From positions 372,001 through 436,000 of the forward strand of contig NZ_CP029480.1 of assembly GCF_003258705.1 (NCBI RefSeq): 64,000 nt of DNA, given 5' to 3'. The position numbers and the translations under genes were made by a program. Shown here piece by piece: positions 1 through 64,000 of this stretch (position 1 is its first letter; every line of letters starts with the position of its first letter). The notes below the pieces were generated by a model. The model was not told the origin of the DNA. It was given only the letters and a program-made list of their open reading frames with translations, and did not search any database. Source of the stretch: Arcticibacterium luteifluviistationis. Its GTDB lineage: Bacteria; Bacteroidota; Bacteroidia; Cytophagales; Spirosomataceae.

Positions 1-2
1 TA

Positions 3-779
3 ACCGCACTAGGGAACGCCATTGAACCTATAAATAAAGCATTAGCCTTGGATCCTAAGCTTCCAGAAGCCCATTCTTCCAAAGGTTTTTATTACCTCTA
101 CCACGATTGGGATTTTAAAGCAGCTGAAAAAGAATATAAGAAAGGGCTTGCGGTAGGAAATCCAGTAGGCTTTGCCCTCTATATAGATTATTTGAACTTT
201 GTTCGAAATCATAAAGAAGCACTTTATTACACCAATGAAATGGAGAAGATAGCTCCCTATTACCCCAATTCTAGGAAAATTTTGTCGTCTTATTATAATG
301 GTAACATACTTGAAGGAAAGGCTTTTGCTGCATCACGATTGAAAGTGATGAATAATTACTATTTACGAGACTCTTATGGTTTTCTGCTCTTAAATAATAA
401 GGAGTATGATGAAGCCATTGAGGTCTTTAAAGATTTGTTTGAGCTAGAAGGAATTAGATATCCTAGAATTTTAGGGTGGCTAGGTGCTGCCTTGGCCAAA
501 TCTGGAAGAGAAGAAGAGGCAAGAGCTATTATAAAGGAACTGCTGGAGAGAAGAGAAATTAGTAAAGCTGGGTCAAAAGGATTTTTTATTGCGGTGGTTT
601 ATTCAGCCCTAGGTGAAAAAGAAGAAGCAATTGACTGGTTAAAAACGGCTGTTAAAGACCATGAAATGGAAATTCCTTGGTTAATTAGTGAGCCACAATT
701 CTTCAATTTACATGAAGAAAAGGCATTTCAAGACTTAGTACAGAGCATAGGTTTTCCAAATCAATTTCCCCCTAAGTAG
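3..779 (+). CDS. TPR-repeat protein, C-terminal part (5' end outside window)
   Basis: The frame is open from base 3 to the stop at 777-779 and continues upstream of the TTG at 48, so the gene begins outside the window and about 258 C-terminal residues are seen. The visible part is all helical with TPR-like pairs: an A-L-A-L-D-P-K-L-P-E-A-H start of a repeat, then Y-H-D-W-D-F-x-A-A-E-x-E-Y-x-K-G-L, and near the end E-K-E-E-A-I-D-W-L-K-x-A followed by P-x-F-x-x-L and F-Q-D-L. This pattern is typical of the TPR tails of regulators or cyclases (CadC-type winged helix, AraC-type or adenylate cyclase heads). Which head this one carries cannot be seen. The assignment as a TPR tail is solid; the function is unknown. 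Confidence 0.75.
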   Translation, partial: TALGNAIEPINKALALDPKLPEAHSSKGFYYLYHDWDFKAAEKEYKKGLAVGNPVGFALYIDYLNFVRNHKEALYYTNEMEKIAPYYPNSRKILSSYYNGNILEGKAFAASRLKVMNNYYLRDSYGFLLLNNKEYDEAIEVFKDLFELEGIRYPRILGWLGAALAKSGREEEARAIIKELLERREISKAGSKGFFIAVVYSALGEKEEAIDWLKTAVKDHEMEIPWLISEPQFFNLHEEKAFQDLVQSIGFPNQFPPK

Positions 780-937
780 CCTCAATACACAACATACTTT
801 AAACATTTTCAACATGTGTTAAACCTTCTAGGAAAGATTTAAGCAAACACAACATCTATATAATCTGCTTAAAATAAGTTCTATCCAACTTTGTCATGTC
901 GATTTTGACATCCATTTCAAACAAAATTTATAGAACT

Positions 938-1435
938 ATGAAAATTTCAATTAAAGCTTTATTAATCATTGTTTCAGGTCTTTTTGTTTTTAGTTCATGT
1001 GCTCAAGGGCAAGACACTACGAAAGATGTAGACATTGTTAAAAATGCATTTCCAGAAAAACAGGCAGAACTAAGAGAAACCCTAGATGGCATATTTAAAA
1101 GCATTCAAGACGGAGATGCAGATAAGTTGATTTCATATCACGCTTACGGACCAAAATTCACCGAATTTAGAGACGGAGCTCCACGCTTTGGCTCAGAGGG
1201 CAATGAGGCTTATGAAAGAGGGCTAGTGGCTGCGGTATCTGGTTTTGATTATGACCTTGAAGATTTAAAGATAAACGTATTTGACAAAGTAGCTGTAGTT
1301 ACTTTTCATTCTAATTTTAGACCCCACATGGGCGACCAAATAGGTCAAATTAATGGACAGGTTACGTTAATCTTTGTAGAAACAGATTTGGGTTGGAAAA
1401 TCACGCATGAACACTTTTCAGATCTTAAGGTTTAA
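938..1435 (+). CDS. NTF2/SnoaL-like lipoprotein
   Basis: A 165-residue predicted lipoprotein. The signal sequence MKISIKALLIIVSGLF runs to a lipobox F-S-S-C, so I chose the ATG at 938 rather than the in-frame ATG at 896, which would put 14 extra residues before the signal. The mature part has the layout of a SnoaL/NTF2-like cone fold: an N-terminal helix with I-Q-D-G-D-A-D-K-L, a Y-G-P-K-F-T-E-F strand, and a final strand set V-T-L-I-F-V-E-T-D-L-G-W-K-I-T-H-E-H-F. Members of this fold include small enzymes and ligand-binding proteins, and nothing here identifies a substrate. The gene stands alone and is closed by a strong terminator. Confidence 0.75.
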   Translation: MKISIKALLIIVSGLFVFSSCAQGQDTTKDVDIVKNAFPEKQAELRETLDGIFKSIQDGDADKLISYHAYGPKFTEFRDGAPRFGSEGNEAYERGLVAAVSGFDYDLEDLKINVFDKVAVVTFHSNFRPHMGDQIGQINGQVTLIFVETDLGWKITHEHFSDLKV

Positions 1436-1457
1436 GAGAATAAACTCTTTTAAATCA

Positions 1458-1490
1458 AAAGCTAGTCATGAATATGGCTGGCTTTTTTTT
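1458..1490 (+). terminator. Rho-independent terminator after the NTF2-like gene
   Basis: A 12-bp stem (1458-1469 with 1474-1485, two G-U pairs) around a 4-base GAAT loop is followed by a run of T to 1490. It lies 23 bases past the stop at 1435 and separates this gene from grpE. Confidence 0.9.
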
Positions 1491-1506
1491 GTTTTCACTA
1501 AACCTT

Positions 1507-1521
1507 CTGCCAAAATGACAG
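1507..1521. promoter_or_regulatory. Palindromic element upstream of grpE-dnaJ
   Basis: CTGCCAAAATGACAG reads as CTG-n-CA-n3-TG-n-CAG, a near-perfect inverted repeat 60 bases before grpE. Its place ahead of a chaperone operon makes it a candidate heat-shock operator or promoter element. I know of no proven binding protein for it, so the role is inferred. No second copy was noticed ahead of another gene in the window. Confidence 0.45.
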
Positions 1522-1555
1522 TATAAATTATGATGGTTTAATTATTGATAATTTG

Positions 1556-1588
1556 AAGGAGGAGAAAAAAATGATTCAATATGTCTGA
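1556..1588 (+). promoter_or_regulatory. Strong Shine-Dalgarno and 5-codon ORF overlapping the grpE start
   Basis: AAGGAGGAG (1556-1564) is a near-perfect Shine-Dalgarno, unusual here. Its best-spaced ATG (6 bases away) is at 1571, which opens a 5-codon ORF ending TGA at 1586-1588. The grpE ATG at 1581 lies inside this mini-ORF, in the +1 frame, 16 bases from the Shine-Dalgarno. Translation of grpE may therefore depend on ribosomes ending at 1588 and restarting. Confidence 0.5.
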
Positions 1589-2111
1589 AAAGAATACAAA
1601 AGAAGAGAATATAGAAGAATTGTCAGAAGAAAACCTGACAAGTCAAGAAGAAACGGTAGAGTTGACAGAAGAAGAGCGTCTGACGCAAGAGCTTGCCGAA
1701 CAAAAAGACAAGTTTGTTAGACTTTTCTCAGACTTCGAAAACTTTAGAAGAAGAACGGCTAAAGAGAAGATAGATAATATCTTAAACGCAACTTCGGGGC
1801 TTATAAAAGAGCTACTTCCTGTGTTAGATGATTTTGAAAGGGCTCAAAGTGCTTTTGAAACGGCTACTGATATAGAGCCTGTCAAAGAAGGGGTTGAATT
1901 AGTTTATTCTAAGCTTAAAAAAACTTTAGAAGCTAAAGGTTTAAAAGCGATGGATTCTAAAGAAACTGATTTTGATGTGGAGCTTCACGAATGCATTACG
2001 CAGTTTGATGGTGGTGAAGATAAAAAAGGAAAAGTGATTGACGTAGTAGAAAAAGGCTATTTCTTAAATGACAAAGTCGTAAGGTATGCTAAAGTGGTGG
2101 TTGGTAGCTAA
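1581..2111 (+). CDS. grpE: GrpE, nucleotide exchange factor for DnaK
   Basis: A 176-residue cytosolic co-chaperone that releases ADP from DnaK. The first ~35 residues are acidic and disordered. A long coiled-coil helix follows, with the family signature F-x-R-L-F-S-D-F-E-N-F-R-R-R at about 46-60, then the four-helix region L-L-P-V-L-D-D-F-E-R-A. The C-terminal beta-wing ends in V-x-K-G-Y-x-L-N-D-K-V-V-R-Y-A-K-V-V-V-G. Length is normal for the family. The start at 1581 gives the usual acidic N-terminus, while the upstream ATG at 1571 is out of frame. It is followed by dnaJ after 81 bases and the two are probably one operon. dnaK is not in the window. Confidence 0.96.
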   Translation: MSEKNTKEENIEELSEENLTSQEETVELTEEERLTQELAEQKDKFVRLFSDFENFRRRTAKEKIDNILNATSGLIKELLPVLDDFERAQSAFETATDIEPVKEGVELVYSKLKKTLEAKGLKAMDSKETDFDVELHECITQFDGGEDKKGKVIDVVEKGYFLNDKVVRYAKVVVGS

Positions 2112-2152
2112 TAATCAAGAAATCAACTAAGGAAAACTTTAAAAATTATAAG

Positions 2153-2178
2153 CATATGCCGATTGATATTGGCATATG
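2153..2178. repeat. Hairpin between grpE and dnaJ
   Basis: CATATGCC at 2153-2160 and GGCATATG at 2171-2178 form a perfect 8-bp inverted repeat with a 10-base loop, ending 14 bases before the dnaJ ATG. There is no T-run, so it is not an ordinary terminator. It could be a processing site or adjust the GrpE to DnaJ ratio. Confidence 0.5.
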
Positions 2179-2192
2179 GCTAAAGAAAAGAT

Positions 2193-3353
2193 ATGGCAAA
2201 TAAGAGAGATTTTTACGAGGTACTGGGAGTATCACAAAGTGCAACACCTGAAGAGCTTAAAAAAGCTTACAGAAAGTTAGCCATAAAGTATCACCCAGAT
2301 AAAAACCCTGACGATAAAAGTGCAGAAGAGAAGTTTAAGGAAATAGCTGAAGCTTATTCCGTAGTTTCAGACCCTCAGAAAAAAGCTAGATATGACCAAT
2401 ATGGCCATGCAGGCATGGGTGGTGCTGGCGGCGGTGGCGGTCAAGGAGGATTTACTGTTGATGATATTTTCAGTCAATTTGGTGATATTTTTGGCGACGG
2501 CAGCCCTTTTGGTAGCTTCTTTGGTGGTAGCCGAGGTGGCGGTGGTGGCCAGCGTGTAAGAAAAGGATCTGATTTAAGAATTAAACTTACACTTACACTA
2601 ACTGATATAGCCAAAGGTGTAGAAAAGAAAATTAAAGTAAAAAGATATACCTCTTGTACTACTTGTACAGGAAATGGTTCTAAAAACGGAACATCTTTAA
2701 CTACCTGTGGTAGCTGTAATGGTCAAGGTCAGGTAAAAAGAGTACAGCAAACTATGCTAGGTCAGATGGTTTCTACTAGCACCTGCCCTACCTGTAATGG
2801 AGAAGGTAAGATGGTCTCTGAAAGATGTGAAGCTTGTTTTGGTGAAGGACGTCAGTTGACAGAAGACCAAATCAATATTAAAATACCTGGTGGCGTATCA
2901 GAAGGCATGCAGCTTTCTATGAGTGGCAAAGGAAACGTACCGGTAAGAGGTGGCGTTCCTGGTGATTTACTGATAGCTATTGAAGAAAAAGAGGATCCAG
3001 ATCTTAAAAGAGATGGTCAGAATATCATTTTTGACCTTCCAGTTAACTTCGTTGATGCTGTTTTAGGAAAAGATTTAGAAATACCTACTGTAGATGGTAA
3101 GGTTAAAATTAAACTTAAGCCTGGAACACAAGCCGGTGAAGTACTAAGATTAAGAGGAAAAGGGCTTCCGAGTGTCAATGGTTACGGAACAGGCGACCAG
3201 CTGGTTCATGTGAATATTTACACCCCTAATTCGGTAAGCTCTGAAGAGCAAAAAATACTTGAAAAGCTTAGAGAATCGCCAAACTTTGCTCCAAAGAAAG
3301 GAGGAAATAACAAAACGATTTTCGATAAGATGAAAGACTTCTTTCAAGGATAA
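2193..3353 (+). CDS. dnaJ: DnaJ, Hsp40 co-chaperone
   Basis: A 386-residue type I Hsp40 that delivers unfolded proteins to DnaK and stimulates its ATPase. The J domain (about 1-70) holds the H-P-D triad at 34-36. A Gly/Phe-rich linker follows at about 72-125. The zinc-finger region has four C-x-x-C-x-G-x-G units: CTTCTGNG (near 154), CGSCNGQG (172), CPTCNGEG (198) and CEACFGEG (212). The substrate-binding and dimerisation domains follow, with the L-R-L-R-G-K-G-L-P motif near 322. All parts are complete and the length is normal. It is the distal gene of grpE-dnaJ and ends at a strong terminator. Confidence 0.98.
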
Positions 3354-3355
3354 TT

Positions 3356-3392
3356 AAAAAATCCCCGCTAATTTTTAGCGGGGATTTTTTTT
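3356..3392. terminator. Bidirectional terminator between dnaJ and the TonB receptor
   Basis: A perfect 15-bp stem with a GC-rich core (ATCCCCGCTA, then TAGCGGGGAT) and a 5-base loop is flanked by A-run on the left and T-run on the right. It can therefore end transcripts from both converging genes. The receptor's stop codon (3391-3393) lies in its flank. Confidence 0.93.
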
Positions 3393-5679
3393 AGAACTTA
3401 TAATTAACTCTTAGGTTAATACTCCTCCCTAATTCATCAGCAAAGTAACGCTGACGATTTAAATAGTCCCTGTAAACTTCATTCAAGACATTTTCTACTT
3501 TTAATCCTAAGCCTAGGGTATTCTTCTTTACGTGCAAAGAAGTATTAAATCCTATGTTAAAAAGCTGATAAGTAGCAGGCGGTGGTAAAAAATCCTGGTC
3601 TGCCTCTAAATTTTTCTGTTCAAAAACTACCTGATGCTCTAAACTTAATGTAGACTCCTTTATGGAAAACTTTAAGGTATTACTCCAATTGTTTGAAGGC
3701 ATGTAAACCAAAGGCTTATCATTGGTCAAATCTGTTCCTTTTAGAATGGCTGCTTTAGAAACTAACCTTACATGACTTATTGGCTCAAAAGACAAAAGGA
3801 AGTCTGCACCTATTAACTGAGCATTCGTTTGCTCATAGTTAAATATTGGAAATGCTCCTCTAATGGTTAATGTATTCTCGGTTTGAGCCTGTAAGTATAT
3901 AAAATCTTCAATATTCTGATAATAGGTCAATACTTGAAAGAAGAGTTTCTTCTGTATTGCCAAATCAAAGGCTGCCGTTACTTTAAAAGACTTCTCTGAC
4001 TCTAAATCTACATTTCCTACTTCTATACTGCTCACACCTTGATGCAGTCCAAAGCTGTAAAGCTCATTGACCGCAGGAGCTCTGAGCGTATAACCAGCGT
4101 TTAAATTAAATTTAAACGCTTTAGAAAAACTGTACTTAATTCCTGACGAAACGCTGTAATTTTCAAACGTTCTATTATAGCGTACTATCTTTCTTGGTAA
4201 ATCACGGCTTATGGTAGCGGCATTTAATTGACGAATGTCTGTTCTTCCTCCAAACTCATAAAAAGCTTTACCACTTTCCTTCTGATAAAACCCAAAAATT
4301 GAGCCTGTTAAGGCTACATAATCAGGAATCAGAGGTAAAATACCCGTTTCTGGATTATTTGTATTGTCTTTTAAGTCGCCCTGAATTCCAGTTTTTACAA
4401 AGGCTCCATTACTTAAAGTGGTGCTATAATTCCCTTCTAGAAAGTGGCTGTGCTGAAAAAGACTAAGTGCCGCTTGGTCTGACCTACCCGCTCTCCTTAC
4501 ATCAAATTCCTTTCTATTGTCAATTTGACCTGCATATTGAAAAGTTAAAACAGAGGAGTTCTTATAACTTTTTGCAGTTTTTAGTTTAAGTAAATGGTGG
4601 TTTACCTTCTGAGAAGGAGCATCTATTTTGTAAGAAAAATCTTCCGAAGTAAAGAATGGTTCTTCTCTATCAAAAGCAGATTCTAAATCAGTCAGATTAC
4701 CAACATGGGCACCTCTTAAAATGCCTATTTCTGTATTAAATGTACTGAAGTACAAACTGCTGTTCCATTTGCCAATCACTTTCTCTAGCTGAAGAGAGCC
4801 ATTAGCTTCTCTCCTACCTGAATTAGTTAAATAATAGTTAGGTGTTTTTTGGTCGCCTATTCCTTTTAGACTTGCATTTAAACGCCAGCCTAATCCTTTT
4901 TTAGAGAATTTAGTAAGTTCAGTATTAAAAGTATGACCAAGACCATTACTCTGAAATATGTAATTGATATTTCCATGCAAATGAGGTTCATGCTCTATAA
5001 TATCAGGCTCTATCAAAACTACGCCACCGAGTGAACTCCCAGAAAACTCTAAAGCACTTACACCTTTAATTACCGAGATATGACCAGCAGAAAACGGGTC
5101 AATTTCAGGAGCATGGTCATTTCCCCACTGCTGGCCTGCCTGCTCTATGCCATTATTAAGCATAGTAATTCTGTTTCCATAAAGCCCATCAATAATCGGT
5201 TTAGAGATACCAGAACCCGTTTTTAAAGAACTAACGCCACTGATAGTTTGAAGTAAATCACTAATGCTTTTATTACTTTCTTTGGCTATTAAGTCCTTAT
5301 CTATGGTGTTACTGTTTTGCGTGCTAAAGTCAGCCCTATCTCCATGTACCAGCACCTCATCCATCAGTTCTTCATGATGATGTAGGTAAATATTTAATAC
5401 CGTATCATTTTTGATAACTAGGTATTGACTTAAAGGCTCACAGCTAACATGGCTAATTTTTAAATGGGTACTTGTTGGGCATAAGCCCTCAAACTCAAAA
5501 TAGCCATCTATGTCGGCTGATTTTCCCTGAGATATGCTTTCTAAGTATATTGTAGCAAAGGGTAAGGCCTCACCAGTTACCTCGTCAAAAAACCTACCCT
5601 TTAAGCTAATCTGACAATCTTGAGCTTTCAGCGTTCCGCCAAAAGCTAAGATTATCAATATTTTATTCCACTTCCACAT
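3391..5679 (-). CDS. TonB-dependent outer-membrane receptor (possible metal or metal-complex uptake)
   Basis: A 762-residue outer-membrane receptor. After the signal peptide comes a CarboxypepD_reg-like beta-sandwich (about 25-105; G-R-F-F-D-E-V-T-G-E-A-L-P-F-A). The plug domain follows (about 120-230; S-D-L-L-Q-T-I-S-G-V, then G-Q-Q-W-G-N-D-H-A-P-E-I-D-P), then a 22-strand-type barrel ending in an aromatic residue (N-Y-K-F). The W-G-N-D-H-x-P-E-I-D plug motif and the short length point to the ZnuD-like group rather than the SusC group. It overlaps the upstream lipoprotein gene by 17 bases, so the two are co-translated. Two palindromes ahead of the pair suggest metal-dependent repression. The substrate is inferred, not proven. 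Confidence 0.88.
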   Translation of the reverse strand: MWKWNKILIILAFGGTLKAQDCQISLKGRFFDEVTGEALPFATIYLESISQGKSADIDGYFEFEGLCPTSTHLKISHVSCEPLSQYLVIKNDTVLNIYLHHHEELMDEVLVHGDRADFSTQNSNTIDKDLIAKESNKSISDLLQTISGVSSLKTGSGISKPIIDGLYGNRITMLNNGIEQAGQQWGNDHAPEIDPFSAGHISVIKGVSALEFSGSSLGGVVLIEPDIIEHEPHLHGNINYIFQSNGLGHTFNTELTKFSKKGLGWRLNASLKGIGDQKTPNYYLTNSGRREANGSLQLEKVIGKWNSSLYFSTFNTEIGILRGAHVGNLTDLESAFDREEPFFTSEDFSYKIDAPSQKVNHHLLKLKTAKSYKNSSVLTFQYAGQIDNRKEFDVRRAGRSDQAALSLFQHSHFLEGNYSTTLSNGAFVKTGIQGDLKDNTNNPETGILPLIPDYVALTGSIFGFYQKESGKAFYEFGGRTDIRQLNAATISRDLPRKIVRYNRTFENYSVSSGIKYSFSKAFKFNLNAGYTLRAPAVNELYSFGLHQGVSSIEVGNVDLESEKSFKVTAAFDLAIQKKLFFQVLTYYQNIEDFIYLQAQTENTLTIRGAFPIFNYEQTNAQLIGADFLLSFEPISHVRLVSKAAILKGTDLTNDKPLVYMPSNNWSNTLKFSIKESTLSLEHQVVFEQKNLEADQDFLPPPATYQLFNIGFNTSLHVKKNTLGLGLKVENVLNEVYRDYLNRQRYFADELGRSINLRVNYKF

Positions 5680-6220
5680 TAAATGATACTTCTATATCTG
5701 TTTCTCCACCTGCATTTGCTATCAAACCATCAGAAACTCCTGAGGCTGCTTTGCTAGGCTCATGCCTTAAAGTTATAACCAAAGTTCCATTTGATACCGC
5801 TCCTGTTACTAAACGTGTCTTTAAACCTACAGGATCGCCATTAGCGTCGACATCGTCATAAGAGATAGCCACATCCAAGGCATCTGATTTCTCAAAGAAA
5901 AATTGATGTTCGTCACCCTCTTCTTCTACTTCTTCCGTAATAGACTCCACAGGACTAACAGACTCGTTAAGCAAACTTAATGTACCTACATAAGTTGTAT
6001 TTGCTTTTAAAACACCATTTGTTATCACGGGAGCATTTCCACCATCCCCGTCAATATCTTTAAAAGACAATACTACCGTATCTCCACCACCCTCTGGTAC
6101 CAACTGATAGTTTAAGGTAGTTATCAACTCCTCTTCATTAGGAATGACTGGGTCATCCTTTTCACAAGAAAAATTTAACAATGCCAAAAACAGAAAACCA
6201 CTAATTACTTTTAAACTCAT
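5663..6220 (-). CDS. Lipoprotein partner of the TonB receptor
   Basis: A 185-residue predicted lipoprotein with signal MSLKVISGFLFLALLNFSC and its lipobox cysteine. The start at 6220 is chosen because longer in-frame starts add a 34-residue stretch that is not signal-like and runs through the two palindromes. The mature protein is rich in beta-type segments with acidic D-I-D-G-D-G-G-N motifs. Near the middle it has a Glu-rich stretch ending E-G-D-E-H-Q-F-F-F, which could bind metal. No named family is recognised with certainty. Its 17-base overlap with the receptor gene indicates a joint function at the cell surface, for example substrate capture. Confidence 0.75.
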   Translation of the reverse strand: MSLKVISGFLFLALLNFSCEKDDPVIPNEEELITTLNYQLVPEGGGDTVVLSFKDIDGDGGNAPVITNGVLKANTTYVGTLSLLNESVSPVESITEEVEEEGDEHQFFFEKSDALDVAISYDDVDANGDPVGLKTRLVTGAVSNGTLVITLRHEPSKAASGVSDGLIANAGGETDIEVSFNVEVE

Positions 6221-6240
6221 TTTTATAGATACTTTTATGT

Positions 6241-6253
6241 GCAACAATGTTGC
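6241..6253. promoter_or_regulatory. Operator-like palindrome 1 (GCAACAATGTTGC)
   Basis: A perfect palindrome around a central A, 20 bases upstream of the lipoprotein start at 6220. Its last base is shared with the -7 box at 6253-6260. A sister copy lies 36 bases further upstream (centre to centre), and both are followed by AAGT. The shape suits a Fur/Zur-type dimeric repressor. Confidence 0.6.
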
Positions 6254-6260
6254 AAGTATA
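6253..6260 (-). promoter_or_regulatory. Bacteroidota-type -7 box for the lipoprotein-TonB operon
   Basis: On the minus strand this reads TATACTTG, matching TAnnTTG of the Bacteroidota sigma consensus. A TTG lies 17 bases upstream inside palindrome 2. The start codon at 6220 is about 33 bases downstream. Both palindromes would block this promoter. Confidence 0.5.
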
Positions 6261-6276
6261 GGCAATTCATTTAAAT

Positions 6277-6289
6277 GCAACAACGTTGC
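6277..6289. promoter_or_regulatory. Operator-like palindrome 2 (GCAACAACGTTGC)
   Basis: GCAAC-AAC-GTTGC has the same half-sites as palindrome 1 and the same AAGT tail, and it overlaps the presumed -33 region. Two matching palindromes across one promoter strongly suggest an operator pair. Confidence 0.6.
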
Positions 6290-6303
6290 AAGTGTTAATT
6301 TGC

Positions 6304-6335
6304 AAAAAAAAATACCTGCCATTTCTGACAGGTAT
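6304..6335 (-). terminator. Terminator of the DUF2723 gene
   Basis: A stem of 10 positions (6312-6321 with 6326-6335, one mismatch) around a TTTC-type loop is followed on the minus strand by nine T (the A-run at 6304-6312). It sits just past the stop of the minus-strand DUF2723 gene. Confidence 0.85.
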
Positions 6336-6357
6336 CCTTTATAGATTCACTACTAGT

Positions 6358-9342
6358 CTATTGTAAAGAAGCCAAGTGTTTGTCATAAATCTCTTTATAA
6401 CTCGCTGCTAATACTTGATCATTTTGTTCCGTAATATTAATCAACATATTAAGGTCTCTGAGGTCTCCTTGAATAAAGCTCTGCACATTATCCATTCCCC
6501 ATTGGGTAACCTCTCCCGAACGTTGCTTCTTAATGAAGTACGTCAATTCCTCATCGGCTCTTTTAACTATAACATCCGATATCTCTTTTGCTTTTTCACT
6601 TTCGCCAATGGCGTAATAGAACGTAGCAAAATTTGCAGCTAATTGGTCATAAGGAATAGACTCATCAGGCATAACTTCTAAAGCCCTGTCTAAAACTTCT
6701 TTAGCTTTTTCATTATTTCCTTCTCTTACTAATTGGTCTGCCAATCTTAAGAAAGCAAAACGAGCCGTGATAATAGGTACTTTAAGATAAGTTTCAGAAT
6801 CGTAATAAACATCTGGATTGTTTAAGTTTCTCCACTCAAACTTGTTCATTACATTATCATACATCACATCTGTATTAACTATACCGTCTCTTGCTCCTGG
6901 CACTTGCACTGGCATTAAACGGTAAGCGTAACCTTCCAATTCTAAAAACTCTTTCAAGTTCAAGTAGGAGTTTGGCGATAAAGTACCTCCGAAATAGATT
7001 GGTCTTTCCCAGTTATTCTGAGCGATGATATCTAATACCATCAAATCATTTTTAAGCAAATCACGCTCACCAATGTTCCATTTCATGACACCTGTTAAAC
7101 CAGCTTCATATTTCTCAGGAACAAAACCTTGAGCCCTAACAGCTTCGGCATCATACTCCAAGAAAAGATTGGTAGATGGCAGGGTATTGATAAGTTCACC
7201 TGTAGAAACAGCCATTTGAATAGCTCTTTCATTATTTCTAACCAAATTTAAATACTGCTTAAGGTTAATACCCGCTTTTACCTGCTCGTTAGGATTTTCA
7301 ACATACGGTAATTGGTCATTGATTCCTTTTAGCAATTGGTCTTTTGAAAACGATATTGGCAAAGCCTCTGACTCGTAAGTTCTACGTTTCATTTGGTCAA
7401 TATACCAGTCTGTACCTAATAAACTAAGGTTACAAACTCTTACATCAGTTCTTATACCTTCTACTTCCTGAGCATACCAAAGTGGGAAAGTATCGTTATC
7501 TCCACCAGTAAACAAAATGGCATTTGGTGCAACAGAATTAAGTAAGTTTTTAGCGAAATCTACTTGGTGATATCTGTCAGAACGGTCATGACCTTTATAG
7601 GTTTGAGTGACCATTTGAAGTGGTACTACCAAACCTACAGCTACTGCTGCTATTGATTTTGACTTATCATTCTTCAAAAACTTCAAAACGAAGTCAGCTA
7701 TCGCCATAACGCCCAAGCCTATCCAAATTGCGAAAATATAGAACGAACCTACATAAATATAATCTCGTTCACGAGGTTCTACCGGAGGTGAGTTTAAATA
7801 AACCACCAGTCCTAAACCTGTCAAAATAAATAAGAGGAACATGACTAAAAAGTCTTTGTCTCTTTTTAAATATTGATACAGCAAACCAAGTATTCCTAAA
7901 ATGATTGGCAATGCCCAGAAGTTAGTTCTCCCTCTGTTGGTTTGTATAGAAGTTGGTAAGTCTGAAGTCTTTTCAAAAATAGCCGTAGCACTAGAACCTT
8001 CTATGTCGGAGGCTCGTCCCCAGAAATTCCAGAGAAAGTAACGCCAATACATGTGCCCAAACTGATGGCTCATCATAAATCGGAGGTTCTCTCCCATTTT
8101 TGGTTCTTGTGTTTCGTTTAGACCAAGTTTACTTTTATATAGGCTGACATGACGCGGGTCTTGACTCCAAATTCTCGGTAACAGCATTTGACCACCCCAA
8201 ACGTACTCTGGAGAGTAATCATAAATCTCATACTTATCTTCACCCATTTTATAATTAGGTGTTCCTTTATTAATGGCAGTAAGTTTTGAAGTATAAATTG
8301 GACCGTAGGTCAATGGTCTACTTCCGTACTGCTCTCTTTTAAGATAATATGTAAAGCTTAAAACGTCAGAAGGGTCGTTCTCATTAATTGGAGGATTGTA
8401 ATTTGACCTGATTAAGGCCAATGAATACGTAGAATAACCTACCAAAATAAAGGCAAATGAAATCAAAGCGGTATTGACCCAAACTTTACTGTTTTTGCCA
8501 GACCAAATAATTCCATAAGTCAGTGCGGCTATTAAAGCCAACACGAAGAAAATCATTCCTGAACCAAACGGTAAACCGAATGAATTGACAAATAACTTTT
8601 CAAAGAAGAAACTGAAAGATGGAATTCCAGTAATAACACCTACCATCAAAATTCCTAAAATCACCAAGCCGATAAGTAGTGCCGATATAATTCCTCCAAG
8701 GCTTACCTTGTTTGTCTTTTTGTAATATACCCAAAGGCCTAAAGCAGGAATTGTTACCAAATTCAAAAGGTGAACACCAATAGATAAACCAACCAAATAA
8801 GCTATGAAAATCAACCATTTATTAGCAGCAGCTTCATCTTCAATCAATTCCCATTTTAATACGGCCCAAATAACAATGGCTGTAAAAAATGATGACATTC
8901 CGTAAACTTCAGCTTCTACAGCTGAAAACCAGAATGAATCTGACCAAGTATAAGCCAAGGCTCCTACTAAACTAGCTCCTAAAACTACTATGGTATCTGA
9001 AACCGATAAGTCTTCTCCTTTTTTACCAACAATTTTTCTACCTAATAAGGAGATAGTCCAATACATAAAGAGAATGGTAAATGCACTAGCTAATACCGAA
9101 AGCATGTTTATTGTTAAAGCTACTTTCTCCACATTACCACCGGCAAAAAGAGATGCTAAACGCCCTAGCAACAAGAAGAAAGGTGCACCAGCTGGGTGAG
9201 GAACTTGAAGTTTATAAGCACAAGCTATAAACTCGCCGCAGTCCCAAAAACTGGCGGTGGGTTCCACCGTTAAAGTGTAGGTTACAAAGGCAATCAGGAA
9301 AGCTAGCCATCCGCCTATAGTATTTAATTTTTTAAAATCCAT
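6358..9342 (-). CDS. DUF2723 (TMEM260-like) integral membrane glycosyltransferase-like protein
   Basis: A 994-residue membrane protein. The N-terminal half has about 12 membrane segments with the family hallmark T-V-E-P-T-A-S-F-W-D-C-G-E-F-I-A and P-H-P-A-G-A-P-F-F in the first luminal loop, which carries the acidic residues of GT-C enzymes. A second TM block spans about 480-590. It is followed by a soluble domain (G-G-D-N-D-T-F-P-L-W-Y) and a TPR-like C-terminus (about 890-990). DUF2723 proteins are related to TMEM260, an eukaryotic O-mannosyltransferase, so transfer of sugar to exported proteins is likely but unproven. The ATG at 9342 is preferred over the TTG at 9390 because orthologue-like N-termini begin with M-x-F-K-K-L-N just before TM1. 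Confidence 0.85.
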   Translation of the reverse strand: MDFKKLNTIGGWLAFLIAFVTYTLTVEPTASFWDCGEFIACAYKLQVPHPAGAPFFLLLGRLASLFAGGNVEKVALTINMLSVLASAFTILFMYWTISLLGRKIVGKKGEDLSVSDTIVVLGASLVGALAYTWSDSFWFSAVEAEVYGMSSFFTAIVIWAVLKWELIEDEAAANKWLIFIAYLVGLSIGVHLLNLVTIPALGLWVYYKKTNKVSLGGIISALLIGLVILGILMVGVITGIPSFSFFFEKLFVNSFGLPFGSGMIFFVLALIAALTYGIIWSGKNSKVWVNTALISFAFILVGYSTYSLALIRSNYNPPINENDPSDVLSFTYYLKREQYGSRPLTYGPIYTSKLTAINKGTPNYKMGEDKYEIYDYSPEYVWGGQMLLPRIWSQDPRHVSLYKSKLGLNETQEPKMGENLRFMMSHQFGHMYWRYFLWNFWGRASDIEGSSATAIFEKTSDLPTSIQTNRGRTNFWALPIILGILGLLYQYLKRDKDFLVMFLLFILTGLGLVVYLNSPPVEPRERDYIYVGSFYIFAIWIGLGVMAIADFVLKFLKNDKSKSIAAVAVGLVVPLQMVTQTYKGHDRSDRYHQVDFAKNLLNSVAPNAILFTGGDNDTFPLWYAQEVEGIRTDVRVCNLSLLGTDWYIDQMKRRTYESEALPISFSKDQLLKGINDQLPYVENPNEQVKAGINLKQYLNLVRNNERAIQMAVSTGELINTLPSTNLFLEYDAEAVRAQGFVPEKYEAGLTGVMKWNIGERDLLKNDLMVLDIIAQNNWERPIYFGGTLSPNSYLNLKEFLELEGYAYRLMPVQVPGARDGIVNTDVMYDNVMNKFEWRNLNNPDVYYDSETYLKVPIITARFAFLRLADQLVREGNNEKAKEVLDRALEVMPDESIPYDQLAANFATFYYAIGESEKAKEISDVIVKRADEELTYFIKKQRSGEVTQWGMDNVQSFIQGDLRDLNMLINITEQNDQVLAASYKEIYDKHLASLQ

Positions 9343-9506
9343 AAGTGTTTTATTAGATGCAGTTTGATTTAAAGGGTTATCCGCGGTCAAAATAACAAAA
9401 TTCAGTCCAAACCCTTTTCATGAATAGGTTTAAATAGTGTTAAAACTTAATTGAACGGCGTTTTGAAATATAGTTTGAAGTTTTTCTTTAATAGTTTACA
9501 AGGGCC

Positions 9507-10151
9507 TTACTCCTGTTCCTTTTTGATTTTAAGCTGCTTACCCAAGTTAATGTTCTTTTCAATGGCCTTGGTTATTGCAATGAAATCTTCCTCATTGGAA
9601 ACAAAATCCATGTCGTTTACGTCAATCTCAATAAGCTTCCCATGTTCATATTGATTGGAGAATTTTTCATAAAGTGCATTAAGGCTTTTAAGGTAGTTTG
9701 GGTCTATGCTTTGCTCATAATCCCTTCCTCGCTTTTTAATTTGATTCATGAGCTTAGGAATATCAGCTTTGAGGTAAATCATTAAGTCTGGCGGACTAAT
9801 GGCTCTCATGATTGTATTAAACAAGCCTTCATACGTTCTAAAGTCTGTTTCATTTAAATGACCAGATTCGTATAAATTTTGAGCAAAAATATAAGCATCC
9901 TCATAAATGGTTCTATCCTGAATGATGGTTTTTTCTTCCTGTGACTTGATTTTCAGTACTTGTTCAAATCTTGAATTTAAGAAAAAGACCTGCAAGTGAA
10001 AAGACCATTTGGGCATGTCATCATAGAAAGGAGCTAAATATGGGTTGTTGTCAACAGCCTCATAATAGACCTCCCAGCCGTAGTGTTCTGCTAGTTTTTC
10101 TGCTAAAGTGGTTTTTCCGGCACCAATATTTCCGGTGATGGCAATATGCAT
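9507..10151 (-). CDS. Deoxynucleoside kinase (dNK family)
   Basis: A 214-residue cytosolic kinase that phosphorylates deoxynucleosides in salvage. The P-loop G-N-I-G-A-G-K-T is at 7-14. The substrate-site motif Q-D-R-T-I-Y-E-D-A-Y-I-F-A (normally E-D-R) sits near 78-90. The LID arginines lie in K-R-G-R-D-Y-E-Q near 140. These fit the bacterial dAK/dGK group, and the exact base preference cannot be read from sequence. The Q in place of the usual E of the E-D-R motif is worth noting. The gene is divergent from trhO. Confidence 0.9.
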   Translation of the reverse strand: MHIAITGNIGAGKTTLAEKLAEHYGWEVYYEAVDNNPYLAPFYDDMPKWSFHLQVFFLNSRFEQVLKIKSQEEKTIIQDRTIYEDAYIFAQNLYESGHLNETDFRTYEGLFNTIMRAISPPDLMIYLKADIPKLMNQIKKRGRDYEQSIDPNYLKSLNALYEKFSNQYEHGKLIEIDVNDMDFVSNEEDFIAITKAIEKNINLGKQLKIKKEQE

Positions 10152-10232
10152 ATGGCGTGAGCGAGTATAGGTTCAGACTCAAAATTAGGACTTATACTGT
10201 CAATAATCATAGAAAAAGCTTAGAACCTTTAT

Positions 10233-10240
10233 TAACTTTG
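10233..10240 (+). promoter_or_regulatory. -7 promoter box of trhO
   Basis: TAACTTTG matches TAnnTTTG exactly and lies 21 bases before the ATG at 10262. It implies a short leader and supports that start codon over the GTG at 10157. Confidence 0.65.
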
Positions 10241-10261
10241 CACTTGTATTTTGATATTGAT

Positions 10262-11248
10262 ATGAAAGAATTTAACGTAATACTTTATTACATCTACGCT
10301 CCCATTGAAAATTTGGTGGAATACAGAGATATTCACCACCAATTTTGCTTAGACAATAATTTGCTAGGGAGAATAATAGTAGCACCCGAAGGATTGAACG
10401 GAACGGTATCTGGCTTAAAAGCTGATTGTGAGGCCTATATGAAGTGGATAAAGGCCGATGGACGGTTTTCTGGTGTGGAATTTAAGGTAGAACCACAAGA
10501 GGGGCATACTTTCAAAAAGCTTTATGTAAGAATTAAGAAAGAAATAGTGCACTCTGAGCTTGGCGTCAATCCTAATGTAAGAACAGGAAAACACCTAGAG
10601 CCTGATGAGTTTAAGGCCATGATGCATGATGAAGATGTGGTGCTAGTAGATATGCGTTCTAATTATGAGCACTCTGTTGGTAAATTTAAAGGTGCGGTCA
10701 CTTTTGACATGGGTAACCTTAGAGATTTGCCTGACCACATACAAGAGATTGATCATCTGAGAGATAAGAAAATAATTACCTATTGTACCGGAGGTATCAA
10801 ATGCGAAAAAGCAAGTGCTTACCTGCTAGAGCAAGGTTTTGAAGATGTATATCAGCTTCACGGCGGAATTATAAAATATGGTTTAGAAGCTGGTGGAGAA
10901 GATTTTGATGGAAAGTGTTACGTGTTTGACGGTAGGTTAACTACGGATGTAAACTCTATAAATCCTGAAGTTATTTCCGAATGTCACGTTTGTCAGACCA
11001 AATCTGACAGAATGGTGAACTGTGCTAATCCTGTATGTAATCAGCATGTGGCTATCTGTGAGAAATGTGGTGAAGAATTAGAAGGTGCTTGCTCTCCCGC
11101 TTGTAAAGAACATCCTAAGAAAAGGCCTTATAACGGAACAGGATACTACCAAAAGACGCTAGAAGGTTATAAACCTGAAATAGCTGCCAGAACGAGAAAG
11201 AATACAAAAAAACTACATATTGTAGAGGATTTGGGTTTGAAGGATTGA
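10262..11248 (+). CDS. trhO: tRNA uridine(34) hydroxylase TrhO (YceA family, rhodanese-like)
   Basis: A 328-residue protein that forms 5-hydroxyuridine at position 34 of tRNAs in an oxygen-dependent, prephenate-independent route. An N-terminal ferredoxin-like domain (about 1-95; I-V-A-P-E-G-L-N-G-T-V-S-G) precedes a rhodanese domain (about 115-215) with active-site loop C-T-G-G-I-K-C (Cys175, Cys181). A C-terminal Cys-rich segment follows (C-x-x-C ... C-x-x-C ... C-x-x-x-C). Start 10262 is chosen because a -7 box lies just upstream and the protein then begins in the usual way (M-K-E-F-N-V-I-L-Y-Y). Confidence 0.93.
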   Translation: MKEFNVILYYIYAPIENLVEYRDIHHQFCLDNNLLGRIIVAPEGLNGTVSGLKADCEAYMKWIKADGRFSGVEFKVEPQEGHTFKKLYVRIKKEIVHSELGVNPNVRTGKHLEPDEFKAMMHDEDVVLVDMRSNYEHSVGKFKGAVTFDMGNLRDLPDHIQEIDHLRDKKIITYCTGGIKCEKASAYLLEQGFEDVYQLHGGIIKYGLEAGGEDFDGKCYVFDGRLTTDVNSINPEVISECHVCQTKSDRMVNCANPVCNQHVAICEKCGEELEGACSPACKEHPKKRPYNGTGYYQKTLEGYKPEIAARTRKNTKKLHIVEDLGLKD

Positions 11249-11586
11249 TAGTTTTTCTTTTTTACTCGTTGGAGAGCCTAAACTCTTAAACTAGCTATTT
11301 ATTACTAAGTTAAACTCAATGACCATATTGAGTTTAACTAGCTGTGCTTACTGCAGTATTTTCTACTTCACACGAAGACCTGAAAAGGTTTTTATTTAAC
11401 GGTTTTGAATAACTATACACGCTCTATCGACCTTAAAAAGAGTTTTTAGTGAAAACTAATAATCCTTTAGCTTCCGTAAAATAAAACATTTTGCAGCAAT
11501 GCTAAGTGACAGTTATCTTGTGATTAACAGTCAATAATCAAACTTTTGGCTGGACCGTTTAATATTAAATAATCCAAGTAAATGTC
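11249..11586. other. Gene-free stretch with a 13-bp hairpin
   Basis: These 338 bases hold no credible ORF. The clear structure is AGTTAAACTCAAT (11308-11320) and its exact complement ATTGAGTTTAACT (11327-11339) around a 6-base loop. No T-run follows, so it may be a weak terminator for trhO or an operator for the next gene. I see no confident -7 box before 11587. Confidence 0.6.
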
Positions 11587-12981
11587 ATGAAACAGTTCTT
11601 AATCTTAATTTATCTCTCTCTTCTCTCTATTACCGCATCAGCTCAAATTCAAAGTATTTCTTCCTATCCGGTGGGTTCAGTTACCATTTCACCGAACGGA
11701 TTAATCTCAGGAGGGAGCGACGCCAGTCATTCAACCCATAACGTAGCTTTAGGGGCCAATGCCTTGTTATATAATGAAGCTGCTGGGACTGATAATACTG
11801 CAATTGGTTACCGTAGCTTATATAACAATACATCTGGAGTCTATAATACAGCAAATGGTGCCAATTCACTTTTTAATAATACTATGGGCTCTGCGAATAA
11901 TGCTTTTGGAAGCGGCTCACTTTTCAATAATACAGAAGGAGATAATAATACAGCAGCTGGACATGTTTCTTTGTACTACAATACTACTGGAGCAGGTAAT
12001 ACCGCACTAGGTTATGCCTCACTTAACGCCAATACCACAGGTAATACAAATACAGGTGTCGGATATCGCTCTCTTTGGCTTAATACTATTGGATCTTATA
12101 ATGTTGCTGTTGGAGGAGAGTCACTTTCAAAAAATTTATCTGGGAAAGATAATAATGCTGTGGGCTGGAAGTCTCTTTACTCAAATACCGAGGGGGATTA
12201 TAATACAGCAATGGGAAACCAATCTTTAAGGAACAATATTTCAGGGATTAATAACACGGCTAATGGTTACAAAGCCATGTATAGCAATACCACAGGTAGT
12301 CACAATACTGCTCTTGGGTATACTACACTATATGCTAACTCCGAAGGAGAAAGAAATACCGCAATTGGGAGAAGCTCGCTAACAGCAAACACTACTGGTG
12401 AGAGAAACACTGGTATAGGATACCTAGCTTTACAATCGAATACCACGGGGATAAGAAATACTGCATTAGGTTATGATGCTGATGTTTTTTCTGGTGATTT
12501 AACCAATGCCATTGCAATTGGCTATCAGGCCATAGTAAACGCCAGCAATAAAATCAGAATGGGAAACACCTCCATAACTGCAGCGGATATTCAGGTAGCA
12601 TGGAATGTAACTTCAGACCGCCGTTGGAAGGAGAATATAGAAAGAGTGCCGCTAGGTTTAGACTTTGTGAATGAACTAAAACCCGTTAGCTATCACCGTA
12701 AAAACAACGAAAAACCCGATGTGGAGTTTGGGCTTATAGCACAAGAAGTAGAACAAACTTTAGCCAAATTCGGCTTTACAGAACGCGACTTAGGCTTTCT
12801 TGACAAAGGTCCTGATGGCTATTACTCTGTTCGTTACAATGACCTTATATCAGTCTTAATTAGTGCTATTCAGGAGCAGCAAGAAGTTCTTGACACGCAA
12901 GACAAATCTTTAAGTCAATTAAATGCCAAGCTAGATAGAATTGAAGCTATGTTGATTTCTAATTCATCTGCAAAGAAGTAG
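11587..12981 (+). CDS. Secreted repeat protein with C-terminal S74 intramolecular chaperone domain
   Basis: A 464-residue exported protein with signal peptide MKQFLILIYLSLLSITASAQ. Residues 52-290 are a chain of 17-residue repeats of form N-T-A-x-G-x-x-S-L-x-x-N-T-x-G-x-x, resembling the YadA/haemagglutinin head of trimeric adhesins. Residues about 340-400 form a peptidase S74 domain (S-D-R-R-W-K-E-N-I with the Ser/Lys dyad, then F-G-L-I-A-Q-E-V-E), known from phage tailspikes, where it trimerises the fibre and cuts itself off. A heptad helix ends the protein. Expected role: a trimeric surface or released fibre, perhaps an adhesin. No phage genes are nearby. Confidence 0.85.
   Translation: MKQFLILIYLSLLSITASAQIQSISSYPVGSVTISPNGLISGGSDASHSTHNVALGANALLYNEAAGTDNTAIGYRSLYNNTSGVYNTANGANSLFNNTMGSANNAFGSGSLFNNTEGDNNTAAGHVSLYYNTTGAGNTALGYASLNANTTGNTNTGVGYRSLWLNTIGSYNVAVGGESLSKNLSGKDNNAVGWKSLYSNTEGDYNTAMGNQSLRNNISGINNTANGYKAMYSNTTGSHNTALGYTTLYANSEGERNTAIGRSSLTANTTGERNTGIGYLALQSNTTGIRNTALGYDADVFSGDLTNAIAIGYQAIVNASNKIRMGNTSITAADIQVAWNVTSDRRWKENIERVPLGLDFVNELKPVSYHRKNNEKPDVEFGLIAQEVEQTLAKFGFTERDLGFLDKGPDGYYSVRYNDLISVLISAIQEQQEVLDTQDKSLSQLNAKLDRIEAMLISNSSAKK
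11794..12456 (+). repeat. Thirteen tandem 51-bp units (17-residue repeats)
   Basis: Codes for 13 consecutive 17-residue units of N-T-A-x-G-x-x-S-L-x-x-N-T-x-G-x-x with no indel between units. A looser 18-residue unit precedes them. DNA identity between units is moderate, so the array is old but strictly phased, as expected for a beta-roll or helix. Confidence 0.85.
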
Positions 12982-13088
12982 TTTACCTTATGTTATATTT
13001 GGATTAAAATTCATTCTAAAGTCAAATCTATGAGTTTTCTAAAAAGCTCATTAAAAAGGTTTTGACGAATTAGTTTCATTTCTTACAT

Positions 13089-13129
13089 AAAGTAGCTAAA
13101 AAACAATATCCCTTTTTTAGCTACTTTTG
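13089..13129 (+). promoter_or_regulatory. 15-bp inverted repeat carrying the surE -7 box
   Basis: AAAGTAGCTAAAAAA (13089-13103) pairs perfectly with 13113-13127 around a 9-base loop. The right arm contains TACTTTTG (13122-13129), an exact TAnnTTTG box 25 bases before the surE ATG. The element may end read-through from the upstream gene and start surE transcription at the same place. Confidence 0.6.
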
Positions 13130-13154
13130 CCCCTGAATTAAAAATCAACAGAAC

Positions 13155-13922
13155 ATGAAGCCATTAATAGTAGTAAGTAATGATGACGGTATAACCTCTC
13201 CTGGTATTGCCACTTTGATAGCCGCAGTAAAAGAAATTGGTGACGTATTTGTGCTTGCACCTGATAGTCCAAACTCTGGAATGGGACATGCCATCACTGT
13301 AGATAAAACCTTACATACTAAAAAATCTCACATCCATGAAGGAGTGGAAGCCTATGAGTGTAGTGGTACTCCTGCCGACTGCGTAAAACTAGCCAAACAC
13401 CATTATTTAAATGGAAGAAAAATTGACTTGGTAGTTAGTGGCATTAATCATGGGCATAATGCCTCCCTTTCGGTTTTATATTCTGGCACTATGGCCGCAG
13501 CTAGAGAAGCGTCTATTGAAGGTATTCCAGCCATCGGTTTTTCTATTGACGATTTTAGTTACGATACGGACTTCTCTCATACAATACCTTGGATTCAAAA
13601 GATATGTAAAGCCGCTTTGAAAAATGGAATTCCAAAGCATAACGCATTGAATGTCAATTTCCCTAAAAAATCAGACGAAACGATAAAAGGAATTAAGGTA
13701 GTTCGTCAAACAGATGGTTTTTGGAAAGAGGAATTTGACGCCAGAAAAGACCCGCATGGCAGACAATATTTTTGGATGGGTGGCGAGTTCATAAATCATG
13801 AGCCAGAATCTACCGATACGGACATCTGGTGCATTGAAAACAACTATGTAGCCATAGTGCCATGCCATTATGATATGACTAATTATGAAGGAGTTAAGGA
13901 GCTTTCTGCATGGGAGTTTTAA
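13155..13922 (+). CDS. surE: SurE, 5'/3'-nucleotidase
   Basis: A 255-residue nucleoside monophosphate phosphatase of the stationary-phase survival family. Metal-binding D10-D11 lie in V-S-N-D-D-G-I. The family motifs P-D-S-P-N-S-G-M-G-H-A-I-T (near 40) and V-S-G-I-N-H-G-H-N (near 95) supply further ligands, followed by Y-S-G-T-M-A-A-A-R-E-A. Length is typical. It is a single gene with its own promoter and a long hairpin after it. Confidence 0.96.
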   Translation: MKPLIVVSNDDGITSPGIATLIAAVKEIGDVFVLAPDSPNSGMGHAITVDKTLHTKKSHIHEGVEAYECSGTPADCVKLAKHHYLNGRKIDLVVSGINHGHNASLSVLYSGTMAAAREASIEGIPAIGFSIDDFSYDTDFSHTIPWIQKICKAALKNGIPKHNALNVNFPKKSDETIKGIKVVRQTDGFWKEEFDARKDPHGRQYFWMGGEFINHEPESTDTDIWCIENNYVAIVPCHYDMTNYEGVKELSAWEF

Positions 13923-13954
13923 GTGATTCTTAAAGTCCTTTTTTTTGATAAACC

Positions 13955-13998
13955 AAACCCTATTTGCCAGTCTATTCGTAGATTGACAAATAGGGTTT
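13955..13998. terminator. Long hairpin between surE and the DUF885 gene
   Basis: A 20-position stem (13955-13974 with 13979-13998, two G-U type pairs) around the tetraloop TTCG lies between two converging genes. T-runs are short on both sides, so it may act in either direction but less cleanly than the others. Confidence 0.75.
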
Positions 13999-14002
13999 TC
14001 TC

Positions 14003-15817
14003 TTATTTAGATTTCTCAGCAATCCAATTGTCAATAAGCGTTTCAAGCATGTTTAAAGGAAGAGCCCCTGAAGTAAGCACCACTTCATGAAACTCTCTCA
14101 AGTCAAACTTATCTCCTAATGCTTTTTTGCTTTTAGCTCTTAATTCTAAAAATTTCATCATACCTATTTTATAGCCAGTGGCCTGCGATGGCATTACTAT
14201 GTGCCTTTCTACCATTCTTTCGCAGTCTCTTTCGCTAGCTGCAGTATTGTTTGTATAATAGGCTATCCCCTCTTCTCTGGTCCATTTTTTAAGATGAATT
14301 CCAGTATCTACTACTAGTCTACATGCACGCCAAAGCTCGGCTCCAAGTCGACCATAATTAGAATATGGGTTAGCATACAAGCCCATTTCTTTAGGAATAA
14401 ATTCGCTATACAATCCCCAACCTTCTACATAAGCACCATAACCTGCGTACTTTCTAAACATTGGAATGTTGGTTAATTCTTGAGCTATAGACCTATCCAT
14501 ATGATGACCCGGAATCCCTTCATGGTACGCTAAAGCTTCCATATCATATTTTGGCATATCTTGCATATTTGCCAAATTGGCGTAAAAAGCACCAGGCCTG
14601 CTACCATCTGGTGCGGCTGCTTGATAAAAAGCAGAACCAGCAGCTTTCTCTCTAAAGGGCTCTACCCTTTTAACAATCATTTCTGCCTTAGGTTTTGTTA
14701 TAAAAAGCTCATCTAACCGTCCACGCATATTATCAATTATAGCGGTAGCACTATCTAGGTAAGCTTGTCTTCCGGCATCTGTATTTGGATAGAAAAACTG
14801 CTCATCCTCTTTCAGATACTTGAAGAAATCTTTTAAATCACCTGAGAATTCAACCTCTTTCATAATTTCTCGCATTTCATCATGTATCCTAGCCACCTCT
14901 GTTAATCCAATTTCATGAATTTGCTCAGCAGTTAAATCTGTAGTGGTAGTTCTTTTCAATGCAATATTGTAATATTCGTCCCCTCCATCTACTTTCCAAA
15001 TGCCATCGTCGTCTGTGGCTCGCTCCTCTTGACTTCCCAGAAAAGCTATCAGTTTATTATAAGCAGGCAAAAGTGAACCAGTTAAAGCAATATCTGCTTT
15101 GCTTTTTAATCCCGCTTTTGAAGAATTACTAAGATCTAGTTTATCTACTTTTTTGTAAAAATCGTCTTGAAGAGCACTTGATTTTCCTTTGTCAAACGGA
15201 GCTCCAGTTATAATATTTTTAGCTGAACCTATAACTCTAGGAAACACAAACTTAGGTGGAACAATACTCTTTTCTTCTCGAATTTTTAGGCCTTCAATTA
15301 ATTGATCAAAGTAGACACCTACTCCGTTTAGTCTTGCTATGTAGGCCACAGCATCACTCGAATCTGAAATAGCATGCATGTTTATCAAAAATGAAGCGAC
15401 ATCGGCATGGGGACCAAACATTTGGTTAACTGGGTAGTTATGATGTCGCCATTTATAATCCGCTATCTCATTTTCTGCATTTTCTTTGAATAGCTTATAA
15501 CTAATAAGCTCTTGCTCTCTTAAAGCATCTACATTAATAGAATCGATCAGAAACTGTAGCTCCGCCTTATTAATTTCTAATTCCTTAGTAGCGAAGGAAT
15601 CTGAAAGGTCATTCCATTTATCATAATCTGTTTTGATACCTAAATATGTTTGCATTGAAGGATACCTATCTAGCGTAGCACTAAAGCTCTTTTCAAAAAA
15701 AGCGTTTGCTTTGGCAGATTCTAGTTCAATTTCTTCTGCTGTGTAAACCTTCTCCTCACTACAAGAGAGGCAGCTAAATAGAAGACCTATCGAAATAAGA
15801 AAGTAATGTTTTTTCAT
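14003..15817 (-). CDS. DUF885 family lipoprotein, putative zinc peptidase
   Basis: A 604-residue predicted lipoprotein (signal MKKHYFLISIGLLFSCLSC, lipobox L-S-C). It is helical throughout, with the DUF885 core A-Y-H-E-G-I-P-G-H-H-M near 430. That motif is an HExxxH-like zinc motif followed by a distant E in G-A-Y-V-E-G-W-G-L-Y-S-E near 465, which resembles the M3/M32-type gluzincin arrangement. Length and order match the family. A role in periplasmic peptide breakdown is likely, but no substrate is known. Single gene, minus strand. Confidence 0.88.
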   Translation of the reverse strand: MKKHYFLISIGLLFSCLSCSEEKVYTAEEIELESAKANAFFEKSFSATLDRYPSMQTYLGIKTDYDKWNDLSDSFATKELEINKAELQFLIDSINVDALREQELISYKLFKENAENEIADYKWRHHNYPVNQMFGPHADVASFLINMHAISDSSDAVAYIARLNGVGVYFDQLIEGLKIREEKSIVPPKFVFPRVIGSAKNIITGAPFDKGKSSALQDDFYKKVDKLDLSNSSKAGLKSKADIALTGSLLPAYNKLIAFLGSQEERATDDDGIWKVDGGDEYYNIALKRTTTTDLTAEQIHEIGLTEVARIHDEMREIMKEVEFSGDLKDFFKYLKEDEQFFYPNTDAGRQAYLDSATAIIDNMRGRLDELFITKPKAEMIVKRVEPFREKAAGSAFYQAAAPDGSRPGAFYANLANMQDMPKYDMEALAYHEGIPGHHMDRSIAQELTNIPMFRKYAGYGAYVEGWGLYSEFIPKEMGLYANPYSNYGRLGAELWRACRLVVDTGIHLKKWTREEGIAYYTNNTAASERDCERMVERHIVMPSQATGYKIGMMKFLELRAKSKKALGDKFDLREFHEVVLTSGALPLNMLETLIDNWIAEKSK

Positions 15818-15951
15818 GGTTTAAGTTTTTTTTTAAACTGAAATAAGTAATAATTATTCGCGATTCCTATTCTTTCCAAAAATGGCGAATACTTGAATTT
15901 TCATAAGGAACGAATTGATGATAAGTAGCTTAGTCGATTCTTTTGAAGAAA

Positions 15952-16500
15952 TTAAATATTCAAATTTCGAGCAACTTTCAAAATTCCCGCCACACTTAAT
16001 GAGTCTGTGATTTCATTATTCATGACCATTTCTAAAGCTTCCGAAATGTGCACTTTTTTGACCTTTAGATCTTCCGTATCTTCTGGTTGAGCATCGCTTT
16101 GCGAAAGGCCTTTAGCCGTGAATACATAACCAACCTCTTTACAAACGGAGTTAGATGTGTGTATTTTAAGAAGAAGTTCGTACTCTTCTGCTATCAAACC
16201 TGTTTCTTCTTTTAATTCTCTTTTAGCACATGCTACCCATTCCTCTCCTATTGGGCAGCCACCTTCAGGAATTTCCCAAGAATACTCATCTAAAGGCACG
16301 CGGTATTGCCCTACCAGCCATGTAAAGCCTTCTTCATCAATTGGGATAATACCAATGGCTATGTTTTTGAAATTCACTTGTCCGTAAATAGCAGGGTTGC
16401 CATTTGGGTTAAGCATTTCTTTATGAACCACTTCTATCCAGTTATTTTCATAAGCTGTTTTTTCAGAGAGTGTTTTCCAAGGACTTTTCTGCTGTATCAT
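15952..16500 (-). CDS. NUDIX hydrolase (ADP-ribose pyrophosphatase-like)
   Basis: A 182-residue cytosolic hydrolase of nucleoside diphosphates linked to another moiety. The Nudix box is complete near 74-97: G-x5-E-x7-R-E-L-x-E-E-x-G-L. An upstream E-I-P-E-G-G and the Y-S-W strand are typical of ADP-ribose pyrophosphatases. The ATG at 16500 is chosen over the in-frame start at 16542 because a TAATTTCG (near TAnnTTTG) lies just upstream on the minus strand and the protein then starts like its relatives. This start shares two bases with that of the divergent transporter gene. Confidence 0.88.
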   Translation of the reverse strand: MIQQKSPWKTLSEKTAYENNWIEVVHKEMLNPNGNPAIYGQVNFKNIAIGIIPIDEEGFTWLVGQYRVPLDEYSWEIPEGGCPIGEEWVACAKRELKEETGLIAEEYELLLKIHTSNSVCKEVGYVFTAKGLSQSDAQPEDTEDLKVKKVHISEALEMVMNNEITDSLSVAGILKVARNLNI

Positions 16501-17548
16501 GGCTGCGAAATTAGTAGAAATAGGTAAGTTTGACAGTCTCAAACAGAAAGTAATTCTGGAACCGAATAGTAAAAATATAAATCAGAAGGCCATCACCCTT
16601 TCATTAGCATTAGGTGTGGTGCTGATGCTCATAAAATTCTTCGCCTATTTTTTAACCAACTCCACCGCCATTCTTACAGATGCTTCGGAATCTGTAGTTA
16701 ACGTAGCTGCGGCAGCTTTTGCTCTGTACTCTATTTACATTTCAAACCGACCAAAAGATAGGAACCATCCTTATGGACATGGTAAAATTGAGTTTTTCTC
16801 TAGCGGTTTAGAAGGTACCATGATAATTTTAGCTGGTTTACTGATGATTATTCCAGCGGTATATTCCTTTTTAGAAAAGAGCCCAATTACCGAAATTAAT
16901 AATGGTATTTGGCTTGTTTTAATAACCATGTTTATCAATGGCATTTTAGGTTATTACCTCATAAGCGTTGGAAATAGAAATGACTCTATTGCTTTAAAAG
17001 CAGACGGCAAACATTTACTTGTTGATAGTTTTAGTAGTGCTGCTCTAGTAGTAGGGCTGCTCTTAGTGAAATGGACTGGCCAAAGCTATATAGATGGAGT
17101 ATTAGCTTTGATTTTGGCAGTCTTTATCATTTATAATGGTGTTAAAATACTACGGAAGTCGGTAAGTGGTTTGATGGATGAGCTGGACGAAGACACATTT
17201 AAAACACTTCTTGAGATTCTAAATAATAATAGAAAAGAGAGCTGGATTGATGTGCATAATTTGAGAGTTCAGAAGTATGGAGCCGACATACACGTAGACT
17301 GCCACCTGACGCTCCCTTATTACCTAAGCCTTGAAGATGCTCATACGCAAGTAGGGCTTTTTGAAGACATGGTGGAGTCAAATTACCCTTTTGAAGTAGA
17401 AGTTTTCATTCATTCAGACCCATGTATTCCAGAATGTTGCCATTACTGTCAGGTGAAAAACTGTCCAGTTAGAAAAGAGGAATTTACTGGAATTAAGAAG
17501 TGGACTCGAAACAGGATATTGTCAAACGCAAAGCATTTTGTGGAGTAA
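16499..17548 (+). CDS. CDF family cation efflux transporter (FieF-like)
   Basis: A 349-residue inner-membrane exporter of divalent metals by proton antiport. Six membrane segments span about 30-220. The TM2 site is T-D-A-S-E-S-V-V-N and the TM5 site H-L-L-V-D-S (H-x3-D), matching the D-x3-D / H-x3-D layout except that E replaces the second Asp in TM2. H-P-Y-G-H-G-K-I-E follows TM2. The cytoplasmic domain ends in a five-cysteine segment (D-P-C-I-P-E-C-C-H-Y-C then N-C-P-V-R), which could bind Zn, Cd or another soft metal. No alternative start exists before TM1, and the ATG overlaps the divergent NUDIX ATG in the sequence CATG. Confidence 0.9.
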   Translation: MAAKLVEIGKFDSLKQKVILEPNSKNINQKAITLSLALGVVLMLIKFFAYFLTNSTAILTDASESVVNVAAAAFALYSIYISNRPKDRNHPYGHGKIEFFSSGLEGTMIILAGLLMIIPAVYSFLEKSPITEINNGIWLVLITMFINGILGYYLISVGNRNDSIALKADGKHLLVDSFSSAALVVGLLLVKWTGQSYIDGVLALILAVFIIYNGVKILRKSVSGLMDELDEDTFKTLLEILNNNRKESWIDVHNLRVQKYGADIHVDCHLTLPYYLSLEDAHTQVGLFEDMVESNYPFEVEVFIHSDPCIPECCHYCQVKNCPVRKEEFTGIKKWTRNRILSNAKHFVE

Positions 17549-17671
17549 GTGATAAACACTAGAGACAAAGCTTTAATCTACTTGCTGGTTAAGAATGGCG
17601 ATAATCCACAGTACCTATTAAAACTAATTGCTAGTTTTACGTATTATTTTACTATTCATTTAATTATACAC

Positions 17672-18349
17672 ATGAAAAAGCAATTTTTCTTACTTTTTAT
17701 AAGCTTAGTTAGCTTAAATGCTTCTGCTCAATGGATTAAACTATTTGACGGAAAGACTTTTGATAATTGGCATATTTATAACCACCCAGGTGAGCCAGTT
17801 AGCGACAAATGGACCATTAAAGATGGTGCCATGGTATTTAACCCAGAAGGTAAAAGCGACTGGAAGGTAAACGATTTGGTTACCGATAAAGACTTTGAAA
17901 ACTTTGAACTACGTTTAGAGTGGAAAATTGAAAAAGGTGGTAATAGTGGTATTTTTTATGGCGTAAAAGAAGATGCTAAATTACGTACACCTTATATGAG
18001 TGGTCCAGAAATTCAAGTTTTGGATAACGAAAACCACCCGGATGGAAAAAATGGTGCAAACAGATTAGCTGGTTCTCTTTATGATATGATACCTTCTAAG
18101 TCAAAAGCAAAACCTTATGAAAACTGGAACAAGGTAAAAATAGTTAAGAAGAATAATGTTATGACCATTTGGCAAAATGGTGAATTAGCTGTTACCTTCC
18201 CTACTACTGGCCCAGAATGGGACAAAATGGTAGCAGGAAGTAAATTTAAAGGCTGGGACGATTTCGGGAAATATGCTAGCGGAAAGATTGGTCTTCAAGA
18301 CCACAGAAACGTAGTTTCTTTCAGAAAAATTAAAATTAAAGAGCTTTAA
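17672..18349 (+). CDS. Secreted DUF1080 protein (3-keto-disaccharide hydrolase family)
   Basis: A 225-residue exported protein: signal peptide MKKQFFLLFISLVSLNASA, then one concanavalin-like DUF1080 domain starting W-I-K-L-F-D-G-K-T-F-D-N-W. Conserved points are G-G-N-S-G-I-F-Y-G-V, G-P-E-I-Q-V-L-D-N and the final G-K-I-G-L-Q-D-H. Family members cleave 3-keto-disaccharides or bind glycans in the periplasm. The ATG at 17672 is chosen because it opens the signal peptide. The frame stays open to a GTG at 17549, but that segment has no signal-like features. Confidence 0.9.
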   Translation: MKKQFFLLFISLVSLNASAQWIKLFDGKTFDNWHIYNHPGEPVSDKWTIKDGAMVFNPEGKSDWKVNDLVTDKDFENFELRLEWKIEKGGNSGIFYGVKEDAKLRTPYMSGPEIQVLDNENHPDGKNGANRLAGSLYDMIPSKSKAKPYENWNKVKIVKKNNVMTIWQNGELAVTFPTTGPEWDKMVAGSKFKGWDDFGKYASGKIGLQDHRNVVSFRKIKIKEL

Positions 18350-18371
18350 ATAGTCTTTCTTTCTATACTAT

Positions 18372-18421
18372 AAGCCATCAAGCTACGGAACTTTGTTTCC
18401 TATTAGTTTGATGGCTTTTTT
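18372..18421. terminator. Terminator between the DUF1080 and esterase genes
   Basis: A 14-bp stem (18372-18385 with 18404-18417, one G-U) and an 18-base loop are followed by T. It serves the plus-strand DUF1080 gene, and its T-tail reaches the stop codon of the converging esterase gene. Confidence 0.85.
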
Positions 18422-19328
18422 ATTGGCTTTTATACTGAAGCATCCAGTCATATATATTTATCTGATATGGATCGTATGTCAGGCTTTCTTTACCTTGCCC
18501 TTCGCTGTTATACGTTATAGTCCATGCGTTATGACCCACATTTGGATACACAGTAACCTTTGCAGTAACCTCGGGCGGTGGCCGAGCATCATTAATGGTT
18601 TGCACCATTTGTACAGAACCACCCTCTGTAAAAGCTTTAATAAGACCATCATCTGCTCCATGAAACGCCCAAATGGGCAACTGTTTTAAGTTTTCTATTT
18701 GTGACAAATCACCTGAACCACAAAGAGGCAATAAAGCTGCTACCATACCTTCTCGGCCGTATTGAGCTCCATAATCCCAAACTCCCTGCCCACCAATACT
18801 CAAACCTGTGAGATAAACACGACCCTCATTTACTCTATATTTCCCTATCAGATAGCTAATGAAATCATCTAGCTCAGTGACAGACCAAGTCTTGGCCCTA
18901 ATGCTTAACTGTGGAGAAACTACTAGAAACGGATAAGAAGGATGCCACTCGGCTGTTTCAATGAGTTTTGGAGGTCCATGAATCAAAACCTTTTCTAAAT
19001 CATCTGGATTTAACTGACTGTCTCCCCTTTCACCAATCCCGTGTAAGAAAATAAGCAAAGGATAGTTTAGCTCATGACTGGCATAATTGGCAGGTTCATA
19101 AACGAAGTAATCGAACGGGGATCCACTTGTATCTTTTGAAATAGGCTTTTGAATCCCACCAGTATCAGTTGGTAGTAAATATAAATCTGTGGTGTCAATC
19201 ACCACTATTTCAGCAGGAAATGGCTCCTGACCTTCATCTATTCTACGCTTCTCTGGAGGACTAATTCCCTTATCACAGGCAGTTAATAGTATGATGAAAG
19301 AATAGAGTAAAAGTAGTTTTATGTCCAT
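18420..19328 (-). CDS. Lipoprotein alpha/beta hydrolase (esterase/peptidase-like)
   Basis: A 302-residue predicted lipoprotein (signal ending L-L-T-A-C). After a linker of about 60 residues comes an alpha/beta hydrolase domain: oxyanion strand L-L-I-F-L-H-G-I-G-E-R-G, nucleophile elbow G-L-S-I-G-G (G-x-S-x-G), acid in H-G-A-D-D-G-L and catalytic His in V-G-H-N-A-W. This matches the PHB depolymerase/feruloyl esterase-like group often called 'phospholipase/carboxylesterase'. The substrate is unknown; esters on plant or algal polysaccharides are one option. Confidence 0.85.
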   Translation of the reverse strand: MDIKLLLLYSFIILLTACDKGISPPEKRRIDEGQEPFPAEIVVIDTTDLYLLPTDTGGIQKPISKDTSGSPFDYFVYEPANYASHELNYPLLIFLHGIGERGDSQLNPDDLEKVLIHGPPKLIETAEWHPSYPFLVVSPQLSIRAKTWSVTELDDFISYLIGKYRVNEGRVYLTGLSIGGQGVWDYGAQYGREGMVAALLPLCGSGDLSQIENLKQLPIWAFHGADDGLIKAFTEGGSVQMVQTINDARPPPEVTAKVTVYPNVGHNAWTITYNSEGQGKESLTYDPYQINIYDWMLQYKSQ

Positions 19329-19399
19329 TTTTGATGCAGCTTAATGCAATATACAATGGAATTGACAAATTTCTAGTAAGCCAAATAGTGTAATAAAAA

Positions 19400-20179
19400 C
19401 TACGCAAACTTAATCCTGGCGAAAACCTGTCTCATGATTAAAGTAATAGCAATATCTACGGCTATACCAATCATAAAAGCATTTCCTATGCTCATAATCG
19501 GTAATAAATGAGCTTGTAAATATAAAAATGTAGTAAAGCCAAAAATGCCGGTAAGCTGCCCTATGAAAATGTTTCTTACTTGACTAATGCCCTGTGTATA
19601 GTTCACAAAAATGGCTAAAACAGCCGTCATTACAGGAAAAGGTGTCAATATTCCACTCCAAGTTGGGCCTAATAAATCTGCGAAGTAAGTAATAAGAAGG
19701 ACAAAGAGCGTTATCATTATCATTCTGAGTGGAATCTCAAAACGAAGTATCTTTCGACTTTTCGCTCTTTCTGTTTTAACTGTAGGAAAAAACTTTAAAC
19801 ATGGAAGAATGAAGAGCAAGGTTATCACATACCATAGATTAACACTAAAAAGTGGCGTAACTTGTTGCAAAGCTAATCCAGTTAAAAGATAAGCCATGTA
19901 GCCAGCCATAATACTAACAAAAATATTCTGCTTTTGACCTACCACAATATAGGTCATACAAAATACCAACCAGGCAATAATACCTACCATAACACCCGGA
20001 ATGGCACTTATAGCAAAATCCGCTCCCTGTTCTAAGGCTATGAATAAGATAATAGGACCTGCTACCCATGGTAAACTTGCTATGACTCCACCTAGGTTAT
20101 TTCCCCACTTCTTGCTTATGTAAGTCACCCCAGCAATTACTGGTGGCATTATCAGAATTTTTATCAAAAACGTATTCAT
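19400..20179 (-). CDS. Integral membrane protein with two related halves (GlpM/DUF3147-like)
   Basis: A 259-residue protein with about eight membrane segments and no signal peptide. Two similar motifs occur, G-N-N-L-G-G-V-I-A-S-L-P near 27 and G-P-T-W-S-G-I-L-T-P-F-P near 170. Each precedes a long hydrophobic helix, which suggests an internal duplication. The first motif resembles GlpM/DUF3147 membrane proteins. The function is unknown; transport is only a guess. It stands alone between the esterase and folE on the same strand. Confidence 0.6.
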   Translation of the reverse strand: MNTFLIKILIMPPVIAGVTYISKKWGNNLGGVIASLPWVAGPIILFIALEQGADFAISAIPGVMVGIIAWLVFCMTYIVVGQKQNIFVSIMAGYMAYLLTGLALQQVTPLFSVNLWYVITLLFILPCLKFFPTVKTERAKSRKILRFEIPLRMIMITLFVLLITYFADLLGPTWSGILTPFPVMTAVLAIFVNYTQGISQVRNIFIGQLTGIFGFTTFLYLQAHLLPIMSIGNAFMIGIAVDIAITLIMRQVFARIKFA

Positions 20180-20243
20180 GCAGCAAATATGAATTGAATA
20201 TTGAAATTAAGCCAAACGCGTATAAGTATTGTACCACTCAAAC

Positions 20244-20276
20244 AAAAAAAGCTCCATAAACTAATGTTCATGGAGC
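20244..20276 (-). terminator. Terminator after folE
   Basis: On the minus strand an 11-bp stem (20276-20266 with 20261-20251, one G-U) and ATTA loop are followed by seven T. It ends the PTPS-folE transcript, 20 bases past the folE stop. Confidence 0.9.
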
Positions 20277-20296
20277 CTTAAAGGATGCTATGTTCC

Positions 20297-21013
20297 TTAA
20301 TATTTTAATTCACCTCTGCGTAAACTTATCATTCTTATAAACTCATCTCTGGTTTCTGATTTGTTAAACTCACCTCCGTAAAAAGAAGTCACGGTAGAAG
20401 ATGTTTGGTCGTTAATTCCTCTTGAAGATACACACATATGGTCTGCATCTAAAATTACTGCTACGCTGTCTGTACCTAAAACCGTTTTGAGAGCTTCGCC
20501 AATTTGAATAGTCATTCGCTCCTGCACCTGAGGTCTTCTTGCAAAATGATTCACTACGCGGTGAAGTTTTGATAAACCTATTACATGCCCATTGGCTATA
20601 TAAGCTATATGTGCTTTCCCTACTATAGGCACAAAATGGTGCTCACAGTTAGAATGAAACATGATATCACGCTCCACTAGCATTTCATTATACTTGTAAT
20701 GATTTTTAAAATGCGTAAGAGCTGGCAAGTTTTTCGGATTTAATCCAGAGAAAAGCTCTTTTACGTACATTTTGGCCACTCGCCTTGGCGTTCCACTCAA
20801 ACTATCATCTGTCAAATCAAGTCCCATGATTTGCATAATTTGACTAAAATGCTCTTCTATTTTCTGCATTTTAGTGTCATCATCCATTTCAAACGCATCT
20901 TCACGAAGTGGCGTATCAAAAATATTGGTTGAGATGTGGTCATCGCCAATTTCATCAATCTGGCGTTCGATCTTATTATCCTGGGTATTCGACATAATTT
21001 CTTTCTGTTTCAT
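20297..21013 (-). CDS. folE: GTP cyclohydrolase I
   Basis: A 238-residue enzyme turning GTP into 7,8-dihydroneopterin triphosphate, the first step to folate and other pterins. Zinc ligands and active site are seen in H-S-N-C-E-H-H-F-V-P, then G-L-S-K-L-H-R-V-V and the third ligand in D-H-M-C-V-S-S-R-G. A 50-residue acidic N-terminal extension precedes the catalytic domain. The ATG at 20995 is an equally possible start. Either start lies inside the end of the PTPS gene, so translation is coupled. Confidence 0.97.
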   Translation of the reverse strand: MKQKEIMSNTQDNKIERQIDEIGDDHISTNIFDTPLREDAFEMDDDTKMQKIEEHFSQIMQIMGLDLTDDSLSGTPRRVAKMYVKELFSGLNPKNLPALTHFKNHYKYNEMLVERDIMFHSNCEHHFVPIVGKAHIAYIANGHVIGLSKLHRVVNHFARRPQVQERMTIQIGEALKTVLGTDSVAVILDADHMCVSSRGINDQTSSTVTSFYGGEFNKSETRDEFIRMISLRRGELKY

Positions 21014-21392
21014 AGAGCCTTACTTTAAGGTCAAGCTCGTGGTTATTTAAGGCTCTTTCTAATTTTTCGTAAATCACAATGGCGATATTCTCTGCCGTAG
21101 GATTTAACTCTTTAAACTCTGGTACATCTAAATTTAGATTCTTATGGTCAAAAGCATCCAAAACATGTTCTTTTATCAAATCTGAAAGAATTTTGATGTC
21201 AATAACATAACCAGTTTCAGGATTTACCTCACCCACCACTTTGATGTCTAAGTTATAATTGTGTCCATGAAAGTTTGGGTTATTGCATTTGCCAAAAACA
21301 GCATTATTCTTTTCATCAGACCAGTCTGCCCGATGTAATCTATGAGCCGCATTAAAGTGCTCCTTCCTAAAAACTGCTACTTTTTTATTCAA
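20976..21392 (-). CDS. 6-pyruvoyl-tetrahydropterin synthase family protein (PTPS type)
   Basis: A 138-residue enzyme acting on dihydroneopterin triphosphate, the FolE product. Zinc ligands are His17 (F-N-A-A-H-R-L), His42 and His44 (F-H-G-H-N-Y), and the catalytic Cys36 lies in F-G-K-C-N-N-P-N. D-H-K-N-L-N-L-D-V-P and the final Y-E-T-E-R-N-Y-V are also present. The spacing and wording are those of eukaryotic PTPS rather than of short QueD proteins, so a biopterin-type product is as likely as queuosine precursor. The start must be TTG at 21392, since no ATG or GTG precedes the first zinc ligand. Overlaps folE. Confidence 0.92.
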   Translation of the reverse strand: MNKKVAVFRKEHFNAAHRLHRADWSDEKNNAVFGKCNNPNFHGHNYNLDIKVVGEVNPETGYVIDIKILSDLIKEHVLDAFDHKNLNLDVPEFKELNPTAENIAIVIYEKLERALNNHELDLKVRLYETERNYVEYPG

Positions 21393-21646
21393 TAGTTTGA
21401 GATTTGAGATAAAGAAATTAAAAACAAAGTCTGTGCTTCATATTTCTTATCGGATAGAGATTTAAACTCTTTTGAAATTTGATAACTGAAATATTAGCGA
21501 ATACGTTCATTTACGAATTCTAGTTTCTATCAGATCCACATCTGTTTATTAAAAAATAATATTTTTCTAGTCGGTTTAAACTTTAAAAACTATTTGATGA
21601 GGGTTTTCGTTTAGATAATTGTCCTTCTAATAAAGCATACATTTCC

Positions 21647-22627
21647 ATGAAGATATTTCAATTTTCAACTTACTTGGTTTTTCAGATTATACTGCTCCCA
21701 ATTACTATTTTTGGGATACTTCTATCTACCATTAAATATTTGGCTTTAAGGAATTCTATAAAACTTCCTGTTTCAGTTACAAACCCACTTTTTAATAAAT
21801 GGGTGCTTCATACTTTTAAGCAAAGAAAAGACTCCGATTCTGTAGAAATGCTGAGCAGTTTACCTGAAATGTCAATGGCCGGGCTTTGGTATATGTTTCT
21901 TCCAGCCATTCTGGCAAATAGATTGACGGGTTATTTACCAAGTTTTGCACGTATTTCTCAACCTGAAAAAGAATCCATTTATACTCTTTTAGCTTCTAGA
22001 ACACTCTTTTTTGACAAAATTTATGAAGAAAAACTGGAAGGTATCCAGCAAGTAGTGTTAGTAGGATCCGGTTTTGACACACGTTTATTAAAATACTGCA
22101 AGCATAAAAACATAGCTGCTTTTGAGTTGGACAGCGAGGCTGTGCTTAAGCAAAAACGTTCGGTTTCACAAAGAGCAGCTTTGGATCAATCATGGATTAA
22201 AACCATCTCCACAGATTTTAAAAGTCTTGATTGGGTAAAAAAGCTAGCTTTGAAAGGTTTTCAGAAAGAGAAGAAAACCCTTTTCCTATTAGAAGGTTAT
22301 ACCACTAATGCAGATGAAAACGAGTTAATTCAAACCTTAAAAGAGATTTCTAAAATTTGCTCTAAAGGTAGCCAAGTTGCTTTTGACTTTTATTCCACGG
22401 AGTTTCAAGAACAACGTCAAGAATCTTTCAAGCTAAGAGATAAGATTTTGATAAAAATTAATGGTCAAAAACTGAAATTTGGAATTGAAATGACGGCAGC
22501 ACCAAAGGTTTACCTTACCAACCTTATGACTTATGCAGACATGCTACTAACAGATTTTGTCATGATGGGAGATTTAACTCCCACTAGCCGACCACTAGGA
22601 GGTTTAGTTTTGGCTCAAAAGGGCTAA
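21647..22627 (+). CDS. SAM-dependent methyltransferase (LCMT/TIGR00027-like)
   Basis: A 326-residue protein. An N-terminal hydrophobic segment (about 8-33) may anchor it to the membrane. The methyltransferase core begins near 130 with V-V-L-V-G-S-G-F-D-T-R-L-L, the Gly-rich SAM loop of the leucine carboxymethyltransferase-like group (usually G-A-G-x-D-T-R). F-E-L-D follows as the acidic SAM ligand, then L-F-L-L-E-G-Y-T. The substrate is unknown; members act on small acids or polyketides. It stands alone on the plus strand. Confidence 0.85.
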   Translation: MKIFQFSTYLVFQIILLPITIFGILLSTIKYLALRNSIKLPVSVTNPLFNKWVLHTFKQRKDSDSVEMLSSLPEMSMAGLWYMFLPAILANRLTGYLPSFARISQPEKESIYTLLASRTLFFDKIYEEKLEGIQQVVLVGSGFDTRLLKYCKHKNIAAFELDSEAVLKQKRSVSQRAALDQSWIKTISTDFKSLDWVKKLALKGFQKEKKTLFLLEGYTTNADENELIQTLKEISKICSKGSQVAFDFYSTEFQEQRQESFKLRDKILIKINGQKLKFGIEMTAAPKVYLTNLMTYADMLLTDFVMMGDLTPTSRPLGGLVLAQKG

Positions 22628-22766
22628 ATAGTGGAAGATTTCTAAACGAGTGCTTTCTAAAGGACCAATATTGAGGAAAGTATGACGAGAAAATAATCGA
22701 CAGTTATTAAGAAATATGTAAACCTTTTACCTATTTTTAAAATAATTTAATAACTAACCTACTCGT

Positions 22767-24077
22767 ATGACTGATAATCGTTCTAAAAACAATCTGGTTC
22801 CTATGCTCATTATTGGAGCTATGTTCTTCATTTTTGGATTTGTAACCTGGATAAACGGGGTTTTAATTCCGTTTATGAAAACTATAAATGAATTAACAGA
22901 CACCCAAGCCTATTTAGTAGCCACCGCTTCCTATGTTGCTTTTGTGGTGATGGCATTACCCTCTTCTTACTTATTAAAAAAAGTAGGTTATAAAAAAGGA
23001 ATGTCCATAGGCTTAATGATTATGGCTGTAGGGGCATTGGTTTTTATACCTGCTGCAGAGGCTAGAACGTATTGGATGTTTTTAGCTGGTATATTTATTC
23101 AAGGAACCGGTATGACGCTTATGCAAACTGCCGCTAATCCATACATTACCATTTTAGGACCCATAGAAAGTGGGGCAAAAAGAATAGCGATGATGGGCAT
23201 TGCTAATAAGGTAGCAGGCTCCATTGGTTCCATCGTTTTTGGAACCCTATTATTGTCTGGCATAGGTGAGGTAAAAGATAAATTAAGTATTGTTTCGCCC
23301 GATGAAAAGTCACAATTACTTGACACCATGGCAAATAGTGTGGTAACACCATATATTATAATGGCCAGTGTTTTGTTTTTATTCGGATTGTTAATTTTAA
23401 AAGCACCATTACCAGAATTAGAAGGTGATGTGGATGAAGAAGTTGCAGATGGTAAAACAGCTAAAACTAGTATATTCCAATTTCCTCATTTATGGTTAGG
23501 CGTATTGGCACTCTTTGTTTATGTAGGTGCTGAAGTTATAGCCGGCGATTCTATTATTAATTATGGAATTTCTTTAGGATTACCCGAAGACCAAGCCAAA
23601 AACTTCACCTCTTATACCCTTATGGCTATGGTATTTACCTATGCTTTAGGTGTATTACTAATACCAAAATACCTAAGTCAAGGTTTGGCATTAAAAATTA
23701 GTGCGGCTTTAGGAATTGTTTTTTCTATATGTATTTTAAGTACAACAGGCTTCACCTCTGTACTTTTTGTTGCAGCATTAGGTATTGCTAATGCATTGGT
23801 TTGGCCTGCCATTTGGCCGTTAACGCTTCATGGCTTAGGTAAATTCACCAAAACGGGATCTGCTTTATTGGTAATGGCGATTTCGGGTGGTGCTATTATT
23901 CCTCCTTTGTATGGCAGAATAGTAGACGCAGGTAAACACGACCTAATGACCAATGGCATAGTAGAAGCAGAAGCGTTGGCTTCTTCTGCTAATAGTAGTT
24001 ATTGGATATTATTACCATGCTATATTATTATTCTATATTATGCTATTTGGGGCCATAAAGTTGGGTTTAAGAAATAG
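22767..24077 (+). CDS. Sugar MFS transporter, FucP/GluP (glucose/galactose) type
   Basis: A 436-residue inner-membrane sugar:proton symporter with twelve membrane segments. Hallmarks of the FucP/GluP group are F-F-I-F-G-F-V-T-W-I-N-G-V-L-I-P-F in TM1 and Q-T-A-A-N-P-Y-I-T-I-L-G-P in TM4. The loop between TM6 and TM7 is short and acidic. A TATTTTTA (22732-22739, one mismatch to TAnnTTTG) could be its promoter. It is followed by a strong terminator and faces the GHL6-like hydrolase, which could supply its sugar; that link is inference. Confidence 0.92.
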   Translation: MTDNRSKNNLVPMLIIGAMFFIFGFVTWINGVLIPFMKTINELTDTQAYLVATASYVAFVVMALPSSYLLKKVGYKKGMSIGLMIMAVGALVFIPAAEARTYWMFLAGIFIQGTGMTLMQTAANPYITILGPIESGAKRIAMMGIANKVAGSIGSIVFGTLLLSGIGEVKDKLSIVSPDEKSQLLDTMANSVVTPYIIMASVLFLFGLLILKAPLPELEGDVDEEVADGKTAKTSIFQFPHLWLGVLALFVYVGAEVIAGDSIINYGISLGLPEDQAKNFTSYTLMAMVFTYALGVLLIPKYLSQGLALKISAALGIVFSICILSTTGFTSVLFVAALGIANALVWPAIWPLTLHGLGKFTKTGSALLVMAISGGAIIPPLYGRIVDAGKHDLMTNGIVEAEALASSANSSYWILLPCYIIILYYAIWGHKVGFKK

Positions 24078-24100
24078 AATTATAGGCTTGTTCTAGTAGC

Positions 24101-24140
24101 AAAAAGAGGCTGTCTCAATAGTGTGAGGCAGCCTCTTTTT
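24101..24140. terminator. Terminator after the sugar transporter
   Basis: A 17-bp stem (24101-24117 with 24124-24140, one G-U) with an A-run on the left and T-run on the right sits between converging genes, so it works in both directions. Confidence 0.93.
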
Positions 24141-24234
24141 ATTTGGTCTCTTCTTGAGAATACATTCAAATTTCAAATTCTCCGATCTTATTTTTTACTT
24201 ATGAGACTTCCTCTTACACATAGAGGATTACGTT

Positions 24235-26394
24235 TTATCTTTCAATAACTATTCCTTCAAAATCCGTCAAGGCTGGTAATATCAATTTCAAATAACCATT
24301 GGCATAAGTGAAAGCTAACTTCTCCTCCCCCTGCATGGTCCAGACTTTTTTAGGTTTAAAGTCCACCTTTACTTCAAATGCGATGTTTTGCTGCGTATGT
24401 GGTTCAAAGTAGGTATTACCGCTAAACCCTGTCAAATTAACTAAATGTAGAATATGTCCGTCCGACTTAAATGGCGTGTGAATAGTTACACCTTCTTTAT
24501 TCATCATAAAGTCTTGTAAAATCAGTTCTACTCTAGGGTGAGCATTATTGATAAGCTCTTTAAATGCATCAGGATGGATATTTTGCAAAGCATCCAAAAC
24601 TATGTTTTTATGCTGCTCATAACCATGTTGGTAGTAAATCTTGCCAATATTCATTGGCATCAATATATTCTTGCCTATTGTCTTCTTTTTGATTCCAATA
24701 CCGTAATAACCCGTTGGTTCGTGCCCACCTATCATTTCGGGTGGTCCTGGGCGTCCTTTGCTCAAAATTGGTAGTAAGGTTTGTACCTCTTTATCAAAAT
24801 CATATAAGCCAAGATTGAACTTGAAATGAATCATACTTTGTCCTTCAAAGCTTTTGAAGAAGTCTTTCTTAAGGGGCGTCAAATAGTTTCCTGCTCCATC
24901 ATTATCTTTATTGACAACACTTGCCCCAAACAAAGCTTTAAGGGCTGCAGGGTTATCAAAAAGGCTAGTATTAGTGGCTATCAATTGTACGCCTGCATCA
25001 GAAATTTCTTTTAAGGCTTCAATATCCCTATCGCTCAAATAATTGATATCTGGCAATATCAAAACCTTATATTTTCGTTTCAGTTTCTCCTTAAGATTCG
25101 CCAAATGATTATCTTGAATGACGTCAAACTGTACATGAGCTTCTTTTAGCATTAAAGACAAACCTCTGTATTCTTCCATCTTATCTCCTCCTGGCCAGTA
25201 GCCTGGAGCTATAACGGCTACAGAAGCTATACTTTCATATTTCCCAAAATACGGCTCATATTTCTTCTGATGGCCATATATTTTCTTCATGGTAGCAAAG
25301 TTCCGCTCGTCTTCATAGTCTCTTAAATCGCCCATCAGACTAACATCAGTACCACTACCGTTGGCAATATTTTCATACAATCTTATACTGATTTCCTCTG
25401 GTTCTATGGCGTTGTATCTACTTTGAAACGAAATCTGCTGGATACTGGCATTACTTACAATTTTGTCAGGGAAAGTTTGCTCTATGTGGGTGGTATTATC
25501 AGAAGCCGTGTATGGCCAGTATGGTAAACCATGCGTCTGACTCTCATGCCTGATAATGTCAACCGACTCTTCCAAATATGTACAAATGGCTATTTTCTTT
25601 CCAGAAGATCGCAATATTTCCCCTTTTGAAGAAACTTTCTCTTGCGAAGATTTGACCACGGCATGGAGTCTTTTTGACCAATCTTCAATACTCGCTGTTT
25701 TAAATTCTAAATACTTATTAAAAACGGGGTCTGTTCTGTCTTCTTTTAAGGGTAAAGTTAATCCGCCGCTCCATGCTGCAAATGCCTTTTTGTCGTATTC
25801 ATTTTGGTCAATGCCCACATAAATATTCTCATATGGGTTTCGGGTTTGATAGCCTGGCATGTTTAAGAAAATACCATCAATGTCAAATTTGCTTATGACC
25901 TCTTCCACTATCTTAAAAGCCTTTTCTTGCACATAAGGAGCATTAATACTCACTACATATTTATCTGTATTGATAATACGCTCGCCTTTGGCAGAAATAT
26001 AAAACCAGTCGGGATGTGCTTTAAAAATGGTTTCATGAGCTCTACTGAAGTCAAAGCGAATAATAACGCGGATTCCGTTTTCATGGCATCTTTCTACTAT
26101 CCTACCCATTTCACCGGGTTTCATATAAGGATTAGTGTATTCAAATTCTAAATCAGATTGGTAAAAAGACATAATACCTGCACCATTAATAATTAAGGTA
26201 TTGGCAGAAAAAGCCTTTAAATCTTCCACAATTTCATCAGCATCAATATTAGCGGCCTCATAGGCAGGCAAATTCATTTGAATGAGTCGAAGATTATTCC
26301 GTTTCCACCATTCAGAGTCATCAGAAGAAGAAATTGGATTTTGTGCCAAGGCACTAATTGAACAAAAGAAGCAGAGTAGTTTTATAAATTTCAT
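24235..26394 (-). CDS. Secreted glycoside hydrolase-like protein (GHL6 / beta-galactosidase trimerisation type)
   Basis: A 719-residue exported protein, signal peptide MKFIKLLCFFCSISALAQ. Residues about 30-340 look like a TIM barrel of the 'hypothetical glycosyl hydrolase 6' group: I-R-V-I-I-R-F-D-F-S-R-A-H, then H-P-D-W-F-Y and F-D-I-D-G-I-F-L-N. Residues about 390-560 resemble the beta-galactosidase trimerisation fold (V-L-I-L-P-D-I-N-Y-L-S-D). A small beta domain ends the protein. Relatives are linked to alpha-fucosidases and GH42-like enzymes, but a catalytic pair cannot be assigned with confidence. It is opposite the FucP-type transporter. Confidence 0.75.
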   Translation of the reverse strand: MKFIKLLCFFCSISALAQNPISSSDDSEWWKRNNLRLIQMNLPAYEAANIDADEIVEDLKAFSANTLIINGAGIMSFYQSDLEFEYTNPYMKPGEMGRIVERCHENGIRVIIRFDFSRAHETIFKAHPDWFYISAKGERIINTDKYVVSINAPYVQEKAFKIVEEVISKFDIDGIFLNMPGYQTRNPYENIYVGIDQNEYDKKAFAAWSGGLTLPLKEDRTDPVFNKYLEFKTASIEDWSKRLHAVVKSSQEKVSSKGEILRSSGKKIAICTYLEESVDIIRHESQTHGLPYWPYTASDNTTHIEQTFPDKIVSNASIQQISFQSRYNAIEPEEISIRLYENIANGSGTDVSLMGDLRDYEDERNFATMKKIYGHQKKYEPYFGKYESIASVAVIAPGYWPGGDKMEEYRGLSLMLKEAHVQFDVIQDNHLANLKEKLKRKYKVLILPDINYLSDRDIEALKEISDAGVQLIATNTSLFDNPAALKALFGASVVNKDNDGAGNYLTPLKKDFFKSFEGQSMIHFKFNLGLYDFDKEVQTLLPILSKGRPGPPEMIGGHEPTGYYGIGIKKKTIGKNILMPMNIGKIYYQHGYEQHKNIVLDALQNIHPDAFKELINNAHPRVELILQDFMMNKEGVTIHTPFKSDGHILHLVNLTGFSGNTYFEPHTQQNIAFEVKVDFKPKKVWTMQGEEKLAFTYANGYLKLILPALTDFEGIVIER

Positions 26395-26464
26395 TTTATA
26401 GGGTTACGTTCCTGAAATTTACGAGGGAATTAAACAAAGCCCAAAAGGAATAGATGAAAGGAGT

Positions 26465-26506
26465 AAAAAAGAATTGACGCTATTTCCTAAGAAATAGCGT
26501 CAATTT
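26465..26506 (-). terminator. Terminator of the giant secreted protein gene
   Basis: A perfect 15-bp stem (26472-26486 with 26491-26505) and 4-base loop are followed on the minus strand by six T. It lies 46 bases past the stop of the 1987-residue protein. Confidence 0.92.
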
Positions 26507-26551
26507 CAAAATTGTCAATAATTAAATAGATTTGATTAGTATTTCAGTCTA

Positions 26552-29500
26552 TTAATCATTGAAAGAAAAGCTGTCGTTTGAGGCTATCACTACTTTATGA
26601 TAGCTCACCTTTCCGTTTGTTTTTCCAATAAACTTCATAATATATGTACCCGTTTTCAGTTCATTGGTATTTAACTCAATACTATTTCCTCCAATTTTAT
26701 AAACCTCGTCTGAACTAAAATCTTCAACCAAGGCTGCGAAAGAATTATATAGTTTAATGTCAAACTCTTGGTCAATTTCACTGGTGAAAGTAATCTTAAT
26801 CATACCATCTTTCCCAATTTCTTGTGTAATTGCGTTTGAAGCAAAAATTGAGTTAGCACTTGTATTACCAAATGTTCCTATAGACTGATTTTTTTCACCT
26901 TTAGGATTAGTCTCAGAACCTGTGGTTACATTAGGACAATCTTCCAAAGTAGCAATAAAAATACTCCCATTATCTGCCTTGAATCCAGGCTTTAAAGTAA
27001 TAGATTTCTCTCCTTTAAATACCACCGTGGTAGGAGATTGAACCTTTCCACTCGACTCCAATATTAACTTGTGATAGGTATCGGCTGCCAAGCTTGTATT
27101 TCCCAAGGCATTATTGTTTTGGGTAAATGGCAATCCACCGTTTTCACAATCATCGGCATCATCATTAAGTATGCTAAGGGTTACCTTATTGCTTCCTCCA
27201 ATATTATATCCACCACCACTTAGTATTCCAAATATTATGGTTTCATCTGGTTCTAGAATTGCATCTCCCTTTGGGTCTATTTTTAGCGTTGCTTTTGTTG
27301 CTCCCTTAGGAATAGTAATAGCACCTTCATTACCATTATATGTTCTATGACCACTCACTGTATAATCGCTGCCAAAAGTTGCAGTACCAGCTACAATGAA
27401 GTAAACCACTATAGTATCTGAAGCTGCACTACCAATCGAGAAGTCTACACTTAAAAAACCTAGTTCATCCTCACTTATAGTTGTAGAAGTACTTGATGTT
27501 GATGCAGAAGTACTAAATCCGGAACTTGGTGTATTGATATTTGCAAAATATGGAATTAGGGTGTTCACAATGTCATTCCCAATGTTAAAGTTCCATGTAA
27601 AAGCGTTTGGACTCGGGTTTCCATTTGCGTCAATTATGTTAGTTAAAACTACCTCTAGGCTGTCACCAAGCCATGGCGTAAGATCTACCGTGGGTGTAAT
27701 TTTTATTTTATTGTTATAACAACTAATCTCAGCTGGAACAGTAGCATCATTTGAAAGCCTTTTAAAGCTAAAATTAAAAGCTGAAATACTGTTACATGAT
27801 AGATTCTCATTAAAACTATGTGAAATTTCATCACCTAGAGAATAAATATCGTCTAAAGGCTGTGGAGCACCAAAAGCCAAAGGAGGCTTACGGTCAATAA
27901 CGCCAGTGGCTCTTTGAGAGATGATTGTTTGCAATCCACATTTAAGTTTTAGTCTAAAACTATAGTTTCCATCAACCAAATTTGTTACATCAAAATTCAA
28001 GAGAGTTCCAAAAGCATTGTTCTGAATTTGAGCTTTTTGAAGAGTAACCCCAGAGTTCCATTGATTTGAGCCTTGAATCGAATATTCGATTTCAATATTG
28101 TCCAAATTAGCCCACACATAATCAGTAATTTGGATGGGTAGAAGGTTGTTAGAATTACTATTTACTACAAAGCCATTCTCTGGTAATGCGAGCGTTACAG
28201 GGCTACAAGCATTTTGGAAATTGGTATGTATTTGTACTTCTTTTTTAACATCCATCTTAGTAACATTACCGCTTTCACAAGCATCATACGCTTGAAAAGT
28301 CATTCCCTCAAATGAATATACATTTGGATTAAACCTTGTTACACCTACCGTCAAATCTTGATTCTGTAAGTAGTTTAAAGGATAATCAAAAGGGCCAACA
28401 CCATTCCCTTCAATGGTAACCGTTGCTCCTGTACTACTGCTAGTTACGTATCTTACGAAATAGGTTCGTGCCTCTTCACTTTGACTAGTGTTTCCAATAT
28501 TTAAATTATAAATCGCTTGTCCATTTGCTGGGACGCCAGATTGTAAAGGACTGCCTACTACGGAAAAGGAGATGTCATCTCGGGGCTGCGTCCCTTCTTC
28601 GTAAGGGCAACTGCTTGTTCCTGCTACAAGGTCAAAAACTGGCGTATTATAAACAGGGTCAGTTTTTATATCTACAGAGAAAAAATCACCTGCATCGTCA
28701 TCATCAATTGTGAACTCGGTAGTGGTGCTAGTGGTTTGTGTAGTTGTTTCTGCCTCACCTGTTTCCATTTTAAAATTTGCTGTAACTCCACCGTTAATAC
28801 CGGCTCCAGCGATTTCTAAGCCTAGTTGCAAAGCAACTTGTTCATCCAGCTCTAAAGCAAATTCTACAGTAGAAACGCCAGAAGAACTTGTAGTTACAGA
28901 AGAGGATTGAGGGCCGGTAGCACCATCAAAAGAAACGTTCTCAACGAACTTAGCTTCTCTTTTTAGTTTTGTATTATTGTCAACAACCTGATGCCATACG
29001 TTAATTTGATCTTGCCATTTATCTATTTCTGCCTGGGTGTTTCCAACCATATCTCTAAAACCAGTTAAATCTGGTATAAGCGTATTTAATATATGGTTTT
29101 CGGAGTAACTGTATGTAGTAGCAAATCCATCATTGGCAATCATCATTCTACTTTCTCGATAAAATGAGCAAGAATCTGGAGAATAGAAAATTTCATTGAT
29201 TGGAGCATATTTTAGATTCATCGCCGCTCCTACATAAATATCGCCTATGGAACCGATAATCTCAGGGTTATTCGCTGTAGAATAGCTTTGTTTAATTTCA
29301 GAGGAGAGAATTACTTCTCTAGCATTTTTGGAGGTTCCGCTAGTTGTGATATTTAAACCAAGATCGGCCCAAACTTTAGTCTCTATAGTTACGCCAAAAC
29401 CAGCTTCAAACTCTGCCCCCACCCTTACATTTGACCAGATAGACTCTTTCTTATTTTTTGAACCAAAAAACCTATTTGCAGTCTCTATCTTCGTATTTTG

Positions 29501-32500
29501 ACTCCAAGAGCTCGAACTCGCATCACCAGGTGGGTCTCTTAAAATAAGAAACGGTATTTGAGGACTTACTGTTGCAAAAGTTCCAATACTAGTCTTGATT
29601 CCTGTAACTACTGGAGTTAGTACCAAGGGAGTTGCCGACCTACCCCAAACATCGGTGAAATTAAATGAAAGTGTTTTATGATAAGGAGCGATAATATTGG
29701 GTTGATCCGCAGTTAGTGTAATTGCTTTTATACCATTTACTGTGAGAGAGTCAAATTGCTCGTTGGTATCGTCGCCTTGTATATTGGTAAAAATGGTAAG
29801 TACACTGTCTTTTGCAGCACATCCTTTTGCTGGGTCACCTTGAAATACTTTAACAGTAAACGTCCTTGGAGTGCTTTGTGCAAAAATTGGATTAGCATCT
29901 AAATTATTACTTCCCGCAAGTGGTGAACCAGAGCAATTAGGTCCTTCAAGTCCAAAAGCTTGAATTTGCGGCCTTTCTTCAAAAATCAAATTCATGGTAG
30001 TGTCTGAGCTTGTAATATCTCTTACCAAAGAATCGAGCGGATAAGCATTTAAAAATGCCGCCATCTCTGCCGAATTAAAGTCTGAACCCGATGGAATATT
30101 ACTAAAGCTATTGACGCTGACCTTATATTTTCCCGCTGGTAGGCGTATGGAATAAAAGCCAGAACCAGAATTGGTCGTTAAATTATGGACGAAACATGGT
30201 GCCACTGGACTACCGCCTACATCTGGTAAAACTTGTGAGAATGTTAAGTTTGCTTGCCCTATATATTGCTCACAGTCTGCTTTCACATAACCAGAAATTA
30301 CATGCGTAGTAGTATCAACAAAGTTGACATTTGGAATTTCTAAGTCTTCACCGACTGCTAAATCTATGGAATCTGGTGCAAATTGATGACTTAAGAACCT
30401 TGGCTTTATACGGTAATTACCTTGCTGGCTTACAGAAAGTGCGTACGTACCATCTGTAATTGAATTATTAGACAAGTACTGGCCGTTTATAAGAAATTCT
30501 ACATCTTTAATAGGGCAAGTTATTGGTTGGGAAACAGTCCCTCCTACACAGGTAGCACACTCTTGAACTACATTACCAGTTATGCTAAAAACAGATTCGT
30601 CGATAAAATCGACTTCGGTTAGAGATGGAATTTGAAAATTGAGAGTTTTGTTTAGTGATATAGGATTAAAAACATGATCTCCTTTTGAAGGTGTCACTAC
30701 GAAATTAGCCGTTCCTCCTCCTACAGCATCACTTTCTCCATAATAAATGCCAGGAATTGCGTATGCACCGTCAGTACCGGTAGTGGTAGTATAGGTTTTA
30801 TTTGCTTGCCCACCAGGTACTGCTGTTGTTCTTGTGAGAGAAATGGTGACATTGTTCACCCCAGATTGAGATGGACTACGTACTTTACCTTGCAATACAC
30901 CATTAGGGTTGATAACTTTCACCTCTTGCTCGTTGGAATAAGCTTTTCCATTGTACCCTCCTACACCATCGCAGGTATTTGCAATTTTTCTCCTAAATTT
31001 TGTTGTAGCCGATAGGTTGGATGGAATGGTATAAGATTGACCATTATTTGTATTATCTGCATTACTCCAACTTATACCACCATTGGTACTTTTTTCCCAT
31101 GTAATGCTTTGAGAAGGCGAGGCACTTGCATTGGCTGTAGAGTTTAAAATATTCCCCGTTACCTCTTGTGGATATGGCAGTAAAGTTGCCCCACTTATAG
31201 AACCAGCTGTTAAAGTACGATTGTGTGTACCTATAACTACCTGACTAGTACCAGCCTGACTTCCACAGTCGGACGCAATTCTGTAAATATAAGCTGTTTG
31301 ACCTGCTGCAAGGGTTCCAAGATCAGCTGAGGATGCTCCTGTTCCAGCAGCAGCAATATGTTGCCAAGGAATCACTGGAGATCCATTTTCATAAATAGTT
31401 CTATACCATTTGTAGGAAATTGACCCTAAAGTACTTGTTGCAGCAACTGAATTAGGAATGGTAGGAATCGATTGACCTGGACAAATAGTACTAACGGATG
31501 GATAAGCAAGGCTACCAGGTGTAACAGTTAAAGGGTCAACCGTAACACCAAGTTGGAATTTTCCTTTATAAAGGTTTGCTGAGTTTATCCCTTCTACAAC
31601 TACATAATACGTCCCTGGGCACAAGTCTTTTATTATTTGAGACATATTACCTCCTATGTAGGAATTAGTAGCTATAACACTTTCAGATGAATTTAATAAA
31701 GTAAGACTGGTATACTTAATACCGTCTGCTGCATTAACTATCGAGGGGTAATTAGTAGATAAAGTGACTTTTTTACTGGTATTAATGGTAAATTTATAGG
31801 TAACATCATTACCGGAGGTAAAGCCTGTACCACTCCATTGATTTCGATACCCAACATAAGTATCTCCCCCAACAGGGCTTGATCTATTATGGTTTAGGTG
31901 TGTTTTGGTGCCTGAAGTTAATGTTCCAAAATCTAGAGCGTTCCCTTTGTCTCCAGCCCCAAATCTCCAAGTATACTTTGCTCTTATTTTTGCCGGGGTA
32001 AGTGTTCCTCCAAAACTTATATCAGCCTCCCATGGAGTCCATTGTGAGGATGGACTACCTAAGAAATACAAATTATGAGCATAAGAATGTAATTGGTCAT
32101 CGTCATTGTCTACGATACATCTATCACCCACGTTATCTTCCCAAGCAAGCACATGGTAATCAAACCTTCCTGTTGTATTGCCATAAATTACACCCATTGA
32201 CTGAGATACCACACTTCCCCACACATCTGAAGTTAGGTTCTGTGTATAACAAGTTTTAGGATTATTTGCTACACCTCTAGTTGTACTAAAAAGAACTGTT
32301 GTGTTATAATCGGTATCATTTCTTGCTGTAGAAATAAACGTTTGGTCAGGGGCTCCTTCGTGCGGCCAAAATTCATCATCAATTTTTCCATAACCTTGTG
32401 TAAAATGAACATCAATGTTGTAGGAGCTCCCATTAATTACCTGAGCCTGTAAGGAGAGTGTCAGAAAGAATGCAATGACCCCTATAAAGCCTTTGAAAAA

Positions 32501-32515
32501 TAGTTTTCTTTTCAT
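26552..32515 (-). CDS. Giant secreted multidomain protein (Calx-beta, coathanger, T9SS-like C-terminus)
   Basis: 1987 residues with signal peptide ending S-L-Q-A-Q. In order: an N-terminal lectin- or sandwich-like region (about 25-330), an Ig-like part (about 340-450), a carboxypeptidase-regulatory-like domain starting G-V-L-Q-G-K-V-R near 540, and a second near 650 (G-N-V-V-Q-E-C-A-T-C). A large central region of unknown fold (about 950-1300) carries Thr/Ser-rich strands and S-S-C-P-Y-E-E-G-T-Q. Later come a Calx-beta domain near 1700 (G-T-A-T-F-G-S-D-Y-T), a 3-coathanger stack near 1840 (S-I-T-L-K-P-G-F-K-A) and a type IX-like sorting domain (about 1905-1985; N-E-L-K-T-G-T-Y-I-M-K-F). Likely surface-attached or released; the function is unknown. 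It follows a LytTR gene by 11 bases. Confidence 0.85.
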   Translation of the reverse strand: MKRKLFFKGFIGVIAFFLTLSLQAQVINGSSYNIDVHFTQGYGKIDDEFWPHEGAPDQTFISTARNDTDYNTTVLFSTTRGVANNPKTCYTQNLTSDVWGSVVSQSMGVIYGNTTGRFDYHVLAWEDNVGDRCIVDNDDDQLHSYAHNLYFLGSPSSQWTPWEADISFGGTLTPAKIRAKYTWRFGAGDKGNALDFGTLTSGTKTHLNHNRSSPVGGDTYVGYRNQWSGTGFTSGNDVTYKFTINTSKKVTLSTNYPSIVNAADGIKYTSLTLLNSSESVIATNSYIGGNMSQIIKDLCPGTYYVVVEGINSANLYKGKFQLGVTVDPLTVTPGSLAYPSVSTICPGQSIPTIPNSVAATSTLGSISYKWYRTIYENGSPVIPWQHIAAAGTGASSADLGTLAAGQTAYIYRIASDCGSQAGTSQVVIGTHNRTLTAGSISGATLLPYPQEVTGNILNSTANASASPSQSITWEKSTNGGISWSNADNTNNGQSYTIPSNLSATTKFRRKIANTCDGVGGYNGKAYSNEQEVKVINPNGVLQGKVRSPSQSGVNNVTISLTRTTAVPGGQANKTYTTTTGTDGAYAIPGIYYGESDAVGGGTANFVVTPSKGDHVFNPISLNKTLNFQIPSLTEVDFIDESVFSITGNVVQECATCVGGTVSQPITCPIKDVEFLINGQYLSNNSITDGTYALSVSQQGNYRIKPRFLSHQFAPDSIDLAVGEDLEIPNVNFVDTTTHVISGYVKADCEQYIGQANLTFSQVLPDVGGSPVAPCFVHNLTTNSGSGFYSIRLPAGKYKVSVNSFSNIPSGSDFNSAEMAAFLNAYPLDSLVRDITSSDTTMNLIFEERPQIQAFGLEGPNCSGSPLAGSNNLDANPIFAQSTPRTFTVKVFQGDPAKGCAAKDSVLTIFTNIQGDDTNEQFDSLTVNGIKAITLTADQPNIIAPYHKTLSFNFTDVWGRSATPLVLTPVVTGIKTSIGTFATVSPQIPFLILRDPPGDASSSSWSQNTKIETANRFFGSKNKKESIWSNVRVGAEFEAGFGVTIETKVWADLGLNITTSGTSKNAREVILSSEIKQSYSTANNPEIIGSIGDIYVGAAMNLKYAPINEIFYSPDSCSFYRESRMMIANDGFATTYSYSENHILNTLIPDLTGFRDMVGNTQAEIDKWQDQINVWHQVVDNNTKLKREAKFVENVSFDGATGPQSSSVTTSSSGVSTVEFALELDEQVALQLGLEIAGAGINGGVTANFKMETGEAETTTQTTSTTTEFTIDDDDAGDFFSVDIKTDPVYNTPVFDLVAGTSSCPYEEGTQPRDDISFSVVGSPLQSGVPANGQAIYNLNIGNTSQSEEARTYFVRYVTSSSTGATVTIEGNGVGPFDYPLNYLQNQDLTVGVTRFNPNVYSFEGMTFQAYDACESGNVTKMDVKKEVQIHTNFQNACSPVTLALPENGFVVNSNSNNLLPIQITDYVWANLDNIEIEYSIQGSNQWNSGVTLQKAQIQNNAFGTLLNFDVTNLVDGNYSFRLKLKCGLQTIISQRATGVIDRKPPLAFGAPQPLDDIYSLGDEISHSFNENLSCNSISAFNFSFKRLSNDATVPAEISCYNNKIKITPTVDLTPWLGDSLEVVLTNIIDANGNPSPNAFTWNFNIGNDIVNTLIPYFANINTPSSGFSTSASTSSTSTTISEDELGFLSVDFSIGSAASDTIVVYFIVAGTATFGSDYTVSGHRTYNGNEGAITIPKGATKATLKIDPKGDAILEPDETIIFGILSGGGYNIGGSNKVTLSILNDDADDCENGGLPFTQNNNALGNTSLAADTYHKLILESSGKVQSPTTVVFKGEKSITLKPGFKADNGSIFIATLEDCPNVTTGSETNPKGEKNQSIGTFGNTSANSIFASNAITQEIGKDGMIKITFTSEIDQEFDIKLYNSFAALVEDFSSDEVYKIGGNSIELNTNELKTGTYIMKFIGKTNGKVSYHKVVIASNDSFSFND

Positions 32516-32526
32516 GATTTTTTTGG

Positions 32527-32892
32527 TTAAAGGACAAATAATTTGTTTTGCAAAAACTCAGAAAGGTTAGCTTGTCGTCTTCTTGAAACGGCTATTTTCA
32601 GCTTCTTTTGACCTTGATTTACAGATACACTTATCAAGGATTTTTGACTAAAAATAGAGCATTTGTCAAGGAACTTGAGATTAACCACCGTAGACCTATT
32701 CACTCTAAAAAAGTCAAAACCATCTAGTCGTTTTTCAATAGTTCCTATGGTAGTGGAGCTCAGTATTTTTGAGCCATCCATAAGGAACACTTCTGTATAA
32801 TTGACATCGGCTTTTAGCATCAAAATGTCGTTGGGTGGAATTAGTTTGCGGGCTCCTACATGGATGAGCTGTTCTTTATTTAAAGTTTTCAT
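32527..32892 (-). CDS. Stand-alone LytTR DNA-binding regulator
   Basis: A 121-residue protein that is essentially one LytTR domain: L-K-A-D-V-N-Y-T-E-V-F-L near 28, then F-F-R-V-N-R-S-T-V-V-N-L-K-F-L in the middle and V-S-R-R-R near the end. No receiver or membrane part is present. It ends 11 bases before the giant protein gene, so both are probably one transcript and the regulator may control that transcript. The start is the ATG at 32892; the TTG two codons upstream is less likely. Confidence 0.85.
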   Translation of the reverse strand: MKTLNKEQLIHVGARKLIPPNDILMLKADVNYTEVFLMDGSKILSSTTIGTIEKRLDGFDFFRVNRSTVVNLKFLDKCSIFSQKSLISVSVNQGQKKLKIAVSRRRQANLSEFLQNKLFVL

Positions 32893-33329
32893 ACTCAAGG
32901 TTTTTAGGTTGCTTATCTTATATGAATTTACGGCTCGTTCGCACTGAGCTATGAGACTAATCAGTCAAATTGTAGGACAAACTGTGCATGACTAATTTTG
33001 AATGGAGGGATAGTTTTCATTTCCTTATAGTTTTTGGTTTAACTATAGGAAAGTTCAGTTTTCAGCACTGAAACTAAAACCGATCTAGGACGAAGGCACC
33101 TAAATAGTGTCCGAAGGGTACGAATTATTGATCAAAGAGAATTAAGGCAGGGGATATATCAAATAGGAATGCCTGAGTTCTTTTAAAAGCCAAACATTTT
33201 TTTGGGATATTTTCTTTAGAAGAACAAGGGTTTTAGCTATACCACGTAATAAATAAAGACATATCGTTTGGGACATCAACAAGTTCTACAAGGTTAGTTT
33301 GTTACTTTTAGAGAACAAAACTTGCCAAA
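32893..33329. other. Divergent intergenic region with two small palindromes
   Basis: 437 bases without a credible ORF, between the LytTR gene (minus) and the GH71/99-like gene (plus). TATAGTT/AACTATA (33026-33032 with 33041-33047) and TTTCAG/CTGAAA (33060-33065 with 33068-33073) are inverted repeats 12 bases apart, placed where a shared regulator could act. TACTTTTA (33303-33310) is one base off the TAnnTTTG box and could be the promoter for the plus gene. Confidence 0.45.
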
Positions 33330-34871
33330 ATGAAAACTTTCAAGCTTTTTTTTATATTTATAATACTATCTTTTTCCTGTGAGAAAAAGGTAGATGTACC
33401 TGCAGAAATACCTTCGGATGCTAAGATAAGTTCTCTAGAAATTACCCAAGATGGCGTACCACATAGTTTTGAGCTTCGAAACAACCGATTAATTCAAGAG
33501 GATAAGTTTATATTTGGTAATAGAGAGGTTACTGTATCGAAACTGGGCCTTAGTGCTGGAGCTTCCTCCACTATTAAACAAGGCGATGTAATAAAACTAA
33601 AATATTCGGATGGCGACTTTCTAATAAACGTAACTTCAAAAGATGGCACCAAGAGTCAAGAGTATGAAGTCTTTTATTATTATGAATATCCTGAGTTTAA
33701 TGTAACAGAGTTACCTGCAGAAAATGTTGCGAAAACATCTAATAAACTTATAATAGCGGATTGGAACGGCCTCTACTCCACCCCACTATATGCCACCCAC
33801 GAAGAAGAGACCCGAAATAATGGCTACATCGGTTGGCAATGGGTTTGTGGTGAAAATGCGGCTGGTTGTGTAAATAAAAATCCAGCAATTAAAGAAGCTG
33901 ATGGTTTTAGTCAGAATATTTCATTTGTTAAGCCTTTAATAGATGTTTACGATGCAGGTGATAAGGATTATTTACAGTATACAGCTATACTCATGAAAAT
34001 GAGCGGTATAGACATTGTAAGCATGGATAACTCTGCTGGCGATACCGAATATCCTTTAACAGCTCACCCCCGAGCCTTCAAAGAAGTTTTAGACGATGTG
34101 GGTCTGGAATATTCATTGCAGTTTGACAGAATCATTTATATAACGTCTACATTCGGCGTAAATACGGAGGAAGATTTAATTGCTGCAATGCAAACTGGAT
34201 ATGAAGATTTTGAAACAAGGTATTTCAGTTCACCCCAATACCACAAAATTAATGGTAAGCCTTTTTTAAGTTTTGGCTCCGACCGCGAAGAATCAGAGCG
34301 AAACTTATTAAACCCAAAGCTTCTGAACATATTTAATTCAGAATCAACATTTCTGAGACCTTACGCATATGAGACTATCTCGGCTTTGAAAGATACTGGT
34401 TATGGTTTCTTTTATCTCTTTGAAAACAGTCATGATGATGCATTCTTTAATAATATTTATGGAAACGCCCCAAGAATATGGGAGATTCAACCTCCAGCTT
34501 TTCAAAATAGTGGATCTGGTTATGTATACGATGTAGGCCCTGAGTATGATTATGATGAAACCTCTGATGCTAATACCATAAATAGTGCCTCGGACTACGT
34601 TTATTTAAGAGACTGGAATGATTACAGAAGGAGCAGGACTTTCGAACCATCGGTGAATTTTGGCTACGAACAGTTAATGAGAGTAATCAAGATGCAGAAT
34701 TTAAAAACCACCGAAGACGATCTTAAATTAGCAACAGATATGTACCTGAAAAGAAAAGCGTATTTAGGTGTTCAATATGTTCAAAAACAGCTTGACCAAG
34801 TATACCAGTATTTAAAGGCTTTTCAATTAGATGAAGCAAGAGAACTCTTAAGCACTATTCCGCTGGATTAG
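33330..34871 (+). CDS. Lipoprotein resembling GH71/GH99-type glycoside hydrolases
   Basis: A 513-residue predicted lipoprotein (signal MKTFKLFFIFIILSFSC). Residues about 25-125 form a small beta domain (S-S-L-E-I-T-Q-D-G, I-N-V-T-S-K-D-G-T). From about 145 a TIM-barrel-like region begins with L-I-I-A-D-W-N-G-L-Y. It contains F-D-R-I-I-Y-I-T and ends with L-R-D-W-N-D-Y-R-R-S-R-T-F-E-P-S, matching the W-N-D/E-Y-x-E-x-x-x-x-E-P motif near the end of GH71/GH99-like barrels. In the usual motif an E follows the Y-x; here R-R-S replaces it, so activity is uncertain. Family assignment is tentative. Confidence 0.6.
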   Translation: MKTFKLFFIFIILSFSCEKKVDVPAEIPSDAKISSLEITQDGVPHSFELRNNRLIQEDKFIFGNREVTVSKLGLSAGASSTIKQGDVIKLKYSDGDFLINVTSKDGTKSQEYEVFYYYEYPEFNVTELPAENVAKTSNKLIIADWNGLYSTPLYATHEEETRNNGYIGWQWVCGENAAGCVNKNPAIKEADGFSQNISFVKPLIDVYDAGDKDYLQYTAILMKMSGIDIVSMDNSAGDTEYPLTAHPRAFKEVLDDVGLEYSLQFDRIIYITSTFGVNTEEDLIAAMQTGYEDFETRYFSSPQYHKINGKPFLSFGSDREESERNLLNPKLLNIFNSESTFLRPYAYETISALKDTGYGFFYLFENSHDDAFFNNIYGNAPRIWEIQPPAFQNSGSGYVYDVGPEYDYDETSDANTINSASDYVYLRDWNDYRRSRTFEPSVNFGYEQLMRVIKMQNLKTTEDDLKLATDMYLKRKAYLGVQYVQKQLDQVYQYLKAFQLDEARELLSTIPLD

Positions 34872-34923
34872 AGATTTCGCTTTTTTATTAAGAGAGTTAT
34901 CCATCAGGAACATTTCTGCCTAC

Positions 34924-35667
34924 TCAAACAGTTTGAATTCTTTTAAGTAGGTCTTTTTTGAAGCCTTTGCTAATGGCAAGGGCTTTTTGGTTTACCACCA
35001 AATGTGTGGTAGCTATCTCCGTAATTTGAGAAATATTTACAATATAGGAGCGGTGAATTCTGATAAAATGATTTTTAGGAAGCTTATCCTCCATTTCTTT
35101 GAGCGATAGCACCAATAAGTATTCTTTATTTAAGCTATGAATGCGGCAATAGTTCCTATCTGCTTCTATATACTGAATTTCGGCAATGGGTACTTTTACC
35201 ATTTTATCTTGAAAGCGAACAAAAAGAGCATCTTCAAAAACAGCAAACTCCTCTTCTATGCCTTCATTAGAGGAATCTTCTTCTTTTTCAGATGCCAACC
35301 TGGTCAATGTTAGTTCCAAGGCTCTTTGCAAATCCTTTTTCTTAAATGGCTTAGATATAAACGCGTAAGGTCTAGTTTCTTTGGCTCGGTTAAAATGGGC
35401 ATCATCTGTATTGGCCGTTAGGTAAACCACCGGAATATCAAATTCCTTTTGCATTTCTGTAGCCACTTCTATCCCGTCTAAGTTGCCTTTTAGGTTAATA
35501 TCTAGCAAAAGTATATCAGGCTGATTTTCGCGAATATGTAGCAAGGCTTCTTCACCACGCGGAATTATACCGATAACCTCATAGCCTAAAGATGTTAACT
35601 CCAAGGAAACATTGGCTGCTATAAGCATCTCGTCTTCTACTATCAATATTTTAACTGGCGTATTCAT
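34924..35667 (-). CDS. LytTR-type response regulator
   Basis: A 247-residue regulator. The receiver (about 5-120) has acidic pair E-D, phospho-acceptor Asp in D-I-L-L-L-D-I-N-L, switch Thr in V-V-Y-L-T-A-N and Lys in I-S-K-P-F. An acidic linker leads to a LytTR domain (about 140-245) with I-E-A-D-R-N-Y-C and I-R-I-H-R-S-Y-I-V-N. Its ATG shares one base with the stop of the kinase gene (TAATG), so the pair is translationally coupled. Confidence 0.95.
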   Translation of the reverse strand: MNTPVKILIVEDEMLIAANVSLELTSLGYEVIGIIPRGEEALLHIRENQPDILLLDINLKGNLDGIEVATEMQKEFDIPVVYLTANTDDAHFNRAKETRPYAFISKPFKKKDLQRALELTLTRLASEKEEDSSNEGIEEEFAVFEDALFVRFQDKMVKVPIAEIQYIEADRNYCRIHSLNKEYLLVLSLKEMEDKLPKNHFIRIHRSYIVNISQITEIATTHLVVNQKALAISKGFKKDLLKRIQTV

Positions 35668-37607
35668 TAAGCTGCTTGGTCTAGTTTAAATTCAAAAGAA
35701 ATGATAGTCCCTTCTTTATTCTCTTCTTGCATTTTTCCATTGAGTTGCTGGGTGAGTAAACTTACCAGTTGCGTTCCAAAACCTGTACCTTTTGGCTTAA
35801 CTCCACTTGTTTTTCCTACGCCATTATCTCGGACTAAAAGGCTTAATATCTTATCATCTTTTCTCGATAGACTGATAGTGATTTCGCCTGCTGCCTTTTC
35901 GGGAAATGCATATTTCAAGGAGTTGGTAAGAAGCTCATTCACTATCAAACCTAGCGGAACTGCGGTATCCACATCCAACTCTAGGTCTTCCATCACACAG
36001 GAAATTTTGACTTTATCTTCCGCATCAAAAGTATCTAATATCCCCTCCCCTAGGTTTAAGAAATAGTCTTTCATTTCTATACTGCCTAGGTTAGTACCCT
36101 GATATAGTTTTTGATGAATAATACCCATAGACTGTACTCTGTTTTGACTCGCTATCATGGCATCTTTAGTGGCGGAATCTTCCAGTTGGGCAGATTGTAA
36201 AGAAATAAGACTCTTAACCAGTTCCAAGTTGTTCTTTACTCTATGATGAATCTCTTTCAACAGTAATTCATTCTCTGCATTTTTTGCACTAATTACCTTG
36301 GTAGCCTTTTGGTTTTTTCTAAACGAATAGAATAAGCCAGCCAAAAGAATTACCAACAAGCCAGAAGCAGCAAGAATGATGTTCTGTGTTCTGTTTTTTT
36401 GGTTTAGTAAAGCCTCGGTAGCGGCTAATGCCTCATCTTTTTTCTCCGTCTCATACTTAATTATACCCTCACTTTCTAGATTGGCCACTTGCTCTTCATG
36501 AACCAACTCTTTGGCTTCTTTGGCTTTTTTCAGATATAAAAGAGCGTTTTTATGCTCACCTAGCTCTTCATAGCATTCCGCAATACTTTCATATGGCCTC
36601 GCCAAGTGTGACACATCTTGTTTATCATAAGCCTTTATACCCTTTAAAAGATTTTTCACGGCATTAGGATAATCTTCCAGTTTTAAATATGCCATACCCA
36701 CTTCAGTAAGCCAAGTGGCAGCTCGCTCAGGCCCTATTTGTATTTCACAAAGGTCATAAGCCTTTTGGTAATCTAGGAGTGCTTGTTGATAGTTTTCCTG
36801 ATTAAAAGAAATATCCCCTTTAAAAGAATAAGCTCTAACTTCCACAAATACCTCACCTGGAACTTTGTTCTTTACTATAGAAAGACATTCCTCTGCTGCC
36901 GCATTTGCTTCTTCATACTTCCCAATTCGACTATATGCATCAATATAACTTAAGTAACAATACGATAAGGTGTTATAGTCTTCTACCTCTCTAAAAACCG
37001 AAGTTACCTTATCTAAATAATCAATAGCTTTTTGAGGTTCGTCTGTGTAAAGATATGAAGAACTCAAATTTCTGTGAGCCTTGGCCACGCCTACCTTATC
37101 ACCAAGTTCCTCATAAATAGCAATTGCCTTAAAAAGCTCGTTTTGAGCTTCTACGAGCCTTCTTACAGACATATAATCATGAGCAAGGTTTTTTCTAGTT
37201 TCTGCTATTTTTGGCTTATTGTCCGTTTTTAAATAGTAAAATAGAGCCAACTCTGTTTGTTTAATAAGGGAGTCTCCACTATAAATTCCATGATAACTGT
37301 GCCAATCGCCAAAGGCACTATAAAAATCTCCTATTTTTTCATTGTCTTTAGTTTTTATAGCCCTTTTGATGCCTTCATTAGCTACTTTTTCAAAAATCTT
37401 AATGTCTTTCTCAGCATTAACCTGAAGCCATGATAATACAGAGTCAAGCGGTTGACTTAAAACGCTGTCAAGTCTAATAACAATTTGGGAATCTTGCTGC
37501 GAAAATCCTTCAGCTGAACTTAGGAGAATAAACAGGACAGATAAAAAGCTTTTGGCTAATTCGAATAAACAAGAAAACCCTTTTCGAAATTTAAGTTTAC
37601 TAGGCAT
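35667..37607 (-). CDS. TPR sensor histidine kinase (HisKA_2 type)
   Basis: A 646-residue kinase with signal peptide, a periplasmic TPR array (about 75-365; at least six units such as Y-L-D-K-V-T-S-V-F-R-E), one membrane helix near 400 and a short coiled coil. HisKA_2 follows with E-I-H-H-R-V-K-N-N-L near 447, then an HATPase with N-E-L-L-T-N-S-L-K-Y-A-F, D-N-G-V-G and G-T-G-F-G. All catalytic boxes are present. It partners the LytTR regulator just downstream. Layout is typical of Bacteroidota kinases that sense peptides or envelope state through TPRs; the signal is unknown. Confidence 0.94.
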   Translation of the reverse strand: MPSKLKFRKGFSCLFELAKSFLSVLFILLSSAEGFSQQDSQIVIRLDSVLSQPLDSVLSWLQVNAEKDIKIFEKVANEGIKRAIKTKDNEKIGDFYSAFGDWHSYHGIYSGDSLIKQTELALFYYLKTDNKPKIAETRKNLAHDYMSVRRLVEAQNELFKAIAIYEELGDKVGVAKAHRNLSSSYLYTDEPQKAIDYLDKVTSVFREVEDYNTLSYCYLSYIDAYSRIGKYEEANAAAEECLSIVKNKVPGEVFVEVRAYSFKGDISFNQENYQQALLDYQKAYDLCEIQIGPERAATWLTEVGMAYLKLEDYPNAVKNLLKGIKAYDKQDVSHLARPYESIAECYEELGEHKNALLYLKKAKEAKELVHEEQVANLESEGIIKYETEKKDEALAATEALLNQKNRTQNIILAASGLLVILLAGLFYSFRKNQKATKVISAKNAENELLLKEIHHRVKNNLELVKSLISLQSAQLEDSATKDAMIASQNRVQSMGIIHQKLYQGTNLGSIEMKDYFLNLGEGILDTFDAEDKVKISCVMEDLELDVDTAVPLGLIVNELLTNSLKYAFPEKAAGEITISLSRKDDKILSLLVRDNGVGKTSGVKPKGTGFGTQLVSLLTQQLNGKMQEENKEGTIISFEFKLDQAA

Positions 37608-37991
37608 TAAGACTATTTATGTTAGGTAAAGATTAATACCATATTTCAGGCATTATTACTTTAGTCACAAAATACTTATAAAATTCGGACAATTCAGTGT
37701 CTAGCATTAGAACGGTACGTGGAATATGTTTCAATTTTTATTAAGTGGTCACTTCTTAAGGTATAACTCTCTTGAGAACTACGGAACTCTTTTCCCTATG
37801 AAATCAATAAATAACCGTTCTGGCTAACTCTCTGATTGCAATTATGCCTCATATCCAACGAATACTAAATCTTTTTTATGTCCATTTCCCTTTTTAACCA
37901 CTCCCTAAAAAAGCACATCAATTTAATGTAAACCCTTAAAGTTGAACTAAATTCGTTCTACAGATAGCCTAAAACCCGTATTTATTATACC
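37608..37991. other. Divergent intergenic region, no gene seen
   Basis: 384 AT-rich bases between the kinase gene (minus) and the metalloprotease gene (plus). There is no credible ORF or strong hairpin, and no exact TAnnTTTG box near either start. It holds CTACGGAACTCTTTTCCCTA (37779-37798), which resembles a stretch at 18383-18402. Confidence 0.5.
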
Positions 37992-40475
37992 ATGAAAATA
38001 TTAACTCGAGTCCTTCTCGCTCTTCTTGTCTATTGTTCCACGGCTCAAGCTCAAAAAAATGATAATCTATTTGAACGCAGAGATTTAAGCTCCATTAATT
38101 CTTTGGAATTAAAGTCTAATTTATCTGCTGTGCCCAGTGCACAACTTTTGACCCTTAATGAAACACAGGGAATAGAAATTTTTAATGAAAAGGGAAATTT
38201 AACACTTCAAATTCCATTACAAAAAGATTTCATTGAAGTAGAGTTAAGCCCAGCTACAATCTTCTCTCCTAACTTTAAAGTACTCAGTTCTAATGGAAAT
38301 GAAGTGGAAGTAGAATTGCCCAATTTTTATCATGGCAAAATAAAAGGTGAGTCTAAGTCTTTTGTGGCCATAAGTATTACCAAAGATGCCATAGAAGGCA
38401 TGATTGTAAGCGATAAAGTAAATCTGACTATTGGCAGATTAACCAACACAAAGGAAAAAATACATGTGGTTTATGCTACCAATGATATTGAAAATAAAAC
38501 GCCTATTTGTGCTGGTGCCAAGGAGGTAGAATATGACGGGGAACTTCCTCCTCTCGATGAAAATCAGACAAACGCAGCGGGCTGTAAAGCTGTAGAAGTT
38601 TACTTAGAAGCTGACTACCAAATGTATACTGACTGGGGTGGTAGTGTTCAAACCGTAGTTAATACCCTGACTTCTATATTTAATAATGTCTCGCTTCTTT
38701 ATGATAATGAAGGCGTAAATTTAGTAATCTCAACACTTTTTGTTTGGGAAACACCAGACCCATATACATCTGCTACAGATACAGAGGAAAGCTTAAATTT
38801 ATTGGATGCTTATTGGGATAGCCAAGGCAATAATTTTGATGGAGACCTGGTTCACCTTGTTACATCTAAAAGTTTGGGTGGCGGTGTAGCATATTTGCTT
38901 GGAGGAACATCTGTTTTCAACGGCATGACTCAAAGAGCCGTTTTTTCTAGTTGCGGAAAGAATTCAGCAAAAGGCATGAGCGGAAGTATTACAAATAGCG
39001 TCACAAATGTTCCTACGTTTTCTTGGAATGTTGAAGTGATTGCCCATGAAATTGGCCATAATTTTGGACTTCCACATACGCAATCATGTACTTGGTCAGA
39101 TGGAAATACCATGGGGGCATTAGATAATTGTTTTCCTGTAGAACCGGTAAAACCTGTCGATGAAGGCGGAGTTCTCTGTGCCCCCGGCCCAACACCAACA
39201 AATGGCGGAACTATCATGAGTTATTGCCATTTAAGCAGCGTTGGTATAAATTTCAACAATGGCTTTGGAACCCTACCTAGCGGAAAAATGAACGCGGAAC
39301 TTAATGCCGCTACATGTCTTTCAGGTTCAAAAGTGGCCCGTCCGGTCGTTCCAAATCAGGAACTTTGTTCTAGCCAAAGCGTTCAATTTACAGCTACGGG
39401 ATGCACAGGAACTTACCAATGGTTTGATGCTCCTATGGCGGGTAATTTGTTGTCAAGTGTAAGCACATACACCACACCTACAATAACCCAAACTGCCTCA
39501 TATTATGTAAGTTGCACAGCAGATGGCTGTACCAGTAGAAGAAGAAAAGTGGATGCTATTTTGTACAGTAATAATGCCCCGCCAGTTCAAGATTTAGCAG
39601 TTTGTGGATCCAATGCCACTGTCACACTAACTACCAACTGTAATGGAGCTAACATAAAATGGTATAGTGCAGCTACGGCGGGCACTCTTTTAGGTTCAGG
39701 AAATAATTTCCAATTGACCAATATTTCTTCTAGTATGACTGTGTATGCAGAATGTAGTTTGCCCTCATGTGGCACTTCTACAAGGGCTCCACTAAATATA
39801 ACGTATATGCCAGTTTGCCCTTATTGTGAACCAACTGGATTAAATTGTTCTGAAAATGATATGATTACCCAAGTAAAAATAGATCAGGGCAATGCAAACC
39901 TATATGAAAACACTTCGACTTGTTCTTCTGGGGGATACTCTCTAAATACTCCTAGCTCTACTGTTGAATTAATGAAAGGTAACTCCTACAAAATTATTAC
40001 TTCAAATCCTGGGGTGTATGAAGATGGCATGGCCATTTGGGTCGATTATGATAGAGATGGTATTTTTCAAGAAAGTGAAAAAATAGAATCTTATTATACG
40101 GGTGCGGTTTGGACTTCAAGAGAAACTAGTTTTACTATACCTGCTTCGAGTTCTGTCGGTATAACTAGAATTAGAGTTAAAGTTGTCTATGGAGTGGCGT
40201 CTTCCTTACCGTGCTCAAGTACAGACGGCCAAGGCTTTGGTGAAATTGAAGACTACATAGTAACCATCTCTGCTAGTACACCGTGCCCTCCTACTTTAAA
40301 TCATGCAGTAGGTAATTTGGCTTCTGGAACATATTCTGCAAGTCAAACCATAACTAGCCGAGCCAATGTTTCTACGCCTACAACTTACCAAGCTGGTAAT
40401 CATATACTGTTAAATGCTGGTTTTCAGGCTGGCACAAATGAGACTTTCGAAGCTAAAATAGGAGGGTGTCCGTAG
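37992..40475 (+). CDS. Secreted zinc metalloprotease with GEVED and 3-coathanger domains
   Basis: An 827-residue exported protease. A signal peptide (ending A-Q-A) and a propeptide-like region (about 22-190) lead to a metzincin domain with H-E-I-G-H-N-F-G-L-P-H near 352 (H-E-x-x-H-x-x-G-x-x-H) and Met-turn G-T-I-M-S-Y-C near 407, as in reprolysin-like M12B proteases. Two Ig-like or 'C-x-W-F/Y' modules (about 450-610) follow. A GEVED domain spans about 676-760 (W-V-D-Y-D-R-D-G-I-F ... G-E-I-E-D-Y-I-V). A 3-coathanger stack ends the protein (N-A-G-F-Q-A-G). No classic T9SS domain is visible after it. Confidence 0.92.
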   Translation: MKILTRVLLALLVYCSTAQAQKNDNLFERRDLSSINSLELKSNLSAVPSAQLLTLNETQGIEIFNEKGNLTLQIPLQKDFIEVELSPATIFSPNFKVLSSNGNEVEVELPNFYHGKIKGESKSFVAISITKDAIEGMIVSDKVNLTIGRLTNTKEKIHVVYATNDIENKTPICAGAKEVEYDGELPPLDENQTNAAGCKAVEVYLEADYQMYTDWGGSVQTVVNTLTSIFNNVSLLYDNEGVNLVISTLFVWETPDPYTSATDTEESLNLLDAYWDSQGNNFDGDLVHLVTSKSLGGGVAYLLGGTSVFNGMTQRAVFSSCGKNSAKGMSGSITNSVTNVPTFSWNVEVIAHEIGHNFGLPHTQSCTWSDGNTMGALDNCFPVEPVKPVDEGGVLCAPGPTPTNGGTIMSYCHLSSVGINFNNGFGTLPSGKMNAELNAATCLSGSKVARPVVPNQELCSSQSVQFTATGCTGTYQWFDAPMAGNLLSSVSTYTTPTITQTASYYVSCTADGCTSRRRKVDAILYSNNAPPVQDLAVCGSNATVTLTTNCNGANIKWYSAATAGTLLGSGNNFQLTNISSSMTVYAECSLPSCGTSTRAPLNITYMPVCPYCEPTGLNCSENDMITQVKIDQGNANLYENTSTCSSGGYSLNTPSSTVELMKGNSYKIITSNPGVYEDGMAIWVDYDRDGIFQESEKIESYYTGAVWTSRETSFTIPASSSVGITRIRVKVVYGVASSLPCSSTDGQGFGEIEDYIVTISASTPCPPTLNHAVGNLASGTYSASQTITSRANVSTPTTYQAGNHILLNAGFQAGTNETFEAKIGGCP

Positions 40476-40732
40476 TAGAAAATCCTTTTATCAGATTTAT
40501 TTATAGCCAGTAAGGTAGATGCTAGCTAAAACTTTGCTGAATTACCTTTTGGTATTTCAAGCATTTCCTATTTTAAGGAAAGTTCAAGTTTATTTTAGAT
40601 ACACCTAAGTACTACGGAACGAATTGAATTAGCTACTGGTCAAGTAAAAGTACCAATTAGTCTAGTAAATACACCTCATATTAATATTCTGCACTATATT
40701 GAAACCTAGATACAACCCTTAATAATAATTAC

Positions 40733-41716
40733 ATGAAACGTAGAGATTTTATATACAGCTCTTCTGCTGCCATTCTAGGAGGTTTAGCCCTTAGTTCTAA
40801 AGCTTTTGCTTTTGACACAAAACCAAATTCATTGATAAATGGCGTACAGATTGGTACCATTACTTATTCTTTCAGAAGTTTACCAGGAAGTGCTAAACAA
40901 GTGCTTCAATACTGTGTAGACGCAGGCATTTCTGCCATTGAACTCATGGGCGACCCAGCTGAAGATTTTGCAGGAAAACCTAAAAACCCAATTGATAGAA
41001 GTACTTTTTATGTCAATGGAAAAAGACGCAAACCAACAGACGCAGAAAAAGCTCAAATGGAGCAATACAGTAAAGATGTAGCTGAATGGCGTGAAACGGT
41101 TTCCATGAAACCTTTTAAAGAGTTTGCTAAAATGTACAAAAAAGCTGGCGTGAGCATTTATGCTTTTAAACCAAATGCTTTTGGTACTGACAATACCGAT
41201 GCGGAGATAGAATACGCTATGCGAGCAGCTAAAGCATTGGGAGCAAAATCTGTTACGGTGGAGCTACCTAGAGATTCGGCACAGTCTGCAAGACTTGGAA
41301 AACTAGGAGAAAAAAATAAAATGTACGTGGGTTATCATCTTCATACCACGGCTACAGATACTATTTGGGATGAAGCTCTGGCACAATCTCCTTATAACTC
41401 CATGAACTTAGACTGCGGTCATTATATAGCCGCCGGTGGTGATAACACCAAAGAAAGCCTATTAAAGCTGATTGAAGCTCGTCATGATAGAATCACGAGT
41501 ATGCACATCAAAGACCGCCAATCAAAAGCTAACGGAGCTGAAAACTTGTCTTGGGGCGAAGGTGACACTCCAATAAAAGAAATACTGACACTGATAAGAG
41601 ATAAAAAGTACGACATACCCTGCACCATAGAGTTAGAATACAAAGTTCCAGAAAACTCTGACCCTGTAACAGAGGTAGGCAAATGCTTTCAGTTTGCTAA
41701 GGGGGCTCTTTCTTAG
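40733..41716 (+). CDS. TAT-exported sugar phosphate isomerase/epimerase-like TIM barrel
   Basis: A 327-residue protein. The start M-K-R-R-D-F-I with a following hydrophobic stretch to A-F-A is a twin-arginine signal. The rest is an AP endonuclease-2/xylose isomerase-like barrel: I-S-A-I-E-L-M-G, L-G-A-K-S-V-T-V-E, G-Y-H-L-H-T, M-N-L-D-C-G-H, S-M-H-I-K-D-R and C-T-I-E-L-E-Y supply the usual Glu/His/Asp metal ligands. Exported members of this family often accompany DUF1080 proteins in keto-sugar pathways, but the DUF1080 gene is 22 kb away here. The substrate is unknown. Confidence 0.88.
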   Translation: MKRRDFIYSSSAAILGGLALSSKAFAFDTKPNSLINGVQIGTITYSFRSLPGSAKQVLQYCVDAGISAIELMGDPAEDFAGKPKNPIDRSTFYVNGKRRKPTDAEKAQMEQYSKDVAEWRETVSMKPFKEFAKMYKKAGVSIYAFKPNAFGTDNTDAEIEYAMRAAKALGAKSVTVELPRDSAQSARLGKLGEKNKMYVGYHLHTTATDTIWDEALAQSPYNSMNLDCGHYIAAGGDNTKESLLKLIEARHDRITSMHIKDRQSKANGAENLSWGEGDTPIKEILTLIRDKKYDIPCTIELEYKVPENSDPVTEVGKCFQFAKGALS

Positions 41717-41740
41717 AAATAGCACTCATACATAATTACC

Positions 41741-41774
41741 AAACGGCCTTGCTTGATTTAAGTGAGGCCGTTTT
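41741..41774 (+). terminator. Terminator after the TIM-barrel gene
   Basis: A 14-position stem with GC core (AAACGGCCT/AGGCCGTTT, extended by two G-U and CTT/AAG) and loop GATTT is followed by TTTT. It ends the preceding gene and isolates the next cassette. Confidence 0.9.
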
Positions 41775-42092
41775 CTACTTTACTTTTTCACGCATTTTCA
41801 TTTACGAGCTTGAGCTACACAGGCCAAAGGTGATAGAAATTTAATATCGAATAGCAAAATAGCTTTTCAAAATAAACCGACACCAGTATAAAATATCGTC
41901 TACCTTAAAATAAAACACCGTATTTTGGAAATTCTGCAGAAAAGAAGGAATGAGTAAATACTTTGAGATTCGTAACGCATTCTTACCGAATAATAAATTT
42001 TCGCGTGCTATCAAGTTCATCTCAAATAATTAATGTAAAATTAATCCACGAAACAAATTTTAAAAACCCTATTAGTTTTTCCCTGAAGATAA
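41775..42092. other. AT-rich region before the three-gene cassette
   Basis: 318 bases between the terminator and the first cassette gene. It has near matches to the -7 box (TATTTTG at 41931-41937, TACTTTG at 41958-41964) and one 27-codon ORF (41950-42033), described separately. Nothing else is recognised. Confidence 0.45.
41950..42033 (+). CDS. Possible 27-residue peptide upstream of the cassette
   Basis: ATG at 41950 to TAA at 42031-42033 codes 27 residues starting MSKYFEIRNAF and ending K-F-I-S-N-N, basic and partly amphipathic. AAGAAGGA lies directly before the ATG, closer than usual for a Shine-Dalgarno. It ends 59 bases before the cassette. It could be a leader peptide or chance. Confidence 0.25.
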   Translation: MSKYFEIRNAFLPNNKFSRAIKFISNN

Positions 42093-42848
42093 ATGTCAAG
42101 AACCACAGTATTTTTTGAGAAAAAAATAATAAGTGAGATAAATAAATTTAATTCTCTTTCACAATTTTCTTCTCCAGATATTAAGTTAGGAATTTGCAAC
42201 AATATAATTGAGCTTATTAACCTTGCTTCTCCGCAAGAAAACTTATTAAAAAAATCACTTTACAAGTGGGTTAGGTACTTTATAAAATATTCCATTGAAT
42301 CAAATGAGGAAATGGATACCAATTATCATTTATTTAATAAGGAGCAAATAATGCTAAGAATTGAATACTGTGAGCTTAGGGAACAAATTTCTTTAATCAA
42401 ATTTACTTTAAGAGAACTGATTAAGTCCGGTTTTGATGAAGAAGTCGATGATTTAAGAAAAAGCTTATCAAGAAAAATGCTGCGAGAAATTAAAAGTAAA
42501 CTTAGCATCCGAAATTTCCCTAAATTTTTATACTACTATTCCACTTCAAGCAAAAAAAATGCTATTTTCATAATGGCCAGTATATTTATAGGGTATAGCG
42601 TTTTACTTCTTCCTCTTCCAAATTACTTTGAACCCTTTGCCGCATTTAAAATAAGATACGAAGGCTACTCCGAAAATTTTCTAATTAATCATATATCTAA
42701 CTGTCTTTTATCTTTCTTTCAAGTTGAATCCGGCTTTGAAATAATACCAATAGGTTGGAATGGAGTCCTTTTCGTAATACTTATAAAAACGGTGATTTTT
42801 TTATTCTTCTATGAATTTATTGTTGAAATTATCAAAAAGATTAGTTAA
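42093..42848 (+). CDS. Unknown helical protein with two C-terminal membrane segments and a pore-like motif
   Basis: 251 residues, no family recognised. Residues 1-155 are predicted helical and cytosolic, rich in Lys, Glu and Leu. A first membrane helix spans about 156-178 (A-I-F-I-M-A-S-I-F-I-G-Y), an exported loop about 180-205, and a second helix about 224-246. Between them the stretch L-L-S-F-F-Q-V-E-S-G-F-E-I-I-P-I-G-W-N-G has the layout of a 2TM potassium-channel pore: pore helix, filter, then P-x4-G into TM2. The filter T-V-G-Y-G-D is not kept. The stop touches the next ATG (no gap). GC is very low. A membrane effector or channel is inferred. Confidence 0.6.
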   Translation: MSRTTVFFEKKIISEINKFNSLSQFSSPDIKLGICNNIIELINLASPQENLLKKSLYKWVRYFIKYSIESNEEMDTNYHLFNKEQIMLRIEYCELREQISLIKFTLRELIKSGFDEEVDDLRKSLSRKMLREIKSKLSIRNFPKFLYYYSTSSKKNAIFIMASIFIGYSVLLLPLPNYFEPFAAFKIRYEGYSENFLINHISNCLLSFFQVESGFEIIPIGWNGVLFVILIKTVIFLFFYEFIVEIIKKIS

Positions 42849-44525
42849 ATGCTTCAACCTTCAACTCTTGATTTTTCGCTTCGCCTTTTTTCGTCCTTAA
42901 TTTTCAGATTTCTTTTAGTCATAAATGGTTTATTGATAATCTCCACCGAAAAAAATAAATTCGATTGGTATATATATGTTTTAGTGACCGTTTTATACCT
43001 TTTACTATATCGATTCTGTTTTGCAAAGGATAACCATTTCAGAATTGCGAGGATAATTAATGATTATCTTTTTGTATTTATAATACTTTTTGACAAAGAC
43101 CTCTATTCCTTAAGCCATATAATCTTCACTTTTCTTCCTATTTTTAATTTCCCTAACTCAAGTTCAAGGAAGAGATTGTACTTCGCACCTTATATACTGG
43201 TGTTTTTGGTGATTTTTCTTTTGAATTACCCAGAAATACGTTTCATCGAATGTTTCTCACTTCTATTTTTATTTGTAATTGATTTAACCGAACAGTTTCG
43301 AAGTAGATTATTCAGATTAACATCTACATTATTAACTGAGATAGACACGGCTTACTATGATGAAATTGATATTAAAAGAAGTTATACCATTTATCACCGA
43401 CTTATAGAATATCTGAATAAATCAAAATATTCATACATTTTTGTGGTCAATAAAATATTCTGCTTTTCTATTCGAGAGAATGATTTTATTTTAGTCAATA
43501 GTTCCAGTTTTGTTCTTCAATATAACTTGCAAGACTCAAATCTTAGAAAAAAAATAGAAAATAACAATTTCGTCCCAGAAGTCTCATTAGAAATAGATGG
43601 TATATTCTTGGAACGAGCCTACGGAGTTTCTATTAAGTCTAATAATAATAATTATTTCTTCGTTTTTGACATAGATATCGAAAATCCGTTAATTTTCGGG
43701 ATTCTAAAAGCCCACCTCTTTGAATATTTGAAACCTTTACTCTACAAAATTGCAGGATACCTTAATGTTACTAATGAAATAGGCCAAATTAAAAAACTTA
43801 CCTCTGAAGAATATTCAAAGAGTTCCACTTATATAAATGAAACAGCCTTTGCAATGCACTTTGTTAGGAACAAATTAAATCCATTGAAAAATTACTTTGA
43901 AGTTGTGAAGGATTTAAGAGACCCTAAGAATACAGCTTCACAAAGAGTTAAATGGAGCAAAATTGAAATTTCAGAACGTGAAAATGCTATTCGTTCTCTT
44001 GATTCAATACTCACTAAAACAAATAAAATTCTAGATTCAACAAATAATCCGTTCAGCATTACTGTTATTACTAATATTTCAATTAAAATGCTTATTGCTC
44101 TGATTAGAACTTCATGGTTAACTCAATTTAACTCAGATTCGATAAATTATTTTATAAATCCTAATGACTTGGACAAAACGACTAACTATAATGACTATGG
44201 TCTAGATATTCTTTTAACTGATATCACGGCTAATGCGAAAAAGTATAGTTCATCTAAATCTGAGATTCACTTTAAATCAAATGATGATTTCTTTTTAGTT
44301 GAGTTCAGAAATGACATTGTTTATGATAAGGATCGAACTAAAATAGATGAATTAAAACTTTTAATTCAAAACTTCAACTCAGAACGAATATTAGAAAACA
44401 AACAAAAAACTCACGGTCTTACTACAATTAAAAACTTTGCAAATCAAATGGGTATAATTAATTCAATTGAGATTGACAAAAAAACATTTATATTATGTCT
44501 TAAATTCAATTTAAATAATTGTTGA
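42849..44525 (+). CDS. Divergent multi-TM sensor histidine kinase
   Basis: 558 residues. About five or six membrane helices fill residues 10-145, with no large outer domain. A GAF-like cytosolic part follows (about 165-310). The dimerisation helix has A-M-H-F-V-R-N-K-L-N-P-L near 334, with His336 the likely phospho-acceptor. The ATPase part shows an N-box-like L-L-T-D-I-T-A-N-A-K-K-Y near 457-468 and a late H-G-L-T-T-I near 520 where the G2 box would be. The normal D-x-G-x-G is missing; F-R-N-D stands in its place. It is 1 base from the receiver gene. AT-rich codons differ from the neighbours, suggesting acquisition by transfer. Confidence 0.7.
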   Translation: MLQPSTLDFSLRLFSSLIFRFLLVINGLLIISTEKNKFDWYIYVLVTVLYLLLYRFCFAKDNHFRIARIINDYLFVFIILFDKDLYSLSHIIFTFLPIFNFPNSSSRKRLYFAPYILVFLVIFLLNYPEIRFIECFSLLFLFVIDLTEQFRSRLFRLTSTLLTEIDTAYYDEIDIKRSYTIYHRLIEYLNKSKYSYIFVVNKIFCFSIRENDFILVNSSSFVLQYNLQDSNLRKKIENNNFVPEVSLEIDGIFLERAYGVSIKSNNNNYFFVFDIDIENPLIFGILKAHLFEYLKPLLYKIAGYLNVTNEIGQIKKLTSEEYSKSSTYINETAFAMHFVRNKLNPLKNYFEVVKDLRDPKNTASQRVKWSKIEISERENAIRSLDSILTKTNKILDSTNNPFSITVITNISIKMLIALIRTSWLTQFNSDSINYFINPNDLDKTTNYNDYGLDILLTDITANAKKYSSSKSEIHFKSNDDFFLVEFRNDIVYDKDRTKIDELKLLIQNFNSERILENKQKTHGLTTIKNFANQMGIINSIEIDKKTFILCLKFNLNNC

Positions 44526-44526
44526 T

Positions 44527-44925
44527 ATGAGAAATTATAAAATTGCAGTAATTGAAAATGACATTAGTACTTTTATTTCTATGTTTGAATCATTAAATTT
44601 TAAGTATTTCAATGATGAACTTGAATTTACATATTACCCAAATAGCCAGAGTATCAACGGGGTAGAGAACCTTCTTTCTTACGATTTGTTAATTGTTGAT
44701 GTTAACCTTTCTTCACTTAGTGAATTGGATGGAATAGAAATAATAAAAAAAGTAGAATCTCACGCTGGCGATAGAGAAAAACCACAGGTGGTTTTATTTA
44801 CGGGGTATTCCAAGGCAGAAGAAAAAATTGCTAAGATTCAGTTACCCGATTTACCAATTATTATAAAGCCTGCTACATATTCACAGGTTTATAGTGTTAT
44901 AAAGGAGTTTCTTCCTCCAAATTGA
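44527..44925 (+). CDS. Stand-alone receiver (CheY-like) protein
   Basis: 132 residues, one receiver domain and no output part. The N-terminal acidic site is I-E-N-D near 9-12, the phospho-acceptor Asp58 lies in L-L-I-V-D-V-N-L, the switch Thr in V-V-L-F-T-G-Y and the Lys near 115 in I-I-I-K-P. It begins one base after the kinase stop and is its evident partner. With no DNA-binding domain, it probably acts by contact with another protein, for which the first gene of the cassette is the obvious candidate. That link is inferred. Confidence 0.85.
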   Translation: MRNYKIAVIENDISTFISMFESLNFKYFNDELEFTYYPNSQSINGVENLLSYDLLIVDVNLSSLSELDGIEIIKKVESHAGDREKPQVVLFTGYSKAEEKIAKIQLPDLPIIIKPATYSQVYSVIKEFLPPN

Positions 44926-45011
44926 TTTAAACGAAGCTTTCAGTTCCTTAGTTTTAGTATTTGTTAGTTAACTCAAAACTCCCTTTGTACAAAGCTCTCA
45001 TCTGTTTTCCC

Positions 45012-45019
45012 TATTTTTG
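45012..45019 (+). promoter_or_regulatory. -7 promoter box of leuS
   Basis: TATTTTTG fits TAnnTTTG exactly and lies 27 bases before the leuS ATG, so leuS does not depend on the cassette's transcript. No convincing -33 element at the usual distance is seen. Confidence 0.6.
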
Positions 45020-45046
45020 CCAAAATTTTAAGTTTAAAAGGCAGAA

Positions 45047-47857
45047 ATGGCAGTTTATAATCCTTCGGAAATAGAGAAAAAATGGCAGGCGTATTGGGAA
45101 AGCAATGAGACGTATAAAGTCGATATTGACCCATCAAAACCTAAGTTTTATGTACTAGATATGTTCCCTTACCCTTCTGGGGCAGGTTTGCATGTAGGGC
45201 ATCCGCTGGGTTACATCGCTTCTGATATCTATAGCCGTTATAAAAAACTGAAAGGTTTTAATGTATTGCACCCTATGGGTTTTGACTCCTTTGGTCTTCC
45301 TGCGGAGCAATACGCCATTCAAACTGGGCAACATCCTGCCATTACTACAGAAAAAAACATTGAGACCTACATAGGTCAAATGAAGAATATTGGCTTTGGC
45401 TACGACTGGAGTAGAGAAATTCGTACTTCTTCGCCAGAATATTACAAATGGACACAGTGGATTTTTATGCAGCTTTTTAATAGCTGGTATAATAAAGACA
45501 CCGACCGAGCTGAAGATATTGAAACATTAGAAGCATTATTCGCCCAAGGCGGTTCTGCTGCGGCCCATGCCGTTTGTGATGACGAATTACCAGAATTCAC
45601 AGCAGCTGAATGGAATGCACTTTCTGAAGACGATAAATATAAAACTACGCTAGATTACAGATTGACCTATTTATCGGAATCTATGGTAAACTTCTGTCCT
45701 GAACTGGGCATGGTGTTATCAAACGACGAGGTAAAAGACGGCGTATCGGAGCGTGGTGGTTATCCTGTGATTCAGAAAAAAATGCGTCAGTGGATGATGC
45801 GTATCACGGCTTATTGCGACAGATTAATTGACGGTTTAGAAAACGTAGATTGGTCGCATTCGCTAAAAGAGCAACAAAAAAACTGGATTGGTCGCTCACA
45901 AGGAGCTTCTGTCAAGTTTCCAGTGGCTGAGTCAGCTTTATTAAAAGAAAGAGGTTTTGAAGGCAAAGTAGAAGTGTTTACCACTAGAATTGACACCATT
46001 TATGGCGTGAGTTTTATGGTTTTGGCTCCTGAGCACGAATGGGTAGACACACTTACCACGCCAGAACAAAAAGACGCCATTGAGGCCTATAAACTAGAGA
46101 CACAGAAGCGTTCTGAATTAGACCGTATGTCAGACGTTAAAACGGTTTCTGGAGCATTTACGGGTTCTTACTGCGTAAATCCTGTCAATGGCGAGCAAGT
46201 TCCTATTTGGATTGCTGATTACGTGTTGGCAGGTTATGGAACGGGAGCTGTGATGGCTGTGCCAAGTGGCGACCAAAGAGACTGGAATTTTGCGAAGCAT
46301 TTCAATTTGCCAATTCCTGCTATTTCTGACGCTCAGCAAAACTTAGAAGAAGCTGCTGACGCATCAAAAGAAGGAAAATACATCAATTCAGGCATGATTG
46401 ACGGCATGGAATACCAAGAAGCCGTTGATACTTTAATAAACTGGATAGAGGCAAATAAAGTAGGAAAAGGTAAAATCAATTACAGACTAAGAGATGCTGT
46501 TTTTGCTCGTCAGCGTTACTGGGGAGAGCCTGTTCCTGTCTATTTTAAAGAGAATGGTCTACCCTATTTGGTGGACGAATCTGACTTGCCAATAGTTCTT
46601 CCTGAAATTGACGAGTACAAACCTACAGAAACCGGTGAGCCGCCTTTAGGACGTGCTAAAGACTGGAAATACAAAGGAAAATACGAGTACGAAATGTCGA
46701 CCATGCCAGGTTGGGCAGGAAGTAGCTGGTATTGGTACCGTTATATGGATGCCAAAAATGAAGATGCTTTCGCATCAAAAGAAGCGTTAGATTACTGGCA
46801 AGACGTTGATTTATATGTAGGAGGTACAGAACACGCTACAGGTCACTTACTGTATAGCCGTTTTTGGAACAAATTCTTGAAAGACAAAGGCTTTGTAAAG
46901 CAAGAGGAGTTTGCCAAGAAACTCATCAATCAAGGGATGATTCAGGGGCGTTCTAGCTTTGTTTACAGAGTGAAGAATACCGAAATACCTACTTTTGTTT
47001 CTTTTGGTTTAAGAAAGGAATACGACACACAAAGGTTACATGTTGATGTCAATATTGTAGACAATGATATTCTTGACGTAGAAGCATTTAAAACAACGAG
47101 AATCGATGTTCCTGCAAATTCAGAATTTATTCTTGAAAATGGTAAATATCATTGCGGAAGCGAAGTGGAGAAGATGTCGAAGTCTAAATACAACGTCGTA
47201 AACCCTGATATTTTAGTAGACCGCTATGGTGCCGATACCCTTCGTCTTTACGAGATGTTCTTGGGACCATTAACAGAGGCAAAACCATGGGACACTAAGG
47301 GAATTGAAGGAACTTCAAGGTTCTTGAAAAAGCTTTGGCGTTTGTTCTTTGACCAGAATGGTGAATCTCTTTTAGTAGACGAAAAAGCTACTCCAGAAGA
47401 GTTGAAAGCTTTGCATAAAGCCATCAAAAAAGTAGGTTCAGATATTGAGACATTCTCTTTCAATACTTCCGTAAGTACATTCATGATTTGTGTGAATGAA
47501 CTGACTGATTTGAAATGCCATAAAAAGGAAATTTTAGAGCTATTACTAGTTGTCATTTCTCCTTATGCACCGCATATAGCAGAAGAGCTTTGGGCAAAAA
47601 TAGGAAACGAAGAAGGCAGCATCACTTCACAAGAATATCCTGACTTTAATGAGGAATACTTAAAAGAGTCGGACATCGAATATCCTATACAAATAGGCGG
47701 AAAAGTTCGTGTTAAGTTGAATTTCCCTGCCGAAACTGGTAAAGAAGAGATAGAAAAAGTGGTATTAGCTAATGCCGACGTAATCAAATGGATGGATGGC
47801 AAACCACTTAGAAAAATCATAGTCGTACCTAAGAAGATTGTAAATATTGTGGTGTAA
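45047..47857 (+). CDS. leuS: Leucyl-tRNA synthetase
   Basis: A 936-residue class I synthetase charging tRNA-Leu. The HIGH-type motif is P-Y-P-S-G-A-G-L-H-V-G-H near 41-52. The CP1 editing domain contains the conserved G-T-G-A-V-M-A-V-P near 396-405. The KMSKS loop E-K-M-S-K-S-K-Y-N is near 706-714. An anticodon-binding domain follows, and a C-terminal domain ends the protein. The segment before KMSKS (about 640-700) is a longer insertion than in E. coli, common in Bacteroidota LeuS. Single gene with its own -7 box and terminator. Confidence 0.98.
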   Translation: MAVYNPSEIEKKWQAYWESNETYKVDIDPSKPKFYVLDMFPYPSGAGLHVGHPLGYIASDIYSRYKKLKGFNVLHPMGFDSFGLPAEQYAIQTGQHPAITTEKNIETYIGQMKNIGFGYDWSREIRTSSPEYYKWTQWIFMQLFNSWYNKDTDRAEDIETLEALFAQGGSAAAHAVCDDELPEFTAAEWNALSEDDKYKTTLDYRLTYLSESMVNFCPELGMVLSNDEVKDGVSERGGYPVIQKKMRQWMMRITAYCDRLIDGLENVDWSHSLKEQQKNWIGRSQGASVKFPVAESALLKERGFEGKVEVFTTRIDTIYGVSFMVLAPEHEWVDTLTTPEQKDAIEAYKLETQKRSELDRMSDVKTVSGAFTGSYCVNPVNGEQVPIWIADYVLAGYGTGAVMAVPSGDQRDWNFAKHFNLPIPAISDAQQNLEEAADASKEGKYINSGMIDGMEYQEAVDTLINWIEANKVGKGKINYRLRDAVFARQRYWGEPVPVYFKENGLPYLVDESDLPIVLPEIDEYKPTETGEPPLGRAKDWKYKGKYEYEMSTMPGWAGSSWYWYRYMDAKNEDAFASKEALDYWQDVDLYVGGTEHATGHLLYSRFWNKFLKDKGFVKQEEFAKKLINQGMIQGRSSFVYRVKNTEIPTFVSFGLRKEYDTQRLHVDVNIVDNDILDVEAFKTTRIDVPANSEFILENGKYHCGSEVEKMSKSKYNVVNPDILVDRYGADTLRLYEMFLGPLTEAKPWDTKGIEGTSRFLKKLWRLFFDQNGESLLVDEKATPEELKALHKAIKKVGSDIETFSFNTSVSTFMICVNELTDLKCHKKEILELLLVVISPYAPHIAEELWAKIGNEEGSITSQEYPDFNEEYLKESDIEYPIQIGGKVRVKLNFPAETGKEEIEKVVLANADVIKWMDGKPLRKIIVVPKKIVNIVV

Positions 47858-47882
47858 TTCTTAGCACATAGTTTATAAAAGT

Positions 47883-47917
47883 AAGGCTGCATTTTGATAT
47901 AAAATGCAGCCTTTTCT
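47883..47917. terminator. Terminator between leuS and the CutA-like gene
   Basis: A perfect 13-bp stem (47883-47895 with 47901-47913) with loop GATAT is followed by TTCTTT. It lies between converging genes and probably serves leuS mainly. Confidence 0.9.
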
Positions 47918-47941
47918 TTGTCCAATATTTAAGAAGACCAA

Positions 47942-48226
47942 TCAATTAGGATTCCAATTTTGATAGACAACTGGCACAGAATAAATCTCCTTTAAGGCAT
48001 CACCACACCTCGCTTCAAGTGCCTTATGAATAGAACTAAACTCAGAGGCTTTTGATATAAAAGAAAGCTTGTGAACAGTCTCTTTTACCACTTTATCGTT
48101 TTCAATAATGAAGTGTTCTCGCGTATAATCTACCTCTACAGATACCGCTAGGTTCTCCTTTAACAGCCATTCTGAAATTTGAATGAGCAAATCCTTATTA
48201 TTGATTAATAAATGAATTAATACCAT
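47942..48226 (-). CDS. Small CutA1-like protein (tentative)
   Basis: 94 residues, no signal. The order of elements resembles CutA1: helix L-L-I-Q-I-S-E-W-L-L-K-E-N-L-A, strand V-E-V-D-Y, strand L-S-F-I-S-K-A, helix, then E-I-Y-S-V-P-V-V-Y-Q-N-W-N-P, which parallels the closing E-I-x-x-x-P-V ... Y-x-x-W of CutA1. The usual C-V-N-I and W-x-G motifs are absent, so the match is remote. It starts 9 bases after the TolC gene and is the last gene of the export operon. A trimeric binding protein with a regulatory role is possible. Confidence 0.5.
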   Translation of the reverse strand: MVLIHLLINNKDLLIQISEWLLKENLAVSVEVDYTREHFIIENDKVVKETVHKLSFISKASEFSSIHKALEARCGDALKEIYSVPVVYQNWNPN

Positions 48227-48235
48227 AGTTTTAAT

Positions 48236-49621
48236 TTATGCTGAGGGCACTAGCAAACCAGCCGCCCATTGTTGTTTAAAATAAGCTTTCAAATACTTAA
48301 AATTGACCTCTAATAATTTCTTACGAGCATCTATGAGTTTGTTTTCTCTCGAAATTATTAAGAATAGAGAACTCTCTCCTTGACTAAATTTTAATTCTTC
48401 ATTTCTTAAAAGAAAACCGTAGTTCTCGGCTAATTCGCCAGCGGTAATTATCTGCTTTGCTAGCAAGTCTGTTTCTACTGCATACTGTCTAATCTTGTTC
48501 TCTATGCTCCAAGTTTTTTGCTGTTGTTGCAGCGTAGTTTCTTGTATTTTGAAATTAGTCTTAGCAAACTTACCCCTACCTTCTCTCAGAAATAATGGAA
48601 TTTTGAAGTCTATTCCAAATTTGTAATTGTTAGAAAAATATGGGTTCACTGCATATTCCGAGGAGAAATAATCCTTCCCAAGCAAGTTGTACTTCAAATC
48701 TAAGGTAGGAAGCATTGATTGTCTATTGAGCTTGCGTTCTACACCAAGTCCATCCAGTTTAAACTGATACGTTTTAAGCTCAGGGTGGTTTAGCTTAGCT
48801 AAAGCTACCATGTCGTCAATCTGCTCATTTTCCAGTTTTGAAGGCATGTTTTGTGGCTTTTGAGATTCATCCAACAAATAAGGATTCCCTTCTTCATCCC
48901 ATAAATATGCAGCCAAACCTATGGCATTCTTTCTCAAAGAAATGAACGCCTCTTGACTTAGCAAATCAATGTTTTGGACCTGTAAATAGGCTTCCACCGT
49001 ATCTGCACGAGATTTATAGCCATTATCAAAACCGAGTTTTGTCATCTCCAGCCTTTTCTGAGCATTGACGCTTTGCCCTTTTAAGAGCTCATTGTTTTGA
49101 AAGGAAGATGCCCAAAGCCAATACTGCTCTACTGCCTCTAAATAAATATCATTTAACATTTGCCGCTGCTCTTCTGTACTTTGAGAAACCATGAACTCCG
49201 CTTGCTTTCTAGCAGCTCTTTGATTATCCATAAGCAGTCCTTTAAGTATTGGCAACTCCAAACCCATGTAAGACAAGTTTCCGGGCGTTTGCTGAGGGTT
49301 TAGATACTTTCCTGAGCTATATTCATTCCCCGCCTTCACTCGCAATCCATAAGGTGTTTGCAGTTTAATCTCTGGGTTTTGAATGGTATAATACTCATCG
49401 CCTGCCAAAGTTTTGTTATCAGACTGGTAAGCCAATACAGGGTCAAATGCACCTTTTGTAGCCAAATAACTCGATCGAAACTGATTTACGTTAGCTTCTG
49501 AAACCTTAAAAGCGGGATGATTTTCTTCGAAAATTCTTAAGAAATTCTCAAAAAACAGCACCTCCTGCCCCACTGATAAAAATGGGAGTAAAAGGGCTAA
49601 GAATATTAATCTAAATTTCAT
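48236..49621 (-). CDS. TolC-family outer-membrane efflux protein
   Basis: 461 residues with signal peptide (ends L-S-V-G-Q). Two helical hairpin halves typical of TolC: A-N-V-N-Q-F-R-S-S-Y-L near 45 and L-A-E-N-Y-G-F-L-L-R-N-E-E-L-K-F-S-Q-G-E-S-S in the second half, the latter being the usual G-x-S/T closing motif. It provides the outer-membrane tunnel for the adaptor and ABC protein encoded just upstream. Its ATG overlaps the adaptor's stop (ATGA). Confidence 0.92.
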   Translation of the reverse strand: MKFRLIFLALLLPFLSVGQEVLFFENFLRIFEENHPAFKVSEANVNQFRSSYLATKGAFDPVLAYQSDNKTLAGDEYYTIQNPEIKLQTPYGLRVKAGNEYSSGKYLNPQQTPGNLSYMGLELPILKGLLMDNQRAARKQAEFMVSQSTEEQRQMLNDIYLEAVEQYWLWASSFQNNELLKGQSVNAQKRLEMTKLGFDNGYKSRADTVEAYLQVQNIDLLSQEAFISLRKNAIGLAAYLWDEEGNPYLLDESQKPQNMPSKLENEQIDDMVALAKLNHPELKTYQFKLDGLGVERKLNRQSMLPTLDLKYNLLGKDYFSSEYAVNPYFSNNYKFGIDFKIPLFLREGRGKFAKTNFKIQETTLQQQQKTWSIENKIRQYAVETDLLAKQIITAGELAENYGFLLRNEELKFSQGESSLFLIISRENKLIDARKKLLEVNFKYLKAYFKQQWAAGLLVPSA

Positions 49622-50973
49622 TTCGCTTTCGTTTTAGCTGATGTGCCTTCCTGTTGATAATACTCTGGCGGGAAACCATTGATATTTCGCCATAGCTCGT
49701 AATAAATACGAACATCTTTAAGCAAGGCAATACCTTTTGCTCCGCCTCCCATTCTAAGTGTTTCTGGCCATTTTCTTTCTTCTGGGTCTTCGGCTACAAG
49801 TACCCTAAATTTGCCATTAACACTTACCGAGGTTTCTACGGTGGTAATTACACCACCAAAAGTACCATAGCTATTCTTTGGCCAGCCACTAAATACTATC
49901 ACCGGAAAACCATCAAAAACCAATCTTACCTTTTGTCCAATTTGAATTAAAGGCAAATCCATAGGCTCCACAAACATCTCTACGGCATAATTCGGGTTAA
50001 CAGGAACTATCTCCACTATATTTTCCCCTTCTTTCAACACCTCTCCTATCCCTGATTTTCTAGCTTTGGTAATCTGCCCATCTTGCGGAGCTAAAATGTA
50101 ATAGAGTTCTTGCCTAGCATCATAATTTGCTAATTGGTTTTCCAATTTTGCAATCTCCGCTTCCCCATTCGCCGCCAAAGAAATACTGCTATATCGCTCT
50201 CCTTCGGTTTTTGATAACTTTTCTAAATACTCTTGAATTACACTGTTCTTATCTATCTGAAGATTAAGATATTCCTGCCTACTCTGTGAATACTTATTCT
50301 CTGAACTGTTGAGCTTTGCAATCCCGTCTTGGAAAGCAATTCTACGTTTTTCAAAATCTGTTCTAGAGATTGCACCACTATCTAACATGGTTTGAGCAGC
50401 CTTAAACTGTCTATCATAAGCCATAAATGCATTTTTTGCTGCTATTAGCGACACACTGTCACTTGATATTTTCATCTGCTGTTGCCCTAGTTTATTATCA
50501 ATAGACTGAAGCTTAAACTTTCTTGCAGATCCTAATGCTTCCATTTGTTTACCAGCAGTTTGAGCCTTTCCTTGGTAGGCATTAATGCTTCCTTTTTTTG
50601 CATTTATTTGCTCTTGTGTTCTAGCAATAAGTACAGGGTCAAAATACTCTACTTTTACTTCTCCAAGCTTTAAAATAGTATCTCCCTTTGAGACAAAGTC
50701 TCCTTCTTTCACATACCATTTTTCTATTTTACCGGGAATAATAGTGTTTAATTCCTGTGGACGGTCTTCTTGTCTTAATGTACTTACTTTTCCTGTAGAT
50801 CGAATATTTTGCGTCCAAGGCAAGAATAAAACAATACCAAACAAGATGCCCAAGCCTAAAAACCATCTTAAGGCTGAGTTTCGTTTGTCAATTTTATATA
50901 TCTCAGAAAATGCTTTTACGCTCCCTCTTAAATCCTTTTTCAAGAAGGTGTTTCCATCAAAATGATTATTCAT
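49618..50973 (-). CDS. HlyD-family periplasmic adaptor
   Basis: 451 residues. One N-terminal membrane helix near 35-55, then a lipoyl-like half (G-K-I-E-K-W-Y-V-K-E-G-D-F-V-S-K-G-D near 85), a long coiled-coil hairpin (about 115-275), the second lipoyl half (A-P-Q-D-G-Q-I near 290) and a beta-barrel domain. It links the inner-membrane transporter to TolC. It overlaps the ABC gene by 8 bases upstream and the TolC gene by 4 bases downstream, so the three are translated together. Confidence 0.93.
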   Translation of the reverse strand: MNNHFDGNTFLKKDLRGSVKAFSEIYKIDKRNSALRWFLGLGILFGIVLFLPWTQNIRSTGKVSTLRQEDRPQELNTIIPGKIEKWYVKEGDFVSKGDTILKLGEVKVEYFDPVLIARTQEQINAKKGSINAYQGKAQTAGKQMEALGSARKFKLQSIDNKLGQQQMKISSDSVSLIAAKNAFMAYDRQFKAAQTMLDSGAISRTDFEKRRIAFQDGIAKLNSSENKYSQSRQEYLNLQIDKNSVIQEYLEKLSKTEGERYSSISLAANGEAEIAKLENQLANYDARQELYYILAPQDGQITKARKSGIGEVLKEGENIVEIVPVNPNYAVEMFVEPMDLPLIQIGQKVRLVFDGFPVIVFSGWPKNSYGTFGGVITTVETSVSVNGKFRVLVAEDPEERKWPETLRMGGGAKGIALLKDVRIYYELWRNINGFPPEYYQQEGTSAKTKAK

Positions 50974-52639
50974 AACTAATTTCTCCGTTTTTCAATGTGA
51001 TAGTTTGGTCTGCTAAATTTTGACAGTAATCATCTTTAGAAGTTATTATTACCGTACTTCCGTCTGCTTTTAATTTGGCAGTCAAATCGTCTTTTTGAAC
51101 TTGATTTAGAAAACTGAAAGGTTCTTCCATCACCACCAGACTATGTTTCCCTATTAGTGCCCTTGTTAGTAAAATTTGATGCCTTATTATGGCAGAAATC
51201 CTTTTACCAACGGGATCTAAAACGCTGTCATACCCATTTGGCAAACCTTGAATAAAGACATCCAAGCCAGTAATTTTAGCCATTGCACTAATATGCTCTA
51301 GGCTAATATCTTCCGTACACAAGCTTAAATTTTGTAATACAGTACCTTCAAAGATGTTTTGGTGACCTAACAAAATGCTCGTTTGATTTCGAAGAGAATC
51401 AATGTCATAATTCCTGATGGGTATACCATCTATCAAAATCTTACCAGTAAAATCTTGAAAAGCCCCTGTTAACATTCTTAGAAGCGTAGTTTTACCGGCA
51501 CCACTGCTTCCTTTAATTAAAAGCCACTCTCCTTTGGCCACTTCTAAGTTGATATTTTTTAGTTGAATATTAGAAGGATGATAGGCAAAAGAGACATCTT
51601 CAAAACTTATAGATACAGAAGGCTTTGTTGGACTTAATATTATGCTCCCGGTATGCTCAACATCTGCCTGGGCTACTTTATTAAGCTTTTCAACGGCAGT
51701 TAAAGACTCATAAACCTGGTCCATATTTACTATTAGTTTTTCTACGGATGCTATAATGGCTATAATCACAATGTCAGATGCAATGAACTGACCAATGTTT
51801 ATTTGTTGCTGTGTAAGAAGTGTAACACCCAAAATAAGCATTGCAGCGGTAATAAGTAACTTAAATGAAATCATACTCCAATACTGCACTTTCAAAACTG
51901 CGAAGTGCTCTGTTCTGGCCCGAACATATTTAGTACTTATCGCATCTGTTTTATCCAAATGAAACCTTGTATCTCTTGCGTACTTAAAGGTCTTTATACT
52001 ACGAGCCATTTCCTCAAACCAGCCTAAGGTCTGATACTTATAATTAGATGTTTCCATGGACGTTTTAAAACCTCTAGCCGAGGTAAACCGGATAATCAAA
52101 ACAACTATCAAAAGTAAAACTAAACCAAACGCGATAAAGAGAGGATGATAAAAAGCCAGTAAAATAGTACCTAAAAGTATTTGAATGATAGAGGCCGGAA
52201 TATCTACTAAAAGCTTGTGAAGGCTTTTCTGTAAACTGGCAACATCTATAAAGCGATTGACCAGTTCTGGTAAATGGTAGGCATCTAATTTAGAAATATC
52301 TAGCTTTGGAAGCCTGTGAGCGTACTCCATAGCATACCTCACAAATATTTTCTGTTCTATTTTCTCTATAATTTCTAGCTGCCTAACCTGTAACCAACCA
52401 GATAAAAAGGTACCTGTTAAAACCATCGCTATTAAAATACCAATGGAGGTAGACATCTGTGCTGCCATCACAAAAGTTATGATGCTTTGAATACCTAATG
52501 GCAACGAAAGTGCCACCAAACCTGCAAAAACAGAATAAATATAAATAGCAGATATATCTTTCTTATCGAGCCAGAGTAGCCTAAAAATCTTACTTAGGGC
52601 TTGAGTAATAGTGGTTTCTAAATATTTTTCTTTTGCCAT
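50966..52639 (-). CDS. ABC exporter half-transporter with degenerate ATPase motifs
   Basis: 557 residues: six membrane helices (about 25-300) and one ATPase domain. The Walker A G-S-S-G-A-G-K-T near 378 is intact. The signature normally L-S-G-G-Q reads G-K-R-I-S near 480, the Walker B end reads V-V-M-E-E-P (E for the usual D) near 502, and the switch His is absent (I-I-T-S-K). There is no C39 peptidase domain. No second half-transporter is encoded nearby, so it would form a homodimer with two weak sites. Start ATG 52639 is chosen over GTG 52657 because a -7 box overlaps the latter. First gene of the export operon. Confidence 0.9.
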   Translation of the reverse strand: MAKEKYLETTITQALSKIFRLLWLDKKDISAIYIYSVFAGLVALSLPLGIQSIITFVMAAQMSTSIGILIAMVLTGTFLSGWLQVRQLEIIEKIEQKIFVRYAMEYAHRLPKLDISKLDAYHLPELVNRFIDVASLQKSLHKLLVDIPASIIQILLGTILLAFYHPLFIAFGLVLLLIVVLIIRFTSARGFKTSMETSNYKYQTLGWFEEMARSIKTFKYARDTRFHLDKTDAISTKYVRARTEHFAVLKVQYWSMISFKLLITAAMLILGVTLLTQQQINIGQFIASDIVIIAIIASVEKLIVNMDQVYESLTAVEKLNKVAQADVEHTGSIILSPTKPSVSISFEDVSFAYHPSNIQLKNINLEVAKGEWLLIKGSSGAGKTTLLRMLTGAFQDFTGKILIDGIPIRNYDIDSLRNQTSILLGHQNIFEGTVLQNLSLCTEDISLEHISAMAKITGLDVFIQGLPNGYDSVLDPVGKRISAIIRHQILLTRALIGKHSLVVMEEPFSFLNQVQKDDLTAKLKADGSTVIITSKDDYCQNLADQTITLKNGEISYE

Positions 52640-52656
52640 ATTTAATATCGTTTGCA

Positions 52657-52664
52657 CAAATGTA
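52657..52664 (-). promoter_or_regulatory. -7 promoter box of the export operon
   Basis: On the minus strand this reads TACATTTG, an exact TAnnTTTG. It lies 17 bases before the ATG at 52639 and excludes the upstream GTG as start. Confidence 0.65.
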
Positions 52665-52682
52665 GTAAAACACTTTTTAATA

Positions 52683-52695
52683 ATAGTATTACTAT
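52683..52695. promoter_or_regulatory. Candidate TetR operator (ATAGTATTACTAT)
   Basis: A perfect palindrome around a central T in the gap between the export operon and the divergent tetR-type gene. It sits where the -33 region of the export promoter would be. A looser related stretch (TTACTATTA, 52731-52739) overlaps the tetR promoter. Confidence 0.55.
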
Positions 52696-52737
52696 CATCA
52701 ATAATGTTTATACTTTGATTGTTGAAATATTTACTAT

Positions 52738-52745
52738 TATATTTG
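52738..52745 (+). promoter_or_regulatory. -7 promoter box of the tetR-type gene
   Basis: TATATTTG fits TAnnTTTG exactly, 22 bases before the ATG at 52768. Confidence 0.6.
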
Positions 52746-52767
52746 TTTTCATATAATAATAAGAAGA

Positions 52768-53445
52768 ATGCAGGGAGATTTCAACATTAAGTTAAACGAG
52801 AAGCTATACCTAAAAGATCCTAATAGTACCCCTATTGGAGAAAAAATAGTTAAAGAAGGTCTCAAAATGCTTTCTGAGAAGGGATATGAGAACTTTACCT
52901 TTAAAAAGCTATCTAAAGAAATTCCTACCACGGAGGCTACTATATACCGTTACTTTGAAAACAAACATAAGCTTTTAATATACCTTGTAGACTGGTATTG
53001 GGCGTTTTTAGAGTTTCAGGTGACTTTTCACCTCAATTCTGTTGCAGAGCCAAAGGATAAAATAAAGAAGATTATTGACCTATTAGTCTGGGAAGACAGA
53101 GCCAATACTTTTTTTAGTCACCTGGAGCCAAAGTCTCTTTATGATTTGGTGATTGCCGAAGGCAGTAAAACATACCTTTCTAAAGAAGTGGATGTAAATA
53201 ATAAGGAAATGTTATTTAAACCTTATAAGGATTTATGCAGCATGATTGCCCAAATTTTCAAAGAATACAAACCAAACTTCAAATACAGCCATTCGCTTGC
53301 CAGTACATTAGTAGAAACTGCTCACTTTCAGCATTTCTTCATGGAGCATCTACCACGGTTATGTGATTTTTCGACAAATAAGGATAGTCAAGAGTTAAAA
53401 AACTTCTTAGAAAATCTAGTTTTCGGCACCATGGATAGAAGCTAA
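52768..53445 (+). CDS. TetR-family transcriptional regulator
   Basis: 225 residues. The N-terminal TetR helix-turn-helix has I-V-K-E-G-L-K-M-L-S-E-K-G-Y-E-N-F-T near 28-45 and T-E-A-T-I-Y-R-Y-F-E-N-K-H-K-L near 55-70, the usual recognition helix. The C-terminal ligand domain is helical and unspecific. It is divergent from the ABC-HlyD-TolC operon across a short region with a palindrome, so it most likely represses that operon and itself. The ligand is unknown. Confidence 0.92.
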   Translation: MQGDFNIKLNEKLYLKDPNSTPIGEKIVKEGLKMLSEKGYENFTFKKLSKEIPTTEATIYRYFENKHKLLIYLVDWYWAFLEFQVTFHLNSVAEPKDKIKKIIDLLVWEDRANTFFSHLEPKSLYDLVIAEGSKTYLSKEVDVNNKEMLFKPYKDLCSMIAQIFKEYKPNFKYSHSLASTLVETAHFQHFFMEHLPRLCDFSTNKDSQELKNFLENLVFGTMDRS

Positions 53446-53450
53446 GTCCG

Positions 53451-56294
53451 TTAGTTTCCAAATATATAACTCCCAATAATCACATTTACATAAGTAGGGT
53501 TAAGTTCTGGGAGGAACTCATTTTTGAACCTATACCCCACTCTTACACCCATGGTCATGTCTAAGATATTGAATACTGTTTGATCAAAACTAATTTCAGT
53601 ACCCACAGTGCTTAAATTAGTTGAAACTTCATTACCAATTATACGAGCATTGTCAAAATACGTGTTCATGCGTACTCGTTTGATATAGGTCAAACCATTT
53701 AGGCCCCAATCTGGATAAAATAGCGGTAATCTATAGTTGACACTTGTTCTTAATGCATTTTCTATTCCCAAAAGGCGGTGTCCTCTACCTAAGGAAAAAG
53801 TAGTTGGTAATCGGTATAAATTGGTATTACTTTCTTTATAAATGCCTTGTTGAATCTCTAAACCGTGATTTTTGCCTATTCCTGGTAATAATATATTTGC
53901 AGTTGCATCAAACCTTTCCGCTATTCCTGTTTTAAAAGACTTAGCATAATACACATTAAGACCACCGCCAAACCTACTTTGGAGGTTTTGATAGGCCCTT
54001 TGTCTGCTCACACCTACTGCCCCACTTACCTCATATAAACCAAACTTAGAGTTATCAAAATTCACAAAAACATCTGACCTAAATTGCTGAATTCCTTTCC
54101 AATTAGCCGCCACGTCTGTTCTTACTACATAGTTTCCTTTAATAATTTCTAAAGGCACATTAAGTCCAACTGTAGCCTCTTGTTCGTCAAACTCTAAAAT
54201 TCTATCACCGCGGGTTGCCTCTACTTTTCGTCCTCTGTATTCATACCCTAGATTAAGCTTTGCAAAATACTTTGCCATCACATAATCTACCGAATAAGCA
54301 TTTTCTTCTTCCGTTACGTAACGTGTATAATTAAATGTTAAACTATTGGCTCCCAAAATATCATCCATTTGAATAAAACCTGTGGCGGAAGCTATATTTG
54401 TTCCTGAGCCAAACGCAGGCAATAAGCCATAAGAGTGCAATCGCCATCCTCTAAAGAATCCTTTGTAAGGCTCTACCTCATAGTTTGTATCAGGAATCTT
54501 ATCTAAGATATTCTCATTCTCTGGTAATGAATTTAGATCCTTATAAAATGCAACACTTTCCGTGCTATTTGTGGAAACAACTTCCAATGAAGCCTTTTCA
54601 AGAGGCATAGCGGCCAAGTGATAACCCATATTGGTTTGATTACCAAAAATCAATGTTTCGCTGTTTGCATCAACAAAAGGGTATCCAGCACCAACAGGTA
54701 CAGAACTTACCTTAGTTATTTGTTTATCACCTGCTTTGCTAGCTTTAAAGACATTATCTATTCCATTAAAATTGGCTCTGAAATAAATATCATTAGCTGA
54801 CTGACTCAATTCTACCATAACAGCATTTTGCCAACCAGTAAGACTCACCCTTTCATCACGCTCTATATTATGCTTTATAAGGGCTAATTTTCCATCACTT
54901 CTAGCTACATAATATAAAATTCGGGCATCATTATCATACATAGGATATGCTATATCCCAGTTCTCTTTGTTGTTTAAGCTTTTCTTTATTTCACCGCTAA
55001 TATAGCTATGCGTACTAAGATGATAATTTAAGCCTTCATCTAAACGGACACTTACAAACTCCGTAGTTTCTGGATTTATGGCAGCATAATAATAACGCTC
55101 TTGTTCTAATAAAACTCTTTTAGAATCAGTTTCAAAATTGTAAAATACAAGTCTTGAAAGGTCTACATTTGCCCACCTCGGATTAGATTGATTTTCTAAC
55201 CAAAGCACTCCTTTGTCGGAATAAGACAAAAATGGGTTATTGCTAATTCCTATATCACAAAGTTTGGTTTCCTTTCCGCTTTCATCTCGTTTGATAAGTT
55301 TTGGAGTTTCTTTGTAGGAAGACTTACGTGCAATTAGGCTTCCATCACTTCGAACAAATGGATAGGTGTAATTAGTTACGGTATTGGGTTGATCTACAGT
55401 TAAAGTATCAAAGTCTATCAAATTTGCGTTTGATAAAAGCTCTTCAGTTTTCAGCTCAAAATCAGCGTATGTTTTTTTATATAATTTGGAAGCCGAAAGT
55501 CCTGTGTTCCTCTTTATTGCACCCGAAAACGGATAAAAAACAGATTTGAAGTAATTGGCATCATAAACCACCTTTGACCAAATATCATCACCATAGTTTT
55601 TCCTAGCATACAGATTCATTAAATAGCCAAAAGGGTATTGATTCGGTAACTTGGTTTTGAAAGAGCCGTTTCTTGATTTGTTATATGAAAAATGTTTGTC
55701 GGCATAAAGGTTAGCCCGTAGTTCGTCGGTAAATGAAGCCATTCTTCCCCGCCCAGCTTCTGTCATAACAGATTCTGTTAAAACGGCATCTCCTTCTGCA
55801 AACCATGATGGGTCTGTAAACCTTAAAACGGCAGACCAGCCCGCCCTTCCCGTTAAAACTCTGCTTAGTTTGCTAAAGCCAACGTCGGCATTGCTATTTT
55901 GAAGTACATGCCTATATTCATGAATAGCCAGTAGATCTAACCAGTCAGATTGTCCCAAAACATTGAAATTTGGTTCTGGTGCGGTGTAAACCTCCGTTCT
56001 AAAAGGTACACTGGCAACAAAGCCATTCGGCTCCATACTTCTTCCATGAATCACTATTGGAATATGTGAAGACTTCTTACCAATTGTAGATTTATGCTCT
56101 TTGTCCAGCAAATTGACAATGGCGGCGTATCGATAGGCATATTTCTCTAAACCTTTTGGAAAAATTATAGTCGACTTATCATTCTCAATTTTTTGCCATA
56201 AAATAGAAGGAGGATTTTCTGAAGTTGCACTGGCTTGAGAAAAAGCGTCTAAAGTGAAAATTGAAATAATAAATAGAATAAGTATTTTCTTCAT
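53451..56294 (-). CDS. Outer-membrane protein with gluzincin, beta-propeller and barrel parts
   Basis: 947 residues with signal peptide. An N-terminal domain has H-E-Y-R-H near 125 (H-E-x-x-H) followed by W-F-A-E-G-D-A-V-L near 165, the gluzincin order of zinc ligands. Residues about 300-600 contain repeated strand patterns like W-L-E-N-Q-S-N-P-R-W and Y-Y-V-A-R-S-D-G-K-L, as in TolB/WD-like propellers. From about 640 to the end, alternating strands with a terminal aromatic (Y-I-F-G-N) look like a surface-antigen-type barrel. The whole would be a protease displayed on the outer membrane; substrate unknown. Confidence 0.75.
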   Translation of the reverse strand: MKKILILFIISIFTLDAFSQASATSENPPSILWQKIENDKSTIIFPKGLEKYAYRYAAIVNLLDKEHKSTIGKKSSHIPIVIHGRSMEPNGFVASVPFRTEVYTAPEPNFNVLGQSDWLDLLAIHEYRHVLQNSNADVGFSKLSRVLTGRAGWSAVLRFTDPSWFAEGDAVLTESVMTEAGRGRMASFTDELRANLYADKHFSYNKSRNGSFKTKLPNQYPFGYLMNLYARKNYGDDIWSKVVYDANYFKSVFYPFSGAIKRNTGLSASKLYKKTYADFELKTEELLSNANLIDFDTLTVDQPNTVTNYTYPFVRSDGSLIARKSSYKETPKLIKRDESGKETKLCDIGISNNPFLSYSDKGVLWLENQSNPRWANVDLSRLVFYNFETDSKRVLLEQERYYYAAINPETTEFVSVRLDEGLNYHLSTHSYISGEIKKSLNNKENWDIAYPMYDNDARILYYVARSDGKLALIKHNIERDERVSLTGWQNAVMVELSQSANDIYFRANFNGIDNVFKASKAGDKQITKVSSVPVGAGYPFVDANSETLIFGNQTNMGYHLAAMPLEKASLEVVSTNSTESVAFYKDLNSLPENENILDKIPDTNYEVEPYKGFFRGWRLHSYGLLPAFGSGTNIASATGFIQMDDILGANSLTFNYTRYVTEEENAYSVDYVMAKYFAKLNLGYEYRGRKVEATRGDRILEFDEQEATVGLNVPLEIIKGNYVVRTDVAANWKGIQQFRSDVFVNFDNSKFGLYEVSGAVGVSRQRAYQNLQSRFGGGLNVYYAKSFKTGIAERFDATANILLPGIGKNHGLEIQQGIYKESNTNLYRLPTTFSLGRGHRLLGIENALRTSVNYRLPLFYPDWGLNGLTYIKRVRMNTYFDNARIIGNEVSTNLSTVGTEISFDQTVFNILDMTMGVRVGYRFKNEFLPELNPTYVNVIIGSYIFGN

Positions 56295-56495
56295 ATTGCG
56301 ATTAGTACAAAAAAGGAGTTTTAAGCGGAATTAAAACTAAATACGAACAAACTAGATCAAATGTCTTTTATCGAAAACGAGTTCCTAATATCATAATATT
56401 AGAACTTTAATAACTCCTTTTGTGGCAATTTATTAAATGAAATTCAGCATACGGCTCAATCTTTTTTTATATTGCATATACCAAAAAGTACAGCC

Positions 56496-57785
56496 ATGTT
56501 TAATAAAACTTACCTTTTTATCTTAATGCTTTCATGCGTTGACCTTTCGGGTCAATCAAACTACTTTGAGAATGATATCAATGCTATTGAAAGTAAGGTC
56601 ATTGAATGGCGAAGAGATTTCCATCAACATCCTGAATTGGGTAATCAAGAATTCAGAACTTCAGAAATAATAGCAAAGCATTTAGAATCTTTGGGTTTTG
56701 AAGTTCAAAAGAATGTGGCTTATACTGGCGTGGTTGGTATTCTAAAAGGAGATAAACCAGGACCCGTAATAGCTCTAAGAGCAGATATGGACGGCTTACC
56801 GGTTACGGAGCGAGTCAATATTCCTTTTAAATCTGAAGTAAAAGTGGAGTACGCTGAGCAAACTACTGGAGTAATGCATGCTTGTGGTCATGACAGTCAT
56901 ATGGCCATATTAATGGGGGCCGCTGAAGTGCTTGCTAAGCATAAAAATGAACTTGCGGGTACGGTGAAATTTATTTTTCAACCAGCAGAGGAAGGTGTTT
57001 TTGGTGATGGAAAAGCTTTTGGTGCCGATTTAATGGTACAAGAAGGCGTTCTGAAAAATCCAGATGTGGATGTAGCTTTTGGTTTACATATCAACTCACA
57101 AACTCCCGCAGGTCACATAAAATACAAAGCTGGCCCAATCATGGCAGCGGTAGACCAATTTTATATTACGGTAAAAGGGAAACAAACGCATGGGGCTTAT
57201 CCATGGTCAGGCATCGACCCTATTTTGGTTTCATCGCAAATAATTATTGGATTAAATACCATTGTAAGTCGTAGTGTCAATTTAATTGAAAACCCTGCAG
57301 TGGTAAGCGTAGGTGCTATTAATGCAGGAAACCGACATAACATTATTCCTGAGGAAGCTAAATTTTTAGGTACTATCAGAACTTTCGATTTAGAACAACG
57401 AGCTTTGGTGCATGGTAGAATAAAAGAAATAGCTGAAAATATTGCTAAAAGTGCAGGAGCTGTGGCTGAAGTAACTATTGAAAATGGTTATCCAGTAGCT
57501 TTTAATAATGTTGCTCTTACAGAAAAGATGCTTCCATCTTTACAAAGAGCGGCAGGTGAGGCAAACACTACAGAAAGAAATGCTGTAATGGGTGCGGAAG
57601 ATTTTTCTTACTTCGCTAGAGAAGTACCAGGCTTATTTTTCTTCTTAGGAGGAATGGAAAAAGGTAAAATGCCTAATGAGGTAGCCCCTCACCATACACC
57701 CGATTTTTATATTGACGAAAGTGGATTTAAAGTGGGTGTGCAGGCTTTTTGCAATCTTGTAATGGACTATATGAAAATGGAATAA
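56496..57785 (+). CDS. M20D-family amidohydrolase (N-acyl amino acid hydrolase-like)
   Basis: 429 residues with an N-terminal signal (MFNKTYLFILMLSC; lipoprotein or signal peptidase I site). The M20D core follows: W-R-R-D-F-H-Q-H-P-E-L, A-L-R-A-D-M-D-G-L-P, M-H-A-C-G-H-D-S-H-M, Q-P-A-E-E-G and the final A-P-H-H-T-P-D-F, giving the Cys/His/Glu metal ligands. Such enzymes remove acyl groups from amino acids or amino acids from auxin-like conjugates. The ATG at 56496 opens the signal; the upstream TTG at 56472 is unlikely. Its stop shares a base with the next gene's start (TAATG). Confidence 0.92.
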   Translation: MFNKTYLFILMLSCVDLSGQSNYFENDINAIESKVIEWRRDFHQHPELGNQEFRTSEIIAKHLESLGFEVQKNVAYTGVVGILKGDKPGPVIALRADMDGLPVTERVNIPFKSEVKVEYAEQTTGVMHACGHDSHMAILMGAAEVLAKHKNELAGTVKFIFQPAEEGVFGDGKAFGADLMVQEGVLKNPDVDVAFGLHINSQTPAGHIKYKAGPIMAAVDQFYITVKGKQTHGAYPWSGIDPILVSSQIIIGLNTIVSRSVNLIENPAVVSVGAINAGNRHNIIPEEAKFLGTIRTFDLEQRALVHGRIKEIAENIAKSAGAVAEVTIENGYPVAFNNVALTEKMLPSLQRAAGEANTTERNAVMGAEDFSYFAREVPGLFFFLGGMEKGKMPNEVAPHHTPDFYIDESGFKVGVQAFCNLVMDYMKME

Positions 57786-58411
57786 TGGCAGCTGAAATAT
57801 TAAAAATATACGAACAAGACCCTGACCCTAAAAAGATAGATCAGATAGTCAGGTGTTTGAAAGATGGTGGCATCATCATCTACCCTACTGATACTGTTTA
57901 CGCCATGGGCTGCGACATCTATCAAAATAGGGCAATTGAAAAATTAAGTGCGTTAAAAGGACTAAAGGTAAAAAAGAACAATTTCTCTATCGTCTGTAGT
58001 GACTTGAGCAATATTGCTGATTATGCCCGAGTATCTAATAAAGCTTTTAAAGTAATGAAAAAGGCCTTTCCCGGCCCCTTCACTTTCATTTTACCAGCTA
58101 CAGGAAAACTGCCTAAACTCTTTCAGTCAAACAGAAAAAACATAGGAATTAGAGTACCTGATCATGCAGTACCAAAAGCCATAGTAGAAGCATTGGGCAA
58201 CCCAATAATTACAACATCCGTAAAAGACGATGTAGATAATTTATTAGAATACCCAAACGAAATTGACATAATCATTGCCCAAAATGAAAACGATGCCGAT
58301 TTGATTATTGACGGTGGGTGGAGTGGTATAGTACCCTCAACGGTTATAGATGCTTCTGACGACGATTTTGAAATTATTAGACAAGGTCTTGGCATATTTG
58401 AAGACTTATGA
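57785..58411 (+). CDS. Sua5/YciO/YrdC-family protein (threonylcarbamoyl-AMP synthase-like)
   Basis: 208 residues, one YrdC domain: G-I-I-I-Y-P-T-D-T-V-Y-A-M-G-C-D near 30-45, then L-K-G-L-K-V-K-K, F-P-G-P-F-T-F-I-L, I-G-I-R-V-P and S-T-V-I-D near the end. YrdC enzymes make threonylcarbamoyl-AMP for t6A37 of tRNA. The K-x-x-x-K-K and F-x-I-V-C-S wording and short length fit the YciO-like branch, whose role is less sure. It is coupled to the gene before by TAATG and to the one after by ATGA. Confidence 0.88.
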   Translation: MAAEILKIYEQDPDPKKIDQIVRCLKDGGIIIYPTDTVYAMGCDIYQNRAIEKLSALKGLKVKKNNFSIVCSDLSNIADYARVSNKAFKVMKKAFPGPFTFILPATGKLPKLFQSNRKNIGIRVPDHAVPKAIVEALGNPIITTSVKDDVDNLLEYPNEIDIIIAQNENDADLIIDGGWSGIVPSTVIDASDDDFEIIRQGLGIFEDL

Positions 58412-59118
58412 GAACTTGGCTTGCCATATTGCTTTTTGCAGGATTGACTTTCCTTTCACTTGGAATTAGGCCGTATGTTTCCGACAGGTTTATTGGTCTT
58501 ATTCTTGGAAACGTTCATTATATATACCTCATTATATTGTTTTGCTTCAGTCAAAGCAAAGAGACTACCTTTTTAAAGGGTCTATTTTTTTTATTGATAG
58601 TAGCTCATTTCGCTTTGGATTTGTTCGTATTTTTTGAATTAAGAATGTTAGATGACACATTCATCATTTCCATAAATCTTATATTTATTACTACTTTTTA
58701 CCTTTGTTTTTTAATACAGTTTAAAAGACTAGGGTCAGGTTTTTACACGAAAAGAAAAGCTGATTGGTATATTGGTTTTCCTACTGGTTTAGCAACTTTC
58801 CTAATACTGCTATTCTTTTTTCATGGCAGAGTCCAACCTAAATTCGACGGCCTATTGATATTGCTGGGAATGTTTATTTCCTTTTTTTATATAATTGGAG
58901 TAAATACCAATCTAAAAACAAAGAATTACGTAATCTTGTTACTTGGTCTAATATTGAATTTCGCAGCCCTCATTATCGCTATTTATGTTTTACAGGTTGA
59001 ATCATTTAAAGGGGGAGAAGTTCTAATGAAAGGTCTATTTATGCTAGGTTATTATTGCCTTCTGGAAGCTGTATATCAAATAAGCGATCCCATAATATCC
59101 CCCCGCTCATTAGATTGA
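58408..59118 (+). CDS. Unknown integral membrane protein
   Basis: 236 residues with about eight membrane helices, short loops and no known motif. It starts within the stop of the YrdC gene (ATGA overlap), so it belongs to the M20-YrdC transcript. Nothing in the sequence ties it to tRNA modification or peptide use. Confidence 0.65.
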   Translation: MRTWLAILLFAGLTFLSLGIRPYVSDRFIGLILGNVHYIYLIILFCFSQSKETTFLKGLFFLLIVAHFALDLFVFFELRMLDDTFIISINLIFITTFYLCFLIQFKRLGSGFYTKRKADWYIGFPTGLATFLILLFFFHGRVQPKFDGLLILLGMFISFFYIIGVNTNLKTKNYVILLLGLILNFAALIIAIYVLQVESFKGGEVLMKGLFMLGYYCLLEAVYQISDPIISPRSLD

Positions 59119-59122
59119 AACA

Positions 59123-60010
59123 CTAGGGTTTCTTATGTTTCCACCTTCTATGACTCCAAAGCCAAAACTCTGGCTCTTTTCTTATTTGTTCCTCTAATAA
59201 ATTGGCGTGCTTCTCTAAAATAGAATACTTCTCTTCCTCTTTCGGAGTATCGGTAATTAATTTGAAAGTGACCTTGTAAAAACCTCTTTTAATTCTTGAT
59301 ATATATACAAAAATTACTGGCATGTCGTATTTCACAGCTATCATTTCAGTGCCAAAAAAGAACGAAGTATCTTGATTTAAAAAAGTAGTCCAATATGATT
59401 TTAATGGTGGTGCCGACTGATCGTTTCCAAGAGCTATATTAAAAGGTCTATCAAAACCTGCCGCTATTCGCCTATATGTATCTTTAGTGAGATACATACG
59501 AGTCCCAAACCTGCTTCTTATTTTAAGGAATAAATTATCGAAATACGGGTTAGACAATTTATGATAAGGCCCAGTACCTATATGTGGAAATTGCCTGCCT
59601 AAAGTTTGAGCCATCCATTCATAATTTCCGTAATGACCAAGGGTTAAAACAAAACTTTTATTTTCCGCATACCACTTATCTATCATCTGTTCATCTACAT
59701 CATAAACTAACCGTTTCTTAAGCTCTTTCTCTGAAATGGTAATGGACTTAAATGTTTCTAAGAACAAGTCACATAAATAGTGATAAAACCTTTTTTCAAT
59801 CTCAATTATTTCTTCAAGGTCTTTCTCGGGGAAAGCATTTAATAGATTGGCCCTAACTATTTTTTTTCTATAACCTACTAGTAAATATAAGGCTGGATAT
59901 AAAATCAGATCTGAAATTAAGTAAAGCAGCCAAAAGGGTAAAACAGAAACCAAAAAGATAAAAGGAAGAGTGCAATAATATAAAACGGCCTTCAAGTTAA
60001 TTTTTAGCAT
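59123..60010 (-). CDS. LpxL/HtrB-type lysophospholipid or lipid A acyltransferase
   Basis: 295 residues, N-terminal membrane helices (about 8-45) and the acyltransferase domain: F-P-E-K near 60, catalytic G-H-Y-G-N-Y-E-W near 123 (H-x4-E), G-N-D-Q-S-A near 195 and W-L-W-S-H-R-R-W-K near the C-terminus. It adds a secondary acyl chain to lipid A or a related lipid at the inner face of the inner membrane. It overlaps the upstream nucleotidyltransferase gene by 14 bases. Confidence 0.92.
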   Translation of the reverse strand: MLKINLKAVLYYCTLPFIFLVSVLPFWLLYLISDLILYPALYLLVGYRKKIVRANLLNAFPEKDLEEIIEIEKRFYHYLCDLFLETFKSITISEKELKKRLVYDVDEQMIDKWYAENKSFVLTLGHYGNYEWMAQTLGRQFPHIGTGPYHKLSNPYFDNLFLKIRSRFGTRMYLTKDTYRRIAAGFDRPFNIALGNDQSAPPLKSYWTTFLNQDTSFFFGTEMIAVKYDMPVIFVYISRIKRGFYKVTFKLITDTPKEEEKYSILEKHANLLEEQIRKEPEFWLWSHRRWKHKKP

Positions 60011-60593
60011 TGATGTATTGTAAATAATCCTCTTTAGTATCTAGATCAATCCCCAAACCTTCAAAGTCAATCTTCTTAATTTTGGACTTGTATTTCTTGA
60101 AAATCTGGCTAGCACCTTTATCTCCTTTTAACTCTAGCAGGTCTATAAAGGTTTCTTTTTTGAAAAGAGCAGGCACCCCAAGCACTTTTTGATAACTTGA
60201 TGCTACAATAGCAATTTCTGGGTTCGTTTCGGCCTCTTTTATCATTTGCGTTAAGTACTCTCCAGAAATTTCTGGCATATCTGCGGCACATACAAGCACT
60301 GCGTCAATATTCTTGTTCAACATATAGCTTCCAGCTAATCCCCTAACAATAGAACCTGCCATGCCAGAAGCCCAGTCGGTATTCTCTACAATATTGATTG
60401 AAAACTCTTTCAACTTAGGAATAATGAGTTGTTTATTTGCTCCCAAAACTACACTAACAGAAACATTATCAACCTTTAAGCACTCCTTTATTGCTTTTAC
60501 GACTAGTAAATCCCCACGGATGTCTAGTAATTGTTTGGGTACACCCATTCTTTGGGAGGCTCCAGCAGCCAAAATTATGATTCCTACATTCAT
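59997..60593 (-). CDS. MobA/MocA-like nucleotidyltransferase
   Basis: 198 residues. The Rossmann-like nucleotide-binding start I-I-I-L-A-A-G-A-S-Q-R-M-G-V-P-K-Q is the NTP-transferase signature. W-A-S-G-M-A-G-S-I near 85 and A-A-D-M-P near 112 match the MocA (molybdenum cofactor cytidylyltransferase) group. No other cofactor genes are nearby, so the substrate stays open. The ATG at 60593 is preferred over the start at 60611, because a -7 box overlaps the latter. Confidence 0.88.
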   Translation of the reverse strand: MNVGIIILAAGASQRMGVPKQLLDIRGDLLVVKAIKECLKVDNVSVSVVLGANKQLIIPKLKEFSINIVENTDWASGMAGSIVRGLAGSYMLNKNIDAVLVCAADMPEISGEYLTQMIKEAETNPEIAIVASSYQKVLGVPALFKKETFIDLLELKGDKGASQIFKKYKSKIKKIDFEGLGIDLDTKEDYLQYINAKN

Positions 60594-60608
60594 ATTTATA
60601 TCTTTACA

Positions 60609-60616
60609 CAAAATTA
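60609..60616 (-). promoter_or_regulatory. -7 promoter box of the nucleotidyltransferase-acyltransferase pair
   Basis: On the minus strand this reads TAATTTTG, an exact TAnnTTTG, 15 bases before the ATG at 60593. Confidence 0.6.
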
Positions 60617-60694
60617 CAAGAATTTCTCTTGCTCATGTAATGAATTGAGGCTTCTTGTCGTTTGGTATTACGTGCTAACAAAATAAAATTTAAC

Positions 60695-61711
60695 ATGAAG
60701 CTTTTCAATAATTCCGCATTTCTGCGGTTGGCAGTTCTAGCTATGTCATTCAGTCTCTTTTCCTGTGGAGGAGGAGATGGCCCAAATCCCAAAGGTTCTA
60801 CATTTGAAATTTATTTAGACTTTTGGAATACCTCAGGAAGAACTCCAGAAGTACGATTTGACGAATTAAATACCTCTAGTGAAATCAAGATTGATTTTAC
60901 TAAAACTTTCCAAGGAACAGCCGAAGGAAGTTCTTTTACCAAAGTGGAGATTGATAATTTCAGAATTATTGACCAAAACTCAAACAATTACAATATTGAA
61001 GACATCACTGCTTATGAACTAAGAGACGGTGTTTGGAAGAAAGATATTGAGTTCACTATGGACTTTGACCAATCTGAAGACATTTCTGTTGTATTGGTTT
61101 TAGACCGTTCGGAATCTTTAGGTGAAGACTTTGGTACTATTAAAAATTACGCCAATGACTTTATTGACCAAGTTTTTGATGACAGAGAAGTGGTTCAAAT
61201 GGGTGTTGTTGACTTTGCGGATGATGTACGTTCACATCCATTAACCACAAGGCGAGAAGACTTGAAATCATATGTTAGCTCTTTGGTTCAGGGTAAATTC
61301 ACAACATTATATGATGCCGTAGATATCGGAATTGATATGTTACAAGATTCAGATTCTCAGAGCAAAGTGCTATTTGTCTTTACAGATGGTTCGGACAACA
61401 ATTCCTCTCCAAATGTAAATGTAGACTATCTATTAAACCGAATTAAGTCTGACAAAAACGATTATAAAATCACAAGCTTTGCCATTGGTCTTGATGGTGA
61501 TGGTGGCGTAGACCAAAATATTTTGACTAAACTGTCTGGAAACGGTGGAACTGCTAGTTTCCCAAAAACTATTGGAGAAGCCAAAGGTGTTTTCGAAAAA
61601 TTCTCAAGGGTTATTTCTAATGTATATAGCTTGGAGTATTTAAGAAACCAACAAGTTATACCTAGAAATACGCCGGCAAAACTCAAGTTTGAAATCACTA
61701 CGATAAAGTAG
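60695..61711 (+). CDS. VWA-domain lipoprotein
   Basis: 338 residues. Signal with lipobox L-F-S-C, followed by G-G-G-D-G. A beta domain (about 30-130) precedes a von Willebrand A domain (about 135-300) with metal site D-R-S-E-S (D-x-S-x-S), the conserved Thr/Asp in T-T-L-Y-D-A and F-T-D-G-S-D-N near 225. The complete metal site suggests protein-ligand binding at the outer membrane or periplasm. ATG 60695 is chosen as the start of the signal. It ends at a strong terminator. Confidence 0.88.
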   Translation: MKLFNNSAFLRLAVLAMSFSLFSCGGGDGPNPKGSTFEIYLDFWNTSGRTPEVRFDELNTSSEIKIDFTKTFQGTAEGSSFTKVEIDNFRIIDQNSNNYNIEDITAYELRDGVWKKDIEFTMDFDQSEDISVVLVLDRSESLGEDFGTIKNYANDFIDQVFDDREVVQMGVVDFADDVRSHPLTTRREDLKSYVSSLVQGKFTTLYDAVDIGIDMLQDSDSQSKVLFVFTDGSDNNSSPNVNVDYLLNRIKSDKNDYKITSFAIGLDGDGGVDQNILTKLSGNGGTASFPKTIGEAKGVFEKFSRVISNVYSLEYLRNQQVIPRNTPAKLKFEITTIK

Positions 61712-61732
61712 AAATCATTTAATTCTATTTTT

Positions 61733-61764
61733 AAAGCTCTTCAGTTACCTGAAGAGCTTTTTTT
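61733..61764 (+). terminator. Terminator after the VWA lipoprotein gene
   Basis: A perfect 12-bp stem (61733-61744 with 61749-61760), TTAC loop and T-run lie 21 bases past the stop. The 263 bases from here to 62027 hold nothing else I recognise. Confidence 0.93.
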
Positions 61765-62027
61765 ATGTGACGATGTTTGATTACGAACTATTATCAGTCT
61801 CAACTATAAAGTGAACCTTACTCCTACTCCATGAATTCGGTCATGAATAGATTCAATTTCTTTCTATAAAAAACTCTTGATATACTGAATACAGCCATCA
61901 TCTAGACTCAAAACTAGCACCGGAGACCTGCGGTATACCACTCCCTAAATATTTAAAAATCAGCATTTAGTTATCATAAGTAATAGTTAAATTGAGTCTT
62001 ATAGCTTAAAAAAAACTAACCATAACC

Positions 62028-64000
62028 ATGGATGCTAAATCAGATTTAGAGAATATCCTTGACGAAAAATCAAAAGAAATACGCCTTCTAAAAAAAGAAC
62101 TGGAAATAGAAGCCGCCTTAGAACTAGTTCGTGGCCGAACCATGGCAATGCAGAAAACTAATGAACTGCTAGAGGTTGGCGAATTATTCTATAGACAACT
62201 CGCCAACCTAGGTATTCATAGCATGACCAGCGGATATACCTTGATAGATGAAAAAGGTAAAATGGACTGGCAATATATGGTGAGCCCAGAAAACGGAAGC
62301 ATTTATCCCGAGCCTTTAGGTATGCCACGTGATGAAACTTGGGTGATGCGTTCCCTTACAGAAAGTTGGAAAAAGCAAGAGCCTTTCCATGTGACGGCTT
62401 TGGATGCGGAGCAGACCATCATTCATCAAACCTACATAGCCGAAAACACCCAAAATTTCAAATTCACGGCTGCCGAGCTTATTTCTTTCTCTCCCAAAAA
62501 CTTGGTGATTCATAGCTTTAATTTTAAAGAAGGCTACATTTTGATGATTGGTGGAGACCGACTTTCCTCCAAACAAATTGAAATAATAATTCGATTTACA
62601 AAAGTTTTTGAAATGACTTACCAACGTTTCTTAGACCTCCAAAAAGCAGAGGAACAGGCTAGAGAGGCTCAGATAGAAGCAGCTTTGGAAAGGGTTAGAA
62701 GTAAGTCAATGGGCATGCGTAAAAGTGAAGAATTGGCAGACCTCTCCATGGAATTGGCGAAACAGGTTCAGCTATTTGGGCTGGAAAGTTGGTTTTGTGC
62801 CTTTAATATTTATGACGATGACCCCAGAGGATCTATTGAGTGGGGAAGCAATGGGCAAAGTACTTTTCCTAAATATCGCACGCCACTAGAAGGCATATTT
62901 TTAAAGTATTATGAAGCGGGACTAAGGGGTGAAGAATTACTGGTAAATGAAATAGGGGAAAAAGAATGTGCGACCCATTATGAGTATTTATGTAGCCTAC
63001 CTGGAGTGGGTGAAACTTTGCTTCAGATGAAAGCCAAAGGCATCCCTTTTCCTAAATCTCAAATCGACCATGTGGCCTACTTTAAATATGGGTATGTCCT
63101 TTTTATTACCTACGAGCCTGCCCTTGAAGCACATGATATTTTCAGACGCTTCGCCAAAGTTTTTGAGCAAACTTATACTCGTTTTCTGGACTTACAAAAG
63201 GCAGAGGTACAGGCTTTAAGAGCAGAAAAAGATTTAGTCATAATAAAAAAAGCTAGAAAAGTAGCTGAAGATGCACTTTCAGACCTCAAAGCCACTCAAA
63301 CCCAACTCATCCAATCAGAAAAAATGGCAAGCCTAGGAGAGTTAACCGCAGGTATAGCACATGAGATTCAAAACCCTTTAAACTTTGTAAATAATTTCTC
63401 AGAGGTGAGCGAGGAACTCGTAAGAGAGATTATAGAAGAAAGACTCAAGACAAAAGACGAACGAGATGAGGCATTGGAAAATGAAATTCTATCGGATATA
63501 GAACAAAACCTACAAAAGATTAACCATCACGGAAACCGTGCCAGTAGCATTGTAAAAGGCATGTTGGAGCATTCCAGAACTAGCTCTGGTCAAAAGGAAC
63601 TGACGGATATCAATTCTTTAACGGATGAATATTTAAGGCTGGCCTACCACGGCCTAAGAGCTAAAGACAAAGGATTTAACGCAGATTTCAAAACTGATTT
63701 TGAGCCTACGCTACCCAAAATTCAAGTAATCCCTCAAGATATAGGTCGAGTACTCTTGAATTTGATTAATAATGCCTTTCAAGCTGTAGATGAACAATCA
63801 AAAAAAGGAATAGAAGGCTATAAGCCAACTGTTTACTTAAAAACAAAGCTCACAGCCCAAAGCCAACTTCTAATAGCCATCACCGACAACGGCCCAGGAG
63901 TCCCGCCAGAAATTAAAGACAAAATATTCCAGCCCTTTTTCACCACCAAAGACACAGGAAAAGGCACAGGATTAGGACTTAGTTTGGCTTATGATATTGT
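62028..64000 (+). CDS. Sensor histidine kinase with two tandem sensor modules (3' end outside window)
   Basis: The frame is open from ATG 62028 to the window end, 657 codons, without a stop. Two sensor modules of about 189 residues follow each other, each led by a helix E-A-A-L-E-x-V-R-x-x-x-M-x-M (residues 28 and 217) and each closed by F-x-K-V-F-E-x-T-Y-x-R-F-L-D-L-Q-K-A-E. A coiled coil leads to the kinase core: G-E-L-T-A-G-I-A-H-E-I-Q-N-P-L with phospho-acceptor His445, then L-L-N-L-I-N-N-A, D-N-G-P-G and G-T-G-L-G-L-S. No membrane segment or signal is visible, so it is cytosolic. The end of the ATPase domain and any further domain lie outside. Confidence 0.93.
   Translation, partial: MDAKSDLENILDEKSKEIRLLKKELEIEAALELVRGRTMAMQKTNELLEVGELFYRQLANLGIHSMTSGYTLIDEKGKMDWQYMVSPENGSIYPEPLGMPRDETWVMRSLTESWKKQEPFHVTALDAEQTIIHQTYIAENTQNFKFTAAELISFSPKNLVIHSFNFKEGYILMIGGDRLSSKQIEIIIRFTKVFEMTYQRFLDLQKAEEQAREAQIEAALERVRSKSMGMRKSEELADLSMELAKQVQLFGLESWFCAFNIYDDDPRGSIEWGSNGQSTFPKYRTPLEGIFLKYYEAGLRGEELLVNEIGEKECATHYEYLCSLPGVGETLLQMKAKGIPFPKSQIDHVAYFKYGYVLFITYEPALEAHDIFRRFAKVFEQTYTRFLDLQKAEVQALRAEKDLVIIKKARKVAEDALSDLKATQTQLIQSEKMASLGELTAGIAHEIQNPLNFVNNFSEVSEELVREIIEERLKTKDERDEALENEILSDIEQNLQKINHHGNRASSIVKGMLEHSRTSSGQKELTDINSLTDEYLRLAYHGLRAKDKGFNADFKTDFEPTLPKIQVIPQDIGRVLLNLINNAFQAVDEQSKKGIEGYKPTVYLKTKLTAQSQLLIAITDNGPGVPPEIKDKIFQPFFTTKDTGKGTGLGLSLAYDI

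Follow-up and report, generated by a model that had tools for sequence, protein, structure and literature searches.

Loss of ATPase motifs in a family of tripartite exporters of Bacteroidota suggests a pump that probably runs on something other than ATP

The window, a stretch of 64,000 nucleotides from the genome of Arcticibacterium luteifluviistationis, encodes on its reverse strand an ABC exporter half-transporter (50966..52657) of 563 aa when read from a GTG start. An in-frame ATG at 52639, six codons past the GTG, had been taken as the gene boundary in a preliminary description. The protein combines a transmembrane domain (TMD; 51668..52600, reverse strand, aa 20–330), which is the conserved core of the family, with a degenerate nucleotide-binding domain (NBD; 50969..51625, reverse strand, aa 345–563), and the Pfam models ABC_membrane and ABC_tran both pass their cut-offs. 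No N-terminal domain (C39 or C39-like) was found ahead of the TMD, and the N-terminal extension of the longer relatives that were scanned gave no Pfam match above the cut-off. On the same strand lie genes for a HlyD-type periplasmic adaptor (49618..50973), which overlaps the transporter gene by 8 nt, and for a TolC-type outer-membrane channel (48236..49621), which has an overlap of 4 nt. A 94-aa ORF located 3' of TolC (47942..48226, reverse strand), for which Pfam and NCBIfam gave no match, is kept in the three closest operons, and a TetR-type regulator is encoded divergently on the forward strand (52768..53445). These coordinates agree with the overlapping genes and the adaptor, TolC and TetR partners described before. 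The statement that the operon has only one ATPase was borne out as well, and no second half is encoded there. The layout is tripartite, and the window gene would encode the inner-membrane half-transporter of an exporter built from an ABC-type TMD, HlyD and TolC. NBD-bearing relatives have HlyD in 61/64 and TolC in 60/64 operons, and a TetR gene adjoins the transporter gene in 28/64 NBD-bearing, 30/56 NBD-less and 0/15 sister-clade relatives.

Walker A of the window protein is intact, as had been reported (GSSGAGKTT, aa 383–391, 51485..51511; this and the following motifs are on the reverse strand). The A-loop tyrosine Tyr359 (51581..51583) and Thr390 are retained too. Walker B is altered in the way described and reads V-V-M-E-E (aa 508–512, 51122..51136) before a proline; the Mg-binding Asp has become Glu511, and the position of the catalytic Glu retains Glu512. 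The Q-loop Gln column holds Gly431 (51365..51367), the D-loop Asp column holds N518, and the switch His is indeed missing, its column being occupied by Lys541 (51035..51037). The preliminary description was right that the LSGGQ signature is absent, but the G-K-R-I-S it quoted is out of register: it starts three residues early and overlaps just the first two signature positions, the true column being I487-S-A-I-I491 (aa 487–491, 51185..51199). The alignment, which has its anchors at Walker A, at Walker B and at Arg499 past the signature (65/65), excludes a signature elsewhere in the protein.

The window protein was compared within a set of 65 NBD-bearing members of its clade, itself included, and with 15 members of a sister clade. 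The family rows are an uneven sample, consisting of 12 loci from a first search plus the best or most telling later matches, to which the further TMD-only frames of a 150-genome sample were added. Neither the LSGGQ signature nor a His in the switch column occurs in the clade (0/65 each); in two members (L011 and L013) a His stands one or two columns beyond. The Walker B Glu is retained in just 18/65, the Walker A Lys in 63/65 and an A-loop Tyr or Phe in 59/65, and the signature, switch-His and Walker B positions vary within the clade. Of seven canonical catalytic letters, members of the clade keep 1–4, those of the sister clade 4–6 and the genome's four other PF00664 exporters 6–7. These four have LSGGQ (three) or LSVGQ (one) and A/S-H-R at the aligned columns, and the sister clade has Walker B DE in 15/15 and the switch His in 12/15. 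A one-off mutation is ruled out by the complete absence of the signature from the clade, and as far as the aligned homologues tell, the substitutions are a fixed trait across a clade of Bacteroidota. The preliminary description had proposed this alignment and had named canonical motifs in homologues as evidence against its reading; such motifs were found in the deeper sister clade alone, and incompletely.

The TMD is better conserved than the NBD in 2080/2080 pairs of the window clade (mean identities 49.7 vs 31.9), the opposite of the canonical exporter orthologues used as a control, where this holds for 11/136 pairs (57.9 vs 69.5). The sister clade also tends to have the better-conserved TMD (72/105 pairs, 48.7 vs 41.8), and therefore the pattern is no proof of a dead ATPase. 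NBD dN/dS was at most 0.134 in the nine NBD-bearing pairs, out of 13, that had a finite dS, a set in which the window's own gene is in no pair and dS is saturated in most pairs (L015/L017 alone is unsaturated). By this measure, the NBDs of related genes are under purifying selection in comparable pairs, which together with the conserved Walker A Lys leaves room for ATP binding. The window protein, with E512 kept, may bind ATP and even hydrolyze it slowly. The earlier claim that the system is not decaying holds for the operon, which is intact, and fits the selection on related NBDs, but the ATPase of the domain is eroded and the domain was lost in one lineage.

This lineage is common in the family: in a 150-genome sample of the window's family, 51/143 loci were TMD-only, which was called from an open frame of <430 aa with full TMD coverage (two partial rows, G482 and G539, are counted in the 143 and excluded from the 51). 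The TMD-only genes fetched number 56, come from 54 genomes, encode 329–385 aa and stop 21–41 residues past column 315. HlyD and TolC genes lie 3' of the TMD-only gene in all of them (13/13, then 43/43), and HlyD starts between 50 nt inside and 121 nt beyond its end; these gaps are rough, as the first ATG, GTG or TTG was taken as ORF start. For the single NBD-less pair examined, L073/L076, the TMD dN/dS was 0.039. On TMD trees, which were quick and midpoint-rooted for drawing, the NBD-less rows (13/93, then 56/136) are set apart from the rest as a clade by a branch with SH-aLRT 100. The 136-row tree was built with the simpler model LG+G4 and carried a warning that one long-branch pair meets, both of them NBD-bearing. 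Several independent NBD losses had been suspected, as NBD-less frames were found in genomes of four family codes (f1, f17, f12 and f22); the trees give a single branch, and a single loss, with spread afterwards or with old paralogy, is the more likely course. Among the ten NBD-bearing rows around the nested NBD-less clade, the GK of Walker A is followed by Ser/Thr in none and the Walker B Glu is present in none (0/10 each).

The loss of the NBD is accompanied by a loss within the TMD. Coupling helix 2 docks the NBD in ABC exporters, and by its position, judged from the usual layout of a type IV exporter, aa 223–232 (51962..51991, reverse strand) is the putative counterpart of this helix. NBD-bearing members retain the stretch (F224 64/65, K225 61/65). 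In NBD-less relatives it is lost, with a drop of 0.66 compared to 0.26 for the best stretch elsewhere (mean 0.06, sd 0.10), and residue 225 itself changes merely from Lys to Arg (53/56). The nested lineage without NBD has lost its putative docking stretch, yet it keeps the operon.

The predicted structure of the window protein (pLDDT 75.6, pTM 0.49, with pLDDT <50 at residues 1–9, 119–124, 221–229 and 333–338) has a fold that matches TM287/288, TAP, PCAT1, MsbA and HlyB. Foldseek and VIA gave Z 25–27 to exporters, at a whole-chain rmsd of about 14–17 Å and with a different domain placement; the model NBD deviates from TAP1 by an rmsd of about 2 Å. By its Pfam matches and the modelled fold of TMD and NBD the protein belongs to the type IV ABC exporter superfamily. 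Its TMD has charged residues in hydrophobic helices: D152 in TM3 (52202..52204), K266 in TM5 (51860..51862), D295 in TM6 (51773..51775; Glu in most relatives) and the pair E306-K307 in TM6 (51737..51742), all on the reverse strand. D/E152, D/E295 and K307 are each present in 56/56 NBD-less proteins, and K/R266 and D/E306 each in 55/56. In the genome's own four canonical exporters, positions 266, 295 and 307 carry no charge. Since the sister clade, which has most catalytic residues, has the membrane charges too (14–15/15, K307 11/15), these charges do not mark ATPase loss specifically, and they could be structural or contact the HlyD helix.

We propose that a family of tripartite exporters in Bacteroidota has dispensed with ATP hydrolysis, that its TMD is most likely ion-coupled and that the NBD of the window protein is residual, a reading to which we assign a probability of about 0.5. 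The hydrolytic motifs are, by the alignments, gone from the window's clade, in which the TMD and the genes for adaptor and outer-membrane channel remain conserved. The TMD would carry the substrate without ATP hydrolysis, and transport would, like that of SbmA and the engineered MsbA-MD and LmrA-MD, most likely be coupled to an ion gradient, here through D152, K/R266, E/D295, E306 and K307. The NBD of the window protein, in which Walker A, A-loop and docking stretch are kept, would bind ATP and stabilize or gate the TMD without powering it. The TetR regulator and the ComA/PCAT1-like TMD hint weakly at a small amphiphile or peptide as substrate. The suggestion in the preliminary description that the pump is driven or gated differently finds support in the substitutions fixed in the clade and in the conserved relatives without any NBD.

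Several other explanations have to be weighed. The window NBD might bind or slowly hydrolyze ATP in an unusual way, or binding alone might gate the TMD, as in CFTR- or TmrB-like proteins at their degenerate sites, and the NBD-less branch would then be a separate, later specialization. The retained Walker A, A-loop Tyr, Thr390 and Glu512 of the window protein, the Walker A and A-loop residues of most of the clade, the low NBD dN/dS and the docking stretch of NBD-bearing members all agree with this. However, the Walker B Glu is mostly lost, signature and switch His are absent throughout and these positions are variable, and many genomes keep the family with no NBD at all; we consider this explanation rather unlikely. 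Less probable still is that the TMD serves as a scaffold, as a plug or as a passive gate and anchors the HlyD–TolC conduit, with the gradient of the substrate itself as the only driving force. This would account for the tolerated loss of the NBD and for the HlyD and TolC genes that adjoin all fetched NBD-less loci, but the conserved membrane acids and bases, together with the 35 TMD columns that are invariant among 17 diverse rows, exceed what a bare anchor should require, and one would expect a mere anchor to become simpler.

The half-transporter could also have a partner encoded elsewhere, either a canonical half or a stand-alone NBD. There are well-known heterodimers in which one site is degenerate: in TM287/288, TmrAB, CFTR and TAP, signature, Walker B or switch residues are lost at one site. 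Such heterodimers retain a canonical site via the different half, whereas the window operon encodes no partner half. A second half-transporter elsewhere in the genome had been suggested as something to look for, and the four canonical PF00664 proteins are candidates of this kind, but none is in the operon. A family-type NBD in trans was not found in a loose, non-exhaustive genome search with a modest margin. The only independent family NBD scored 186 bits against 171 bits for the best canonical NBD, a gap of 15 bits, and the other yardsticks, family NBDs of 314 and 286 bits, were part of the search model. The genome searches were a loose first look, and one of them missed the window's own HlyD, which a protein scan found. 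Among the matches listed, all NBD matches of >125 bits lie in frames of at least 583 aa, i.e. in full exporters. Other ABC ATPases are numerous in genomes that hold NBD-less members, and two NBD-less loci (L072 and L188) have, by Pfam, a stand-alone ABC ATPase gene beyond the operon. These were judged probably unrelated to the missing NBD: the one at L072, which was scanned, matches general ABC ATPase models, and a histidine-kinase gene intervenes before it. In addition, 12/13 NBD-less genomes have a single family TMD, and the loss of putative coupling helix 2 with the NBD would be unexpected if an NBD still docked. A partner encoded elsewhere therefore seems quite improbable. Lastly, the genes might be decaying and non-functional, or the TMD-only frames might be assembly or frameshift artefacts, to which the lost ATPase motifs and the graded erosion of the NBD could point. 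It is very hard to reconcile this with 56 TMD-only genes from 54 genomes that stop within a narrow range, are overlapped by HlyD or followed by it within 121 nt and form a single clade, and with the TMD dN/dS of 0.039 in the NBD-less pair L073/L076, and we regard it as highly improbable.

ComA, PCAT1 and HlyB have canonical ATPases. ComA is the nearest solved TMD by sequence profile (8hf6, E 1e-11); ABCB10 and PCAT1 follow at a wide distance (E about 1e-4). HlyB has the same HlyD/TolC partners as the window protein, which differs from ComA, PCAT1 and HlyB by having neither an N-terminal peptidase-like domain nor the ATPase motifs. As for a TMD that works without ATP hydrolysis, ethidium transport on an ion gradient is reported for the engineered NBD-less MsbA-MD, which is less efficient than the full-length protein (PMC4979069), and for LmrA-MD, which in its truncated form gives no ATP-induced current (PMC6155054). 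LmrA requires the TM6 glutamate E314 according to the same text (PMC6155054). In both engineered proteins the TMD acts alone, but they are laboratory truncations, whereas the truncation described here is natural and common.

SbmA/BacA (SLiPT) is described as an ABC-exporter-type TMD without NBD that is proton-driven and has a conserved, cavity-lining glutamate ladder; it is thought to derive from a full-length YddA-like ABC protein by loss of NBD and coupling helices, and the NBD-bearing YddA already has part of this ladder (PMC13316013). The NBD-less relatives found here are likewise exporter-type TMDs without NBD, but SbmA imports peptides, by the same account (PMC13316013), and the HlyD and TolC genes here point to export. 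Furthermore, the window protein keeps its NBD and coupling-helix stretch, 56 relatives are without NBD and putative coupling helix 2, and in contrast to SbmA, degenerate intermediates such as the window protein survive in this family. Membership in SbmA/BacA is ruled out: all 17 aligned family members that were scanned match PF00664, and none of the 13 families matched at E up to 1 was an SbmA/BacA model. Tentatively, and with more doubt than we attach to the main proposal, the family may represent a second case in which an ATP-driven ABC exporter was naturally and independently converted to a secondary-active one, here exporting through HlyD and TolC. Near-canonical, ATPase-degenerate and NBD-free stages would then all be alive in Bacteroidota, with the window protein as a middle stage, which we hold to be equally tentative.

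The engineered MsbA-MD and LmrA-MD truncations and the importer SbmA have been the basis for the idea that the membrane part of an ABC exporter can pump in the absence of its ATPase. A common natural exporter family with an ATPase-lost branch, intermediates and named TMD residues makes the question directly testable, and the findings suggest that an export pump family that lost its ATPase probably runs on something other than ATP. In these bacteria, annotation as 'ABC transporter ATP-binding protein' may not mean that a gene encodes an ATPase. A prior description of this family was not found in the titles and abstract openings of open-access papers on NBD-less or degenerate exporters of Bacteroidota, on SbmA-like cases or on this operon. 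The family also matched seven plasmid records (four Riemerella, two Persicobacter and one Aureibacter). The NBD is present by Pfam in the Persicobacter member (one record examined), and it is kept in the Aureibacter and Riemerella members as judged by length (550 aa) and annotation (one record each).

The ABC half-transporter gene of the window (50966-52657, minus strand) encodes a protein of 563 aa in which both the transmembrane domain (TMD) and the nucleotide-binding domain (NBD) score over the Pfam cut-offs. It is the first gene of a compact operon, overlapping the HlyD adaptor gene by 8 nt, which in turn overlaps the TolC gene by 4 nt, and a TetR gene is divergent from this operon. A small ORF of 94 aa directly 3' of TolC (47942-48226, minus strand) recurs at L052, L053 and L054, the three operons closest to this one; it gave no match in Pfam or NCBIfam scans and is possibly a fourth gene of the operon. 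The preliminary description had reported altered ABC motifs in the NBD, and the alignment columns confirm that these changes are real. This includes the signature, but its register was misplaced, as the LSGGQ column corresponds to I487-S-A-I-I491. Walker B reads V-V-M-E-E, and the columns of the switch His, Q-loop Gln and D-loop Asp hold K541, G431 and N518, respectively. Walker A, Thr390, A-loop Y359 and E512 at the catalytic position are retained. The four other PF00664 exporters of the source genome are canonical at the same columns, except that one has LSVGQ and another has Asp-Asp in Walker B. The observation was right, and its explanation is larger than the preliminary description could show.

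For the pump family, 93 rows were gathered from the window, 12 named Bacteroidota loci and further genomes of the same phylum, and their TMD tree splits into 15 and 78 rows (SH-aLRT 100). The sister clade (n = 15) has Walker B Asp-Glu in all rows, the switch His in 12 and an LSTG-type signature in four (three LSTGQ, one LSTGE). The NBD is present in 65 of the 78 rows of the window's clade, window included; none of these has an intact signature or a His in the switch column, two rows having a His one or two columns further. Walker A Lys is retained in 63/65, Walker B Glu in 18/65 and Walker B Asp in 10/65. When seven catalytic letters are scored, 4-6 remain in the sister clade, 1-4 in the window's clade and 6-7 in the canonical exporters of the source genome. 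At L159 (5617-7272, minus strand) the NBD aligned without even Walker A (Y-E-H-P-L-F-V-R-T) while the TMD, HlyD and TolC are still there, which is possibly a separate end stage.

In the other 13 of the 78 rows the NBD is absent (gene length 332-369 codons), and HlyD starts between 23 nt inside the TMD gene and 69 nt past its end. Their frequency was estimated from 150 genomes of the window's taxonomic family, where the pump family was found in 138 (143 loci) and TMD-only frames (below 430 aa with full TMD coverage), after a recount, at 51/143 loci in 49 genomes. A phylum sample had the pump family in 97/395 genomes at E 1e-40 or better and, by the same rule, TMD-only frames at 6/98 among the loci listed. 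Adding 43 further TMD-only loci of the 150-genome search (329-385 aa) to the first 13 gave 56 NBD-less proteins from 54 genomes, which stop 21-41 residues past column 315, short of the NBD start. All 56 have HlyD and TolC downstream and 30 adjoin a TetR gene; NBD-bearing rows without the window have HlyD in 61/64, TolC in 60/64 and TetR in 28/64, and the sister clade, with some short contigs, in 12/15, 12/15 and 0/15. A 136-row tree places all 56 on one side of a branch (SH-aLRT 100). The 93-row tree nests the NBD-less rows among ten NBD-bearing rows, none of which has Ser/Thr after the Walker A GK, the Walker B Glu or the His, and the chemistry was therefore probably lost before the domain itself. 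One genome (G031; loci L059 and L080) has both an NBD-bearing and an NBD-less operon, and another (G474) has two NBD-less operons (L218, L220) and an NBD-bearing 577-aa frame; such genomes provide a natural pair to compare both forms in one cell.

A pump that its ATPase has ceased to drive should be better conserved in the TMD than in the NBD. In all 2080 pairs of the 65 rows, identity was higher for the TMD than for the NBD (means 49.7 vs 31.9), whereas the order was reversed in a canonical exporter control of 17 orthologues (57.9 vs 69.5; TMD higher in 11/136 pairs). The argument is tempered by the sister clade, where the TMD is also ahead, though less strongly (72/105 pairs, 48.7 vs 41.8). 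The retained NBDs are not simply rotting: dS was finite in 9 of the 13 NBD-bearing pairs, and in these the NBD had a dN/dS of 0.134 or lower; the only unsaturated pair (L015/L017) had values of 0.056 (NBD) and 0.008 (TMD).

Proteins truly without an NBD partner would be expected to release the docking part of the TMD. One stretch, aa 223-232, stands out: its match to the family consensus falls by 0.66 from the ten closest NBD-bearing rows to the NBD-less proteins (best other stretch 0.26, mean 0.06, sd 0.10). By its position, we take it to be coupling helix 2. NBD-bearing members keep F224 (64/65) and K225 (61/65); the NBD-less proteins show a mild change at residue 225, to Arg in 53/56, and diverge over the residues after it. 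The NBD of NBD-bearing members thus seems to dock still. A search of 13 NBD-less genomes found no family-type NBD in trans, by a modest margin: two family NBDs included in the search model scored 314 and 286 bits and an independent one, from G031, 186 bits; all other matches scored at most 171 bits, and every one of them over 125 bits lies within a frame of at least 583 aa. Twelve of these 13 genomes have a single family TMD. Stand-alone ABC ATPase genes past the NBD-less operon at L072 (13019-13864, plus strand) and L188 (625-1470, minus strand), from two genomes of one genus, probably belong to a neighbouring ABC system.

The hydrophobic TMD helices carry charges at D152, K266, E/D295, E306 and K307. 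Each of the 56 NBD-less proteins has an acid at 152 and at 295 as well as K307, K/R266 and E/D306 are each found in 55/56, and the same charges occur in 64 or 65 of the 65 NBD-bearing rows. The four canonical exporters of the source genome are uncharged at 266, 295 and 307, with Glu at 152 in one and a base at 306 in two. Since the sister clade also has the charges (14-15 of 15; K307 in 11), they are older than the ATPase loss. SbmA, an NBD-free transporter with an ABC-type TMD, is proton-driven, and the authors of its study propose descent from a YddA-like ancestor by loss of the NBD and coupling helices, with some of the glutamate ladder present in that ancestor beforehand (PMC13316013), much as the charges here predate ATPase loss. 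MsbA and LmrA truncated to the TMD moved ethidium on ion gradients, and LmrA requires a TM6 glutamate (PMC4979069; PMC6155054). Because of the TMD charges and these parallels, we favour an ion-coupled exporter, in which the NBD of the window protein would be a non-driving ATP-binding or structural module, although the step from no ATPase to ion coupling is one that we infer. The main rivals are that the TMD of the NBD-less branch serves as a scaffold or passive conduit, and that the window protein makes residual or gating use of ATP. An ion-coupled exporter would not be categorically new, since conversion of an ABC-type TMD to secondary transport is already demonstrated by SbmA. New here are the export direction, implied by the HlyD and TolC partners, the commonness in the window's family and the surviving intermediate stages.

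Structure prediction for the window protein from a 13-row alignment (pLDDT 75.6, pTM 0.49) gave an exporter layout, with pLDDT below 50 at 1-9, 119-124, 221-229 and 333-338, of which 119-124 and 221-229 are putative coupling regions. PDB structure matches are type IV exporters, HlyB included, and the closest solved relative by TMD profile is ComA; membership of SbmA/BacA was rejected by Pfam. Members of about 710-765 aa (L064-L066, L068-L071, L082-L086, L088-L091) are extended at the N-terminus by about 150-200 aa, unlike the window's subclade, and those scanned gave no Pfam match above cut-off in this extension. Lastly, L164 (NZ_CP081938.1, Riemerella anatipestifer) lies on a 102-kb plasmid-labelled record, which may be a chromosomal piece since murB, rsmI, fabG and a Mur ligase/alanine racemase gene are found beside the operon.
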